This document shows, piece after piece, positions 1-64,000 of a stretch of 64,000 nt of DNA. The position numbers and the translations under genes were made by a program. This DNA is from Anadara kagoshimensis. Its lineage: Eukaryota; Mollusca; Bivalvia; Arcoida; Arcidae. How positions within the stretch are numbered: the stretch's first letter is position 1; each line of letters starts with the position of its first letter. The stretch covers positions 55,534,540 to 55,598,539 of the forward strand of contig CM037874.1 in assembly GCA_021292105.1 (NCBI GenBank), read 5' to 3'. Below the pieces are notes generated by a model. That model saw nothing but the letters and a program-made list of their open reading frames with translations. It ran no database searches and was not told the origin of the DNA.

Positions 1-82
1 AGCAAAATTTTACCACAAATGTAGCAACGAAATTTTACCACAAATGTAACAACTTGATTTTACCACAAATGTAGTAAAATTT
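1..82 (-). repeat. TACATTTGTGGTAAC-type short-period repeat, inverted copy
   Basis: Irregular ~25-30 bp reiterations of ACCACAAATGTAGTAA, cut by the window edge. The same motif appears in the opposite orientation at 2770-2975 and 50190-50300, so this is a dispersed repeat family. The motif is itself partly palindromic. Confidence 0.7.
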
Positions 83-423
83 AAAAAATGATAAAATACA
101 ATTTTTTTAATGTGGGTAATATTTTGGCTAGTGTTAATAAATGACAAACACTTTTCGGATTTTTCAGGTCTATGCTACTCATAACGATGTGGAATATCAC
201 GGTTCATGTTCATGTGAACAGTCATTTTCAGCTCTGACAAGACTACTACAAGAAAGTCCCGAGATGAATTTCACGTACCCAGTACATTTATTAGTCGCCG
301 CTTCGAAGATATAACCAATGTATATATATACAATGTATATATTTTATTCATTTTTTGTCACCCCCATCTTTGATGGGTTGAGTTTCATTTATTTGATATG
401 GTTTGTTTATTATTCCACTTTCA
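83..423. other. No gene seen
   Basis: AT-rich sequence between two repeats. No splice-bounded coding exon, RNA gene or mobile element was recognised. Confidence 0.5.
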
Positions 424-645
424 GGAAGGTAATTTCCGTGTGTGGAAGATCGTGGGTTCGCAACCCGGGCAGGGTCTGACCAAGACTTAAAAATGGTATT
501 TTAAAATGTAAGCCATTAGGGTAATTTGGAAAAGATCCTAAAACAAGGTGTGACGCGTTTAAGAACACTAGCGCATTCCATTGCACTCCATGGGTCAAAC
601 TTTCTGCCACTTCGCATATAACTGGTGAAGTCTTGATATAAGTAA
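424..645 (+). mobile_element. tRNA-derived SINE, highly diverged copy
   Basis: The order of blocks matches the better SINE at 60988-61314: a box-B-like GTGGGTTCGCAACCCGGGC, then GTCTGACCAAGACTTAAAA, then a decayed body, and an end resembling CTGGTGAAGTCTTGATATAAGT. The 5' box A region is not recognisable. This is an old, inactive copy. Confidence 0.6.
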
Positions 646-943
646 AACATTAATTTAATTAACGGATCGATACTCTTGCAAATTACACATGACGTCGGAT
701 CGACATTGAGATTTGTATATTTATCAAAAGTCTTAAAAACGTGTAACCTTTGTACAAATCAAAATAGACAGTTTGTAGTGCTTCAATTGATACAGTGATC
801 AGATGACTTCGTGTGCGTGTGTTAGGATAAGATGCGTACATAACTAGACAATAACAAAATGAAAAATTCTGATAATGGCTAAAGTATGAGAACCATCACT
901 TAACACTTAAAACTTTGAAAACGCCAAATTGCTTATTATGTCC
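646..943. other. No gene seen
   Basis: AT-rich spacer with no recognisable feature. Confidence 0.5.
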
Positions 944-1026
944 GGTTTTTGTTTTGTTTTTGTTTTTGTTTTTGTTTTTGTTTTTTGTTTTTTGTTTTTT
1001 GTTTTTGTTTTTTTTTTGGGGGGGGG
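944..1026 (+). repeat. (TTTTTG)n simple repeat followed by T and G runs
   Basis: Imperfect GTTTTT/GTTTTTT reiterations run directly into a T tract and an eight-base G tract. This could be the oligo(A)-type tail of an old retroinsertion on the minus strand, but no element body is recognisable beside it. Confidence 0.8.
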
Positions 1027-1268
1027 TGCATTGTTCATCTAGTTGGTCAAATTGCAATATTCAGCAGGCAACTGGACACCCATAGCAATAATAGGCTAAG
1101 AATTTAGTAACAAAAATCTGGAATCGTTTTGAACACTTCCGTTTAATTTAAACCGCAGACAAAAGAGAAAACCTTAAACAAGTACCACACTATGATCTGT
1201 CTCCAGCGGATTGGGTACACAACTAGCCTGTGAGAAGTGCACTTAAACACTTAGCAGGGTACAAGAGT

Positions 1269-1494
1269 TGAGTAATGGTGTTTAACCTCCCAGTCAAGAA
1301 TATTTCACTTATATCGAGACGTCGCCAGCTATAGGCGAAGAAGTTTTGCCTGTGCGTTACACTGATAGCATTATACAGCAGGGTTCTTTAGCGTGCCAAG
1401 CCCACCGTGACACGGGACCTCGTTTATTTTAAGTTCCTATCCGAAAGAACTGTGACTTTGATTTCGTAATCCCGAGTGCTTGGCGAAAGAACAA
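1269..1494 (-). mobile_element. tRNA-derived SINE, 5'-truncated
   Basis: Read on the minus strand, it has the 3' two thirds of the SINE seen at 36023-36363 and 60988-61314: CTTGGCGAAAG on the left and the conserved 3' block TATAGCTGGCGACGTCTCGAT, ending TTGACTGGGAGGTTAAACACC. The tRNA-like head is missing. Confidence 0.85.
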
Positions 1495-1571
1495 GATACA
1501 CCAGACTAACACATCTTATAAAATGCAGTTCATATACTTCAATAACGATATTTACGAAGTATTGTAAATGC

Positions 1572-1572
<1 letters not shown>

Positions 1573-1633
<61 letters not shown>
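1573..1633 (+). repeat. (GA)n microsatellite
   Basis: About 30 uninterrupted GA units. It creates an apparent Arg-Glu dipeptide reading frame that is not a gene. Confidence 0.98.
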
Positions 1634-1635
<2 letters not shown>

Positions 1636-2096
1636 ATAAAAATAAGCAAATTTTACAAAAACCCACATATTGGACCAAATCAAGTGTAGTCATCGTAAAA
1701 ACGTAAATTTCAGAGAAGCAAAATGAAATGTGAACTTGATCTATAACACAGACAACTGTTATTTCAATCAAATTATCAAAGACAATTGCAAAAGATCGGA
1801 TTCGTAGCAAAACAAAACGCTAACTTGATCTGCAACTCATTGTGGTTGACTCGCATTCAAAAACTCAGCCTAGTATCTGAATCGCAAGTGTTTAGGAAAC
1901 AATGCGGAAAACTTATAATTGACTGATGGACGGACGGAGGGACCGACCAACAACATTATACTTCCTACATCTTAAGTTTCGTGGAGTATAATAATAAATA
2001 CATGTACCCTACTAAAATCTGCCAAAATACAGAAAACCCAGAAACTAAAATTTAAAAACTGAACTTTACATGTACTTCACAAACCGAAGTATAATG
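1634..2096. other. No gene seen
   Basis: AT-rich spacer. The short GGACGGACGGAGGGACC tract near 1927 resembles the GGAC run of the dispersed 270-bp repeat, but the flanking body of that repeat is absent. Confidence 0.5.
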
Positions 2097-2372
2097 AAAA
2101 CTAGAAAAACTGTGAGCCACAAGCTCACAAAAAATACCCCCCCTCCCGCTCCCCCACATAAAAAAATCCATCGGATCAAATTTTTAAATAGGAGGTGCAC
2201 ATCTACATTATATCACAAAGATTGTGTGAAAGTTTCATGAAAATCCATTGAAGGGTTTAGGAGGAGTTGCAGATAAGAGATAGGTACCCTAAGGTGTAAC
2301 GGATGGACGGACGGACGGACGGACATCCATATCACTATATATCCCACACTTTTTAAGCGGGGGGTATAATAA
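2097..2372 (-). repeat. Dispersed ~270-bp repeat with (GGAC)n segment, copy 1
   Basis: Same sequence as 49354-49618 and the reverse complement of 46088-46352. It opens with GTGAGCCACAAGCTCAC, followed by a C-rich stretch. It then has TCCATCGGATCAAATTTTTA, GTGTGAAAGTTTCATG, GGTACCCTAAGGTGTAACGGA and a GGAC run, and ends at TTTTTAAGCGGGGGGTATAAT. No clear terminal inverted repeat or coding frame, so the class is uncertain. Confidence 0.85.
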
Positions 2373-2617
2373 GAGGCCAATTGGCATTATCGCTCATCGC
2401 ATAATACATAACATACGTACAGGGGTAACACCCTTACAAGGATCATCAGATACTAGTAGTTATTTATTACATTTATATCTGAATTACTATTATTAGATGT
2501 TATGTTAATCATTTTGTAATGTGCCGATTTATGTGACACTAATAAATACTAAGTAAATAGAAAAAACCCAGCAAAATTAGCAATTTATACATATATTTTT
2601 CTTTGGTATTTAATACA

Positions 2618-2744
2618 GTCACTTATATCGGAATCAGAGCCACTTCTATCGGAATCGAATTCCCTTCTATCGGGTTAAAAGTCACTTCTAACGCGTTTAA
2701 AGTCACTTCTATCGGAACAACAGTCGCTTCTATCGGGTTAGAAC
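2618..2744 (+). repeat. 21-bp minisatellite, six units
   Basis: Six consecutive 21-bp units of the type AGTCACTTCTATCGGAAxxx, each with a few substitutions and no indels. The period is a multiple of three, but no start or splice context supports coding. Confidence 0.9.
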
Positions 2745-2769
2745 GTACCTTAAATGTTGGTTTCTAACG

Positions 2770-2975
2770 TTCAGATTTCAAAATTTTCATTACTACATAT
2801 AGCGTTTTTCATTTACTACATTTGCGGTAACAAAAATTGTTACTACATTTGTGGTAACGATCGTTCCTACATTTGTGGTTCGTTACTACATGTGTGACAC
2901 AATTTTATTACATTTGTGATCGTTACTACATGTGTGGTAGTTACTACATATAGGGGTCCCACAGGCCCCTTAAAG
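2770..2975 (+). repeat. TACATTTGTGGTAAC-type short-period repeat
   Basis: About seven irregular repeats of GTTACTACATTTGTGGT, ending in ACATATAGGGGTCCCACAGG. The same terminal block closes the copy at 50190-50300, so that end is a true family boundary. Confidence 0.8.
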
Positions 2976-3379
2976 ATCGCAGTTTTAAAATGTTGTCAGT
3001 TCGCTCGCCGTTTAAACTGTGTGTTTTCCCCTGGACACCAACAATGAACTGTCCGTTTAATAGTATTTGCCATTTGCCAACTATACTGGTTTCCTTCGTC
3101 AGCGAAGCTTATCACCAGTGTGCGTCTAGATATAAATGAAAGAACCTAGACTGGGGCGTTAAACTTCATTTCTCCACTCAAAGTAGCTTGTTTAGGTCAA
3201 TCGTCATACTTAAACATTGTTGATTTTTTTAATGTCATTCGTTTTGTTAAAGCTTGTTCCACCGATTCATTTGTTTTGTTGTGCTTCTGGTTACGTTTTC
3301 TATTACCAATGGGGTTTTTCATACACGATTTCCGGTATTTGCATTTTTTTGTTTTGAGATTTGACATTTTTAAAATTCT

Positions 3380-3525
3380 AATAGTTGATTAACTACCTTT
3401 TATTGGACCTCTGTTTCTAAATTATAAAAATACATGTAATAATAATATTAATAATAATAATAATAATAATAATAATTAATATTATAATAACGAAATATTT
3501 AAATAAATAAATAAATAAATATAAA
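3380..3525 (+). repeat. AT-rich dispersed repeat with (AAT)n and (AAAT)n
   Basis: Shares GTTGATTAACTA, TTTTATTGGACCTCTGTTTC and TAAATTATAAAAATAC with 12272-12385, followed in both by ATA/AAT runs and AAATAAATAAAT. Two homologous copies about 9 kb apart show it is a mobile or dispersed repeat rather than chance low complexity. Confidence 0.75.
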
Positions 3526-3796
3526 TAAAACAGTTGATATTTATTTTAAAAACCAGGATTAAACATTTTCACACGAGTTTGTGCCCAGTAATCACCAAGT
3601 ATTTGTTATGATGCACATGTATAGGAATTATATGGTTTTATTTACTGTGTATTTTGCATCATTAATTTTTAAATATACTATGAATTACGGTTTTATGTAT
3701 CATCATGACATAAGACTGTATTTAATCTCTATTTTATTGTATATTTTGTATTCTTAGCGTGTTGAATAGTTTTATGATGCGTGGTAAAAGTACAGT

Positions 3797-3798
<2 letters not shown>
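3526..3798. other. No gene seen
   Basis: AT-rich spacer with no recognisable feature. Confidence 0.5.

Positions 3799-3854
<56 letters not shown>
3799..3854 (+). repeat. (GA)n microsatellite
   Basis: About 27 GA units, giving a spurious Ser-Leu frame on the other strand. Confidence 0.98.
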
Positions 3855-3858
<4 letters not shown>

Positions 3859-4161
3859 AGTTGCTCCAGTCGTTGATCCGTTGATGGGAAGATATTTGCT
3901 CCGGATCTATCGCCGTCCTCGTAGAACACTGAAAGACATTACTAGTGACACTAACTTGATAGGCTAGTAAATCTCAAAGTTATCCAATCACTGGTACTTG
4001 AATAAATAGTAACAACAACGATTCATACGGTAGTTTCCCGCCACGTGACGTCATATAACAACCGCGGCACATATAGTTGCCATATTTGAGTTTGACGTTT
4101 AATGTAATCCAGATAAATCTATTTGAATTTTGATTCAATTTTTTATACGATATACGATTCG

Positions 4162-4445
4162 TCATCAGCTATAGCGAAGATGCATAAAGTTTGCCTGTGC
4201 GTTGCGCTGATGGCATAATACAGCAGGAATCTTTATCGTGCCACGGCTTCCATGACACGGGACCTCGTTTAATTCAAGTTCCAATCTAAAAGAACAGTGA
4301 CTTTCATTTCGTAAGACTGGGTGCTTGGCGAAAGAACAGTCACTACCCGCTTTCCAATCTTGGGTCATACCCTGTCGGGGTTCGAACCCATGACCTCCCG
4401 ATTACGAAGCGAGGACTCTACCAATGCAAGTGAGCTTCCGCAGTG
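4162..4445 (-). mobile_element. tRNA-derived SINE, lacking the extreme 3' end
   Basis: On the minus strand it opens with the tRNA-like head (CACTGCGGAAGCTCACTTG as decayed box A; GGGTTCGAACCCCGACAGGG as box B). The body with CTTTCGCCAAGCACCCAGT follows, ending at TATAGCTGATGACGAATC. The last ~60 bp seen in the 36-kb copy are missing. Confidence 0.85.
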
Positions 4446-4850
4446 TTTTTTTCGCTTTATTTTAGCATTGTGGTATCGAGGTTCTTTTTTTATACAATCA
4501 GAAGTCCTGGGTGACAATACATATAAATAGAATTTTATTGCCAATCAAAACCAGAGGCGATAACAAGAAGCTTATCGCCACCAACGACGTAGACAGAAAC
4601 CTCGCGTCCTCATATTTACCTCAAAATTATTATTATTTTAAATGCTGTAACAATGCCGTTTTCAATGGAAGCTCAGGGTTAAAATGTCAAATTTATACCT
4701 TACATTTTAATTCTGATCGTAAACACAGTATAAAAGTCATTAATTCTATTTTTATATAACATGTATTGTCACCAGATATAGGTTCTGTAATGTCCAGAAA
4801 TTTTATTGGTTTCAATTGATCAGTATTTTATTCCTTTCAATAACTAAATA
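4446..4850. other. No gene seen
   Basis: AT-rich spacer. Short open frames here have no splice or family support. Confidence 0.5.
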
Positions 4851-5100
4851 CAGTACAGGTTTGTCGAAATTTTAACACTGCGCTAGCAAATTGATGCCGA
4901 ATCAACTGCTTATCTGTATATTTCGACAGATTTTCGGCAAATGCTTTGACAACCTTTTGACAGCCGATCTGACAGCTTTTCGGAATCTGTTTTCTAGCTC
5001 TTGACATTTTTTTCCGTCACTAGTATACCAGATCCACTCGACAGCCGATCTTTGACTCCTCGATAAGTTCAGTGTTAAACTTTCGACAGTCTGTACCGTA
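4851..5100. mobile_element. MITE-P copy (palindromic miniature element)
   Basis: Left end CAGTACAGGTTTGTCGAAATT and right end TTTCGACAGTCTGTACCG are imperfect inverted repeats, each followed inward by a second pair (TTTAACACTG / CAGTGTTAAA). The interior carries short GACAGCCGA/TTCGGCA motifs. At least 12 relatives occur in this window. No coding capacity; presumably non-autonomous. Confidence 0.85.
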
Positions 5101-5549
5101 TAATCATTATGTTACTTTCTCACTTGCGGACCTTAAAGTATTTCATTGACATTTCAAGTCTTTTATATTATATAGATACATGACCTTTTAACTTTTGGCA
5201 CTGCTGTGAACTTTTTAAACATATAACTAGAAACGCAACGCATTCCCGTTTTTATTTCTTCAAAACAGAATAAAGTCATTTTGGGATGAAATATATGTAA
5301 TTGAAATTTTAAAGTATTTTATTGGCATTATCAACTCTTTTATGATAAAAACATATATGACCCCTTAACCTGCTGTCACCACTGTGAACTTTCTTTTAAA
5401 CATTACTTAAGCTATAACCGCAACACATTCGGTTTTAATTGCTTCAAAACATATCAATAACAAAATAATATTGGGTCAAAACATGTTATTTAAAAAGCCA
5501 ATGAAACCAAACCGCTAAACGACAAGAAGCACATTTTAAGGCCCCTTAC
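5101..5549. other. AT-rich spacer with one internal duplication
   Basis: Two related blocks (about 5140-5260 and 5310-5470) share TTAAAGTATTTCATTGACATT / TTAAAGTATTTTATTGGCATT, then CTTTTA, ACATATATGACC and CTGTGAACTTT. They form a degenerate ~170-bp tandem duplication. No gene seen. Confidence 0.6.
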
Positions 5550-5690
5550 TTCAAACAGACAAAACAACAATCCAGGTCCAAATAACAATTCCAGACCAAG
5601 GTAAAAACTTTGAAGATGGCAAATTAAGTAAAACACGTACACGTCTACTAGGGAAGTTAGACCGGGTGCTCCGGAATATTAGGAACAATA
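5550..5690 (-). mobile_element. RT-tail copy, 3' end only, diverged
   Basis: Contains the family 3' signature in order (minus-strand element): AATAACAATTCCAGACC, GTAAAAACTTTGAAGATGGC, AAATTAAGTAAAACACGT, then GGAAGTTAGACCGGGTGCTC. Only non-coding 3' sequence remains. Confidence 0.7.
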
Positions 5691-5851
5691 GGGAATAAAA
5701 TATTTGGTCAAAAACATGTAATTTAAAAAAAAGCCAATGGAAGCAAGAACACTAAACACAAGAACTGGATATTTACTGGATCAAATAACACAACATTGTA
5801 AAATCTGTGAAAGAGTGAACAATTTTAAGTCTAAATCGGGAACATTTTTTT

Positions 5852-5995
5852 ATAACCAAACCCAAACATAGCACTGCATGTTTAAATCACAATTTTAAAA
5901 GCAAAGTAAAACAATGAAAACTTGAAAATTAAAAAGAATATGTGAAAACCCAATTGGGAAATGAGACCGAGTGCTTCGGTTTAATTAGCAACATC
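5852..5995 (-). mobile_element. RT-tail copy, 3' end only, diverged
   Basis: Second adjacent copy in the same orientation as 5550-5690. Block order is CATGTTTAAATCACAATTT, AAGCAAAGTAAAAC, AAATGAGACCGAGTGCTTCG. Confidence 0.65.
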
Positions 5996-6309
5996 CACGA
6001 CCTGTAAAATCAGAAATCAAAATGAAATGGACGTAGTACGTTGTACCCGCCTTTCATATTTTTTTCTGCTTTATACTTAATATTTATATTTTATTTATTT
6101 GTAAAAGATTGGTTTATTTTAGTTTATCATTATATATTATTGCGGGATAATTGAGAATTTTTGTTCTTAAGACAAGACAAGACAACACAGGAAAAGACCA
6201 ACCGAGTCCGCTGATTATAAAACTCACACTTTGGAGCAAATGTCTAGTGGTGTGGTAAAAGTACCACGGAAGGACTCAACCATTTTAACTTATTTTACAA
6301 TCAATGATC

Positions 6310-6540
6310 CAAAAGTATACATATTACATATTATACCAGTTTTAATTTTACAGCACTAGACGGCCGTTTCAGAATACAATTCCTCATCAGAAGTGCTTGA
6401 ACAAAAATCAAATTTATTTCAAGATACCCTATAAATCAATATATATTTACCTTTAGCTAGGAAATACTTTGCATGAGGGAGTAGACTTAGTTTTTGTAGA
6501 TTTCAAATTTTAACTAGCAACAAATTTAGACATGAGTATA
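6310..6540 (-). mobile_element. Hammerhead-bearing module
   Basis: Reverse complement of the module described at 19980-20090 and 28900-29110. On the minus strand, sequence related to CTCCCTCATGCAAAGTATTTC and CTTGAAATAAATTTG leads into a hammerhead ribozyme, ending AAAACTGGTATAATATG. No coding frame. See the hammerhead entry for the fold. Confidence 0.8.
6352..6397 (-). ncRNA. Type I hammerhead ribozyme candidate, nearly intact
   Basis: Minus strand: CTGATGA core, stem II GGAAT-TGT-ATTCT (outermost pair G-T), GAAA core, short self-complementary stem III ACGGCCGT and a GTC cleavage triplet. Stem I is AGCACTT with TAGTGCT; the innermost pair is a T-T mismatch. The core residues are all present, so weak activity is possible. 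Confidence 0.75.
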
Positions 6541-7077
6541 TTTTCTTACAAAAATACATGAATATTGCAAACGTTTGTAATATCTTCGGGGAAACATCCA
6601 CCAGTAGAGATACCGGCTCAGTGGTTTTAAACCAAACAATGAATTAGTAAATGTCTTTTTTGATTATATAGTTAATATTTATTCACATACTGAACATTCC
6701 TTGTAGAATATAAGGCATGTTGTGATTGGGTGAAATCAGCCAATAGTAACCAATCATATATTATTTACAAGGCAAACATGAAAACGTTGCTTTGAATCAT
6801 GAGTTAGATGAATTTTTAACACCATTGCGTGTTAAATAACGTTTATAAAATTTAACAGTTTAGAATGGATTTTAAATTATATATAAAGGTATTAAAGTGT
6901 TTAACATATGATGATAATAGTCAATGTCCGTTATGTACAATGTCTGTCCTATTTTCCTCTCACGAATTTAATTTGTACCTAGAGTGTAAGCTGTATGTTT
7001 CATGCTGAAAATGTCAGATAGTTTAAAGTTTTGATAAATATATTTTATTTGGCTGAAATCAAGAGTTGATAATGACG
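6541..7077. other. No gene seen
   Basis: AT-rich spacer. A short block near 6580-6640 (ATATCTTCGGGGAAAC and AGAGATACCGGCTCAGTGGTT) is related to 14767-14820, so it is also repeat-derived. Confidence 0.5.
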
Positions 7078-7170
7078 GCAAAAACCGAACATACCAACCC
7101 ATGTCCAAATCAAAATCTCCAAAAACATGTTTTACATGCAAACAATCCTAATGAAAACCGCAAAAGTCGA
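7078..7170 (-). mobile_element. RT-tail 3'-terminal fragment
   Basis: Starts with the family terminus (AAAACCGAACATACCAACCC, then ATGTCCAAATC) and decays within ~60 bp. A related second fragment follows near 7285-7330. Confidence 0.55.
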
Positions 7171-7424
7171 AATTGACAGGTTATTTATTTGATTTATTTT
7201 TGAAAATAGTGGGTTTTTTTTGTTTTTTTTTGCAAAAAATCAAATACAGTGTAATCAAAAAACCTGACATTTACTGTATGAAAACCACATCCAAATAAAA
7301 ATACCCAAAGCATGTTTTACATGTAAAAAAAATCCTAATAAAAAATTAAAAGTAAAATTGACATTTTGATTTATTGTTTTAGACAGTCCATATACGTAAG
7401 TAAAATATCAAATATCATAATTTC

Positions 7425-7575
7425 ATAGATAATGTTTGATGTCTCTGTGTCTAGGATTGCCCTGGATATATTTGACGTCTCATAGTTCCATGTTCCTTTC
7501 ACACAACTTTGATTACACACATGGCGGGTGAAACTAGCTAAACAGAAGGTGCTTACCTTTCCGGAGCATTGATAC
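7425..7575 (+). mobile_element. RT-tail copy, both ends truncated
   Basis: Starts in the last codons of the reverse transcriptase (GATGTCTCTGTGTCTAGGAT) and runs through the stop into GTTCCATGTTCCTTTCACAC, GGCGGGTGAAACTAGCTAAAC and GGTGCTTACC, then stops abruptly. No 3' terminus. Confidence 0.85.
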
Positions 7576-8344
7576 ATGTACATTACAGGACTGTGGAAAG
7601 TTTTAAACAGGACCGAGATCAGCCACCGATTCGTCACTTATTTGTTAGCTTAAACATTCGACATACCTGTGCTGTAAGTACATGTATAATTTACTTTTAG
7701 AAATAAATCAAAACCTAAAATAAACCTACGCAAAAACTTTGGTTTTACTTAAAACGATTAAACGATTAAAGTTTTAAGGATTCATGTTCCGTATCATTAT
7801 TCTTAGAATTTGTCAATTTACTTTTCCGTGTAGAAAAATTATTTGTTATACGCATGTATACTTAATAATCTTAGTATTAAATTATGAATGACTTCGGTAA
7901 AATCAGCCACTTCAAGATGAACTAATCCTCCAGGAATCAATAATTAGTTTTCATTGGTTTAAATCATTTAAATGTTTTCAAAACATCTATTATTCAGAAA
8001 AAGCACAAGGTATTTGTTATTATACTTGTAGATAACCGGCCTTTCAATTCTTTAAAAATGTATAACTGCCTCACGATTTAGGAAAAAAATGTTAAGTCAT
8101 TCTTTATGGTTACTGATTTTGGAAACAAGTGCGATGGTTTGTGTCCAACTAAAATACAGTAATCACGTTTTTAACAAACGTGATGGATTCATTTTTTCTA
8201 TTGTCATCTTTTCTCTTTTTGCTTTGTGAAGTACTTGAAAATAATAAAGATTACTCTATGGTTACCGACTGAATACTTACTAGTACTTACTTAGCCTATA
8301 CATCCCCGCTGGGACGTAAGGCACATACAAGTTTCCTCAATCTG
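7576..8344. other. No gene seen
   Basis: AT-rich spacer. CAAACGTGATGGA at 8174 and the preceding AATCACGTTTTTAACA form a small inverted pair of unknown meaning. Confidence 0.5.
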
Positions 8345-8550
8345 TGACCTTAAAAGTTTTTATGGTCGTCACCACAATGTTGTTAATAAGTATAATGTTT
8401 CTGCAGCCAAAATATTTGACGTCCCATAGTTCTATGCTCCCGTCATTCTAAATGTTTATTTAAACGCGACAGATGTAGGTAGATAAACGGGAGGTGCTTA
8501 CCCTTCTGGGGCACTCAACCTCACTTCTCTTGTAAAAGTTCACGTTCTGT
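8345..8550 (+). mobile_element. RT-tail copy, diverged
   Basis: Retains TTTTTATGGTCGTCACCACA, GACGTCCCATAGTTCTATG, a decayed centre, then GGAGGTGCTTACCCTTCTGG and the CCTCACTT block. It joins the end of the coding frame to 3'UTR and lacks the last ~80 bp. Confidence 0.8.
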
Positions 8551-9103
8551 GAACCTTTTTTGTTGTAATTGGAATTAACCTGTATGTATGTGTTTTGTGT
8601 AAGCACTTATTTAAAACCATGCCAGGTTATCTATGCCATAACTGCAGTGCAAAATCTTTCCCAATCCATTAGAATAATGTAGGTCATTTGATTATTATAT
8701 CAGACGGAAATTATTAATACATTTATATTGTACTAGTTTTTGTTTTAAGTAAATTATTGCAATAAATTTTAACGAACATAAATTTTCATTTTTAGACTTA
8801 CTTATTATAAATACGTGCTGCAAATAATAAATGAGAACGAATGAGGAATATAAAATCATTTGATGCAATGTAAATTATAGAATGCCTTTGATCCTTTGAA
8901 TAATTAGAGATATTCTGTCTGTTCTCCATGACCCAATATCGATCTTTTTACTAGTTACATCTTTGTTTAACAGGTAAGCGGAAATTTATTTTTAATCTGA
9001 AAACATATGGTTTTTAAAAAATCGATCACAGAATCTTTGGAATGCTAAGTATCACATACATAAACATATCCGTCCCAGTATGAGTTTTTGTCTTGTCTTT
9101 TCG
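8551..9103. other. No gene seen
   Basis: AT-rich spacer with no recognisable feature. Confidence 0.5.
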
Positions 9104-9610
9104 TTTCTCTTACAATCAAAAAACAAACACACTAATCCATGTCCGAATCACAATCCAGAAGCAAAGTAAAACTTTGGAACTGACAAGTTAGGTTAGACAC
9201 GTGAACTTCCACCAGAGAAGTGAGGCCGGGTGCGCCGGAAGGGTAAGCACCTCCTGTTTAGCTAGTACACCCGCCACGTGTGTAATCAAAGTTGTGTGAA
9301 AGGAACATGGGGAACTATGAGACGTCAAATATATCCAGGGCAATCCTAGACACAGAGACTTCAAACTTATCAACACTACTGTGATGATGGCCATAAAACT
9401 TTTTGAGGGCCTTGATAAGCCTAGGCTTGCAATATCCCTGAGTCAACAATTTATTCGCAAGCAGCCTACTTCGTTGTACAAAGTCTCCGTAGTGGGAACA
9501 AGCTCTACCATAGCTCATTAACTGGGAAACAAACACACCATAAGCAGGAGAAGTAGCTATATTGCTGCATGAAAAGGAAAGTTGACAATAGAAAAATTGA
9601 AGTCATCACG
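9104..9610 (-). pseudogene. Reverse-transcriptase C-terminus plus full 3'UTR of the RT-tail retroelement
   Basis: Minus strand from ~9606: RDDFNFSIVNFPF, a one-base frame break near 9560, then SPAYGVFVSQLMSYGRACS, RLLANKLLTQGYCKP, LIKALKKFYGHHH, and a stop near 9313. The ~210-bp 3'UTR ends at the family terminus, around 9104. I recognise this order (RDDFNF, then SPAYGVF, then RACS, then KFYGR) as the end of a retroelement RT found in many bivalve and other invertebrate predicted proteins. I cannot tell a LINE from a Penelope-like element from this part. The YxDD catalytic part is not in the window. 5'-truncated and frame-broken, hence not functional. It is among the longest copies here. Confidence 0.85.
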
Positions 9611-10293
9611 TTTGTCATAAAGTTTCAAATGTAGCCTTTCGTGTGCGTCATAATTCAGGTATAAGTCTAAATGTTTGTTATTTATACGTGTCTTGGATAC
9701 ATGGGTTATTGCCAAGAACCGTCTTTCATTCTTGTATCTAAAAGTAAATTAAAATGAAAAAAAGCAAGTTGAGGATTGTTAAAAATATAAATGTTGCTGT
9801 ACACACATCTCTAATGTCTGCTTTACCATGACAATACTATTGAACCAAATACTTTTGAGACTGTTAGGAATTCCATTATTCTCTCAGCCCATTGTTTAAA
9901 ACCAGTGTTTTCTCGTTCATTTGCTTCTATTATTAATTATGTGTCTTTAACATCAACCATTTTTATTTCTAATTTTAAACTTCATTCAAATAAAAACGAA
10001 TAACATTCCCTAACACACTTAATGAACATTTTTAAAGTTCGATTTCTATTGTTACTGTTGCTTCAATGCGTTATTTAGTGAATATGTAAAATATACTTTT
10101 CATTGTTCTTTTCTTTTTTTAAATTTTATTTGACAGGTAAACTTTTTATCACGGTATATTGACCTACGATGACTTCATGTCGTAAAGACGATCGAAAAGA
10201 TGCATTGTTGCAGTCAAGAATAATGGCTTTTTGTGTATTAAAGTTATGTATCAATATACAATCTAAGCAGACAGGTCATTGACTTGTATTTTA
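9611..10293. other. No gene seen
   Basis: AT-rich spacer with no recognisable feature. Confidence 0.5.
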
Positions 10294-11242
10294 TAGTCCG
10301 ATCACTTATTCAGTGATGAATACCGATGTGGCCTTAAAAGATCGTGGATTAATTACCTCAATTTTCAATAATGCTATATGTAGATCTGTTATTTTTATAA
10401 CATATGTTTAAATAATTTGATCAAATTCCTTATATTAAGTCTAAAAATCAAATAAAACCAGTTTTTATCAGACGCGCATCTGGATTCAGATAATGCGTAT
10501 CACGTAGTAAAATGCATTATCGCCAATAACTTCATCTTTTGAGATAAAAACCGTGGCTTAGTTAGATGAGCTTGAAGGTTTTGTAGTTTTAAAACATTAA
10601 ATTAAAAAAATGCGTCGTTCTAGGTCAAACATGTGTAATAAATGAATGTTGTTCATTATTTTTATGTTTGTGCTGCTTTACCTGTTGTCCATTCATAAAA
10701 AGTGCAATGGGTTAGCCCGTGACGTATACTGGCTAGAAATAGAAACACCTGTATAAACCCATATGGCGTGAGTAGGTATTAGCCAATCAGAACCCAATTA
10801 TTAATGACTTAAATGAATGAAATTGTCGAATATTCCATATCAACATATGTGAGGGACAACAGCTTCCTTTCAATTAATTGCTAAATTTTGACGCCCGAAA
10901 ACTCAAAAACTACAGTGAATATTAATAATTTAACCATGAATATAGAAAAATAGTATTTTTAAATACTTATCTTTAAAACAAGACTGCAAACGAACAAGTA
11001 TTAATTTCTTAACAGACTTTTATCGAAAAAGTTTATTAAAATTTATTCATATAAATTAAAAGCAAAATATTGAAAAAAGCTGAGAATATTTGCAAAAAAT
11101 ATGTAAAATATGAAAAAATATGGTCTAATAACACATGTGAAATCTTATGTCTATTGAAGTTATATCAAGTAAGATATCTAAGTTTGAATCACACCACCCG
11201 TTCAAAACATGTTTTTTCATCACTGAAAATGTGATCGGACTA
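10294..11242. mobile_element. Non-autonomous DNA transposon, ~949 bp, TA-flanked
   Basis: Left end TAGTCCGATCACTTATTCAG (10294 on) is the inverted repeat of the right end CTGAAAATGTGATCGGACTA (up to 11242), with two mismatches over the outer 20 bp; TGATGAA/TTTCATCA extends the match inward. Both ends abut a TA dinucleotide, as expected for a TA target duplication (Tc1/mariner-like insertion). The interior is AT-rich and has no transposase frame. Confidence 0.75.
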
Positions 11243-11718
11243 TAATTATATGTCACATATAAACACCACGGATTGCAGAAGTGAGCTTTTTAAAAACATG
11301 AAACGGACAATATATATATACATGTAGTTTGAAGTAATTCAAATGATATAACCTTTTGGAGTGATGTTTGATTTCTCATTCTATAATTCTAACTTTAGAA
11401 ACTTTCATTTGTGCAAAGGTGTCAAAGTATCTATAATACACAAATTTCATGTTACAACAATATGATGACGTCATTAACATAGAAGATCACAGCAATATTG
11501 TATTATTGTTTAATATTTTTATTACATGAAAATCCGGACATAGTATGCAATACATATTTACAAGGTTATGACAGCTTTGGTTCGATTTTGTTGTTTTTGT
11601 CTTTCTGTTTTGTTATTCACGTTTTATATTTGCCTTATCTTTTATACATTGTATATCATGTACATAAATTATTACTGACGACAGTGATACTAGAGTTCAG
11701 AGTTTGAGCTTTACAGAT
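11243..11718. other. No gene seen
   Basis: AT-rich spacer. The 69-codon hydrophobic frame at 11498-11707 is Leu/Phe/Tyr-rich because of base composition and has no family support. Confidence 0.5.
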
Positions 11719-11938
11719 GTACATTACAGACCTGTTAAACGTTAAACGCGGTTCTGACGAAGAAAAGCGGAAGTTCAAATGCCGAATAGACGAGATATAG
11801 TTAGCTAAGCTGTCGAGAAAAGATGGCAGCTAACAAAAAGCCGCAGACATATAGCTAACAAGGGACCGAAATGGACAGCTGATTCGGCACTAAATCGTAA
11901 GCTTAGTGATAAACTTTCGACAGGTCTGTACCGTATAT
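11719..11938. mobile_element. MITE-P copy
   Basis: Ends ACATTACAGACCTGTTAAACG and AAACTTTCGACAGGTCTGTACC are inverted. The interior shows TATAGTTAGCTAAG, TATAGCTAACAAGGGACCG and GATTCGGCACTAAATCG motifs shared by other copies. Confidence 0.85.
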
Positions 11939-12271
11939 AACACCTGTTTGCGAAAAAAAACCACGCTTTTATTGTTGGCACCAATAAAACATCACACTAT
12001 CGCAAGACTCGTATCAAGACTACATGCATCTGATATATTATACAGATTTGTATCAGGACTATTTGTTCTATGTTTGACACCAATGGGGATTTGTAAGTCA
12101 TAAATCCAGAATAATTTATATATACTTACTTTTACTACTGTTTACTGTTTTGCACGACCTTAAACTTAGGATGACTCCTTATAACCCTCTGGCCGATTAC
12201 AGGATGTGATTTAATAGTTTATTATCTAAATAAATAAATAAAAAATAAATGGATAAACAAATAAATAAATA
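11939..12271. other. No gene seen
   Basis: Spacer ending in AAATAAATA runs that lead into the AT-rich dispersed repeat. Confidence 0.5.
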
Positions 12272-12385
12272 AAATTGTTGATTAACTATTTTTATTGGAC
12301 CTCTGTTTCTAAATTATAAAAATACCCGTTATAATAATAATGATAACGAAATATTAATAAATAAATAAATAAATAAATAAAAAAT
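12272..12385 (+). repeat. AT-rich dispersed repeat, second copy
   Basis: Homologous to 3380-3525: GTTGATTAACTATTTTTATT, GGACCTCTGTTTCTAAATT, then AATAATAATGATAACGAAAT and an (AAAT)n tract. Confidence 0.75.
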
Positions 12386-12604
12386 TAAAAAAATCATCAC
12401 ATTATAGGGAAACAAAATTGACATGTCCACATGACCTTTAATTTAGTTATATATTACGAATGAGTACAACTATGTTAAGGGGTCACATGTGTTTACTTCG
12501 TCTACATATGGAGAACAACATATACATTTCTGGAGGAATTTTAGCAGGAATGCTAAATGCTGCATTTTCATACACGTATTATTATGATTACCCTGTATTA
12601 TTAG
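12386..12604. other. Left flank of the foldback element; no gene seen
   Basis: An 80-codon open frame crosses from here into the inverted repeat (12460-12702). Its second half is encoded by the hairpin, so I do not treat it as a gene. Confidence 0.5.
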
Positions 12605-12743
12605 TTACACCGTCTGTTGGTGACCTAATATGGTTTATACAGGGTCAGTTAATTCCATATCGGGCGAGGGCGAAGCCCGAGCCCAGATATCGAATTTACT
12701 GACCCTGTATAAACCATATTAGGTCACCAACAGACTGTGTAAC
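12605..12743. repeat. Long near-perfect inverted repeat (foldback hairpin)
   Basis: Arms of ~60 bp: GTCTGTTGGTGACCTAATAT then GGTTTATACAGGGTCAG on the left, answered by CTGACCCTGTATAAACC then ATATTAGGTCACCAACAGAC on the right. The GC-rich centre is CGGGCGAGGGCGAAGCCCG. Part of the right arm recurs as a direct repeat at 12895-12945 (TCATATTATGTCACTAAAAC and TATATCATACCGATCA), and a third fragment lies at 13280-13305. This points to a foldback-type or Helitron-like element ending near 13350, but no coding part is present. Confidence 0.85.
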
Positions 12744-13489
12744 GATTATATCCTACCGATCACCCTGAAGACCCACGGTGGATACCTTTAAACAAACATA
12801 CAGTACACGGATACGGAGACCGGAGAGAAGTTCAGGATGAGACACTGCTGTATGTTTTAGTAACCTATAGCTCCAAACAAACCCTTTATATATCATATTA
12901 TGTCACTAAAACACTGTGTAACTATTATATCATACCGATCATATCAATAAATTATTTACAAAACCAATTTGAATGTATCCACACAGCGACATGTGAATGG
13001 TGACTGAGTTACTAAAAAATACAATCGTTTGACATTCTGTCTGACAAAATATTGAAAATAATAATGAATTTGACTTACTAGCAGCTTCCGTCAAAGAAAT
13101 CAATTGCACTTTTATCCTTGGACATCAAATATTTTGTTTCAATATCACAACACCTTTATTAGTGTCTGTATTTGCCGTAAATACTTGTGATAAATATGAC
13201 GTGTTTACTACGAGGCGGGCGCCATTGACGTTGGTCAGGGGAAATAACTCTCATACTGACATGATATGAACAGACCTGACCCGATATGGATTATATTAGG
13301 TCACCACGTGACCAGCATCGTCGAATGAAATTCACAGAAACTAGTGAGCGGTAGGATATTAACTTATACGATGCAGTGGTTTTGAAAATATGACATAGTT
13401 TTAGTCTTTACCAATACGATATGGTTACCAAATTTTTCGTTATACCCAAACTCTAGACTGTATTCATCAGTGTTTTCAGTATTTTTTCT
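12744..13489. other. Probable remainder of the foldback-associated repeat; no gene seen
   Basis: Holds the direct duplication of the arm at 12895-12945 and the GACCCGATATGGATTATATT / AGGTCACC fragment at 13280-13305. The rest is unrecognised. Confidence 0.5.
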
Positions 13490-13775
13490 CAGGGTTATTG
13501 CAAGCCCAGACTTACCAAGGCCATTAAAAGTTATATGACCTATATCACAATATTGTTGATAAGATTGATGTCTTTGTATCAAACATGATTCTGGATCTAT
13601 TCCTTTCATTCTCAAATTTGATTTCAGATGTGGCTGGTATAACTAGCTCAACAGGAGGTGCTTACCCTTCTGGATTACAAGACCCGATTCCCAATAACTT
13701 CATTTGCTAGTTTTGAAAGGTTTTACTTTGCTTTAGAAATAATGATTTAGACATTGGTAGGATGGGTATGTTAGT
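13490..13775 (+). mobile_element. RT-tail copy, diverged
   Basis: GGTTATTGCAAGCCCAGACTT and AAGGCCATTAAAAGTTATAT are the decayed end of the coding frame. Then GATGTGGCTGGTATAACTAG, GGAGGTGCTTACCCTTCTGG, a gap, and a terminus like GATTTAGACATTGG followed by GTATGTTAGTACTTAATT. Confidence 0.75.
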
Positions 13776-13871
13776 ACTTAATTAACTATTAGTGGTATCA
13801 GCATTTGCTTCACTTGTATAGTATTTTCTCCTTTAGTGATAGTTGTCTAACAATTATACTACTCAAAAACA

Positions 13872-14080
13872 TACGTCCCATAGTTCCATGTTCCTTTCAC
13901 ACTATTTTGATTACACACAGGGCGGGTGTAGCTAGCTAAACAGGAGGTGCTTACCCTTCCGGAGCACCCGGCCTCACTTTCCTGATGGAAGTTCACGCGT
14001 GTAACCTGACTTGTCAGTTCCAAAGTTTTACTTTGCTTCTGGACTGAAATACGGACATGGATTAGTATGTTTGTTTTTAT
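13872..14080 (+). mobile_element. RT-tail 3'UTR copy, well preserved
   Basis: ACGTCCCATAGTTCCATG just after the coding frame, then GGCGGGTGTAGCTAGCTAAA, GGAGCACCCGGCCTCACTTT and GGACATGGATTAGTATGTTT. 5'-truncated at the RT stop codon and ending at the usual 3' terminus. Confidence 0.9.
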
Positions 14081-14341
14081 ACTAATGTAGATCCAAATTA
14101 AAATGACTAATAATATAATGGCAATCAATTTATTGCAGGACTCGTCCTAAGTAAGGAGTTGAATTTATGGTCCTTATATATGATTGTCTTTTTTGGTCTT
14201 GTTTTGTTGTTACTTTTGTAAAAATAAGGTGATACAAAGTTTTATAGTTCTAGTGAAGTCGTATCATTAGTTTGGATTAGCGGCTGTAGCTAAACAAGAT
14301 TCAACTTATTTTTGGTGATTGTCATTTAAACAAGGACCTGT
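14081..14341. other. No gene seen
   Basis: AT-rich spacer. Confidence 0.5.
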
Positions 14342-14525
14342 ATGTTTGAGATTTATACACCATTGGCTGGGTGTAGCTGGCTAAAAAGGAGGTGCTTACC
14401 CTTCAAGAGCATGCGACCTCACTTCCTTTGTGGAAGTTCACGTGTTTTACATAACGTGTCAGTTTTTTTACTTTGCTTCTGGATTATAATTCGAACATGG
14501 ATTAGTGTGTTTGTTTTTGCCACTA
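14342..14525 (+). mobile_element. RT-tail 3'UTR copy
   Basis: GGCTGGGTGTAGCTGGCTAA, GGAGGTGCTTACCCTTCAAG, GAACATGGATTAGTGTGTTTG. A 147-codon open frame (14342-14785) starts inside this 3'UTR and continues into a fragment of the hammerhead module, so it is repeat-derived. Confidence 0.85.
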
Positions 14526-14699
14526 ACTTGTGCACGAATCAAATATTTATTGTGTCGGAAAATTATGTTTCATATAATGTCACTAATTACACAATTTTGT
14601 TGAAGGCAAGTGAATTGCAAACTACACCAACATCAACTTCACAGCACCAGATTTCCGCTTATGAACACAACAGCGCTTGGATTCCAATTGTTAAAACAA

Positions 14700-14830
14700 C
14701 AATCAACAAAAATACCCAAAGGACCATAATATATTTAACCAAATTTACCCAAGGTAAATTTTATGATATCCTCGGAGATGCTTAGTCAACAAGCAGATAT
14801 ACCGGATTAGTGGTTTGAATCACACCAGAG
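14700..14830 (-). mobile_element. Fragment of the hammerhead-bearing module without the ribozyme
   Basis: AATACCCAAAGGACCATAAT, TTAACCAAATTTACCCAAGG resembles 41025-41075 in the minus-oriented module. The following ATATCCTCGGAGATGC and AGATATACCGGATTAGTGGTTT resembles 6580-6640. Confidence 0.55.
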
Positions 14831-15834
14831 TCAACCACACATAAAAAACAATAAATGTCAATGTCTTATTTGGTCTTATTTGGTTGATTGACAATTAATG
14901 AAATATTAATTACCTTTAATAAAAATTCTATTTAAAACGATTGTTAAAATGATAAAAACAGTTACACTGTCTTGTTGCCATTGACTGTGAATTTGCTGAT
15001 GCGACATGAAACGTTTCAACAAACAAAATATTCGTTCCCTTGGGGGTAGTTTCTGCTAAATCATACTTGAACTGCTGAAAGGTAAAATAATGGTACATAT
15101 ATGCTTTCTTAGCGCTACAAGAATAACTATTATACAATGTTTCCTCTTGCTCAGAATAAATGTCATGATTTATTCATCATCAAAAATAATGGTTATTCTA
15201 TTTTTAGCTCGTTGTGAAATATTAATGAAAACCGACTGGTGAATGGAGTTTTATTGTGCATGTAATGTCAGCATTTCCCAATGCACTGTTTCACAAATCT
15301 GATAGTACCAAGGAGTAACAACACAGGCTTCAAATAAAATAACATTATTGCTGTTTTGAGATGTCAAATATAGAACAATTGTATTTAATATCGGTTCATG
15401 TTCGGTACAGTTGAATGTTCGTTTAAAAAATTTCAGAAGTGTAATGGAACACTCAGTTAAAATAAAATTGGAAAAAATAAAATAAAATTGAAAATATTTT
15501 AATAACCGTGCACTCAATCATTTATAACACTTCGGGAATTATTTTAAATTTAAATTAAAAACTGCAATCCCGCATATTAAAAGACTCAATGCCCCCAAAT
15601 ATTGCATGATAATCAATACTGATAGAGAAACAATAGCATAACTATGCATTTGCATGTTTTGAAACTCTTTAATTGCAAGAAAAATGCAACATTTAACACC
15701 CGATGCACTAACACTGGTGATGGAATGAAATGTACAGTTTAAATGAAAAAAAATGTTGATTTGGTATTAAAATGACAAATTAAACAGCATGTATTTTACA
15801 AAAGCAACCGAACCAAAAACACAGACTTAAGAAT
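14831..15834. other. No confirmed gene; two weak minus-strand open frames
   Basis: Minus-strand frames at 15251-15517 and 14928-15137 are less compositionally skewed than most here. The first contains ACVVTPWYYQICETVHWEML near its end. Neither has a clear acceptor/donor pair, initiation context or family match that I recognise. Low-confidence candidates for decayed exons or a lost transposon gene. Confidence 0.3.
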
Positions 15835-16312
15835 ACAAGTAATCAAAGACAAACATACTGGTTATTGTTTAAATAACACACACGTCTAATACAAGTAATC
15901 AAAGACAAACATACTGGTTATTGTTTAAAATGACAATCCCAAAAAACAAAGTTAAATCTTTGCAAACGGGCAAATAAACTTAACAACGAAACCTTCAACA
16001 AGGGAATCGACGCCGAATACTCCAGAATGGTAAACAACTCCTATTTAGCTAGCTTCACCCACCACTCGAGAAGACAAAATTGAAAGGTGTATGAGATTAT
16101 TGAAAGTAAAATATATCCAAGGTAATTTTGGATATAGAGACATTATGCTTATTAACAATATTATGAAGACGGATATCACACTTTTTGATTGCTTTGATAA
16201 GCCTAGGATTGCAGTATGCATGCGTTAAAAGTTTATTTTGTTTCTGAAGTTTGCTTCGTTGTATAAAGTCTCATGGTGGGAAAAAGATCTAACATAGCGT
16301 ATCAATTGTGAA
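15835..16312 (-). mobile_element. RT-tail copy, old, with duplicated 3' end
   Basis: The terminal block (CAAAGACAAACATACTGGTT) occurs twice 54 bp apart, at about 15838 and 15892. Then AACTCCTATTTAGCTAGCTT, AAAATATATCCAAGGTAATT, GATAAGCCTAGGATTGCAGT and a decayed RT segment. Coding is destroyed by substitutions and indels. Confidence 0.8.
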
Positions 16313-17139
16313 AAAATGACAGAAGAAAATCAAGATTAAGAATGATATATAGCGTTATCTGTTTTTTGATGGTAAAAAATTCCAATTTCATTACATGGAA
16401 CCAAAATGAATTTTTACTAAGAACTGCTCTGAACTGATGATATAACCTTTTTGTTTCTGAAAACACGTTAAATAGTTGACTTCCTCGTAACTCAGTGGAT
16501 TTGATAGCTCATTGCTTAACAAATTGATACCTTCCAAAACAAATTTAAAGGATTTTTATTCACAAAGAAGGTCTTGAAATATGTCATAGATCAGATTTAT
16601 AACTGATAATGTAAACCCAATTTTGATTGATTGAAGATTTTAATCTAGTCGGTAACTTTAGAACTATAGAATTCTAAATACACCAAGGTGCATTATTTAA
16701 TATTAGCCTCTATTCAAATAGTAACACAATCCTTTACTAAATCATTTGCTTACCCACATCTGTTTCTCTTCTGCAACAAAACACGCGTTTCAGATGCCAT
16801 TTTTAACAGGTTTAGAATACCACTCTTTATCTATTGTATTACTTTGTAACAAAATATTTTAATCAAATTGATTTAATCTGTTTATATATTAATACTTTTT
16901 GTTTTATCCGAGACAGTCACACGTGTTTCTCATATTTTTAACAACAATTGATATTGATAGTAAACACTCGTGTTTAATAACACGTTGCTTTCCTCACGTT
17001 TCGTTTCTCGTCTTATTTATCTTCTTTAACTTATTTATCCCTGTTAACTGATCAGCGGTTACTACAATCACATTAAAAAAAGAGGAATCTCTTTTTGTAT
17101 TCCGAACTCTCTTGTCTACACAAACATGAACATTTGTTT
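16313..17139. other. No gene seen
   Basis: AT-rich spacer with no recognisable feature. Confidence 0.5.
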
Positions 17140-17330
17140 TAAATACTAAAAACCTCAGGTATATTCACCCAAGCAGAGTATTTCCTTAATGCAATTGTTT
17201 GATATACCTTTTGGATATTTTTAAACCCTTTGAAAAAAAAAGTTTAACAATTTTGGTCAAGACACTACTGATGAGGAATTTATTCCGAAACGGTGGTAAA
17301 CTGCTGTAAAATTGAAATTAGAATTGGTAT
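17140..17330 (+). mobile_element. Hammerhead-bearing module
   Basis: AAACCTCAGGTATATTCACC, CAGAGTATTTCCTTAATGCA and CCTTTTGGATATTTTTAAACC precede a decayed ribozyme; ends AATTAGAATTGGTATATGT. The same block order occurs at 28470-28640 and 28950-29120. Confidence 0.8.
17261..17306 (+). ncRNA. Decayed hammerhead ribozyme
   Basis: CTGATGA and CGAAAC core elements and the stem II halves GGAAT/ATTCC are present. The cleavage triplet has become GGT and stem I (GACACTA/AACTGCT) pairs poorly. Predicted inactive. Confidence 0.65.
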
Positions 17331-17792
17331 ATGTGAATTACTTATTCGAATTGAATTATTTTTTTTTCATTTACATTATCGCTCCTTAAATAAAGAAATA
17401 CAAACAAATTAAATCGCCAGTGCCTGTTCAGGATTTGGAGGTTTTAGACCCTCTTTATTACCATAACCACATCACTTGAACTTACTATAATGACTATCCA
17501 AAGTCTGGTATTTTATAATTAGTTGTCTTAATATATGCCTTTGTGTTTCCTTTGTATTGTTTTAATGGTTTTGTGTCATGTTCTTGATAACGTTTTTTGT
17601 CGCCAAGTACATGTCTAAGGCTACAATTCTCTTTGCATGTCTTTTTAGTCTTGTTTGTTTTTCTTATGAATTTTGTGCCTTGTGCTCTTGTATTTTCGTG
17701 TTCATTTTGAATATTTTTCTTGTTCGTTTTTATATTTCATCTAATTTTAAGATTCATTGTAGCAAATATAATCCATCAATTTTTTTTGTATC
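17331..17792. other. No gene seen
   Basis: AT-rich spacer. The hydrophobic frame at 17578-17826 is Phe/Cys-rich and runs into an RT-tail copy, so it is not supported. Confidence 0.5.
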
Positions 17793-17935
17793 AAATCAAA
17801 AACAAACATACTGGTCAATTCATTAAAATCATTCAATTAAAGTCTAACACTCCAATTCATATTCGTATCACAATCCTAAAAATAAAAACTTTGAAACTTC
17901 AAATTTAGCGAATCACGTGAATTGAAGCAAGGTAA
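17793..17935 (-). mobile_element. RT-tail 3'-terminal fragment
   Basis: CAAAAACAAACATACTGGTC, a second ATTCATATTCGTATCACAAT block, AAAAACTTTGAAACTTCAAA, TAGCGAATCACGTGAATTG. Only the last ~130 bp of the element. Confidence 0.75.
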
Positions 17936-18103
17936 AACAGGTGTTAAAGATCGTTTACTAGTATTGATAAAACTGATCTTTTTATCTATTTTTGTTTCAT
18001 GTTTCTGTTATCTTGACATCAGCGAATTACTAATCAACGTACGTCTCTGAAGATGCTTATACAAAAGCATTTTATTTCATTTTATTTTTCATTTTATTCT
18101 ATT

Positions 18104-18250
18104 TCTGTTCACAAAAGCTTCCACACCTTTATAGGAAAGTAATTCTGTTATGAATATTTTCTTTCTTGCCTGAAGTTTATTATTTTTGGTTCACAAAAAG
18201 CTTCCACACATATATAGTTATGTCTTGTCTGAAGTTTGTTAAACGGAGGT
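18104..18250 (+). repeat. ~81-bp tandem duplication
   Basis: GTTCACAAAAGCTTCCACAC at about 18108 and GTTCACAAAAAGCTTCCACAC at about 18189. Each is followed by ATAG and then CTTGCCTGAAGTTTATT / CTTGTCTGAAGTTTGTT. Confidence 0.8.
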
Positions 18251-19455
18251 GCTAAGAGCCTTAAGATATTATGTAAGAAGAATTTTGTAATTAAGCAAAT
18301 TCTGATCTGTTTTGCTCCGATGTTTTGTGCACTTACGGAGACACTTTGAGTACTAGTTTTTATGTACCTAATACAGCAGACATATATGACTGCGACAATT
18401 TATATCTGATTGTGGAAACAAGCAAATACATTGGGAAATTGTCTTCATTAATATGACTGACGGCGTGACCGTTTAGAAAGCACAGCCGACAAAAGTTCTA
18501 TGACAGACGTTTTTATTCTAATTTCAGTATACTTCTTTCGAAACTCTAATCTACTTTTCTATATTTCTGTGGAAAAATCACGAAATAATTGGAAAGTGAT
18601 AGTTACAGACAGTTTACGCATAATCTTTTTTCTTTCACTATTAACAGAGGTGCAATATACTGTGGCGGGATCTCCTAAAAGAAAGAATGATCTCGCGAGA
18701 TCACGTGTCGTTCTTGTTTCAATATGACGACGTATTGCGGGAAAATTTACGTGAATTTGACATAAATTTTTCAACTTACCAGATATAGGGATAATGTTGA
18801 ATAAATGAACTTTTTGTACTCTGGTTGATTTAAAAATTATGTAAACACGTTATCTATACTGAATGCTTCGCCTTGAAAACCATGCCTTTTGTGTTTCGAC
18901 ACTGGCCGCCATCACGGTACCAAAGCAGCATCACGGCAACTAATGACGTACTAGTGTCAATGACGTCATTGAATGACACATTCATTTTTTTTGTGTGTAA
19001 TTCAAGCATGCATGAACATTCTAGAAACATTTGGGGCATGGCCGGTGACCCGTCTTTTGACCGGTGTATTGAAAATGAAGATGAAAAGGGTTTTTGTTTA
19101 CTTTATTAGCCAAACACGAGATCAAAATATAATGCATTGATCGAAAGCTTATTAAGACGTGGCGTAAACACTCCCATACTTAAAACACTCTGAAAGAAGT
19201 CTTATCTATTTAATATCATAGATAAAACATAAAAATCACTACTAAATTAAGCTGATTTTCACTGTCGATATTATTAGTAAACAGGGTATTTATGTATTCA
19301 TAAGAGCATCATCTAGAATTATATTAAACTTAACTATGATAAACACGTTTGATTAAACACGTGTATGATCTTCTGATCCTTCTGTTATTCTATGAAATCC
19401 ACAGCTAACATTCTATGTGCCGATTAAATTACGTCTTACCAAAGACTTTGATAAT
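18251..19455. other. No gene seen
   Basis: Mixed-composition spacer. TGACGTACTAGTGTCAATGA runs into TGACGTCATTGAATGACA near 18945-18985, with a perfect CRE-like TGACGTCA, but no gene lies near it. Frames on both strands at 18500-18774 and 18854-19109 overlap each other and lack splice support. Confidence 0.45.
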
Positions 19456-19525
19456 GGGCGGACTGGCCGAGTAGTACTGCCATTGGCTTTCGAAAACAAT
19501 GGTTGTGGGTTTGAACCTCACTCGA
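19456..19525 (+). mobile_element. tRNA-like sequence, probably the head of a different SINE
   Basis: Has a box-A-like TGGCCGAGTAGTACTGCC and a box-B-like GGGTTTGAACCTC about 35 bp apart, the spacing and sequence of a Ser/Leu-type tRNA. The ends (GGGCGGA / CTCGATAC) do not pair as an acceptor stem, so it is tRNA-derived rather than a functional tRNA. No second copy occurs in the window to define the body. Confidence 0.5.
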
Positions 19526-19979
19526 TACTTAGATATTTTCTGAGACTATTTTCATCCCCTTTGATCTTGTAATCTGTTTGTAAGCAGCAAAAGTTTGTTT
19601 TGTTTTCGTGGATACCAATTACACGTGTTTGTCTTTCAGTAACAAATGTTAAATTTGGGTGTCCTTAATTATGAATACAATTATCCACGCGATTATGATT
19701 TTAAGTTCTCTGTTGGATGGGGGTTGAAATTCAATATATGTGCGAATTCTTTATTGGTTTTACATGTTTTTGTTTTTTTTAGTCGAAAACAGTAGTACCA
19801 CAATGTCTGTAGAGCATAATTTTTAAAAAGTTAGTTTTTTTTTTATTTTTTGCCCACTTCTTCGGATAGGTCAGTAGCATAACTGCATGTATATGAAAGA
19901 GTAATGCAAAGAATAAATGCATGACACGCCAATGTGAAATAAGATTTATAACAATATATACATTTGTAGCTTTTCAACA
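19526..19979. other. No gene seen
   Basis: AT-rich spacer. Confidence 0.5.
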
Positions 19980-20090
19980 TCTTCAAAATAATTTTGGTTT
20001 CATAATTTTGGTCCAAGCGCTACTGATGAGGAATTGTATTCCGAAACGGCCGTCTAGTGCTGTAAATATAAAACTGGTATAATATGTATA
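19980..20090 (+). mobile_element. Hammerhead-bearing module, 5'-truncated
   Basis: TCAACATCTTCAAAATAATT and TTTTGGTCCAAGC lead into the ribozyme; it ends ATAAAACTGGTATAATATG. The upstream half of the module is absent. Confidence 0.85.
20016..20061 (+). ncRNA. Type I hammerhead ribozyme, intact fold
   Basis: Stem I pairs 20016-20022 (AGCGCTA) with 20055-20061 (TAGTGCT), seven pairs including one G-T. The CTGATGA core is 20023-20029. Stem II is GGAAT (20030-20034), loop TGT, ATTCC (20038-20042). GAA core is 20043-20045. Stem III is the 8-base palindrome ACGGCCGT (20046-20053), with cleavage expected after C20054 in the GTC triplet. The very short stem III is typical of hammerheads in Penelope-like elements and retrozymes, which are believed to act better as dimers. 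Self-cleavage is inferred from the fold, not shown. Confidence 0.88.
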
Positions 20091-20149
20091 ATATTTCATC
20101 GGTATATTACGATAGGTTGGAAATATCAATTCGCAACTTAATTATAGTT

Positions 20150-20405
20150 CAATCAAAATCAAGAATACAATTTCATCTCCAAACCACAATCCCAAAATAA
20201 AGTAAAGCTAGTAACGTTAAACATACGAACTTCTATTGGGGGAGTGAGGCCGGTGACTTTGGAAGGGAATGGTAAGCAACCTTTACCCGCCACGTGTATA
20301 ATCAAAATTGGTAATGAAAGGAATTTTCAACTAAGTGACCTCAAATATATCCAAGGTAGTTTTTGGATACAGAGACAATATATTTATCAACGTAATGTTA
20401 TTAAT
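20150..20405 (-). mobile_element. RT-tail copy, diverged
   Basis: AAACCACAATCCCAAAATAA, GGGAGTGAGGCCGGTGACTT, CCCGCCACGTGTATAATCAA, CAAATATATCCAAGG, ACAGAGACAATATATTTATC. Reads from the 3' terminus to the last RT codons. Confidence 0.8.
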
Positions 20406-20444
20406 CAAAACGTGCAACGGGGATGCATTTATACCCTGCAACCT

Positions 20445-20730
20445 AATCCAATCAAAATCAAATATACTTGTTTATGTTTCAATCACAATCCAAAAATCAA
20501 ACTAAAATAACACGGCGAAATCGACCCAAAACCTCCTCCAAAAAGTGTGGTCGATTGGCCAGGAAGGGTAAACATTTCCTGTTTAGTTAACTACACCTGT
20601 CACGTGTGATATCAAACGTAAGATAGATAGAATTAAAGAGAAATGGATCCATGGGGCGCCAAACACATACAGGACAAACAAGGACACCAACGAACAGCCC
20701 TTCGATGACGGTCATACAACTAAAAAAGAG
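20445..20730 (-). mobile_element. RT-tail copy, diverged, tandem to the previous one
   Basis: Same orientation and block order as 20150-20405: TTTATGTTTCAATCACAATC, AAGGGTAAACATTTCCTGTT, ACCTGTCACGTGTGATATC, CGATGACGGTCATACAAC. Confidence 0.75.
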
Positions 20731-21614
20731 ATCATATGAAGAAGGCGACGCCCTTGTTGTTTAAATGTCTGAAACTTTATTGATTCTTGGTTTATTAATA
20801 TGATCTTCAACAGAATAATATATAAAACCATCATTTATCTTTAAAGATAAAAATAAAACGGAAAATAAGATTGTGAAGCATACTAGTAACAGTTTACATC
20901 ATGAAGCTTATTTATTAAAAATGATGATCATTTTAAGGTAATTACTCCTACGAGTTTTAAAAAAGAACCGAGTAAAACTAATTTTAAAATCTACTGTATC
21001 AGAAAGCGTTCTCTTTTTTGGCTGAAACACGTGTTTAGGATAATGCCTTCCATGTAATACAGTTCTTCGTGAGATATTAAGAACTCCATTAATAAACAAC
21101 TGATACTTCATATATCGATCCAAATTAATTAAATGTCGTTTTATTAATCACATTCACGTAATTTGATCATAAACCGCCTAATAAACACTCTTTTGTTTTA
21201 TTTTCTCACCCTTTCCTGCAATTTCAAATTATTTTAAGACTTGGCGTATATTTCCAATTCCTTTTTTATTATGTTTATGTCTTCACGTTTTGTTGCCGGT
21301 TTAAGAATTAAAAAAAATCTGTAAACGGACATTGCCACGTGTTTGAGATAATGCCTGTTGTATTACACAGTTTATTTTTAGACTTGAATCAAATCTTCAG
21401 GATTAAATGACGTATATCGTACACTATATTGTCTTATGTTCAAGCTTCCATGTAATTGTTTCTGGTCCTGCAACCTGTTTTTATTGAGTTGTTGATATTT
21501 CTTGTTTTGCGTTCTTGAAAACATTGGCTGCTGCATTTTATCTGTTTCTGGTTACATCTTTTGTTTTATTTCAAAAGTACTTAACTAATTTGTGAAATTC
21601 CTAATTCCTAATTT
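20731..21614. other. No gene seen
   Basis: AT-rich spacer. A short motif ACACGTGTTTAGGATAATGCC (about 21025) recurs as CACGTGTTTGAGATAATGCC (about 21338). Confidence 0.5.
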
Positions 21615-21730
21615 ATAGGTCTTGTCAACCCTCCCGTCTTTGATGCAAGTTCACGTGTGTTACTTAATTTGCCAATAAAAAGTTTTTACTTTGATTTGGC
21701 ATTGTGATTATGAATGTAGTTAACTTTTTT
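21615..21730 (+). mobile_element. RT-tail 3'-terminal fragment, diverged
   Basis: CTTTGATGCAAGTTCACGTG, TTACTTAATTTGCCAAT, AAAAGTTTTTACTTTGATTT and a decayed terminus. Confidence 0.65.
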
Positions 21731-21859
21731 ATTGAAATTTGTAAATATTCTTTTCAGATATGAACGTATTGTCTTAAATGAAGCGCCACAAAACGCAGTG
21801 CCTTCAATAAAGTCAAAATATTAAGTGTTTTTGATCAGAGATAAAACTACCGTGTTATC

Positions 21860-22060
21860 AAACAAACAAGACAAGTTTATGTTTAAATCACAATCCGAAA
21901 AGCAAATAAAAAAATCCTGAAAATGGAAATTTAAGTTAAGTACGTGAACTTCCACAAAGCAAGTGATACCAGGTGCTTCTGAATGGTACAAACATTCCTA
22001 GCTAACTACGCCAGTGTCTAATGAAAACAATCGAGATTGAAAGTGGCATGGGTATCAGTT
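21860..22060 (-). mobile_element. RT-tail copy, diverged
   Basis: AACAAACAAGACAAGTTTATG, AAATCACAATCCGAAAAGC, ACGTGAACTTCCACAAAGCA, CCAGGTGCTTCTGAATGGTA, CTAGCTAACTACGCCAGTG. Confidence 0.8.
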
Positions 22061-22654
22061 ACTGCTAAATTAAAACAGTTTCTAATCACATCACACCTAT
22101 GAAACCTGAAATCGTAAATAAACGCTTGTCACGTGACCAGGCATACCGCCTAAACCAATTACAGGAATGACAGTTGTCACCAAACTCCTCTATGATCACC
22201 ATTTGGCTGTTCCAGTATAGTTAAAACACGTGAACTAAATTCCCAGAATATCCGTTGTTATATTTAAAAGAACTTTGGGAGTGTAACAACTGAGATCTTA
22301 CTTATGCATCATTTTTTTCAAATGTGGTCAATGATCGTTTATATATCAAATTAAATTGATTAGATCACATACCGTTTATCAACCCCGTTCGATTTATTTA
22401 TATATCAAGTACACGTATTTCTATCTATTTGTTACTTTCATGATTGTGTATTCACATGGTTTGTTTGTGGTTGGAAATCTTATTGTTTGTGTAAAATATC
22501 AATAGGAAAGAATACCCCATCCATCATGAATGAATCAAATATCAGAGTATAAGACAATCCGATTACATATCACGTAACTATAAATTCTTTCTCTGCTATT
22601 TTAGGCAAAACATGTTTGTCTGTCAGTGTCGGCAACATGGTTGTCTTGGTATTT
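22061..22654. other. No gene seen
   Basis: AT-rich spacer. Confidence 0.5.
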
Positions 22655-22892
22655 ATACCAATCAATAACTAACCAAAATCCAAAAGCAAAGCAAAACTTT
22701 GAAACTGGCAAAATAGGTTAAACACGTGGACTGCCCCAAATAAAGTGAGGGTAAGTGCTACGGAAAAGTAAGTACATGCTGTTTAGCTAGCAAAACCGGG
22801 CACGTGTATAATCAAAATTGAAAATAGAAATAAAAAATAGGGCGTGAACTATAGCCAGGTAATTTTGGATACAGATACATTAAACGATTTAG
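22655..22892 (-). mobile_element. RT-tail copy
   Basis: AAAATCCAAAAGCAAAGCAA, GGTTAAACACGTGGACTGCC, GTAAGTACATGCTGTTTAGC, GGGCACGTGTATAATCAAAA, then the decayed RT end. Confidence 0.8.
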
Positions 22893-23106
22893 CAGAAAAA
22901 TGTTTTACTATCATTCTTTACCATCTAGCCATCAACCATGATCAATCACATTTTTAAAAGGTTCAATGATTTTCTATTTAACTTAGTATTAATGCTCTTG
23001 GTAGCAATATCTTTGAATAACATTATTGACCAGTTCGCTGAAGACCAGCATTGTTTCGTCGGAATGAAAAATTGTTAGAAATGGAATTCTAGAGTGATGG
23101 AGGATA

Positions 23107-23170
23107 TCAAAAACATACGTACAAATCACTATCGCAAAGCAAAGTAAAATCTTTAGAACTGACAAATAAC
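23107..23170 (-). mobile_element. RT-tail 3'-terminal fragment (~60 bp)
   Basis: TATCAAAAACATACGTACAAA, TCGCAAAGCAAAGTAAAATC, TTTAGAACTGACAAATAAC. Shortest clear copy, showing severe 5' truncation. Confidence 0.7.
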
Positions 23171-24461
23171 CGCTTTATCCTAAAGAAATCGCTAACCTTC
23201 GCCAAGTGAACTGTACTCTTCTGGCAATAGGATTTGTACGAATAGGATTTGGAACAAGGGACGAGAGGCCCTTTGTATAACCGAGATCAAGCGATTGAAT
23301 CCTAATTTATAACCAGCGTGCCAGTTATCGGGGACCAGCAAGTAGAACACCCTAGCAAAGAAACAGAAACGATGCATGAAAAGTTCCTACAAAATCAGCA
23401 TTGCATGTGATTTACTAATTTCCATTTTTTTCTCGTGTCTCAATACGTACTGCATAAAACAATCCAGATAGTATTATACTTCTAAGTTTCTGATAAAAAG
23501 TGTAGAAACATATAGATGTACTTTTATAACGTAGAATCGCATTAGATTTGTAATGTCAACCTACATACACTTAAAATAAAATGTTAAATTGAAAGTGATT
23601 TTTCAAGTTTAATTGTTGAAATAAAACTTCAACTAATATATATTTATGTCTTTCTTCCACATATCTGCATTAAGATGACTATCAACCTACATAAACGTTT
23701 ATTACGTACAATGCCATTAGATTTTTATATTTCTGTTTACATATATTTTCAATATAACTTCATGTCATGATCAACTTCTTTTATTAATGTAGAAATTCTA
23801 TATCGATGTTGGAAATTAAATAAACTTCATTTAATAAATTTCGTTCTCGCATATTTGACATATTAATCTCAAGGGATAGGTGGTACGCTATTTTTTCTAT
23901 ATCGCACCCGCACGTGTACGGTATCTCAGTACAACGAAAACTACTTTCTCCATTATAGAAAGGGACGTAATCCATGATACGAGGGATACCATACCATAAA
24001 GCTATTTCCATAACAAATGATTTCTATAATTTTTAATTTTATTTTGATATTATTATTTGTTATAAAAAATAATTTTTACTAATAAGTGTATTAAAAATAA
24101 AATGTATTTTTTTGTTATTTATTATCGCATAGGTCCACATTTCTGCTCTGAGCGACACGTTATTGATGACGTTACATTATTACGTCATACATGTATTCAT
24201 CCGCTAGCAAAATCTTTGCTATGTAGAAGAAGATTTCAATTTTTTAGGCTATAATTAGAATATATATGCGAGAAAAATAATCAATTACTCCTGTGCTTTC
24301 CTTCGTATGGAACAAGAAGAAAGGATACCGTGGTATAACAAACGATATTCTAACGACTGTTCCGTTTTAACGAAGTACTCCCTTGTTTATATTATGACGT
24401 TATGTTACATGTCGCAAACAATATTTGTGGCGCAATTTTCATTCATTAAATCACTTATCAG
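23171..24461. other. No gene seen
   Basis: AT-rich spacer. ACTTCAACTAATATATATTT and GTAGAATCGCATTAGATT / ACAATGCCATTAGATTT (about 23533 and 23708) suggest a weak duplicated segment. Confidence 0.45.
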
Positions 24462-24608
24462 CTAAACAGGAGGTACTTACCCTTCCGGAACACCGGCCTC
24501 ACTTCCCTGGTGGAAGTTCACGTATCTAATCTAACATGGCAGTTCCAAAGCTTTTACTTTGCTTCTGGATTGTGATTCCTACATGGATTAGTATGTTTGT
24601 TTTTGATT
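24462..24608 (+). mobile_element. RT-tail 3'UTR copy
   Basis: GCTAAACAGGAGGTACTTACC, CACCGGCCTCACTTCCCTGG, TGGAAGTTCACGTATC, ACATGGATTAGTATGTTTGT. The last ~145 bp, ending exactly at the family terminus. Confidence 0.9.
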
Positions 24609-25159
24609 GTTTCAATGGAAGAAATCGCAACAGGTGAATTTCTCCAATGACCATCTTTGCATATAAATAGTAAAAACAGTTCGGTGTGTTTATTTAAATG
24701 ATTGTTAGAATCGAAATAATCAACGTTTACTCGTGGTATATGGTACAATAACAAACAGGTCGGAGTTCATATGCGGAAGAATATATCTTTTTTCAATAAA
24801 CACACCTGTTTTATGTTGTATGTATTTAGCATTAATGAAATTTCAATATTCCACGTTTTAAATATCATGCAGAAGAAAATCTAGTTTTTATTGTTTCAAA
24901 CAAGGTATATATTACCATATAGGATATTTATGACATCTGAGCTTATATTAAAGTTATATTAAAATACCTGTAGGCTGATGTTAAAAATCAAACATTTTGT
25001 ATCCTCTAAGTACATGTAGGCTGACACTTGAAAAAAAACTTGACATTAGACATACATACAGTAAATGTAGGTTGACATATGGAACTGAATATTCACTAAC
25101 ATTCTGCATGATGAACAGTATATTGCAGGGATGTTAAAAACTCAATCAATGCCCTAAAA
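24609..25159. other. No gene; weak repeated motif
   Basis: GTAGGCTGATGTTAAAAATC, GTAGGCTGACACTTGAAA, GTAGGTTGACATATGGAA and GTAGGATGACATAAGAAA recur about every 50-60 bp between 24970 and 25400 (the last two straddle other sequence). A degenerate tandem repeat. Confidence 0.5.
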
Positions 25160-25368
25160 TAGGTTATGGCCGTCGTCAATATAGTGTTGATAAGACTTAG
25201 CATGATATCCAAAATTACCCTAGATAATTTTTACGTCCTAAAGTTCCATGCATATTTCATTACTAACATCGATTTCCGTCGATTTTATATGTGGCGGGTA
25301 TATCTAGCTTGACAAGAGGTGCTTACCTTTTAACACTAATCTTCCTAACTTCCCTGGTGGCAGTTGAA
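25160..25368 (+). mobile_element. RT-tail copy, diverged
   Basis: GTTATGGCCGTCGTCAATAT, TTTTACGTCCTAAAGTTCCA, TGTGGCGGGTATATCTAGCT, AGAGGTGCTTACCTTTTAAC, CTTCCCTGGTGGCAGTTG. Confidence 0.8.
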
Positions 25369-25479
25369 AGTACATGTATAAATGTAGGATGACATAAGAA
25401 AATACAAATGCTCTGAAATTCTAAATAATAAAAACACATTGCTGTTTATTATCGGGCATCGTACAATCAAAGCGTATGA

Positions 25480-25812
25480 CTGTAAAAACAAACATACCAA
25501 TCCACGTTCAAATCACAATTTAAAGTGAAACATTGAAACAGGCAAAATTAACTTAAACAAAGTCCACAATGGAAGTGGGCGGGGTGCTCCTGGGGGTAAG
25601 CATTGCCTGTTTAGTAAGTTAAACCCTTCAATTTTGTCATCAAATTTAAAGAGAAAGGAACATGAAACTGTGGAAAGTTAGATACATTTTAGGTAATTTT
25701 GGATACATAGACACCATACTTATCAACAATATTGTGATGACATCCATGAAACTTACCGAGGGCATTAGTAAGCATAGACTAGTGATATCACCGCGTCAAC
25801 AACTTATTTCTA
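25480..25812 (-). mobile_element. RT-tail copy, left half of an inverted pair
   Basis: Runs from the 3' terminus (AAAACAAACATACCAATCCA) through AAGTGGGCGGGGTGCTCCTG and CATAGACACCATACTTATCA to the GCGTCAACAACTTATTTC block of the RT. The next copy (25886-26225) is in the opposite orientation ~70 bp away. Confidence 0.85.
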
Positions 25813-25885
25813 AACAAATTACTTCGGGCATCGTACAATCGAGGTCTTTGACTTTGAAACCTAAATAAAACAACTGACATGCTAC

Positions 25886-26225
25886 AGGTTGTTGACTCGG
25901 GGATATTGCAAGCCTAGGCTTATCAAGGCCCTCAAAAAGTTTTATGGCCGTCATCACAGTATTGTTGACAAGTTTAATGCCTCTGTGTCTAGGATTGCCC
26001 AAGATATTTATGACGTCTCATAGTTCCATGTTCCTGACACACAATTTTGATTACACACGTGGCGGGTGTAGCTAGCTAAACAAAAGGTGCTTACCCTTGC
26101 AAAACACCCGGCCTCACTTCCCTGGTGGAAGTTCACGTTTCTAACCTGACTTGTCAGATCCAAAGTTTTTATTTTGCTTCTGGATTGTGATTCGGATATG
26201 GATTAGTATGTTTGTTTTTGATTAT
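25886..26225 (+). pseudogene. RT-tail copy with readable RT C-terminus, right half of an inverted pair
   Basis: Translates as LTRGYCKPRLIKALKKFYGR, then HHSIVDKFNASVSRIAQDIY, then DVS and a stop at about 26022. A complete ~200-bp 3'UTR follows, ending at ATGTTTGTTTTTGATTA. The frame is open but covers only the last ~45 codons of the retroelement RT. With the diverged copy at 25480-25812 it forms a head-to-head pair able to fold back. Confidence 0.9.
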
Positions 26226-26389
26226 ACATGAACCAATTCTATGCTGCTTTTAAAAATATTTGCAATTTACATATATACGTATCTAAAAAAGTACATCTAT
26301 ATAGAAAATCAAAGAGTTGATAAACAACAAAAATTAATAACATCTCCCATAGTTGTAGTACAGCGCATCAATGTAATAAATGAAAATGG

Positions 26390-26700
26390 TGATATTTCAG
26401 ATTCAGGTGCTTACCCATCTGGATCACCAGATGTACTGGTGTTTTTTTGTGTCTATTTGTACAACTTTCAATACATATAAATCCAGGGAACGTATGTGAT
26501 AATCTGTACAGATATTAAAGGATGCAAAAATCAGACCAGAGATAATGGAACCATGAAGACACCACAAAAAATTTCGGTTACTGAAATAAAATGAATGGAT
26601 TGTTTTAAATAGATTATATTGCCAGTTTTCAAAGTTTTTTCTTTTAAAATTTGCTCTGGAATTTTAATTTGGACATGGATTTGTATGTTTGTTTTTGCTT
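26390..26700 (+). mobile_element. RT-tail copy, strongly diverged, with insertion
   Basis: TTTCAGATTCAGGTGCTTACC near 26395, then ~190 bp unrelated, then the terminus blocks TATTGCCAGTTTTCAAAG and GGACATGGATTTGTATGTTTG ending near 26700. Confidence 0.6.
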
Positions 26701-26997
26701 GAATAAAAGAAGGTATTATTGATGTGATTGTAGTGGTATAAGTATTGTTATGTTCATGAATTGGTTAAGTCGTAATATAAGTAATGATATGCCTCTCGAC
26801 TCCTCTATACCCGATTAAATAACGTGTAAAAGTTTTGTCCCTTTCGGTTATAATCGAAACATTTGTTTTTATATAACCTTGCAATGACTTGCTGTATAGT
26901 TTAAAATGGAATAAGCAAACTTGCAAATGAAAATAAGTTTACAGCCAATACAACTAAGAATACGACACTAAACAATTACATGCAAAAGTGACCTTTA
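26701..26997. other. No gene seen
   Basis: AT-rich spacer before the tandem array. Confidence 0.5.
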
Positions 26998-27116
26998 AAA
27001 TGACACCCTAAATTCCTGCAAATCTTAAAAATTAAGAAAATTATAAAGATTTGAAATTTTGTCGGATTTAAGTTAAGGGAAAACTTAGTTAGGGAATGAT
27101 TTTGAAACTGGGATCA
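26998..27116 (+). mobile_element. MITE-F remnant (right half)
   Basis: AAAATTATAAAGATTTGAAA and GATTTAAGTTAAGGGAAAAC, TTAGGGAATGATTTTGAAAC match the right part of the intact element at 33817-34074. Confidence 0.7.
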
Positions 27117-27866
27117 AACAAACAACACATTTTAATTTAGACATCCGTTGAACATTTAAACATCAATGGATGATTTTTTTTTATAAAACATCTGACATGA
27201 CACATTTATTAAAATTTTAACATTCATCATGAGATAAATCTGCGAGTTTGTTTTTTTTCAAGAAAATATTTTTATTTCAATTAATGCTATGAATATTCAT
27301 GAAGTGAATATATAATTATTTATTAATATGTGATAAAAATACTTTTCAGACCAATAACCTATAGTAAAAGTGCAGTGTGTCATTGTCAGTAACAAATATT
27401 TTGTAGTGATTTTTTTTTCAGGTCATCATTATAATTAATCAATATTTTGTTTTTGTTTTTGTAAATCTTTCTGTTTTACATATAAAAAATATACATGTTG
27501 CTAACATATGTGAAATATATCTATGCATATTATCATATGTCCATTAGATGAACGACCTTATTGAAAGCACAAAGAACAAAGAAGAGTGCAGCCTGTCATT
27601 CTCTAAAAGAGGTTTTGACACATAAATATATCCTTGAAGATGTTCTCTGCCAGGGCTACTAAATATGGTCATAAAACGGTCTTTAGTATGCATTAGCAGC
27701 TGTATATTTAGGCTATCTGTAGAAATGTAATTTGAAAAACAACATGGGTGTTACATATGCTGTTTCTAAAAGTATGTAAAAGCAATAGTGCTCCAATTTA
27801 TTTTGATTTCAAAGATCTGTAATAAAGTTCAATGTTCATTTCGACAACTAAAAATATGATCCGAAG

Positions 27867-27987
27867 CACCCGGTCTCACTTCCCTGGTGGAAGTTAACGT
27901 ATCTAACCTAACTTGTCAGTTCTAAAGTTTTTCCTTTGCTTCTGGATTGTGATTCGGACGTGGATTAGTATGATTGTTTTTGATTTA
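27867..27987 (+). mobile_element. RT-tail 3' end inside tandem unit 1
   Basis: GAAGCACCCGGTCTCACTTC, TGGAAGTTAACGTATC, CGGACGTGGATTAGTATGAT, TGTTTTTGATTTAA. The same insertion with the same 5' and 3' junctions is present in unit 2 (30130-30258), so it predates unit duplication. Confidence 0.9.
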
Positions 27988-28223
27988 ATACAAATTTGAT
28001 TTTTTGTTTTTTTCAGTATCATTGGTCTTTTAGAATATTTTAGACCAAGTTTATGCTTCAGTTCTTAAAAGTCGGCATAAAAATTAATTATACATATGTT
28101 CCTTAAAACCTAAGGTATACACCCTCATGCTAAGTATTTCCTTTGCTTAATTTGTTAAAAACGTTTTGGTCTTTTAGATATCGTTTCAAACTTTTGAAGT
28201 AAAAAAATTATAAAGTTGGTCCA

Positions 28224-28269
28224 AGCATTACTGATGAGAAAGTGTTGTCCGAATCGGCCGTCAAGTGCT
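28224..28269 (+). ncRNA. Hammerhead ribozyme, mutated
   Basis: CTGATGA core, stem I AGCATTA/AAGTGCT (with mismatches), stem II weakened (GAAAG/TGTCC), GAAT in place of GAAA, GTC triplet kept. Activity doubtful. Confidence 0.65.
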
Positions 28270-28439
28270 GTAAAATTAAAACTGGTATATTTAATTTGGT
28301 AAGATGACAACTTGATTATAGTTTCTCCACTTTAAGTTTTTCTGTTACTTTTTACTTCTGGTAGGTGTAAAATTCAAACATGTAATTGTCAAATAATTCA
28401 AACATTACCTGGAATGTGTTTATAAGAAATATACTTTTG

Positions 28440-28640
28440 TCTAAATTTGCTGCTAGTTAGAATACAATAGTCATCAAAAACTCAGGTATACTCCCTCATG
28501 CAAAGTATTTCATTGACAAAATTTGGAAAAATATATTTTGGTCTTTTTGGTATTTTTTCAACATTTTTGGAAATATTTCGGTCTAAGAACTACTTATGAG
28601 GAAATGTATTTCGAAAAAGCTCTCTACTAAATGTGGAAAT
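28440..28640 (+). mobile_element. Hammerhead module, second decayed copy in unit 1
   Basis: AAAAACTCAGGTATACTCCC, TCATGCAAAGTATTTCATTG, TATATTTTGGTC precede CTTATGAGGAAATGTATTTC at 28593. The hammerhead (about 28586-28631) has a CTTATGA core and no GTC triplet, and is inactive. It joins directly to the block that starts partial unit B, marking an unequal-crossover junction. Confidence 0.7.
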
Positions 28641-28799
28641 ACAACGGTTATTAGTATGAATCAACAGCTGTATATTTAGGCCATCTGGAGAAATGTAATT
28701 TTTAAAACAGTATGAGTGTTACATATGCGGTTTTTAAAAGGAAATATATAAATTAAATCAGTAGTGCCTCAATTTCTTTTCATTCTTTAATATATCGCA

Positions 28800-29110
28800 A
28801 TAAAATTCAATGTTCATTTCTTAAACTCAAAATATGATTTGATACAATTTTGATCTTTGCTTTTTCAGTACAATTGGACTTCTAGAATGTTTTGGACAAA
28901 GATAATGCTTTGGTCGTTATAAAATTAATCATACACATGTTCCTCAAAACCTTAGGTATACTCCCTCATGCAAAGTATGTCCTTGGTTTAATTTGGTTAA
29001 AAATTTGGTCGTTCAAAATCTTGAAAAAAAAATAAATTTGGTCCAAGCACTACTAATGAGGATCTGTATTCCGAAACGGCTGTCTAGTGCTTTAAATTTA
29101 AAACTGGTAT
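28800..29110 (+). mobile_element. Hammerhead module, most complete copy
   Basis: Reads TTTTTCAGTACAATTGGACT, TTCTAGAATGTTTTGGAC, AAAACCTTAGGTATACTCCC, TCATGCAAAGTATGTCC, then a ribozyme and TAAAACTGGTATAATATGTG. The same order in unit 2 (30278-30545) defines the module's extent. Confidence 0.8.
29046..29091 (+). ncRNA. Hammerhead ribozyme with core G-to-A change
   Basis: Stem I AGCACTA/TAGTGCT is perfect, the GTC triplet and GAAAC are kept, but the core reads CTAATGA instead of CTGATGA and stem II is weakened (GGATC/ATTCC). The invariant G5 is lost, so it is predicted inactive. Confidence 0.8.
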
Positions 29111-29253
29111 AATATGTGATTGGTTTAAGGAAACGGTCTTCAAGATTCAATCAGAAACACGAACGTCACATACAATACAATATCTATTACTTATATAATA
29201 AATAGAGGAAAACATGCAACAGATTTGTATTTCGCAACAACAAACGCAAACAG

Positions 29254-29401
29254 ACTCTGGTTTAACAATCATTTCTTAGCTAAGGTTTTCTTTATCTTAA
29301 ATTTAACAAATTTTGGTTATCGTTTTTTTCTGAATTTGAAATTTGCCGGATTAAAGTTAAGAAAACTCTTAGCTAGGGAATGATCGTGAAATTGGGACCA
29401 G
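29254..29401 (+). mobile_element. MITE-F copy with internal deletion
   Basis: GGTTTAACAATCATTTCTTA on the left and AGCTAGGGAATGATCGTGAA on the right are the inverted ends. The centre is shorter than in 33817-34074. Confidence 0.8.
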
Positions 29402-30129
29402 GAATATAACACATTTTAATTTTTACATCTGTTGAACATTTTAACATCAATAAATAATTTTTGATGAAACATCTTACATGACACATTTTTAAAAGCTATC
29501 ATAATATAAATCTGTGAGTTTGTTTTTCTTTTTTTAAGAAAATATTTATATTTCATTTAATGTCATAAATATTTATCATTGAAACGTATATGATTATTAA
29601 TATATTTGACAAAAATATCTTTCAGACCAATGAACTATGTTAAAGGTACAGTGTGCCATTATCAGTAACAAATATTTTGTAGTGATGTCTTTTAATGTCA
29701 TTATTATAAGTAATCAATATTTTGTTTTTGTAAATCTTTTTGTTTTACATATCAAAAAATATACATGTTGCTAACATATGTGAAATATATCTATGCATAT
29801 TATCATATGTCCATTAGATGAACGACCTTATGGAAAGCACAAAAAACAAAGAAGAGTGCTGCCTGCCATTCTCTGAAAGAGGTTTTGACACATAAATATA
29901 TCCTTGAAGATGTTCTTTGCCAGAGCTACCACATATGGTCATAAAACGGTCTTTAGTATGCATTAGCAGCTGTATATTTAGACTATCTGTAGAACTGTAA
30001 TTTGAAAAACAACATGGGTGTTACATATGCTGTTTCTAAAAGTATATAAAAGCAATAGTGCTCCAATTTCTTTTGATTTTTAAAGATCTCTAATAAAGTT
30101 CGATGTTTATTTCGACAACTAAAATATGA

Positions 30130-30258
30130 TCCGGAGCACCCGGCCTCACTTCCCTGGTGGAAGTTTACGTGTCTAACCTAACTTGTCAGTTCCAAAGTTT
30201 TTACTTTGCATCTGGATTGTGAGTCGGACATAGATTAGTATGTTTGTTTTTGATTTAA
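30130..30258 (+). mobile_element. RT-tail 3' end inside tandem unit 2
   Basis: GGAGCACCCGGCCTCACTTC, TTACGTGTCTAACCTAACTT, CATCTGGATTGTGAGTCGGA, TATGTTTGTTTTTGATTTAA. Closer to the family consensus than the unit 1 copy. Confidence 0.9.
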
Positions 30259-30475
30259 TACAAATTTGATCTTTATTTTTTCAGTATCATTGGTCTTCTA
30301 GAATATTTTGGACCAAGATAATGCTTCAGTTCTTAAAAGTCGTCATAAAAATTAATTATACATATGTATACTCACTCGTGCTAACAATTTCCTTTGCTTA
30401 ATTTGTTAAAAAAAACATTTTGGTCTTTTAGATATCGTTTCAAAATTTGGAAGAAAAAATCATAAATTTGGTCCA

Positions 30476-30521
30476 AGCATTACTGATGAGGAATTGTTGT
30501 TCGAATCGGCCGTCAAGTGCT
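30476..30521 (+). ncRNA. Hammerhead ribozyme, mutated
   Basis: CTGATGA core and GTC triplet intact; stem I AGCATTA/AAGTGCT carries mismatches shared with 28224-28269; GAAT replaces GAAA. The shared changes show the two copies derive from one already-mutated unit. Confidence 0.7.
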
Positions 30522-30689
30522 GTAAAATTAAAACTGGTATAATATTTAAGAATCATTAGTTGAAGAAAACGGTCATCAAGAATCATTTAGAAACACGAAC
30601 GTCAAATACCATACGATATCTAGTTATTATGTGGTAGATAGAGGAAAACATGAAACATATTTGTACTTCGCAACAGCAAACACACTGTA

Positions 30690-30910
30690 CTTTAGCTAAG
30701 ATTTTCTTTATCCTATTTTTTAGAAAAATGGTAATCATTTTTAATAATAATAAATATTTCTGTCAAAACTTTTTAAATGTTTTATTCTAGGAGTCCCCTT
30801 AACAATAACATCTTAAATTCCTGAAAATCTTGAAAATTAAGAAAATTATAAAGATTTGAAATTTTGTCAAGGAAAATATTAGCTAAGGAATGATTCTTAA
30901 ACTGGAGCTC
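30690..30910 (+). mobile_element. MITE-F copy
   Basis: TTTAGCTAAGATTTTCTTTA on the left, TTAGCTAAGGAATGATTCTT on the right, with the internal block TCCTGAAAATCTTGAAAATT shared with 33817-34074 in the inverted sense. Confidence 0.75.
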
Positions 30911-31121
30911 GGAAAACAACAAATTTTATTTTTTACATCTGTTGGACAATGAATAATTTCTTTGATAAAACATTTGACATGGCACGTTTATTAACATTTT
31001 AACAGCCATCATGAGATAGATGTGCGAGTTTGCTTTTTTAAAGAAAATATTTTATGTCAATGTCATCAATATGTATGAAGTGAATGTATATAGAATAAAA
31101 ATATCTTTAAGACCAATAATC

Positions 31122-31485
31122 AAAAACAAACATACTAATCCATGTCCGAATCACAATCCAGAAGCAAAATAAAAACTTTGGAACTGACAAGTTAGGTTAG
31201 ACACGTGAACTTCCACCAGGGAAGTGAGGCCGGGTGGTCCGGAAGGGTAAGCACCTCCTGTTTAGCTAGCTACACCCGCCACGCGTGCAATCAAAATTGT
31301 GTGAAAGGAACATGGAACTATGAGACGTCAAATATATCCAGGGCAATCCTGGACACAGACACATCAAACTTATCAACAATACTGTGATGACAGCCATAAA
31401 ACTTTTTGAGGGCCTTGATAAGCCTAGGCTTGCAATATCCCTGAGTCAACATTTTATTTGCAAGCAGCCTACTTCGTTGTAAAAG
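31122..31485 (-). pseudogene. RT-tail insertion with readable RT C-terminus
   Basis: One of the best preserved copies. Minus strand reads LLANKM-type residues, then LSQGYCKPRLIKALKKFYG-like sequence (Cys in place of Arg after Gly), VDKFDVSVSRIALDIFDVS and a stop, followed by the full 3'UTR ending ATTAGTATGTTTGTTTTTGA. It interrupts tandem unit 3 between TCTTTAAGACCAATAA and AGTGCAGTGTGCCATTGTC, blocks that are adjacent in the other units. It is therefore younger than the array. Confidence 0.9.
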
Positions 31486-32119
31486 TGCAGTGTGCCATTG
31501 TCAGTGATAAATATTTTGTAGTTGTGATTTTAAAATCTTATGATACCTAGTTTTTCTTTTCTTTTTCTTTTTTGCAAAATCTTTCTGTTTTACATATCAT
31601 TAAATTATTATTTTATTATACATCTTGCTAACCTATGTGAAATATATCTATACATATTATCAAACGTCCTTGCGATCAACCACCTTAAGAACAGTTAAAC
31701 GAACAAAGACAAATGCAGTGTGTCATTGTCTCTTAAAAGAGGGTTGCAGATGTTCTTTACCAGAGCTATTAAATATGGACATAAAACAGTAATTAGTCTG
31801 CACTAGCAGCTGTATATTTAGGCTATCTGCAAAAATGTAATTTGAAAAACAGTATGGGTGTGACATATGATGTTTCTTAAAATATAAATACAAATTAAAC
31901 CAGTAGTGCTCCAATTTCTTTTGACTTTAAAAGATATTATAATAAAGTAAAACGTTCATTCTTAAAACTAAAATGTGATTTGATACAATTTTGATCTTTC
32001 CTTTTTTCAGTACTTTTGGTCTTCTAGAATATATTGGACAAAGGAAGGTCTTTTGTTTTTTAACCGACCGGTCCATGTTCACCTCACTATTTAAAGTAAA
32101 AATCAATAAAAGTGTCATT

Positions 32120-32205
32120 GGCTGCTTCAGAAGGGTAAGCACCTACTGTTTAACTAGTTATATCATTCACATGTGAAATCAAAATAGTGAACGAAGAGGT
32201 ATGAG
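32120..32205 (-). mobile_element. RT-tail internal 3'UTR fragment
   Basis: CTTCAGAAGGGTAAGCACCT, ACTGTTTAACTAGTTATATC, CACATGTGAAATCAAAATAG. Neither terminus is present. Confidence 0.7.
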
Positions 32206-32499
32206 TTTGAAGTCATTGAAATCCTGATAGGGAATAATTTGAAAGATTCAGAAGTTGTAATAAATTTGATTGTCTATGCCATTCTCCTTCTTACCAAAAT
32301 TTCTCACTTTCACTGCAGACCTTTAATCTTGTATGACATTTCTCTAGTTGTATTCCAAGGTGACTAATGTTAATATTCACAAGGTAATTAGTATTTCATT
32401 CAAGACAAGTTATCTAACACCGGGTGTTAGCGAGTACATATCCCCAATGATTTCAGTTCAGAACCTTTAACTCAGTAATTGGACTATAACTTATTGTAT

Positions 32500-32600
32500 A
32501 ATCAAACACGGACATACCGGTCCATGTCCTAATCACAATCCCAAAAGCAAAATAAATACTTTAAAAGGCGACAAATTCAGTTATAAACTTTCACCTGGGA
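32500..32600 (-). mobile_element. RT-tail 3'-terminal fragment
   Basis: ATAATCAAACACGGACATACC, GTCCATGTCCTAATCACAAT, CCCAAAAGCAAAATAAATAC, then decays. Confidence 0.75.
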
Positions 32601-32966
32601 ATTATTTTATTTAAATTACGGGATTGAAATTAAATTTGACATATAGTGCTACACAGCTGAGCCGTCAAGGTCAAGGTCACGTCTCTGGATGACATATACA
32701 TGCTGAGGTTGTTAGTTTGGTTTTTTTTTTTGCTCTTTGAAATTAGGATTAACTCATTTTTAAACATGTGTGTTCAAGCTCGGCTGCTTATAGAATTAGT
32801 GGGACGGTTTGGACACCTAAAATAGTACTTCACCACCTGGCATTTACTCCAATACAAACCAAAGTCGGGAGATTGATAAAAACCCTAAATTGAATTCATG
32901 ACCCTCGTAGAAGTTTAAATTGGCGAATGAACAATAATTCAGTGTTTCTCCATGCCATGACATGTA
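32601..32966. other. No gene seen
   Basis: Spacer of mixed composition with a T9 tract at about 32722. Confidence 0.5.
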
Positions 32967-33112
32967 ATCAAAAACAAACATACTAATTAATGTCCGAATC
33001 ACAATCCAGAAGCAAAATAAAAAAATTTGGAATTAACAAGTTAGGTTAGACACGTGAACATTCCACCAAGGAAGTGAGGCCGGGTGCTCCGGAAGGGTAA
33101 GCACCTCCTGTT
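32967..33112 (-). mobile_element. RT-tail 3'-terminal copy, young-looking
   Basis: ATCAAAAACAAACATACTAA, TGTCCGAATCACAATCCAGA, GGAAGTGAGGCCGGGTGCTC, AAGGGTAAGCACCTCCTGTT. Few differences from the consensus; truncated ~145 bp from the 3' end. Confidence 0.9.
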
Positions 33113-33599
33113 ATTTAAGCTTTTAAGCTTTTAAGGCCACAAACTGGTGCCAACGACCAAATAGTGGAGAAAGCATCTGACGAGTTAAGCTACTGTACGG
33201 AATAAAAACCACCTTATGACATAAATTTGAAACTTCAAATTCATTTCGCCTATTTTCAATGTTCTGTAAATAACAAGAAAAATCACCTTTATATCTTCTG
33301 CATGATAGAAATTTGTTTGAAATTATTCACGACAATATGACAGGTGAATGATCCATTTCTTTATTATACTCAGCCTGCATCTAACTGCTGTTTAAAATGT
33401 TGAAAATTATTGATGTATAAATTTTACCTGTTTACATTTTATCAATTTGATTTGCATATAAGTCATCGAAATAAGATAAAGAGCACATCGACCATATTGA
33501 CGAAATTATTGACATCTATTGAGACGGTTTGATAAAATCTGAAAAGCAAGGAACAACAACATAAAAAATGAAAGCTGTTGTTTTAGATTTAATTTTATT
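33113..33599. other. No gene seen
   Basis: AT-rich spacer; AAGCTTTTAAGCTTTTAAGG directly follows the RT-tail insertion. Confidence 0.5.
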
Positions 33600-33672
33600 T
33601 ACTACACTACCTTGGTTGAAGTCCACGTATTTAACATAATTTGCCAGTTGTTAAAGAACTCAGGATTGCTTT
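33600..33672 (+). mobile_element. RT-tail fragment
   Basis: TACCTTGGTTGAAGTCCACG, TATTTAACATAATTTGCCAG; then decays. Confidence 0.55.
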
Positions 33673-33816
33673 TCTTATTGTTAATTTTTATTCATATCAT
33701 TTAAATTTTATTTCATGTTTTATCAAGATATATTATATCAGATAAGAAACACACTGTGATGAAATGAATTTACAGATGTGTATAAGTGGTGTTTATCAGC
33801 AACTTTTAAGGTCACA

Positions 33817-34074
33817 GGCCCCGGTTTCACAATCATTCCTTAGCTAAGATTTTCCTTAACTTAAATCTTGCAAAATTTCAAATCTTCATAATTTTGTTAA
33901 TTTTTAAGATATTCAGGAATTTAAGGTGTTATTTTTAAGATGACCTCAAGATTAAAACATTTACTTTCAGTTTTGACAAAATATTCATCAATAGTTCCAA
34001 AAACAGAATATCAAAATTTGCTAAATTTAAGTTAAGGAAAATCTTAGCTAAGGAATGATTGTGAAACCAGGGCC
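33817..34074. mobile_element. MITE-F, intact 258-bp element
   Basis: Terminal inverted repeats of ~50 bp: GGCCCCGGTTTCACAATCAT, then CCTTAGCTAAGATTTTCC, against GGAAAATCTTAGCTAAGG, then ATGATTGTGAAACCAGGGCC. The interior is AT-rich with further self-complementarity (AAATTTCAAATC / GAATATCAAAATTTG). No coding capacity. Decayed relatives sit at the start of each unit in the 27-32 kb array. Confidence 0.92.
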
Positions 34075-34483
34075 TGGTCTCATAACTATCAAGAACAGGT
34101 TAGAGTGAAACAAAAGAACATAATGGATTCTCTTCCTATTTCATGATTTTTATTTCCTTTTTTATCAATTTCATTAGCATTTTAGTTCATCGACAATACA
34201 AATAAAAAGACAACGCATTTTTTTAAATTGATGATTCAATAAAAACTATTTTAAATTCTTGGCATCAATGTATCAATCAACAATCTATGTCACTTCCATT
34301 TCAATCTAATCGATAATCTTAAAAATCCATTTGCCACTATATGGGTTTGAATTTCCGGATATACTGACATGATGATAGATCCGTTGAACCTTTTATATAT
34401 CAGTAGTAGTAATCTTTATGAGGTTGATGACAAATCAGTGTAAAAAGTACATAGAGGTAATATTTTTTAAAACCAAAAATGCG
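34075..34483. other. No gene seen
   Basis: AT-rich spacer. Confidence 0.5.
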
Positions 34484-34548
34484 CCTTACAATCATGAACA
34501 TACATACCAATCCATATCTAAACCACATTCCAAAGCAAAGCTGGCAAA
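34484..34548 (-). mobile_element. RT-tail 3'-terminal fragment
   Basis: ACAATCATGAACATACATACC, AATCCATATCTAAACCACAT, TCCAAAGCAAAGCTGGCAAA; ends abruptly beside the TC microsatellite. Confidence 0.65.
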
Positions 34549-34554
34549 TTAGTC

Positions 34555-34562
34555 TCTCTATT

Positions 34563-34615
<53 letters not shown>
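34555..34615 (+). repeat. (TC)n microsatellite
   Basis: About 28 TC units with two interruptions. Confidence 0.98.
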
Positions 34616-34616
<1 letters not shown>

Positions 34617-36022
34617 GCAATTTGATTGAATTTTTAATTATTACAATAGACAGCTGAATAGGTTTTCTGAATGCTTTTAGTTCATCAGTAGTTTTGCCTA
34701 GTAGATTCTTTTGCGAAATGTCGTGTTTCATTGTTTTACTTTGATGGTTACAATAAAGTCATCACTTGTTCTACATTTGATCATATTATGGTGATAAAAT
34801 TAATAATGTATTATAAGTTTAAATGAAAACTGAATTTCAAACGAATGGAGCATTTTTTTCATTTGCATCAGGTTGTCAAACTTATTTTGTCTTTTACAAT
34901 GTTAGAGTACTGTTTTCTTTTTAAACTTTTCAGTTTATTTTACGGATAATTTAAAAAACAAACATTTAATAATTGTATTATATTTTTATATTACCGCTTA
35001 TAATATTCCTTAACTGGCAAGACGGGATACACTATAATGCTATGACAAACGAAATGAAAATGTTTAAGAAATGTGTAAATTGTTCCCCTGATATTGTAAA
35101 CTTTGATAAAAGTTCAACGCTTTTTTTAAAAAAAAATCTCTTTATACAGGCAGATGTATTCATTTGCAAAAAGTAATGAAAATGTTATTTTGTACATGTA
35201 TATGTAAAGGTTAATTGTGAGAACGTTTCTTTTTTTGCACTGAAACAGGTACACGTGTACCTTGTCGACACCATAACCCGTATTTAAAGTCACTTGGGAT
35301 TTAAATTAGGTCATTGTATCATTATTTCAAAGTTCTATGAATTTTAGTTTGGTTATTACCATATACTTCAGGATATCACTTTTTTTGTCCGGAAATTAGG
35401 ATTATTTGACAAGGTATCACTCGAATCAATCATAATTGTCAGGATCACACACTACTTGGATAAAAAAAATCGATGTGTAATTGTTCATGAGTGGCAAGTT
35501 AGCCTGCTGTAATAAAGTGTTTCGAGAAAAGGAGAGATGTAATGTAACCCTAGTTAACAATACAGCTAAGTTTGGGGTGTAAATCGTTTTGTTTATAACA
35601 TTTATCCAGTGCCCCTCTAAAGCAAGACATTTTATAACCAGTAGTTTTAATGTGTTTTGTCTTTCCCAGTCTTTTTGTTGTTTCTATCATTGACTTGTAT
35701 TAGGATGTGTTTTTAATTTATTAATTGTATTTTTTCTAAATTTTATATTGATTGTTTTAATGGATATTTTAATTATAATTTTTCAGCTTGTTATTTCATT
35801 GTTTTTATCAATAACAACAATTTGATCGAACCAAACACACTCTCGTAGTTAATGATTCAGACATTGCTGATGGTAATTCATATAATTAAGAACGAAACGT
35901 TAAGAAAGAAACGTTTTTTTTCTGGCCTATATGTCTAGATTGTATCTGTTGTTTCTATTGTCTTGATTTAGAACACAATTATAGTCATTTATATCCTAGA
36001 AGCGATATTTGAGAACAGAAGA
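34616..36022. other. No gene seen
   Basis: Longest stretch in the left half without a recognised repeat. It contains a perfect 16-bp palindrome AGGTACACGTGTACCT (35247-35262) with a central CACGTG E-box, but no coding exon nearby supports a promoter. Confidence 0.45.
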
Positions 36023-36363
36023 GATGAGTTGAGTAATGGTGTTTAACGTCCCAGTCAAGAATATTTCACTTATATCGAGACGTCGCCAGCTATAGGCGAA
36101 GGTGCAGAAATTGTGCCTGTGCGTTGCGCTGATGGCATTATACAGCAGGGTTCTTTATCGTGCCAATCCTATCAAGACACGGGACCTCCTTTATTTTAAG
36201 TTCCCATCGGAAAGAACCGTGACTTTCATTTCGTAATGCCGAGTGCTTGGCGAAAGAACAGTCACTACCCACTTTTAAGTCTTGGGTCAGACCCGGCCGG
36301 GGTTCGAACCCACGACCTCCCACTTACGGAGCGAGCACTCTACCAACTGAGCTACCGCAGTGG
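36023..36363 (-). mobile_element. tRNA-derived SINE, full length
   Basis: Minus strand: tRNA-like head with box A (GGTAGCTCAGTTGGTAGAG) and box B (GTGGGTTCGAACCCC), spaced as in a tRNA. The body follows with GACCCAAGACTTAAAAGTGG, CTTTCGCCAAGCACTCGGC and CCTGCTGTATAATGCCATCA. The 3' block ends AGCTGGCGACGTCTCGAT, CTTGACTGGGACGTTAAACA. The strongly conserved 3' block is typical of mollusc SINEs; the subfamily cannot be named safely. The promoter boxes look intact for RNA polymerase III. Confidence 0.92.
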
Positions 36364-37195
36364 TTACAGAAGAGATGAAGTGATACGCTTCAAATTTGTA
36401 ATGAAAAGGAACGAAAATGTACTAAACGAACTCAGAACGTGTCACAAACAATTTTAACCTGAACCTTTATAATCTCCGGTTAGATTGACGATGTCATCTA
36501 GTCAGTCATGATGAAGTCATCAATACGGTACAAAGTGTTCAACACAAGAGACAAGATTTACATAACACTACAGTTTAAACAGTGGTATAACAAATGCAAT
36601 TTTTTACACGTCTTTTAATGTAAAATGATAGATTTAATTTAGCATTGATTGTTGAAAAAGTCTTTTGATCAACAACAATCATATTTGACAAATGGACGCC
36701 AATAAAATCGTAAAACCTTTGGTAGATAAGAACATTTTTGAATTAAAATAATGTACTCACTCATAAGGATTAGGTTACAGTTGATGCAATCCATTGGTTC
36801 AGTTAAGTTAATTAATAAACAAACATAATAGTTTTTTTCGTCTGTCAATCATTTAATGATTTCGTGATTCCTTGCACCAAACGAAGTGAAGTGAATGAGT
36901 GAATCACTGTTGATATTAAACAAAGAAAAACGAAAGAATTTGTTTTTCTATTTTTCTCTATCCATACTATGATTGTATCTTGTATGATTATATTTCCTTG
37001 ATTGCTAACAATTTGGCAGCATTATACATGTAGTAATTTATATTCTAGAAGTGGAACGTTGGGAAAAAAGGCCATGAAAAGTAGGTAAAGATGTTTAACA
37101 ACCCAATCAAAATTCTTCCATTTGTATTAATGGCGGGCCGTTCTGAATGGAGTAGTTAGGTTATGGTGTATTACACCTCAGTTATTACACATGCG
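36364..37195. other. No gene seen
   Basis: AT-rich spacer. Confidence 0.5.
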
Positions 37196-37328
37196 GCTTC
37201 CGGAGCGACCGGTCTCACTTCCCTGGTTGAAGTTCACGTATTTAACTAAATTAATTTGCCAGCTTCAAAGTTTTTACATTGTTTCTGTATCGTGATTCGG
37301 ACATGGATTAGTATGTTTGTTTTAGATT
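37196..37328 (+). mobile_element. RT-tail 3'-terminal copy
   Basis: CTTCCGGAGCGACCGGTCTC, GGTTGAAGTTCACGTATTTA, GATTCGGACATGGATTAGTA, TGTTTGTTTTAGATTA. Confidence 0.88.
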
Positions 37329-38817
37329 AAGACTCTTCCGCTTAAATTGAGACGGTCTGTTCTAATGGTGGAGAAAATATAGCTGTCCGTAGAACAAACC
37401 ACCAGCCTTCAGCAAACTAACTCACTAACAAGAATCTTCTGAATGGAATTTTAGCCTAGTTTGTGAAAGACAAGTTAATCCTGAGATGTTGATTTAGACC
37501 CTTAGCAATGTCCCGATTTATCAATTAAAATTTGATGTTGGTAACTATATATGTCAAATTAATATCACTTTAGTCATGCAATAAAGATGAGAATGGTAAT
37601 ATCTCTACATTTTTAATCATCGAAGTGTAAGTGTATAAACAAGAGCTGAAAAAAGACAAAATTAAACTGGAAACTTTGGTGGCAGGAAAAAGAATGTTCT
37701 AGTTGAACAAGACTTTGTACCGTTATTGACTCTATTGGAGGAAGTTATAACATTTTGATACATAAGTAAATAACACAAATTAGACTTGTACCTAAAAATA
37801 CTAGTACCTTGATTCTAAGTAAAACTTTATTGTAAAACTAAACACTTGGAGTAAATACTCATTATTTCATTCCTAAATGACAGAATGAATGTGGTCTGAA
37901 AAATAAGCTCAGTGAAAATTCCTTCATCAAACAAAAAGAGAAAACTGGAACACAGAAGTATATGAATAAGCATGTAACACATATTATACTCATCTAAAAA
38001 TAATATTAACTTGGTACTAAGTAAACTTTTAATGTCAGACCCACGATTTTGAGTATATAATCATTCCTAATCTTACATAAAATAGAAAGAAAATTGTCTG
38101 AAAATTAGCTCAGCTGAAAATTCTAAACATAATATAAAAATTTAAATTCGAAATTGTTATTTTCAACAAGCAAGCAAAACAGATTATACTCTTCCAGAAA
38201 AAACCAGTAACTTTGGTTTTGATTATAATGTTGTTAGAAGACCTCAGACTGTATGTCATGATTATATCTGCATTTCCTTGATCTCTAGCAGATTACCCAT
38301 TATATAGCTATTTATATCCTCGTTACGATATTTTGAGAACAAAAGAGAGATGAAGAGATATAATTTCATTTGATGTGGATGACTACTTCATTTTAATATC
38401 GCTTTCAGCAACACAAAGAAATGTTCAGTTCTAACTAGGTCGTTCTCGGTGAGTGTCGGCCATTATCATTTCATATCGCCGTCAGGTCAAATCAATCAGA
38501 CTAAGCCTAGGAAAGTGTTGATAAAAATTACTTCCGCAATTAAACATTGATTTAGAGATGAACTTTTAGATCGAACTTAGAATAGTAAAATTATTACAGC
38601 ATTAATAATAGATTCAGAGGTCTAAAAGGTTAGACAAACTGTGGCGGATTTAGCGGTTGACGTTGATTTGTACGTCCATCTTATTTTGCTGAAAATTGCT
38701 AAGATTGTTCTTCTTTTTAACGGGGCTCAGATTGTACCACAATGCAGAATTATGTGTCGTGTTTTACTCCCCTTGCGTTGTATGACGCCACTTCTACAAC
38801 TTTCATCATAAAGGCCC
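37329..38817. other. No gene seen
   Basis: AT-rich spacer. ACTAGTACCTTGATTCTAAG (about 37800) and ATATTAACTTGGTACTAAG (about 38005), each followed by TAAAACTTT/TAAACTTTT and later AAAATTAGCTCAG, mark a degenerate ~200-bp tandem duplication at 37760-38200. Confidence 0.5.
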
Positions 38818-39500
38818 CTGACAGAAATTTTGGATCAGCCTTGAAAAAAGTAATACCAAGCTAGAAACTAAAAAAAGAGATGATATCCCTTGCTTACAAG
38901 TAACCTTGATCAGTAAAAATAAAAAACAAAAAACAAATACATACCCAAGACACAATCTCAAAGCCAAACACAAACATACCAATGCATGTCCCAGCAACAA
39001 TCTCAAAGTCAAACACAAATTTACATTTACAAATTCATTTCGAAATACCAAGTCAAACGCAAACCTTCATCATCTGACAGACATTGTGGCTCCGCCTTCA
39101 GAAAAGTAATGCAAAGCTAGAAACTAGAAAAAGAGATCATATCTCTTGCTTACAAGTAACCTTGATCAGTAAAAATAAAAAAAAACCATACAAATCCGTG
39201 CTCAAATCACAATCCAACCCTAAAGCCAAACACAAACATACCAATCCATGTCCCAGCCACAATCCCAAAGTCAAATGCAAACATACCAATCCATGTCCAA
39301 GCCACAATCCCAAAGTCAAATACAAACATACAAATCCATGTCCAAGCCACAATCCCAAAGTCAAATACAAACATACCAATCCGTGTCCAAATCAAAACCC
39401 TAAAGCCAAACACAAACATAACAATTTATGTCCCAGCCACAATCCCATAGTCAAACACAATTTTACAAACCCATGTCCAAGCCACAATTCCAAAGCAGAG
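38818..39500 (+). repeat. 45-bp minisatellite derived from the RT-tail 3' end
   Basis: From 39196 about seven 45-bp units of the form AAAGTCAAATACAAACATAC, CAATCCATGTCCAAGCCACA, ATCCC. The consensus unit is the minus-strand RT-tail terminus (AACATACTAATCCATGTCC, ...CACAATCC). A shorter set of two or three units lies at 38930-39040. Each set follows a duplicated ~90-bp leader (AGAAACTAGAAAAAGAGATC, TTGCTTACAAGTAACCTTGA). Because 45 is divisible by three, the array is open in several frames and gives 15-residue repeats (KAKHKHTNPCPSHNP type). I do not regard this as a protein gene. Confidence 0.9.
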
Positions 39501-39632
39501 TAAAAGACACAAGAGTAAAAATTGTAAATTAAATTTAACACGTGAACTTCCATCAGGGAATTAAGGACGAGGGGGCCTCTAGAATGATAAGCGCCTTCTT
39601 TTTAGCTAGCTACACCGGGCCTACATGCGAAG
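39501..39632 (-). mobile_element. RT-tail copy continuing from the minisatellite
   Basis: AGAGTAAAAGACACAAGAG, ACACGTGAACTTCCATCAGG, TAAGCGCCTTCTTTTTAGCT, AGCTACACCGGGCCTACATG. The minisatellite array occupies exactly the position of this copy's 3' end. Confidence 0.8.
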
Positions 39633-39894
39633 CTAAACTCGACATTGAAATGTTCTACTGTATTAATTCCAGTGGCCATTAGGTGACACTGAATAGAAGA
39701 AAGTGATAATAAAATGACTTCCGCAATTAAACATTGATTTGGAGATGAACTTTTAGATAACTAGAAGAATGATACAATAATTACAGTATCTAAAATAGAT
39801 TTATATGTCAGAAGTGATGCTGGTCGTTTAAATTTTAACCAAGAAAGGTCATTATTTTTGTTTACAGGTAGTAATTACAAAGCAATAAACTAAG
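39633..39894. other. No gene seen
   Basis: Contains ACTTCCGCAATTAAACATTG and GATGAACTTTTAGAT (39718-39757), also present at 38530-38575. This is a dispersed duplicate segment. Confidence 0.55.
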
Positions 39895-40160
39895 TTGAAA
39901 GTTGTTACTAAAGCCTGTTCCCACTACAGGGACTTTTCACAACGAAGTGGACTGCTTGCAAATAAATTGTTGACTCAGGGATATTGCAAGCCTAGGCTTA
40001 TCAAGGCCCTCAAAAAGTTTTATGGCCGTCATAACAGTATTGTTGATAAGTTTGACGTCTCTGTGTCCAGGATTGCCCTAACCTAACTTGTCAGTTCCAA
40101 AGTTTTTACTTTGCTTCTGGATTGTGATTTGGACATGGATTAGTATGTTTGTTTTTGATC
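39895..40160 (+). pseudogene. RT-tail copy with readable RT end and internally deleted 3'UTR
   Basis: Open from ACSHYRDFSQRSGLLANKL through TQGYCKPRLIKALKKFYGR to VSVSRIAL, then the frame jumps directly from ATTGCCCTA into the ACCTAACTTGTCAGTTCC part of the 3'UTR. About 200 bp (RT stop to the TTCACGTG block) is deleted. It ends at the normal terminus. A decayed part of the missing segment lies just downstream (40177-40256). Confidence 0.9.
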
Positions 40161-40176
40161 TAGATTCTTTAAAATG

Positions 40177-40256
40177 TGGCGCGTGTAGCTAGCTAAACAG
40201 GGGGAAAACCCTCCCAATGCATCCTACCTCCATTGGCTGGTGAAGGTTCCTGTGGG
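40177..40256 (+). mobile_element. Fragment of RT-tail 3'UTR
   Basis: TGTGGCGCGTGTAGCTAGCT, AAACAGGGGGAAAACCCTCC, CTCCATTGGCTGGTGAAGGT. This is the portion missing from the adjacent copy, but more decayed, so it is probably a separate older insertion. Confidence 0.65.
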
Positions 40257-40374
40257 TTTGTTTTTTTTCATAGTTTTTAAACAATTAAAACAATGAAATC
40301 ATTTTATTAACATTTTCCATTATTTTAGTTTGATTGACATAACATTAAAAGAAATAGAAATTTTTTTTCAGGAA

Positions 40375-40710
40375 TGATCAAAAACAACCATACCTATCCA
40401 TGTTTAAATCACAATCAAACACTTTTAAGCTGGCAAATTAGGTTAAACACGTGAACTTCCACTGGAGAACTGAGGACCGGTTCTCCTGAAGGGAGTTGAA
40501 AAGCAGATGGAATTCCACAACTGTTATGTTTTGTTTCTCCGATATGAATATCTAAAATTGATTACAAATACCTCATGTATAATTTCACCGAAGAAGTGAG
40601 AACGGGTTTTCCTGAAGGACGTTAAAAAGCAGATGGAATCTCACAACTTTTGTGTTTTATTTCTCCGATATTAGTTTTTAAAATTTAGTATAAATAAACC
40701 CATGTATAAT
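40375..40710 (-). mobile_element. RT-tail 3' fragment with a 116-bp tandem duplication
   Basis: TGATCAAAAACAACCATACC, CATGTTTAAATCACAATC, ACGTGAACTTCCACTGGAGA. From 40458 the sequence with CCTGAAGGGAGTTGAAAAGC, AGATGGAAT and TTTCTCCGATAT is repeated at 40574-40690, with ~85 per cent similarity by eye. Confidence 0.75.
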
Positions 40711-40904
40711 TAATTAACATTGATTATTTATTTCTTCTGATTATTCTGTTTATAACAAGAATGCAGACAAAATCGATGATATAATCAACAAAAAAGTGTT
40801 TTCAATATCCTGAATTCTGTAAATAATTAAAACCTCAGCCTCAGTGTCGTCTGCTTTATAACGTAAAATTTTTTGTGTGATCTAGAGTGGGGGTAGTCAA
40901 CTAC

Positions 40905-41115
40905 ATATTATACCTGTTTCAATTTTACAGCACTGGACGGTCGTTTTGGAATACAATTCCTCATCAGTAGCACTTGGACTAAAATTATGAAACTGTTTTT
41001 TTTTTCAAGATGTTGAAAAGAGATACCCAAAGGACCAAAATATATTTTAACAAGTTTAGCTAAGGAAATACTTTACATGAGGGATTATACCTTAGTTTTT
41101 GAGGAATTTCAAATT
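40905..41115 (-). mobile_element. Hammerhead-bearing module
   Basis: Minus strand: AAAAACTAAGGTATAATCCC, TCATGTAAAGTATTTCCTTA, TTTTGGTCCTTTGGGTATC, TTCAACATCTTG, then a ribozyme and AAACAGGTATAATATG. Confidence 0.85.
40929..40974 (-). ncRNA. Decayed hammerhead ribozyme
   Basis: CTGATGA core, perfect stem II GGAAT/ATTCC and GTC triplet are kept. The GAAAC is AAAAC (G12 lost) and stem I (AGTGCTA/CAGTGCT) no longer pairs. Predicted inactive. Confidence 0.75.
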
Positions 41116-41924
41116 TTAAAAAGCATCAAAATGGACGAGCGAACATAATATCTTGCCTCATGTTAATCCTATATGGTAGCCAATATTTCAGCACTCATAA
41201 TACACACATTTGTAAATCATTGAACAATATCAATAATATCCAACGAAAATACATGTACACGCTATACCAAAAGGTCGCGCCTTTTTTATTTCAAGTTAGT
41301 TATACTGTAAGTATCTGACAAACACTCTGGAAGATTGTTCGCAATTATAGATCTTTCTACTTCAACAACTGATATAGAAAAACCATATAAAAATCCTGGC
41401 ACCTGATTTATAGATAGTTCTGTGATTATTACTATTTTTGGAATTTTGTCTAATTAACCATTCATTGTTCTATCAAGTTGTATCTTCAATTTCTCTTTTT
41501 CGTACATTTATTGCACTCATTTCCTGCTTGGACGTCTATTTTGGATGGCGTTGTCAGTGGTAATTTCCTATAAACGTCTTGGATATCAGAACTGATACCG
41601 ACTTTAATTGATCATATTCTTTATTTAGCGTGAGTATAATTGATTTTGTGATTGTAAAAGTGAGTTTATATCCGACAACTTGGACAAGGATAGTCCGTTA
41701 ACATTATAATTTTGTATGTTTCCTTCTGAGCGGATTTATCTTTTATTGTATGAGTTTTTCCGGCTTTTTGTTGAAAAATGATATTGTTTTTTCATATTTT
41801 TCCGGAATGAGCAATAAATTGGACATAGTAAATACTTGTTTGATATATAGAATCAGGAAATTACATGATAAAAAAGAGCCTTCGTGGCTAAGTGTCAAGA
41901 ACGCCTTTCTAGAGATTATCATTT
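41116..41924. other. No gene seen
   Basis: AT-rich spacer. Overlapping frames on both strands at 41743-42027 extend into an RT-tail copy and lack support. Confidence 0.5.
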
Positions 41925-42050
41925 TTTTACTGCCAGCGACGTTGCACCTGGATTCACTTTCCAGGTGCAAGTACACGTGATCATGATATGTCGGTTTCAA
42001 ACTTTGCTTAGGGTCTGTGGCTTGCACATGGAGTAGTATGACTGTTTGTC
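41925..42050 (+). mobile_element. RT-tail 3'-terminal copy, diverged, with a hairpin
   Basis: CGACGTTGCACCTGGATTCA, CTTTCCAGGTGCAAGTACAC, GTCGGTTTCAAACTTTGCTT, GGAGTAGTATGACTGTTTGT. Mutations have turned the CACCCGG...CCTGGTGG region into an 11-bp perfect hairpin (TTGCACCTGGA / TCCAGGTGCAA). Confidence 0.75.
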
Positions 42051-42552
42051 AGTTCACTTGCAATCGGTTAGTAGGTTTTTCCGGTATTACTTTTCTTCCA
42101 CGACCTGAACTGACCGTCTTGAAGAGAATATAATAATCTTGTATTTGGCAAAAAACACATCCGTCATTGATTGGCTTAATGAGCGCCAGGCCTCTAAATG
42201 GGCCATTACTAGTTTCTAACGGAAAAATCTGTTTTCAAATGCTGGAGAGTTTGATATTTTGGTTTCCTCCAAATATCAGGAGCTAATTTGATCGTTTTAA
42301 GTAAAATAAACTTTACTGGGATGCAAAACACTGAATTCCAAACTAACAACCAAAGAAAAAACAGATTGTTACAGAAATCCACACATTACATTATGACGGC
42401 TTTCTGATGTTTTATTGTACTTGAGATAAAGCTTTAATCTTTTTGCAATGCAACTATATTCCGATCCCCAATATGACATCGTTATTACAAGTCAAGTTTT
42501 AAATACATCTTTGAGTATTCGAGTAAGTGGCGAGTGAGTTAGTGAGTAAGTG
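42051..42552. other. No gene seen
   Basis: AT-rich spacer. Confidence 0.5.
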
Positions 42553-42712
42553 AATGGTTTTTATGACCCAGTCTAAAACATTCGCTTATATCGAGACATC
42601 AACATTGCAGAAAGTGCAGAATTTTTTGATGCGCTTAAATTTTAATAAGCCATTTAAGTTTCTTTTTAGTGGTTCTTATCGTAAACCAGGACCTCGGTTT
42701 TAAGTTCAAAGT
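42553..42712 (-). mobile_element. SINE 3' remnant
   Basis: GGTTTTTATGACCCAGTCTA, TTCGCTTATATCGAGACATC, then TCGTAAACCAGGACCTCGGT. The 3' half of the SINE on the minus strand. Confidence 0.75.
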
Positions 42713-42829
42713 TTTATGTCTCAACACCAATGTATGGGTTGATTTTCATGTCCATGTTCGTTTGGAGACATTTGACAGTCTTTCATGATCTCAGCCTCAC
42801 ATTACTTATATATCGGCAGCTTTTCGATA

Positions 42830-42962
42830 ATTATTAGCTGTATCATTGCAGCTAGTCGGTCACTACATTTGTAGCTTTCTATACCTCGTCCATTCTAAAG
42901 GCGAGTTTCGACTCTTTTTCGTAAGCTCTGTGTTAAACTTACGACACGTTTGTGTAAAATAC
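42830..42962. mobile_element. MITE-P right half
   Basis: GCGAGTTTCGACTCTTTTTC, GTAAGCTCTGTGTTAAACTT, ACGACACGTTTGTG; the left inverted end is not recognisable. Confidence 0.65.
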
Positions 42963-43339
42963 TGATTTATATAAAAAACGACAGTAAGCGATGTGTCATT
43001 CTACTTTTTTTTTCTTTCTGTTATCCTTTTGTTTATCAGGTTTATGCAAATAATAATGTCTTTATTTATTAATGTCTCGGATTTAATCCGTGTCCCACTG
43101 ACACACTTGATAAATAAAAGCAATTAAGTGGTATTAATGACACTGGGTAGCTGACAGTAATGAGCTATTGAGATGGAAATACGCTGTATACTTCACGTAG
43201 AGGATCAGTTCATAGAAATACAATACACGTTGTGTGTACTATCTGCAAATCCCGGAAACGCTCGCTTAGAATAAACAATGAATCTAGACAGAGGTGATTT
43301 AATCCGTTTAGTTTTAATCGAAAATGATTTCAGAAAAAC

Positions 43340-43342
43340 ATC

Positions 43343-43381
<39 letters not shown>

Positions 43382-43394
43382 CATTATTAAATTC
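43340..43394 (+). repeat. (ATT)n microsatellite
   Basis: About 17 ATT units with one change. It gives an Asn-rich frame on the other strand. Confidence 0.97.
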
Positions 43395-43689
43395 TAGCTC
43401 GTGGCTTTTTGTGATTAGTAGTACATCGTATTCAAAATGTGAATTTGAAAATGATACATGATGAATGATTTGCTGCCGAACAGTGTAAAAATGAGCTAGA
43501 ATTGAATATTTATTTGACCCCCCCCCCCTTCCTGGGAAAATGTTTGTGAACAAAAATATTATTATTATAATAGGTTTATTATTTCGGGGGTTTAACGCCT
43601 ACAACTCTGCTTTACTTAGATTGCTTAGAATATTTTACTTAAACTGTTAACTTCAATATTATGGGAGTGCCTAACCTGTTAGTCAAAAC

Positions 43690-43750
43690 AAAAGCTTCGA
43701 TTTTCTTTTCGTACGCTCATGTTAAACTTTCGACAGGTCTGTACTGTAGT
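43690..43750. mobile_element. MITE-P right-end fragment
   Basis: AAAGCTTCGATTTTCTTTTC, GTACGCTCATGTTAAACTTT, CGACAGGTCTGTACTGTAG. Confidence 0.75.
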
Positions 43751-44221
43751 TTCCCACATATTCGTCAAAAGAAGTTTGCTTCGATAAAGCATTGAAATTT
43801 ATGTTTTTGGCCTCGAAATTTTAATGATGTTTTTGCAACTTAAAGAACGGAAATTATTTCATTCCAATAAGAAACAAAAACCCCATTTTTAAAGAAAATA
43901 ATTAATTGATCACAGATTTAATTACAAATTTTAATTAGTTTTCATGTTAGCTTATGATTTAATGTCGTAAATACCAGTTATAAATAAGTAATGCCCTTCG
44001 ATGTTTCGCTGTTGAATTATTTGTAGTCCATATTTAGATGTTGTTGAATCAAATTTCCATGAGTCAAAGAGAAACTAGAAACAGTATATGAGAAAATGGT
44101 GCAACCTCTCTATGCAGAAACATGGCTGTCTTATGTTTTTAAGAAATAAATCATAACATGTATTGTGTATCACTAAATGAGTAAGTGTGTCAGGGTTGTG
44201 TTCTAGTTTGTCTAGTGTAAT
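43751..44221. other. No gene seen
   Basis: AT-rich spacer. Confidence 0.5.
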
Positions 44222-44412
44222 GTACAGTATATTTAACACTGTTCTGGGGAATTAGTGCCGAATGGGCTGCTCATGTCGGTCCATCTAGACAATATTGCGG
44301 CTGCTATTCTGCTATCTCCTGGCAGCCTTTCCATATAAGAGTCACTCTACAGCCGAGTTATGACTCTTTTTCGTAAATTTCAGTGTTAAACTTTGGACAG
44401 ATCTGTACTGTA
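44222..44412. mobile_element. MITE-P copy (first of a cluster)
   Basis: GTACAGTATATTTAACACTG on the left, TCAGTGTTAAACTTTGGACA and GATCTGTACTGTA on the right; interior has GAATTAGTGCCGAATGGGCT. Confidence 0.85.
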
Positions 44413-44428
44413 TGGATAACATAATATA

Positions 44429-44852
44429 CAGTACAGTTTTGTCGAAATATTAACACTGAGCTAACATTGAGCTAACGAGCAAGATTCGAAGCTCGACTGC
44501 TGAGATATACATGTACATGTAATGATAAGTTAGTGATTGCAAAACTGTCAAGAGATAGAGTACAGACCTGTTGAAAGTTTAACACTGAGCTTAACTTAAA
44601 GGAGTCAAAAGCTCGACTTTTGAGTGGCTCAGATATTAATAGCTAGTGACAGAAAAAAACTGTCAAGGGATAGCAACGTTGTCAAATATAGTCGAGATGA
44701 GCTGCCAATTCGACACTAATTCGTTAGCATAGTGTTATACTGTTGGTAGGTCATGGCCTTCGAAAATCTGTGGAAATACACGTCACGAGGGGTCGAGATA
44801 CAGATTCGGTACTAATTCGTTACTTAAGCGTTAAACCTACAGCAGGTCTGTA
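44429..44852. mobile_element. MITE-P tandem or nested pair
   Basis: One left end CAGTACAGTTTTGTCGAAAT at 44429, a second left end GAGTACAGACCTGTTGAAAG at 44558, a right-like GTGTTATACTGTTGGTAGG near 44732 and a final right end AGCGTTAAACCTACAGCAGG near 44827. Two elements are nested or abutting. The interior repeats GGAGTCAAAAGCTCGACTTT, GAGATGAGCTGCCAATTCG. Confidence 0.75.
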
Positions 44853-45381
44853 CTAATACTGCATATTTTCTCAATAAACAAAAATAACCTTGTCAATAAA
44901 AAACCACATTAATCAATTCCAATCATTTCTCTTCAATGAGCATATAAAAAACATGCAATTTTACCCCTCATAAATCAGACCTCGGACAAAGGTTCAAGTA
45001 CAACGACGGTGTAAAACTGCTTTGTCAGAATAATACTAAGTACTTGATAGTTTTAAAACAAACAAGTTGAATAAGCTTCATGTTCTTAGTTGCATTGACT
45101 TTTGCTAGGTACATATTTTCCATCTATTAAAACATTTTTGCCATTGTAATTAAATTTTAAGTCCTTTTTCTTTTGGCGATAGATGTATTATCAAATTACT
45201 CAAAACATACTAAATTATATATTTGACGCAAAATCTCGCTAATTGGATCATATTATTTAGGAATTTCACCATAAGCTTAACTTTCAATAAATTTGTTCTT
45301 GTCTGAGAATATTATGTAATAATTAATGTTTAGATTTTTATTTTTAAGGCGAATTCAACAAATTATCTATGATTTAGCCCA
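44853..45381. other. No gene seen
   Basis: AT-rich spacer. Confidence 0.5.
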
Positions 45382-45665
45382 TAGAGAACGTGATGAGTTC
45401 AACTTTTCTGTTGTCAACTTTCTTTTTTTATGCAGCAATATACCTGCTTCACCTGCTTATGGTGTATTTGTTTCCAATTAATACGATATGGTAGAGTTTG
45501 TTCCCACTACGGGGACTTTGTTTAACGAAGCAGCCTGCTTGCAAATAAATTGTTGACCCAGATATATTGCAAGCCTAGGCTTATTAAAACCCTCAAAAAG
45601 ATTTATGGACGTCATCACAGTATTGTTGATAAGTTTGATGTCTCTGTGTCCGGGATTCCCCTACA
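45382..45665 (+). pseudogene. Reverse-transcriptase C-terminal fragment, longest coding match
   Basis: RDEFNFSVVNFLFLCSNIPA runs into SPAYGVFVS, a one-base deletion after about 45476, then LIRYGRVCSHYGDFV, NEAACLQINC in a shifted frame, and KPRLI/RLWT-type decayed sequence down to CTGTGTCCGGGATTCCCCTA. The RDDFNF, SNIPASPAYGVF and RACS order matches the retroelement RT family common in bivalve gene predictions. At least two frameshifts; pseudogene. Confidence 0.88.
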
Positions 45666-45795
45666 TAGCCGTCTCATAGTTATATGTTCCTTACACAAAA
45701 TTACCCGCCACGTGTGTAATCAAAATTGAGTGAAAGGAAAATGAACGAAAGGCACATGGAATTATTGGACGTCAAATATATTCAGGGCAATCCTA
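45663..45795. mobile_element. RT-tail 3'UTR start joined to an inverted RT-tail piece
   Basis: GTCTCATAGTTATATGTTCC (plus orientation) runs to about 45702, then ACCCGCCACGTGTGTAATCA, AAATTGAGTGAAAGGAAAAT, GGACGTCAAATATATTCAGG (minus orientation). The join makes a small foldback; AGGCACATGGAATTATTGGA shows a short duplication of the GAAAGGAA(C)ATGGAA block. Confidence 0.8.
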
Positions 45796-46087
45796 TGTAC
45801 ACGTGAGGGATTTTGACATTATTGTATAGCGTGGCAAAAGTATATTTTGTATAATTGTCACAGTAATGAGACTATTATTTATTAAGGTATTTCAAAATGG
45901 TAATAAAACCACTGTATTTGTATACGGTGGTTGACTTGTACAAATTGCCTTTAAGCATGGCATGTTTTCCAAACGGAAACGAAGAAATGTTGAAACAACT
46001 AAGAAGTAGAGATTTAAGTCCAATAACGAATCACAAACACACGCACCAAATGCACGTTTCAAGGACTATCAAACAAATCAGTATCTT
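45796..46087. other. No gene seen
   Basis: Short plus-strand frame 45897-46172 ends in the GGAC-type repeat; not supported as a gene. Confidence 0.45.
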
Positions 46088-46352
46088 TATACCCCCGCTT
46101 AAAACGTGGGGGGGGGGGGTATATAGTGATAGGGGTGTCCGTCCGTGTGTCCGTCCTTCCGTTACACCTTAGGGTACCTATCTCTTATCGGCAACTCCTC
46201 CTAAACCCTTCAATGGATTTTCATGAAACTTTCACACAATCTTTGTGATATAATTTACATGTGCACCTACTGTTTAAAAATTTGATCCGATGGATTTTTT
46301 AGAAGCGGGGGTTATTTTTTGTGAGCTTATGGCTCACAGTCTTTCTAGTTTA
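46088..46352 (+). repeat. Dispersed ~270-bp repeat with (GGAC)n-type segment, copy 2
   Basis: Opposite orientation to the copies at 2097-2372 and 49354-49618: ATACCCCCGCTTAAAACG, GTCCGTCCGTGTGTCCGTCC, TTACACCTTAGGGTACCTAT, ATGGATTTTCATGAAACTTT, GATCCGATGGATTTTTTAGA, GTGAGCTTATGGCTCACAGT. Confidence 0.9.
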
Positions 46353-46515
46353 AAATGTCTTTTTGTCTCGTATTTTTGTTTGCAATACAAGTAATTCGTT
46401 AAAAATTACACAATCCGGCCCCCGTACTTGCATTAAAATAAAAAATTCGGTTCAAGATAAGAATATAAATACAGACAGGCAGACAGACGAGTCTAGAGTC
46501 TAAGATGATTTTTTT

Positions 46516-46519
<4 letters not shown>

Positions 46520-46570
<51 letters not shown>
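46520..46570 (+). repeat. (TG)n microsatellite
   Basis: About 25 uninterrupted TG units. Confidence 0.98.
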
Positions 46571-46571
<1 letters not shown>

Positions 46572-46702
46572 TTTTAAAGAGGAAGCGAGACATAAAGAAT
46601 TCATGCAATTACACAAAAAACATCTATAACATTATTGAGTTTATTCTTCCAAGACATATTAGGAAGAAAACTAATTAATTATGTATACTTTTGACACTAA
46701 GT

Positions 46703-46939
46703 CGGTCTTTTTTATATTAAACCCAGAATAGATCCAACAAAATCTTTAGTTTATTAAATAAGTCTATTTTTGGATAAAAAAAAGATTGGTCTTTTTTTGT
46801 ATCTAACCTAGCGTATATCCAAAAAACCTTTAGTTTATTGAATAAGTCTATTTTTGGTATAAAAACAGTCATTTTTTATATTTAACCCATATAAGATCTA
46901 AAAAATCCTTGGTTTATTCACAAAGTCTATTTTTGGTAA
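46703..46939 (+). repeat. ~77-bp tandem repeat, three units
   Basis: Three units of GGTCTTTTTTATATTAAACC, CAGAATAGATCCAACAAAAT, CTTTAGTTTATTAAATAAGT, CTATTTTTGG, diverging by roughly 15-20 per cent by eye. Confidence 0.88.
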
Positions 46940-47054
46940 TTTTTGAAAAGGATTATGTTCTGTAGTGAGATTCACTATTTAGGTTTCCTCGATGATTGTT
47001 TAGGCAACGACTCTTCACAATTCCATTAAGCTCTTTTAAGATGTATTGATATGG

Positions 47055-47165
47055 ATGCCATATACCATTTTTTGAATTTAATCATAAAATACATTCAAAA
47101 AATATTTGTCATACACCATTTTTTAATGTATTTTATGATTAAATTCAAAAAATGGTATATGACAT
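47055..47165. repeat. Near-perfect 111-bp palindrome
   Basis: Arms of 41 nt with one mismatch (CATATACCATTTTTTGAATT, TAATCATAAAATACATT against AATGTATTTTATGATTA, AATTCAAAAAATGGTATATG), separated by a ~29-nt loop that itself repeats TCATACACCATTTTTT. Probably a foldback MITE or the product of inverted duplication; a transcript would form a pre-miRNA-sized hairpin. Confidence 0.9.
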
Positions 47166-47911
47166 GGATACAGTTTTTCGACAGAAATCTTTAGAAAATG
47201 ATTATATTTAATTTCATTAGATTGTGGAACAAGCATGCAGTTTTGATGGGCATTGCATTTTTTTATGTCTTTTCAATGCCGCAAAAATTATTTTTTTCAC
47301 GACCAAGATCCAGTTGCACAAGGTACAGTTAATAACTTTAGATTAAACCGTTATTAGCACAACACGAAGATATTAAATTATTAAATTAATGGTTAACTTT
47401 AATAACATAATAACGATGACATAAAAAATTAGCGAGTTTTTGATTGACAACAAATATTTTATGTTTATTAAAATAACTTTCCAACAAACAATAGGTATAC
47501 AAAGGGCACAAACTGTGCACCATTACTTGTTGTTTTGTTTCTTTATCCATGTGGAGAGAGCCTTTTTTTAATTTGGAAGGAAGATTGTTGCCTATTCATT
47601 CAACTCTACAAACATATATACAGATATGTTGATAAAGTTCAATATCTAAATAAAACCTACATTTGGAGATAATGTGAAAGCCATATTTTAAAATTAGCTT
47701 GAAATTAAGCATACTCTGCTACAATGACATTTGGCCGAGATCGACTTATGCCCACCTTGCATGATTTTAAAATACAATGTATGCTATTCATAGCATTGTC
47801 CTTTAAAATTACATGTACCACGTTTGTCCATCCCAGCTCCCCGAATTGACACAATTCTGTGTTATAATCTACCATTTCATATATCTGTATTGAATAGCTA
47901 TTTATATATAC
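47166..47911. other. No gene seen
   Basis: AT-rich spacer. The 182-codon minus-strand frame at 47705-48253 crosses a MITE-P copy and lacks splice or family support. Confidence 0.45.
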
Positions 47912-48112
47912 AATGCAGACCTGTCGAACGTTTAACACTGAGCCAACGAAATTGAGTCGAAGCTCGAATGTCAAGTAGACTAAAATTGAATAGCTAGTTA
48001 CTGCCGAGAGATGTTTCAGCTGCCGAAAACCTATCGAAATATTGCTAACTGGTAGCTGTGATGAGCTAAGTCGGTAGCTCACTGCTTTACTTTGGACAGG
48101 TCTGTACTGTAT
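47912..48112. mobile_element. MITE-P copy
   Basis: AATGCAGACCTGTCGAACGT, TTAACACTGAGCCAACG on the left; TGCTTTACTTTGGACAGG, TCTGTACTGTATATA on the right. Confidence 0.9.
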
Positions 48113-48325
48113 ATAATTAGACCATAAAAAGAATAGATCAAACTGTTTTAGGAACAACGAGCTTAATGAATAGATCATAGATAGATAATAAAAAACAGGA
48201 TTTGGAAACACAACAATCAAGATTAAAACCCCCAATATATACAGTTCTAGCAAACCATTAGTTTATTAGGTCACGGATGAGACACAGCACATACTTGTCA
48301 AAAGGTTGAACCCTGGAAGTTGAAG

Positions 48326-48508
48326 CTTGGCTGTCCAATGGCCGATATATGTGGAAAGACAGTGACCGAGAAACTTCAGAGAGATAGATAGCAGGTGCTG
48401 AAAATCTGCCGAGATAACGATAGGTAACGAGTGGTTGGAATAAGCTGCCATTTAGCCACTGTTTCGTTAGATAGCGTAGTGTTAAACTTTCGACAGACCT
48501 GTACTGTT
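48326..48508. mobile_element. MITE-P copy, left end lost
   Basis: Interior TTGGCTGTCCAATGGCCGAT, GAAAATCTGCCGAGATAACG; right end GTGTTAAACTTTCGACAGAC, CTGTACTG. Confidence 0.8.
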
Positions 48509-48520
48509 GGGATGGCGATA

Positions 48521-48745
48521 CAGTACAGACATGTCGAAAGTTTAACACTGGGAGTTAAAGCTCGTCTGTCGATTTGCCGAGATATGGATAGTCAATTACC
48601 GAAAAACTGCCCAGAGATACACAGCAGATCCCGAAAATCTGCCAAGACATAGCTAAAGAGGGGCTGAGCTCGCTGCAAATTCGGCACTTATATTATTCGT
48701 TAGATAGCTTGCTTTATGTTTAAAATTCAGACAGGCCTGTACTGT
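48521..48745. mobile_element. MITE-P copy
   Basis: CAGTACAGACATGTCGAAAG on the left; TCAGACAGGCCTGTACTGTA on the right; interior GATTTGCCGAGATATGGATA and GCCAAGACATAGCTAAAGAG. Only 12 bp separates it from each neighbouring copy. Confidence 0.92.
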
Positions 48746-48758
48746 AGGGATGGTGATA

Positions 48759-48979
48759 CAGTACAGACCCGTCGAAATTTTAACAATAAGCTAACGAAAA
48801 GGAGTCAAAAGCTCCGCTACTGATCATGGGTTACCTTGATATAAATAGCTAGTGGACGAAAAATAGATATTAGTTTCAAAACGATGTCAAGATATAGCTA
48901 ACGAGGGCTCGAGTTAACCGGTCGATTCGGCACTAATTCGGAAGCTTAGTGTTAAACTTTTGACAGGTCTGTCCTGTAA
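48759..48979. mobile_element. MITE-P copy
   Basis: CAGTACAGACCCGTCGAAAT on the left; GTGTTAAACTTTTGACAGGT, CTGTCCTG on the right. The spacer to the previous copy (GGGATGGTGATA) matches the spacer before that one (GGGATGGCGATA), so the 48.5-49.0 kb pair arose by tandem duplication. Confidence 0.92.
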
Positions 48980-49180
48980 TTTATTCTATTTTGATAATGG
49001 GAAAATATTGATTTTTAGAATGAAAACTATGACATTTTAAACATTAACCTAAATTGTTAACGATAATGTTGTAATGGTTTCCTAATAAACAGTAAATATA
49101 TGTGTGACATAAAGCTAAAAATAACTCATTCATTGAAGTATTATATCATTAATAAAAACGGATGTTCTGTAAAATACCTG

Positions 49181-49261
49181 ATGGACCACGGAACAAATCT
49201 GATGTACCACAGGACATGTCTGATGGACCAGCGAACTTGTTTGATGGACCACAGAGGACCA
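49181..49261 (+). repeat. 21-bp minisatellite, four units
   Basis: CTGATGGACCACGGAACAAA-type units, four in register. Period divisible by three, encoding a 7-residue DGPxxxS pattern in an open frame; no evidence of a gene. Confidence 0.85.
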
Positions 49262-49353
49262 TGACCATTGTATATGTTTCTCTGAAGAACCATATAACTA
49301 AGACCTTGTTGTGCAGATTAAAAAAACAACAACCAAAGCAATAACATTAAAAC

Positions 49354-49618
49354 AAACTAGAAAATACCCCCCGCTCCCCCCCCCCCCCCCCCCCATAAAA
49401 AATCCATCGGATCAAATTTTTTAAATAGGAGGTGCACATCTACATTATATCACAAAGATTGTGTGAAAGTTTCATTAAAATCCATTGAAGGGTTTAGGAG
49501 GAGTTGCGGATAAGAGATAGGTACCCTAAGGTGTAACGGAAGGACGGGGACGGACGGACACCCCTATCAATTTATACCCCCCCCCAACACACACACACTT
49601 TTTAAGCGGGGGTATAAT
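49354..49618 (-). repeat. Dispersed ~270-bp repeat with C tract, copy 3
   Basis: CTAGAAAATACCCCCCGC, a ~20-base C tract, TCCATCGGATCAAATTTTTT, GGGTTTAGGAGGAGTTGCGG, TTTTTAAGCGGGGGTATAAT. Close to the copy at 2097-2372. Confidence 0.9.
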
Positions 49619-49847
49619 AAGTACCCTGCTAAAACCAATACGTTTACAGTACTATGGAACAACATAATGATAAATATATAATTTTAACGATAGCTACACT
49701 TAAAAAACCCAAAATACAACTGCATGCAGCTAAATTCAATGTGTAATGTTCAATTCGAACATCTGAATTTGCTAATGTCGCGTAGCTAATGATGTCTCGA
49801 TACTAGAATCAATGTAATTCTGGGATATAGAACTTAGATCTTTATTT

Positions 49848-49945
49848 GCGTACCTATCGGTGGCGTGATAATATGCTGTTGTGTAAATAGGCCTCAGAAT
49901 CTAGATACTCGCGTACCTATCGGTGTCGTGATACTATGATGTTCA
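49848..49945 (+). repeat. ~64-bp tandem duplication
   Basis: GCGTACCTATCGGTGGCGTG, ATAATATGCTGTT at 49848 and GCGTACCTATCGGTGTCGTG, ATACTATGATGTT at 49912. Confidence 0.85.
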
Positions 49946-50189
49946 AGGTTCATGTAAGTTCGGTGCGTACATAACACACATTGATTTAATTTTTTTCTGT
50001 TGTTGTATTAATATAAACGCATAATTTTAATTATACAAATACAATAATAATTTCAAAAGTACGGAGTAAACCAAATCAGCCTTGGTGGGCTACAGAATTA
50101 CTTTGGTGCGTCTTATACATGTATAATCGGAATGTGTAACAGCTTATCAGCACTAACCGGGTGGTATCATCTATTAGGGCCAACCCATT

Positions 50190-50300
50190 GAACCTGTAAC
50201 ACATAACTACATATGTGACACTATTTTATTACATTTGTAACAGTTACTACACTTGTGGTAGTTACTTACTACATAAAGGGGTCTCACAGGTCCTTATATT
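50190..50300 (+). repeat. TACATTTGTGGTAAC-type repeat, third copy
   Basis: ATAACTACATATGTGACACT, ATTTTATTACATTTGTAACA, AAAGGGGTCTCACAGGTCC. Same terminal block as 2770-2975. Confidence 0.8.
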
Positions 50301-50368
50301 CAAGTTCAAATAACATGTATAAAGAGCGATTGGAATTTAGTTTTACTAGCCTTTAAAAGCAGATGACC

Positions 50369-50482
50369 CTGCAACAACTCCTAATGTAGTCCAACGTCTA
50401 TGAACTTCGGACCTCATTAGGCGTTGCAATTTCGAGCCTAATGAGTCTGGACTTCACAAGGCGTTGAACTTCATAAGGAGTT
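50369..50482. repeat. Imperfect inverted repeat
   Basis: ACTCCTAATGTAGTCCAACG is answered by CGTTGAACTTCATAAGGAGT, with a second inner pair (ACCTCATTAGGC / GCCTAATGAGT). Could be a decayed foldback element. Confidence 0.65.
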
Positions 50483-51184
50483 ACTACTTGTCCCTTATAT
50501 AGAGGTGACCTTTAAGACAGGTTTGACTGTACATAGTGAGTATTCTGACTCTTTTTTTATTCTATATTCATTTTCTCTGTTTCACTGTAAATGCTAAGTA
50601 CTAGTATATGTTGCATTTGTCTTGCATTTCATGTAGGCTCTTTGGTGTTTGCACGACACTTGAGATATTGAAAAAAAATATTTATTTATTTAATTTAAAA
50701 ACTTAGAACTTAGACAGTGGAAGAGAGAGAAACCACAATTATATATCTGCAGTGCAGAATATTTATTTACCTATTTATTATTTACTTACTTACTTTTGTA
50801 AATACAGTACGCATTATAAATATACACAAAAACGTTTTAATACTATTTATTTAAGAGTACTGACGCACGGATTTACTTTTTCATTTTTTTGCACGAATCT
50901 GCAATACTTAATGAAAAAAATAAATCCATCTGTATGATATTACTATGATTACATCAAGTATTTTAGTTATTTAATCATTTATCATAAGGAGCATTTTAAG
51001 TAGAATTCTTTAACTAAGGCAATACACCAATATTCCTAGTACTCAAGCAACCTCATAAATACACAAATGCACTTACAGTATGTCTCTAAGTACATTGGCA
51101 TCAATTGGGATTTCTTCCGACCGATCGTCAGTTTACTTGAAGCATAGAGGGGGAGACGTGCATTACAAACATATTACCAAATCT
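50483..51184. other. No gene seen
   Basis: AT-rich spacer. Confidence 0.5.
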
Positions 51185-51300
51185 GTTAATCTGTTAATTC
51201 TGCAGCACTAGACGGTCGGTACGAAATAAAATTCCTCATCAGAAGTGCTTAGACTAAAATAATAGAGATACAAATATTTTTAAGATGAAATGAGTAAAAT
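51185..51300 (-). mobile_element. Hammerhead module fragment with decayed ribozyme
   Basis: Minus strand: AAGCACTTCTGATGAGGAAT at 51231-51250, then a mutated stem II (TTTATTTCG), lost GAAA, and GACCGTCTAGTGCTGCAG. Stem I and the GTC triplet remain; the core is broken. Hammerhead span is about 51204-51250. Confidence 0.7.
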
Positions 51301-51494
51301 GGAATGATCAAACTTGATTTTACCAAATCTATCGAAGGCAATTCTGATACACAAATCATCTAATTTGTTGGGTCTACGTAATGAGTAATGGTAGTATTTT
51401 ATTTAATAAATACAATTTTGTCTGTTTTGTTTTCGTGTACTGAGCAATAAGCCCTGCAACAAAAACACAAATCTTAAACAAACGAATAAACACA

Positions 51495-51807
51495 GAATAA
51501 AAACAGACATACTAATGAATGTCTAAATCACAATCCCAAAGTAAAATGTAAATAAAAACTAGCCGGGTACCCTGGGAAGGTAAGCATATCCTGTTTAGCT
51601 AGAAACACCCGTCACGTGTATAATCAAAATTGATAGTGAAAGGAACATGGAACTATGGGGCTCCAAATTTTTCCAGGTTTAGTTTGGATACAGAGACATC
51701 AAACTTATCATCATTATTGTGCTGACGGCAATAAAGCTTTTGGGGGCCTTAATAAGTCGCCTGTGTTGACCAGACCAACGTTTCATCTATAAGTAGCTTC
51801 TTCGTTC
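51495..51807 (-). mobile_element. RT-tail copy
   Basis: CATACTAATGAATGTCTAAA, AAGGTAAGCATATCCTGTTT, CCCGTCACGTGTATAATCAA, GAAAGGAACATGGAACTATG, ACAGAGACATCAAACTTATC, then decayed RT codons to TAAAGTTCAG. Confidence 0.85.
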
Positions 51808-51900
51808 TATAAAGTTCAGTTTGCCAGTTTCAAAGTTTTTTTTTTTTTTATATTTGCTTGGATTTCAATTTGGACATGGATAAGTATATTTGCATTTGGT
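51808..51900 (+). mobile_element. RT-tail 3'-terminal fragment, opposite orientation
   Basis: TTTGCCAGTTTCAAAGTTTT, GGATTTCAATTTGGACATGG, TAAGTATATTTGCATTTGG. Forms an inverted pair with 51495-51807. Confidence 0.8.
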
Positions 51901-52085
51901 TTTAAAAGCGGACAAAACTGTTGATGATAAGTACAAACAATTAATCGTATTGTTCCAAACATATACTGATCAAATGATCTCCGTCTATATTACAACTGTA
52001 TATAGCCTAGAGGAGGCTATTTTCAGCATCATTTCTCTAACAAGACATAATCTTTTGATCAGAGTGTATTTTATGGCAGATTGAT

Positions 52086-52304
52086 GTACAGTACACGCCT
52101 GTCTAAAGTTTAACACTACGCTATCAAACGAATAAATGTTAAATCGACAGTTCATCTCAGACCCTCGTTAGCTATATCTCGGCAGATTTTCAGGACCTAC
52201 TATGATTTCTGGGCAATTTTTCGGTCATTGGCTATCCATATCTCGACAATTGGACAGACGAGTTTCGACTCTCAGCGTTAAACTTTTGATAAGTCTGCAC
52301 TGCA
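52086..52304. mobile_element. MITE-P copy
   Basis: GTACAGTACACGCCTGTCTA, AAGTTTAACACTACGC on the left; CTCAGCGTTAAACTTTTGAT, AAGTCTGCACTGCAG on the right. Confidence 0.9.
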
Positions 52305-52503
52305 GTATTTATCACTTAGTGTTAGTTCAGACAATTAGAATTCTCTCCAGGGGGGTTCTTATTTATCAGATGTTGTTGTGTAGATAATATTTTGGATCCA
52401 TATCAGCTCTAAATGCAGTGTGTATAGACAATTGTTATAAATATTTAATTCTATTAGACAGTAAATACAAATAAACAACATAAACAACATACTGTACCTA
52501 TCA

Positions 52504-55500
52504 GACGGGTTGAAGGTAACAGAAGTGTAGACTTAGTCAACGGGTTGAAGGTAACAGACGTGTAGACTTAGTTGACGGGTTGAAGATAACAGACGTGCAG
52601 ACTTAGTTGACGGGTTGAAGGTAACAGAAGTACAGACTTAGTTGACGGGTTGAAGGTAACAGAAGTACAGACTTAGTTGACGGGTTGAAGGTAACAGACG
52701 TGTGGACTTAGTCAACGGGTTGAAGGTAACAGACGTACATACTTAGTCGACGGGTTGAAGGTAACAGACGTGCAGACTTAGTCGACGGGTTGAAGGTAAC
52801 AGAAGTACAGACTTAGTTGACGGGTTGAAGGTAACAGACGTGTGGACTTAGTCAACGGGTTCAAGGTAACAGACGTGTGGACTTAGTCAACGGGTTGAAG
52901 GTACCAGACGTGCAGACTTAGTTGACGGGTTGAAGGTAACAGACGTGCAGACTTAGTTGACGGGTTGAAGGTAACAGAAGTACAGACTTAGTTGACGGGT
53001 TGAAGGTAACAAACGTGCAGACTTAGTTGACGGGTTGAAGGTAACAGACGTACAGACTTAGTCGACGGGTTGAAGGTAACAGACGTGCAGACTTAGTCGA
53101 CGGGGTGAAGGTAACAGACGTGTAGACTTAGTCAACGGGTTGAAGGTAACAGACGTGTAGACTTAGTTGACGGGTTGAAGGTAACAGAAGTACAGACTTA
53201 GTTGACGGGTTGAAGGTAACAGAAGTGCAGACTTAGTCAACGGGTTGAAGGTAACAGAAATACAGACTTAGTCAACGGGTTGAAGGTAACAGAAGTACAG
53301 ACTTAGTCAACGGGTTGAAGGTAACAGAAGTACAGACTTAGTTGACGGGTTGAAGGTAACAGAAGTACAGACTTAGTTGACGGGTTGAAGGTAACAGAAG
53401 TGCAGACTTAGTCAACGGGTTGAAGGTAACAGAAATACAGACTTAGTTGACGGGTTGAAGGTAACAGACATGCAGACTTAGTTGACGGGTTGAATGTAAC
53501 AGAAGTACAGACTTAGTCAACGGGTTGAAGGTAACAGAAGTACAGACTTAGTCAACGGGTTGAAGGTAACAGAAATACAAACTTAGTTGACGGGTTGAAG
53601 GTAACAGAAATACAGACTTAGTCGACGGGTTGAATGTAACAGAAGTGCAGACTTAGTTGACGGGTTGAAGGTAACAGAAGTACAGACTTAGTTGACGGGT
53701 TGAAGGTAACAGAAGTACAGACTTAGTTGACGGGTTGAATGTAACAGAAGTACAGACTTAGTTGACGGGTTGAAGGTAACAGAAGTACAGACTTAGTCAA
53801 CGGGTTGAATGTAACAGAAGTACAGACTTAGTTGACGGGTTAAAGGTAACAGAAGTACAGACTTAGTTGACGGGTTAAAGGTAACAGAAGTACAGACTTA
53901 GTTGACGGGTTGAAGGTAACAGAAGTACAGACTTAGTCAACGGGTTGAATGTAACAGAAGTACAGACTTAGTTGACGGGTTAAAGGTAACAGAAGTACAG
54001 ACTTAGTTGACGGGTTGAATGTAACAGAAGTACAGACTTAGTCAACGGGTTGAAGGTAACAGAAATACAGACTTAGTCGACGGGTTGAAGGTAACAGACG
54101 TGCAGACTTAGTTGACGGGTTGAAGGTAACAGAAGTGCAGACTTAGTCGACGGGTTGAAGGTAACAGAAGTACAGACTTAGTCAACGAGTTGAAGGTAAC
54201 AGACGTGTAGACTTAGTCGACGGGTTGAAGGTAACAGAAGTACAGACTTAGTCGACGGGTTGAAGGTAACAGAAGTGCAGACTTAGTCGACGGGTTGAAG
54301 GTAACAGAAGTGCAGACTTAGTTGACGGGTTGAAGGTAACAGACATGCAGACTTAGTCGACGGGTTGAAGGTAACAGACATGCAGACTTAGTCGACGGGT
54401 TGAAGGTAACAGACGTGTAGACTTAGTTGACGGGTTGAAGGTAACAGAAGTACAGACTTAGTTGACGGGTTGAAGGTAACAGAAGTGCAGACTTAGTCAA
54501 CGGGTTGAAGGTAACAGAAATACAGACTTAGTCAACGGGTTGAAGGTAACAGAAGTACAGACTTAGTCAACGGGTTGAAGGTAACAGAAGTACAGACTTA
54601 GTTGACGGGTTGAAGGTAACAGAAGTACAGACTTAGTTGACGGGTTGAAGGTAACAGAAGTGCAGACTTAGTCAACGGGTTGAAGGTAACAGAAATACAG
54701 ACTTAGTTGACGGGTTGAAGGTAACAGACATGCAGACTTAGTTGACGGGTTGAATGTAACAGAAGTACAGACTTAGTCAACGGGTTGAAGGTAACAGAAG
54801 TACAGACTTAGTCAACGGGTTGAAGGTAACAGAAATACAAACTTAGTTGACGGGTTGAAGGTAACAGAAATACAGACTTAGTCGACGGGTTGAATGTAAC
54901 AGAAGTGCAGACTTAGTTGACGGGTTGAAGGTAACAGAAGTACAGACTTAGTTGACGGGTTGAAGGTAACAGAAGTACAGACTTAGTTGACGGGTTGAAT
55001 GTAACAGAAGTACAGACTTAGTTGACGGGTTGAAGGTAACAGAAGTACAGACTTAGTCAACGGGTTGAATGTAACAGAAGTACAGACTTAGTTGACGGGT
55101 TAAAGGTAACAGAAGTACAGACTTAGTTGACGGGTTAAAGGTAACAGAAGTACAGACTTAGTTGACGGGTTGAAGGTAACAGAAGTACAGACTTAGTCAA
55201 CGGGTTGAATGTAACAGAAGTACAGACTTAGTTGACGGGTTAAAGGTAACAGAAGTACAGACTTAGTTGACGGGTTGAATGTAACAGAAGTACAGACTTA
55301 GTCAACGGGTTGAAGGTAACAGAAATACAGACTTAGTCGACGGGTTGAAGGTAACAGACGTGCAGACTTAGTTGAGGGGTTGAAGGTAACAGAAGTGCAG
55401 ACTTAGTCGACGGGTTGAAGGTAACAGAAGTACAGACTTAGTCAACGAGTTGAAGGTAACAGACGTGTAGACTTAGTCGACGGGTTGAAGGTAACAGAAG

Positions 55501-56559
55501 TACAGACTTAGTCGACGGGTTGAAGGTAACAGAAGTGCAGACTTAGTCGACGGGTTGAAGGTAACAGAAGTGCAGACTTAGTCGACGGGTTGAAGGTAAC
55601 AGAAGTACAGACTTAGTCAACGGGTTGAAGGTAACAGAAATACAGACTTAGTTGACGGGTTGAAGGTAACAGACATGCAGACTTAGTCGACGGGTTGAAG
55701 GTAACAGACATGCAGACTTAGTCGACGGGTTGAAGGTAACAGACGTGTAGACTTAGTCGACGGGTTGAAGGTAACAGAAATACAGACTTAGTCAACGGGT
55801 TGAAGGTAACAGACATGCAGACTTAGTCGACGGGTTAAAGGTAACAGACGTGTAGACTTAGTCGACGGGTTGAAGGTAACAGAAATACAGACTTAGTTGA
55901 CGGGTTGAAGGTAACAGACATGCAGACTTAGTCGACGGGTTGAAGGTAACAGACATGCAGACTTAGTCGACGGGTTGAAGGTAACAGACGTGTAGACTTA
56001 GTCGACGGGTTGAAGGTAACAGAAATACAGACTTAGTCAACGGGTTGAAGGTAACAGACATGCAGACTTAGTCGACGGGTTGAAGGTAACAGACGTGTAG
56101 ACTTAGTCAACGGGTTGAAGGTAACAGAAGTACAGACTTAGTCAACGGGATGAAGGTAACAGACGTGTAGACTTAGTTGACGGGTTGAAGGTAACAGAAA
56201 TACAGACTTAGTCGACGGGTTGAAGGTAACAGAAATACAGAATTAGTCGACGGGTTGAAGGTAACAGACGTGTAGACTTAGTTGACGGGTTGAAGGTAAC
56301 AGAAGTACAGACTTAGTCAACGGGTTGAAGGTAACAGAAGTACAGACTTAGTCAACGGGTTGAAGGTAACAGACGTGCAGACTTAGTCAACGGGTTGAAG
56401 GTAACAGACGTGCAGACTTAGTCAACGGGTTGAAGGTAACAGAAATACAGACTTAGTCAACGGGTTGAAGGTAACAGACGTGCAGACTTAGTCGACGGGT
56501 TGAAGGTAACAGACGTGCAGAATTAGTCGATGGGTTGAAGGTAACAGACGTGCAGACTT
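52504..56559 (+). repeat. 35-bp satellite array, 116 monomers
   Basis: Monomer: GACGGGTTGAAGGTAACAGA, then (C/A)(G/A)T(G/A)(C/T/G)(A/G)GACTTAGT(C/T)(G/A)A-type end. The distance between the first and last GA(C/T)GGGTTG (52504 and 56529) is 4025 bp, exactly 115 x 35, so there is no net indel in 4 kb. Variation is concentrated at two spots per monomer. The segment 53135-54322 recurs at 54395-55582 (offset 1260 bp, 36 monomers) with one difference (54116 C versus 55376 G). A 7-monomer (245-bp) repeat spans about 55660-56100. Stops (TAG) occur and 35 is not divisible by three, so it is non-coding. Confidence 0.98.
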
Positions 56560-56921
56560 GCATGCACTAGATGGGTCGCGTTTTGTTGTATAGCAAACTA
56601 ACGCGGGCTGGTAATGTGTCACCTTTAGTTCAATGTTGAACTAACAAACGACGGGGCTGTGCAAACTAGCATGCGCTTGAATTTGTAACTGGGCCTCAAT
56701 AAATGGCAGGTAATGGACTTGGAATATTAAATCTAGCACATGAATTTGTGTATAGATATATGACTATCACAGTTATCCAACCCTCGATAAATTTACCATT
56801 CCTCCCACTTATTGTCGAAGTATTTGAAGTTCCAATTTCTATTTTGCTATATGTCAACGAAAAGCTGAAATAACGCTGGCGCGGCTAAATAATTCACTCA
56901 CTCACTATATTTCATCATAAT
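56560..56921. other. Flank of satellite; no gene seen
   Basis: GC-richer than its surroundings for ~130 bp (GATGGGTCGCGTTTTGTTGT, GCTAGCATGC-like words: CTTGCATGCACTAG and ACTAGCATGCGC form an inverted pair at 56558-56571 and 56665-56676). Function unknown. Confidence 0.45.
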
Positions 56922-57290
56922 GAAAAACAAACACACTAATCGCAATCACAAACCCAAAGAAAAGTAAAAATTTTGAAACTGACGAACTAGGTTAATAACG
57001 CGAACTTCAAGCAAGAAGACTGGGACTGGGTGCTTGGGAAGAATTTTAACTTGCTGCTTAGCTACCTAAACCCGCCACGACATAGAACTATGGGACGTCA
57101 AATATGTCTGGGGCAATCCTGGACACAGAGACATCACATTTATTAACAATACTGTGATAAGTCATATGTTCATTTGATGGCCATAAAACTGTTTTGAGGG
57201 CCCTGGTAAACCAAGGCTTGCAATATCCCTGGGTCAACAATGCCCTTTTAAGCAGCTTGCTTTGTTGTATAAAGTCGTCCTTGGTTTATG
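56922..57290 (-). mobile_element. RT-tail copy with a small internal insertion
   Basis: AAAAACAAACACACTAATCG, CCCGCCACGACATAGAACTA (the GTGTAATC-GGAAC segment deleted), GACGTCAAATATGTCTGGGG, ACAATACTGTGATAAGTCAT, then GGCCATAAAACTGTTTTGAG and GGCTTGCAATATCCCTGGGT. ~20 bp inserted between GTGAT and GGCC. Confidence 0.85.
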
Positions 57291-57423
57291 GCGGATCACT
57301 TGAAAACGCCAAAAAATACTGAATGGATGGTGGCAATGGTCAATGTTTTGATTTACCTATACAACAACCACTATTTTTTTTAATAATTGACCACTTTTAT
57401 CTGACCTTTGTATTATAAAAGAC

Positions 57424-57906
57424 CATATGTGATTGTATCAAGTAGAAATTGGTTGAAATCTCAAATTGTCACAAAAATAGTTTTGTCTTTAAAATATATA
57501 AAAAATCATTCTCTTTCTTTTTACAAAATTCTACTTAAAAATTCTAACGAAGACCAAAGTTATGATGTCATTTATAACGTAGCTATTCACGTATCATCCA
57601 ACTGTAAATCCCCGCAAAACAACTTTAATTTGCAAAATGTATCGGAAATTCTTACAATTTAGGGACCTTAAGTCAAGTACAATTTTTAAGTCACATGCAG
57701 TTTAAATGTAGTATTCATTTGCTTGTTCTATAAAATATCTGTCTCCATGTTGAGCACTGTGTTGTTGGCAAAGGCGCACAGGTACCTGTTTTCACGGCAA
57801 TAATCGCAATATAATGATGACGTCGTTCTTCCAACTGTTACGTCACAATACTGAAAATGTTGACGTGGAGATTTTGACCGATTTCTACTTGATACAATCA
57901 CATATG
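57424..57906. mobile_element. Inverted-repeat element, 483 bp
   Basis: 39-bp ends matching at 36 positions: CATATGTGATTGTATCAAGT, AGAAATTGGTTGAAATCTC against GAGATTTTGACCGATTTCT, ACTTGATACAATCACATATG. The interior holds open frames on both strands that include the inverted ends, so they are not genes. No obvious target duplication. MITE-like. Confidence 0.88.
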
Positions 57907-58269
57907 CAAAATATTGGCTATTTGTAATTGTGATGTATGTATATATGTGGTATAAATATTTAATTGTATTAAATAACATTATATTTATGGCTAAAACACC
58001 CCGTGGTCAGCTTTTTTGTAGATTGATAAATTCGTATATAGATACAGATTTGTCTTTTTTTCCTTACATGTATCGATAGAAGGGCATGATGTTTTTCCTG
58101 GAAGATTTTTGGTTTCTGCATGGTCGGGGTCAATTACTTGTCGCATGTTTTCCTTGTTTCAGTAAGATTGTTTGATGAAAAATGTATCAATCAAATGACA
58201 TTATGGGCAAATGGCACAAAATAAATTAACTATAGCGCTAATTAACCCGGAAATACAATTCGGGTCTGC
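57907..58269. other. No gene seen
   Basis: AT-rich spacer. Confidence 0.5.
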
Positions 58270-58694
58270 GATGCTAAAACAATCAATCGAATCGGGTCAT
58301 TTTTCTGATTTATTCCCATTTTGCATTATTATATTGTTTCGCAGACCAAAGTTTACTATTAGCAAATCTTGATTGTAAATAAGTTGCACTAAAAAGGCCG
58401 AGTTACTACTATGCTCAAAACATTGACTGAAATAGGGCCCTTTTTCTGATTTATTCTCTTTTTGCATTATTATATCGTTTGCAAACCAAAGTTTACGTCA
58501 AGCAAATCTTGTTTGTGAACGTGTTGCACTTAAAAAGGCCAAGTTACTGCTAAGCTCAAAACAGTCATTGAAATAGGGCATTTTTCTGATTTATTCCCAT
58601 TTTGCATAATAATATCATTTCGCAGACCAAAGTTTACTTATATTAAATCTTGATTATAAACGTGTTGCACTCAAAAGGCCGAGTTACTTACTTA
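58270..58694 (+). repeat. ~140-bp tandem repeat, three units
   Basis: Units begin about 58277, 58417 and 58555 with CAAT(C/G)-TGAAATAGGGC-like sequence, then TTTTTCTGATTTATTCCCAT, TTTGCATTATTATAT, CGCAGACCAAAGTTTAC, GTTGCACTAAAAAGGCCGAG. Divergence ~10-15 per cent by eye. Confidence 0.9.
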
Positions 58695-59081
58695 ATTGAG
58701 AGACAATTTAGATAAAGAGAAACCGCCTGCCTTGCAGCTAAATATAAACCCCGGCTTTTGATGTTGACGTAATTAAGTAATTAACTCTAATGATTTGTGT
58801 ACTATGATTTTATGTAATTTGGATAATTTCTAGCAATAAAGACAATTGCAGGTGTATTTACTGTCAAAATGGCTATTATATCATTACCATGAATCATTTC
58901 TAGATTTATTTATTTGTAACAATTTTGACATAAATGTGTATTATATTTTGCTGCTTTTAATTCATGTAATATTAGAAATTGTTAACGAACATAAAATTGA
59001 GTTGAGCCTGGCCTGAGGTATTGTAAATGTAGTCGTTAGTTTAAAATTTCAGAAGTTTGTTGAGCTGAACTTTGGTTTAAT
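58695..59081. other. No gene seen
   Basis: AT-rich spacer. Confidence 0.5.
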
Positions 59082-59420
59082 TTATAAATTGTTGACTCGG
59101 GGATATTGCGAGCCTAGGCTTATCAAGGCCGTCAAAAAGTTTTATGACCGTCATCACAGTATTGTTGATACGTTTGATGTCTCTGTGTCCAGGATTGCCC
59201 AGAAAATATATTTGACGTCCCATAGTTCCATGTTCCTTTCACACAATTTTGATTAGCTAGCTAAACAGTAGGTGCTTGCCCTTCCGGAGAACCCAGCTTC
59301 ACTTACCTGGTTGAAGTTCACGTGTCTAACCTAACTCTAACTTGTCAGTTCCAAAGTTTTTACTTTGCTTCTGGATTGTGATTCGGACATGGATTAGTAT
59401 GTTTGATTTTGATTATTATA
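59082..59420 (+). pseudogene. RT-tail copy with RT C-terminus and 3'UTR
   Basis: LTRGYCEPRLIKAVKKFYDR, HHSIVDTFDVSVSRIAQK; the frame breaks by one base before the stop. The 3'UTR lacks ACACACGTGGCGGGTGTA, carries a 6-bp duplication (CTAACCTAACTCTAACTTG) and ends at the family terminus. Confidence 0.9.
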
Positions 59421-59752
59421 GTTGTAAGTATAAATACTTTTACCTATCCAGTGTACCTGGGCCTAAATGTAGTTTGGGTGTTATCTTACTATCGTTGCCT
59501 TCACATAGACACCTTCGAATGGCCGACAATTTTGAGAGCTCAGTAAAGGACAGTAACCAACAATATTGAAAGTTAGCTATTGAATTGTTTATTAATCAAG
59601 AACAAACATACTAATTAATGGCGTACGTAAGGCTTTACATATATTGCAAATCTAAATATTCAGCGCTGTTTGATAATGCACTTGTTTTTGTTTCTTTTTA
59701 CTCTATCGGCTTCACATTAAGGTATAACCCTTCCACACCAACCCGGTTGGGT
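59421..59752. other. No gene seen
   Basis: Spacer; AATCAAGAACAAACATACTA, ATTAATGG at 59595 is a ~30-bp RT-tail terminus on the minus strand. Confidence 0.5.
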
Positions 59753-59780
59753 AACACACACACACACACACACACACACA
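59753..59780 (+). repeat. (CA)n microsatellite
   Basis: About 13 CA units. Confidence 0.97.
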
Positions 59781-59854
59781 GCTGTATACCCTAATTTAAC
59801 GAGCATGTGATTATAAAAACTCTTCGTTCACATGCTCCAACTACTTTACTCGAC

Positions 59855-60010
59855 TAATAAAAAAAAGCGTTTGTTTCGTCTAGAAGCGAAGGTGATTGGT
59901 CTAGCGCTTACTTCCGAACCAAGGCGCTTTATTCAACTACCAAAAAGCGGATGTATTGTCTAGAAGCCATGATAGGTAAGGTAGAGCCATCGAACCAAGA
60001 CCGATAAAAG
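59855..60010 (+). repeat. Degenerate ~75-90-bp tandem duplication
   Basis: CTCGACTAATAAAAAAAAGCG, TTTCGTCTAGAAGCGAAGGT, CTTCCGAACCAAGGCG then TTCAACTACCAAAAAGCGGA, TTGTCTAGAAGCCATGATAG, CATCGAACCAAGACCG. Confidence 0.7.
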
Positions 60011-60657
60011 CACTGTGCATCTGGTTGTGTGTGATTTTTAATGAATCGGGAACTAACCCAACTGTTGCCATATTAAGATTTTACTTTTCTAGTATAATGT
60101 TTCCATAATCAATACAAGACAATTACTAATACAACCGGACTTTGGCAAAGATATAGAAATGGTGATGAAATAATGGATATTGAGGGTGTATATAGACTCA
60201 TTATAATTAAAATCAATGTTAATTTGACAGTCGACCGATCATGTCCTGTCCAAATTATGGCATGACTTTTGGGAGGGTTGCATGTCTCCGTATAATATCA
60301 GATACGCGCGGGAGAAACAGATGATGTGCGTGGGTTGGACGGAAGATGAGCGCATAAGATGGAGAGAGGATTGCGTGGGATAGACAGATGTTCGTGGCTG
60401 GAAGTGACATATCAATGACAACGTGTCGTTTGATCCATCAATAATATCAACTATAATATATACCTGGTTAATCTAGTTATTACCGGTATAACTATCATTA
60501 GTCAATGGATTTTAGCTTCTGTTTTTAGATTAATGGTTATTGGTCAGGGTCTTGGTGTTAAACAAGGTATCCGGGTAATTAATCGCTTCAACATTTTATC
60601 TTGATCAACTGTATGCAAGGCATATACAAGGGACCAATCTTTCAACCGGTTGTTAAT
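60011..60657. other. No gene seen
   Basis: Includes a G/A-rich stretch (60295-60405) on which the minus frame 60239-60421 depends; weak reiteration of GATGTGCGTGGG/GCGTGGGATAGACAGATG suggests an old minisatellite. Confidence 0.45.
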
Positions 60658-60775
60658 AAAATTATTATTATTATTATTATTAATGTAATTTATAATTATT
60701 ATTAATGTAATTTATAATTATTATTAATGTAATTTATAAGTAATTTATAATTATTATTAATGCAATTTATTATTA
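60658..60775 (+). repeat. (ATT)n and 23-bp AT-rich minisatellite
   Basis: ATTATT run followed by repeats of TAATGTAATTTATAATTATT. Confidence 0.9.
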
Positions 60776-60794
60776 CTAAACAAATGTCGATTTA

Positions 60795-60905
60795 CTTTCG
60801 GAGTACCCGACCTCACTTTCCTGTTGGAAGATCGCGTGCTAAGCTTATTTTCTTCATTTTCAATTTTTTTTGGACTTTGTAAAGGAATTCTGATTTGAAC
60901 ATATA
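60795..60905 (+). mobile_element. RT-tail fragment, diverged
   Basis: CTTTCGGAGTACCCGACCTC, TTGGAAGATCGCGTGCTAAG; the terminus is largely decayed. Confidence 0.6.
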
Positions 60906-60987
60906 ATGGCCATGCATGGTACGTTAATATAAATCATAAATTTCTTTTCGTGTTTCAATTATTTGTTTCCAACATATACCTGAAGTA

Positions 60988-61314
60988 CTGCGGTAGCTCA
61001 GTTGATAAAGAGCTCGCCGTAAGTGCTAGGTCGTGGGTTCGAACCCCGACCGAATCTGACCCAAGACTTGAAAGTTGGTAGTGACTGTTCTTTCGCCAAG
61101 CACTCGGTATTACGAAATGAAAGACGCGGTTCTTTCAGATGAACTAAAAATAAACGAGGTCCTGTGTCTTGGTAGGCTTGGCACGGTAAAGAACCCTGCT
61201 GTATACTGCCATCAGCGCAACGCACTGACAAAAATCCCGCACCTTCGCCTTTAGCTGGCGACGTCTCGATATAAGTGAATATTCTTGACTGGGACGCTAA
61301 ACACCATTACTCAT
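60988..61314 (+). mobile_element. tRNA-derived SINE, full length
   Basis: CTGCGGTAGCTCAGTTGATA as box A region, GGTCGTGGGTTCGAACCCCG as box B. Then GACCCAAGACTTGAAAGTTG, TCTTTCGCCAAGCACTCGGT, AACCCTGCTGTATACTGCCA, and the 3' block TAGCTGGCGACGTCTCGATA, TTGACTGGGACGCTAAACAC. Colinear with 36023-36363 over its entire length. Confidence 0.93.
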
Positions 61315-61450
61315 ATACCTTTAAATTGTCCAAGGAAAGACAACTCGTACATGAAAACATTAACAGTATTAGTGGCATTAAATACTGGTTTTTCAACGAG
61401 CTCCGTAAGTAAACGTTAAGTATTCGTAATCAATAAATAGCTACAAGTTA

Positions 61451-61646
61451 CAGTACAGACTTGTCGAAAGTTTTACACTGAGTCAAAGGTCAGGCGCCTA
61501 GTGGTCGAAACACGGATAGCTATAGTAGGTAACAGCTGCCAAAAAGCTATCGAGATTTGACTTACAAGAAGCCAATATAAGCTGCCGACTCGGCACTAAT
61601 AATTCCGTGAGCTTGGTGTTAAATTGTCGATAGGGCTGTAATGTAT
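61451..61646. mobile_element. MITE-P copy
   Basis: CAGTACAGACTTGTCGAAAG, TTTTACACTGAG on the left; TTGGTGTTAAATTGTCGATA, GGGCTGTAATG on the right. Confidence 0.88.
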
Positions 61647-61682
61647 TTTTTATCGATTTTGTAAAAGGATAAAAGATTGATA

Positions 61683-61765
61683 AATGGACTATGAATTGGT
61701 TTTACGTCCCAGTCAAGAATATTCCATTCATATCGAAACGTCGCCAGCTATAGGTTAAGAGGAGG
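61683..61765 (-). mobile_element. SINE 3'-end fragment
   Basis: TTACGTCCCAGTCAAGAATA, CATATCGAAACGTCGCCAGC, TATAGG; only the last ~80 bp of the SINE. Confidence 0.85.
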
Positions 61766-62536
61766 AGATATGAAAATCAACCTTCAGATTTTAATTTTAA
61801 TATATTTTTTATTTTTTTTATTTATAAAGTATTTATTATTATTATTTTATTATTATTGCGAATTACTTAAAAATTTATTGCATGATATCCCATTGCTATA
61901 TGCCACGATGCATGCCAACAGGGAATAAATAGAACTTAAATAAATTTTCTTTCTAACAGTAGGATAGCCAAGTCCAAATTGTGCGTTGGTTTTAAAATTT
62001 GAGACCTTCCGCGGTAAATAAAAAGGGATTACTTTTTGGCAAGTGTCTGAACCCGAAAAAAATTCGCCATTTTCAGAATCGTTTTTATACCATAAAATTA
62101 ACATTTCTATCTACGAATATGATACAAGCGTGTGAGAAATTAACTAAACTTTCTACATGTATCAAAAAGTCCGAGATAAAACGCCACATTTACTTAAAAT
62201 TACTGATATCCCGACGATAACCGATTTCTCTTGAAAATCAACAGAAATTTCTTTGCATTTTTGAAACTGGTACGTTTTTTGTGTAAAGAATACTTTTCCT
62301 AGAAATTTTAATACAATGTCAGAAAATTATTATAGTATACGCCAGTAAATTATCGTACCTGGTGCATGAGGGTTAAATATGCGAAAATCGCAAAAATCCA
62401 ACAGCATGATTTCAGTACGTCTTGTTGTCAATGAAAACAAATATGGCCGCGACCTTGATAAACATTGTTCTAACGTAATGACGTAAACAACGTTCCCCGT
62501 GTCAAATATATAGGTCAACACAGTACACGCAATGTA
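61766..62536. other. No gene seen
   Basis: AT-rich spacer downstream of the minus-strand gene. Short frames on both strands lack support. Confidence 0.45.
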
Positions 62537-62750
62537 CAGTACAGACCTGTCGAAAATTTAACACTAAGCTAACCAAAAAAAGTCAAAGCTCGACTGCCGA
62601 GTGCCTAAGGTATGGAAAGGTAGCGGTCGAAAAGCTGCCGAGAGATAGGCCTAGATGGCAACTGCTGTCGATATAAACACCAAACGAGGAACCGCTGTCG
62701 ACACTAATTCGTTAGCTGGATACTAAACTTTGTACAGGTCTGTACTGTAT
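62537..62750. mobile_element. MITE-P copy at the 3' end of the host gene
   Basis: CAGTACAGACCTGTCGAAAA, TTTAACACTAAGCTAACC on the left; ACTAAACTTTGTACAGGTCT, GTACTGTA on the right. Its right edge abuts the AATAAA of the minus-strand gene, so it sits at or just past the cleavage site. Confidence 0.9.
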
Positions 62751-62755
62751 TTATT
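62750..62755 (-). terminator. Candidate poly(A) signal AATAAA
   Basis: AATAAA on the minus strand, ~107 bp after the stop codon at 62862. In an AT-rich genome this hexamer is common, so support is positional only. Confidence 0.45.
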
Positions 62756-62861
62756 GATATTTTTTGCAACAGGCATCCTCATCTGGCACACATCATATGA
62801 CATGTGTTTGTTGATGGAGATACTTTAGGACCCCAACAGGAATAAATAAATAGGACCAACA

Positions 62862-63016
62862 TTAAAAAAATAAATGATAAGTCATAGAAGCAGCTACTAT
62901 GCCTGTCAAATATATCTGTTCCTTTATCTGTACTGAACAAGCCAAAATCCTGCAACCTTTTAACAAAGCTGTCCCCTTTTCCATAGCCTTTATATCACCT
63001 GTACTTTGTTTATCTC
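62862..63016 (-). CDS. Last visible exon of an unidentified protein
   Basis: Acceptor TTTCCCACAG precedes 63016. The exon translates as GDKQSTGDIKAMEKGTALL, KGCRILACSVQIKEQIYL, TGIVAASMTYHLFF and a stop at 62862-62864. Entry phase (codon position 2) matches the exit phase of the exon at 63366-63541, giving ...YRLAGDKQ... across the junction. Composition is not skewed by AT content, unlike random frames here. If this is the terminal exon, the 3'UTR is ~110 bp. Alternatively a weak donor (GTAGCT at about 62893) might end the coding part after YLTGI. I do not recognise the family; no catalytic motif or membrane segment is evident. Likely a conserved intracellular protein, but that is inference. 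Confidence 0.6.
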
Positions 63017-63365
63017 CTGTGGGAAATAGGTTGGGAGTTGGAACAAATACATTTAATATCAAGTGCCTGTATATCAAATCATTTTTGTTTTCATTCCACT
63101 GAATCTTGTGAAAATTTTATAAATTCAAGTCATTATAAATCTGTATTGAAAATATTATTTAAAAATGTGAATTTATTAGACCTATTTGATAAAATAACAT
63201 ATATGATATCAAAGAAAAGTTCAATAAATTCAATGAACATGTATTATTTTTATTGTTATTTATTTGTTAATTAATTGGAAAGGCATATTATTTAAGAAAT
63301 AATGGAAACTTATATATTGTGTATGTCATTAAATAATGAATACATAATAATCTGAATAAAAATAC
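63017..63365 (-). other. Intron of the unidentified gene
   Basis: 349 bp, AT-rich, GTATTT at its 5' end and a pyrimidine-rich TTTCCCACAG at its 3' end. Short frames on the plus strand inside it are shadows. Confidence 0.6.
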
Positions 63366-63541
63366 CTGCTAGTCTGTATAGAAAATAACTTTCTATTTGT
63401 TCAAGAGTTATCTTTGGAAAAATCAGCCTGTGTTGAACACATAGCTGCTGGAAACCAGATTCAGGCCATCCTACATACAGAGGATCAGGCAGAATGACTG
63501 GAGGCTCTTTAAAGTCAAGATTTCTGTCATATGCTTGAAGC
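63366..63541 (-). CDS. Internal exon of an unidentified protein
   Basis: 176-bp exon: acceptor is a T-rich tract ending TTATCTAG before 63541; donor CTAGCAG|GTATTT at 63366/63365. It encodes LQAYDRNLDFKEPPVILPD, PLYVGWPESGFQQLCVQHR, LIFPKITLEQIESYFLYRLA. It enters with one base of a codon completed and leaves with one base, which fits the next exon. The Pro-rich N-terminal part and the Trp/Gly/Cys content argue for real coding rather than AT-driven open frame. Upstream exons must lie beyond 64000. Family not recognised. Confidence 0.65.
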
Positions 63542-64000
63542 CTAGATAAGATGAAAAGAAATAATAATAATAATGGCCAACTTAGCAAAAACAACAAATA
63601 GCTAATGTGCTACCAAATGTTTGAAGATATTTTTTTCAAACAGTTTTATGAAATAAAGGATAAAAAATTAGCACATAACAACTGGAGTGAGTGGAATATG
63701 GATTTATATCCCAGTCTAGATTATTTCACATATATCAAGACATCACCGGCTTTGCTTAAATTTGTAAGTTATGCAAGGAAATAGGTAGTGACAAACATGC
63801 CTACTAAACATAGGCCTATTGCATGCACGTTTGATCCAAAGCACATACACACAATGTGACACATGCTCATCTTTATTGAATAGACTTGTAAGGTAAAATT
63901 GTACACAGACAAAAAATAACCTTCATTATAAATTATTCCTACATATGTTTAGGATAGAATCGAATCACCAGCGCTTAAAACTAACCCTCGGTTAGTAACT
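63542..64000 (-). other. Upstream intron with SINE fragment
   Basis: No further exon recognised up to the window edge. Contains (AAT)n near the acceptor and a SINE 3' fragment at 63697-63765. Confidence 0.5.
63697..63765 (-). mobile_element. SINE 3'-end fragment in intron
   Basis: GGATTTATATCCCAGTCTAG, ATTATTTCACATATATCAAG, ACATCACCGGCT; the most decayed SINE tail in the window. Confidence 0.75.

Follow-up and report, generated by a model that had tools for sequence, protein, structure and literature searches.

A truncated hammerhead-bearing repeat in the genome of Anadara kagoshimensis, probably a copy of a non-autonomous retrozyme

The window analysed here, 64,000 nucleotides (nt) of contig CM037874.1 (assembly GCA_021292105.1) from the bivalve Anadara kagoshimensis, carries on its forward strand a type I hammerhead ribozyme motif at positions 20016–20061. 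The 5′ strand of stem I (AGCGCTA, 20016–20022) is followed by the core CTGATGA (20023–20029), stem–loop II (GGAAT-TGT-ATTCC, 20030–20042), GAA (20043–20045), the palindromic stem III ACGGCCGT (20046–20053), the C17 nucleotide (C 20054) and the 3′ strand of stem I (TAGTGCT, 20055–20061). Stem I consists of seven pairs, one G–U among them, and stem II of five. A sequence-only reading of the window had found all conserved parts of a type I hammerhead in correct pairing and had placed the cut after 20054; the letters bear out both points, with the G–U pair counted as part of stem I. Judged from its letters and from the descriptor given below, the motif is real and complete, and cleavage after 20054 is predicted.

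The core pattern TGATGA-N4–30-GAAACGNNCGTC occurs at two places in the window (20024, forward; 6389, reverse) and in none of 100 shuffles. A stem-aware descriptor, which adds to this pattern at least five pairs in stem I and at least three in stem II, finds 20016–20061 as the sole place in the window and nothing in the reversed window; over loci L009–L092 of the same genome it finds 64 places, and none in the reversed sequences. In an energy model that excludes junction and tertiary terms, an alternative fold of the 46-mer reaches −11.9 kcal/mol, against −7.4 kcal/mol for the hammerhead fold, and the 46-mer folds barely better than its shuffles (z = −1.26). Across 82 copies (80 of 89 distinct stretches, the other nine being near duplicates or differing in core length, together with two window copies), 91.2% of cells pair, compared with 90.8% in shuffles. 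Covariation over these copies did not rise above that of shuffles; 80 of them had been picked by an exact core, so that stem III could hardly vary, and the lack of excess covariation is what copies in neutral decay should show. An outer helix of stem I (TAATTTT/AAAATTA), in which 83.5% of cells pair over the same 82 copies, is offered as a proposal only; its 3′ strand is altered in the window copy at 20016–20061.

Rfam searches of the whole window returned nothing above the gathering score and no hammerhead even at E values of up to 10, and the Hammerhead_1 model (RF00163) gave 17.9 bits (E = 0.036; gathering score, 34) on a 101-nt stretch. The sequence-only reading had staked the motif on a score above this threshold, which was not reached; the test proved a poor one. 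The exact 44-mer of the window motif stands three times in locus L009 and twice in L010, in tandem, and at E values of up to 10 no hammerhead was reported in these two loci or in four others. As Rfam is also silent on those tandem copies, its miss in the window is a failure of the model and carries little meaning. The core and stem III (GAAACG..CGUC) do align to RF00163, and no gap interrupts the match of ACGGCCGT to the type I consensus of stem III. The motif is not the minimal variant that PMC7761336 describes for Penelope-like elements, which has no helix III; on this point our reading differs from the sequence-only one, which had spoken of minimal stem III hammerheads.

The motif lies within a solo copy of 123 nt at 19966–20088 (forward), which matches positions 250–339 and 0–34 of a natural 339-nt monomer from L010, numbered from the cleavage site, at 97.6% identity. 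It closes with GGTATAATATGTA (20076–20088), the usual 3′ end of family copies and the presumed start of reverse transcription. Since this truncated copy holds a single ribozyme, release of a unit by two cuts is not possible from it. The dispersed repeat with nine window copies, as first described, was recovered in full, together with a 45-nt monomer fragment without a ribozyme (14713–14757, reverse), and the copy at 19966–20088 is indeed the best preserved and the only one to pass the descriptor. A second copy with an intact core (6323–6630, reverse; core at 6390) has a G–U pair closing stem II and a U–U in stem I beside the core. The core is changed in the copies at 40899–41119 (reverse; G to A in GAA), 17137–17317 (forward) and 51194–51287 (reverse), and in four forward-strand copies in an array at 26.9–32.0 kb: 28099–28289 (ribozyme 28231), 28425–28616 (ribozyme 28593, strongly diverged), 28940–29121 (ribozyme 29053) and 30366–30549 (ribozyme 30483). 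Two of the nine cores are therefore intact (20023, forward; 6390, reverse), against approximately 1.9 expected from the divergence of each copy outside the core (intactness was scored over 13 positions against a yardstick assembled by eye, and the expectation is the sum of nine probabilities). Two intact cores among nine are thus what neutral decay predicts.

The array itself (26900–32050) is an irregular tandem series of blocks with four decayed copies, with about 1.43 kb between ribozymes 29053 and 30483. We considered it as a retrozyme multimer and rejected it, as its blocks share sequence well beyond the monomer and have an abundant repeat nested inside. The copies with ribozymes 29053 and 30483 have long flanks in common on both sides, and 28231 shares those on the 5′ side; from these flanks the four copies look like duplicates of older insertions, a description that 28593 fits less clearly. 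The window is rich in other repeats. A 363-nt repeat (31118–31480) has around 50 full or partial matches across it and is also nested in the ribozyme array; approximately 116 copies of a 35-bp tandem repeat occupy 52504–56559, where GC skew is strong; and further tandem arrays lie at 39215–39495 (45 bp), 40466–40711 (126 bp) and 58276–58688 (141 bp). A tRNA-like match at 36294–36357 (reverse; 30.6 bits, gathering score 29) falls within a repeat shared with 61017–61279, of which 61018–61140 matches 4284–4406; this tRNA-like repeat is perhaps a tRNA-derived SINE.

In the 1.115-Gb genome that was searched, which includes the window, there are 24 exact copies of the 44-mer (control, 0) and 7,124 exact matches to the core pattern (reversed control, 0); the Rfam type I model can thus miss a family with thousands of such matches in one genome. 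Relatives of the window copy form tandem arrays of 285 nt × 2.9 copies (L009, contig C18) and 339 nt × 2.3 copies (L010, contig C15), each with 98% matches, and an array of five units (L029, contig C1). Among the 100 core-pattern places listed, spacings of 325–378 nt also occur. One monomer, with a GC content of 34.5%, has no stop-free stretch longer than 49 codons in any of the six frames. From these data the family is best described as a predicted AT-rich non-coding RNA of approximately 285–378 nt, each unit carrying a single type I hammerhead. Arrays built of 285- and 339-nt units follow the retrozyme pattern, and the link to retrozymes that had been drawn from the window alone holds. A mussel, which the sequence-only reading had named as the host, found no support: the genome has no match to the stem II sequence that we take to be that of Mytilus, a genus that presumably has a repeat with a similar backbone. 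Myosin exons in the genome mark the host as an animal; one of them matches muscle myosins, and its two top-ranked entries, presumably from sea scallop, are hardly ahead of the human ones. Neither the ribozyme nor the monomer backbone had a match in viral_contigs or genome_contigs. Several pairs of copies at different places on the same contig have near-identical flanks (L025/L026, L027/L028, L043/L045, L046/L050 and L068/L069); such pairs are either segmental duplicates or products of assembly doubling.

We mapped 85 sequences onto the L010 monomer: the 20 loci with the other 23 exact 44-mers (L009–L028), 60 regions with every listed core-pattern place up to 8.81 Mb of C1 (L029–L088) and five window copies, namely all nine except those in the array. 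This yielded 108 pieces, at most four per sequence. Their 3′ ends are concentrated at monomer positions 35–42, that is, 35–42 nt past the cleavage site (81 of 108 pieces; 2.5 expected per 8-nt stretch). The concentration persists when pieces with similar 3′ flanks are dropped (74 of 99), and it is stronger still among the best pieces, the flank-filtered ones with at least 93% identity (35 of 41). By contrast, 5′ ends are spread, the densest 8-nt stretch holding 10 of 108 and 8 of 99. Twenty-seven of the 108 pieces end outside 35–42; among the 41 best, six do so, at 27, 33, 34 (the window copy), 189, 289 and 325. L046 and L050, whose flanks are in common, both end at 27. The sample was picked for an intact ribozyme and so misses copies shorter than about 69 nt; such selection cannot create a fixed 3′ end. 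Fixed 3′ ends with spread 5′ ends point to reverse transcription from one site.

The 5′ ends also bear on the form of the template. Within 4 nt of the cleavage site no 5′ end is found among the 99 pieces, and in the full set of 108 only one is (L083, at monomer position 1), where it abuts another retrozyme piece. The exact 36-nt 3′ tail occurs 2,815 times in the genome, 2,106 times with CCGTC before the cleavage site. We read 20 of the 709 tails that lack CCGTC, namely all but two (8478727 and 16033973) of the 22 such places counted up to 18.2 Mb on C1. Nineteen have retrozyme sequence upstream, changed or with deletions (two, L103 and L107, without a ribozyme), and in the remaining one, L111, the leading unit of a dimer begins exactly at the cleavage site. 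Copies would begin at the cleavage site if the template were a linear RNA with its 5′ end there; 19 of 20 do not, and this points to RNA continuous across the cut, either a circle or an uncleaved multimer, as the probable source of nearly all sampled copies.

Target-site duplications are weak: 22 of 84 score at least 7, compared with 11.8 expected, and 4 score at least 9, compared with 1.4 expected; one duplication, of 22 nt at L034, is clear. The flanks of the copies are 69–74% AT, near the level of the window. Among the literature search results we found no description of a fixed 3′ end for any animal retrozyme, though one may be in print elsewhere; in the portions of PMC7229834 consulted, neither a fixed 3′ end nor 5′ truncation is described.

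Taken together, we consider it probable (approximately 0.8) that 19966–20088 is a non-autonomous animal retrozyme that was truncated at its 5′ end and dead on arrival, from a family that would cycle through RNA circles and a borrowed reverse transcriptase. It is unremarkable within a known class of elements: a truncated copy from a family that we have not matched to a named one. In the cycle that we propose, tandem arrays would be transcribed into multimers, and each hammerhead would cut the multimer, either on its own or after pairing with an adjacent one via its palindromic stem III. A host ligase would then close the units into circles, and the reverse transcriptase of some autonomous element would be recruited to begin copying at the fixed site approximately 37 nt past the cleavage site, presumably primed by nicked target DNA, and run towards the 5′ end. 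An early stop would leave solo truncated copies such as 19966–20088, and more than one round would leave tandem arrays.

How far the copy ends record integration is a separate question. Somewhat short of an even chance, in our view, is the full scheme in which a Penelope-like or LINE-like enzyme starts copying at the fixed site (about 37 nt beyond the cut), with the template closed at that cut, and by rounding a ribozyme-made circle leaves truncated solo copies or homogeneous arrays. In three arrays (L009, L010 and L029) mean divergence between units is 1.1–1.8%, and the nearest sampled unit outside lies at 2.9–3.5%; the comparison covers 19 units only, and nearer outside units may exist. Such homogeneity within an array is what repeated passage round a single circle should produce. 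In three others (L052, L084 and L085) units are more unlike each other than they are unlike the nearest outside unit, a pattern in keeping with a linear multimeric template or with age.

The template could instead have been linear, a tandem-array transcript that was left uncleaved, with the hammerhead not needed for insertion. Support comes from the Penelope-like element of Anolis, for which ribozyme mutants left insertion in vitro unchanged and reverse transcription was initiated internally, at a point downstream of the ribozyme (PMC11167929), and from the three of six arrays that are not homogeneous. We nevertheless regard a linear template as rather unlikely. The three regular arrays are homogeneous, if only relative to the few outside units sampled; source arrays appear to be a minority, with 32 of the 41 best pieces spanning one unit or less and 9 spanning more; and the core is kept in thousands of copies, though youth alone could account for that.

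An element of this kind, with circles or without, would need an enzyme from elsewhere, and the partner may be a Penelope-like element or a LINE. The genome contains at least 50 GIY-YIG matches (150 of 248 candidates were scored). Four such loci (L089–L092) gave no ribozyme by pattern, descriptor or Rfam, and two more (L113 and L114), searched with the loose pattern alone, gave none except for one L114 match, found on both strands and by eye without a stem II; homology to the monomer was absent from all six. L089, L090, L091 and L092 have open frames of up to 762 codons and within-locus repeats of approximately 0.5–1 kb, direct or inverted. These results weigh against the idea that the repeat is a pseudo-LTR fragment of an autonomous Penelope-like element and not a retrozyme. 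In its favour, type I hammerheads and tandem copies are known from Penelope-like elements (PMC7761336; PMC11167929), and the genome has the GIY-YIG matches just given. Arrays of a 285- or 339-nt unit without a reading frame speak against such a fragment, however, and the six GIY-YIG loci sampled from many show neither ribozyme nor monomer homology; we consider this origin improbable.

Still less probable is a satellite that spreads as DNA, through excised circles or unequal crossing-over, with the hammerhead as a passenger. It would account for tandem arrays of homogeneous units, but both ends of its copies would scatter, whereas 81 of 108 pieces share a fixed 3′ end and it is the 5′ end that varies, a combination that favours a single internal start over DNA circles. 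We give the least credence of all to selection on the motif at 20016–20061 for a host function: it is complete and the sole one in the window by the descriptor, but intact cores are as frequent among the nine copies as divergence predicts, and neither the 44-mer (24 exact occurrences) nor the core pattern (7,124) is peculiar to this place in the genome.

The retrozyme reading, to which we return, places the family beside several known systems. Closest are the metazoan non-LTR retrozymes of Mytilus galloprovincialis, Acropora and the axolotl (Cervera and de la Peña 2020, PMC7229834), which, as outlined in the sections of that paper used here, are tandem repeats of 150–450 bp with a GC content below 50%, and which share with the present family a type I hammerhead, non-coding tandem units, low GC content and thousands of copies. 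The family has each of these traits (an intact-core type I hammerhead, tandem units within 150–450 bp and non-coding sequence with less than 50% GC), the window copy itself being solo. Metazoan retrozymes are further characterized by the lack of LTRs, a primer binding site and a polypurine tract, by target-site duplications that, when present, exceed 4 bp, and by unit-length RNA in both linear and circular form. M. galloprovincialis has, by the same partial account, approximately 5,000 type I hammerheads, usually in repeats of 350–390 bp, and abundant circular RNA on Northern blots (PMC7229834); the units here are 285 or 339 nt long, and the two are compared by description, ours from genomic DNA alone.

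Plant LTR retrozymes (PMC4918200) are more distant. Like the family described here they are non-autonomous and hammerhead-bearing, with circular RNA in their cycle (a stage that we propose for the present family); they differ in having type III hammerheads, LTRs, a primer binding site and approximately 700 bp between hammerheads, as summarized in passages of PMC7761336 and PMC7229834. Penelope-like elements have a minimal hammerhead variant without helix III in the part of PMC7761336 that treats them, whereas stem III (ACGGCCGT) is present here. A frame for reverse transcriptase and GIY-YIG, by which a Penelope-like element would be recognized, is found neither in the monomer, with its stop-free stretches of at most 49 codons, nor in the window copy of only 123 nt. 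Poseidon of Anolis nonetheless resembles the family in layout, with a ribozyme followed by a fixed internal start: its start lies 111–118 bp into the reading frame and its ribozyme cut at 26 (PMC11167929), a distance of about 85–92 nt past the cut, compared with 35–42 nt here. We read this by analogy as a likeness and not as membership; the unit here has a stem III and no reading frame. For animal retrozymes, which are known as circular RNAs, the candidate sources of the enzyme are LINEs or Penelope-like elements, with target DNA or a small RNA as the primer (PMC7229834); for the question of how such RNAs enter the genome, the fixed 3′ end of this family offers a concrete site for in vitro work.
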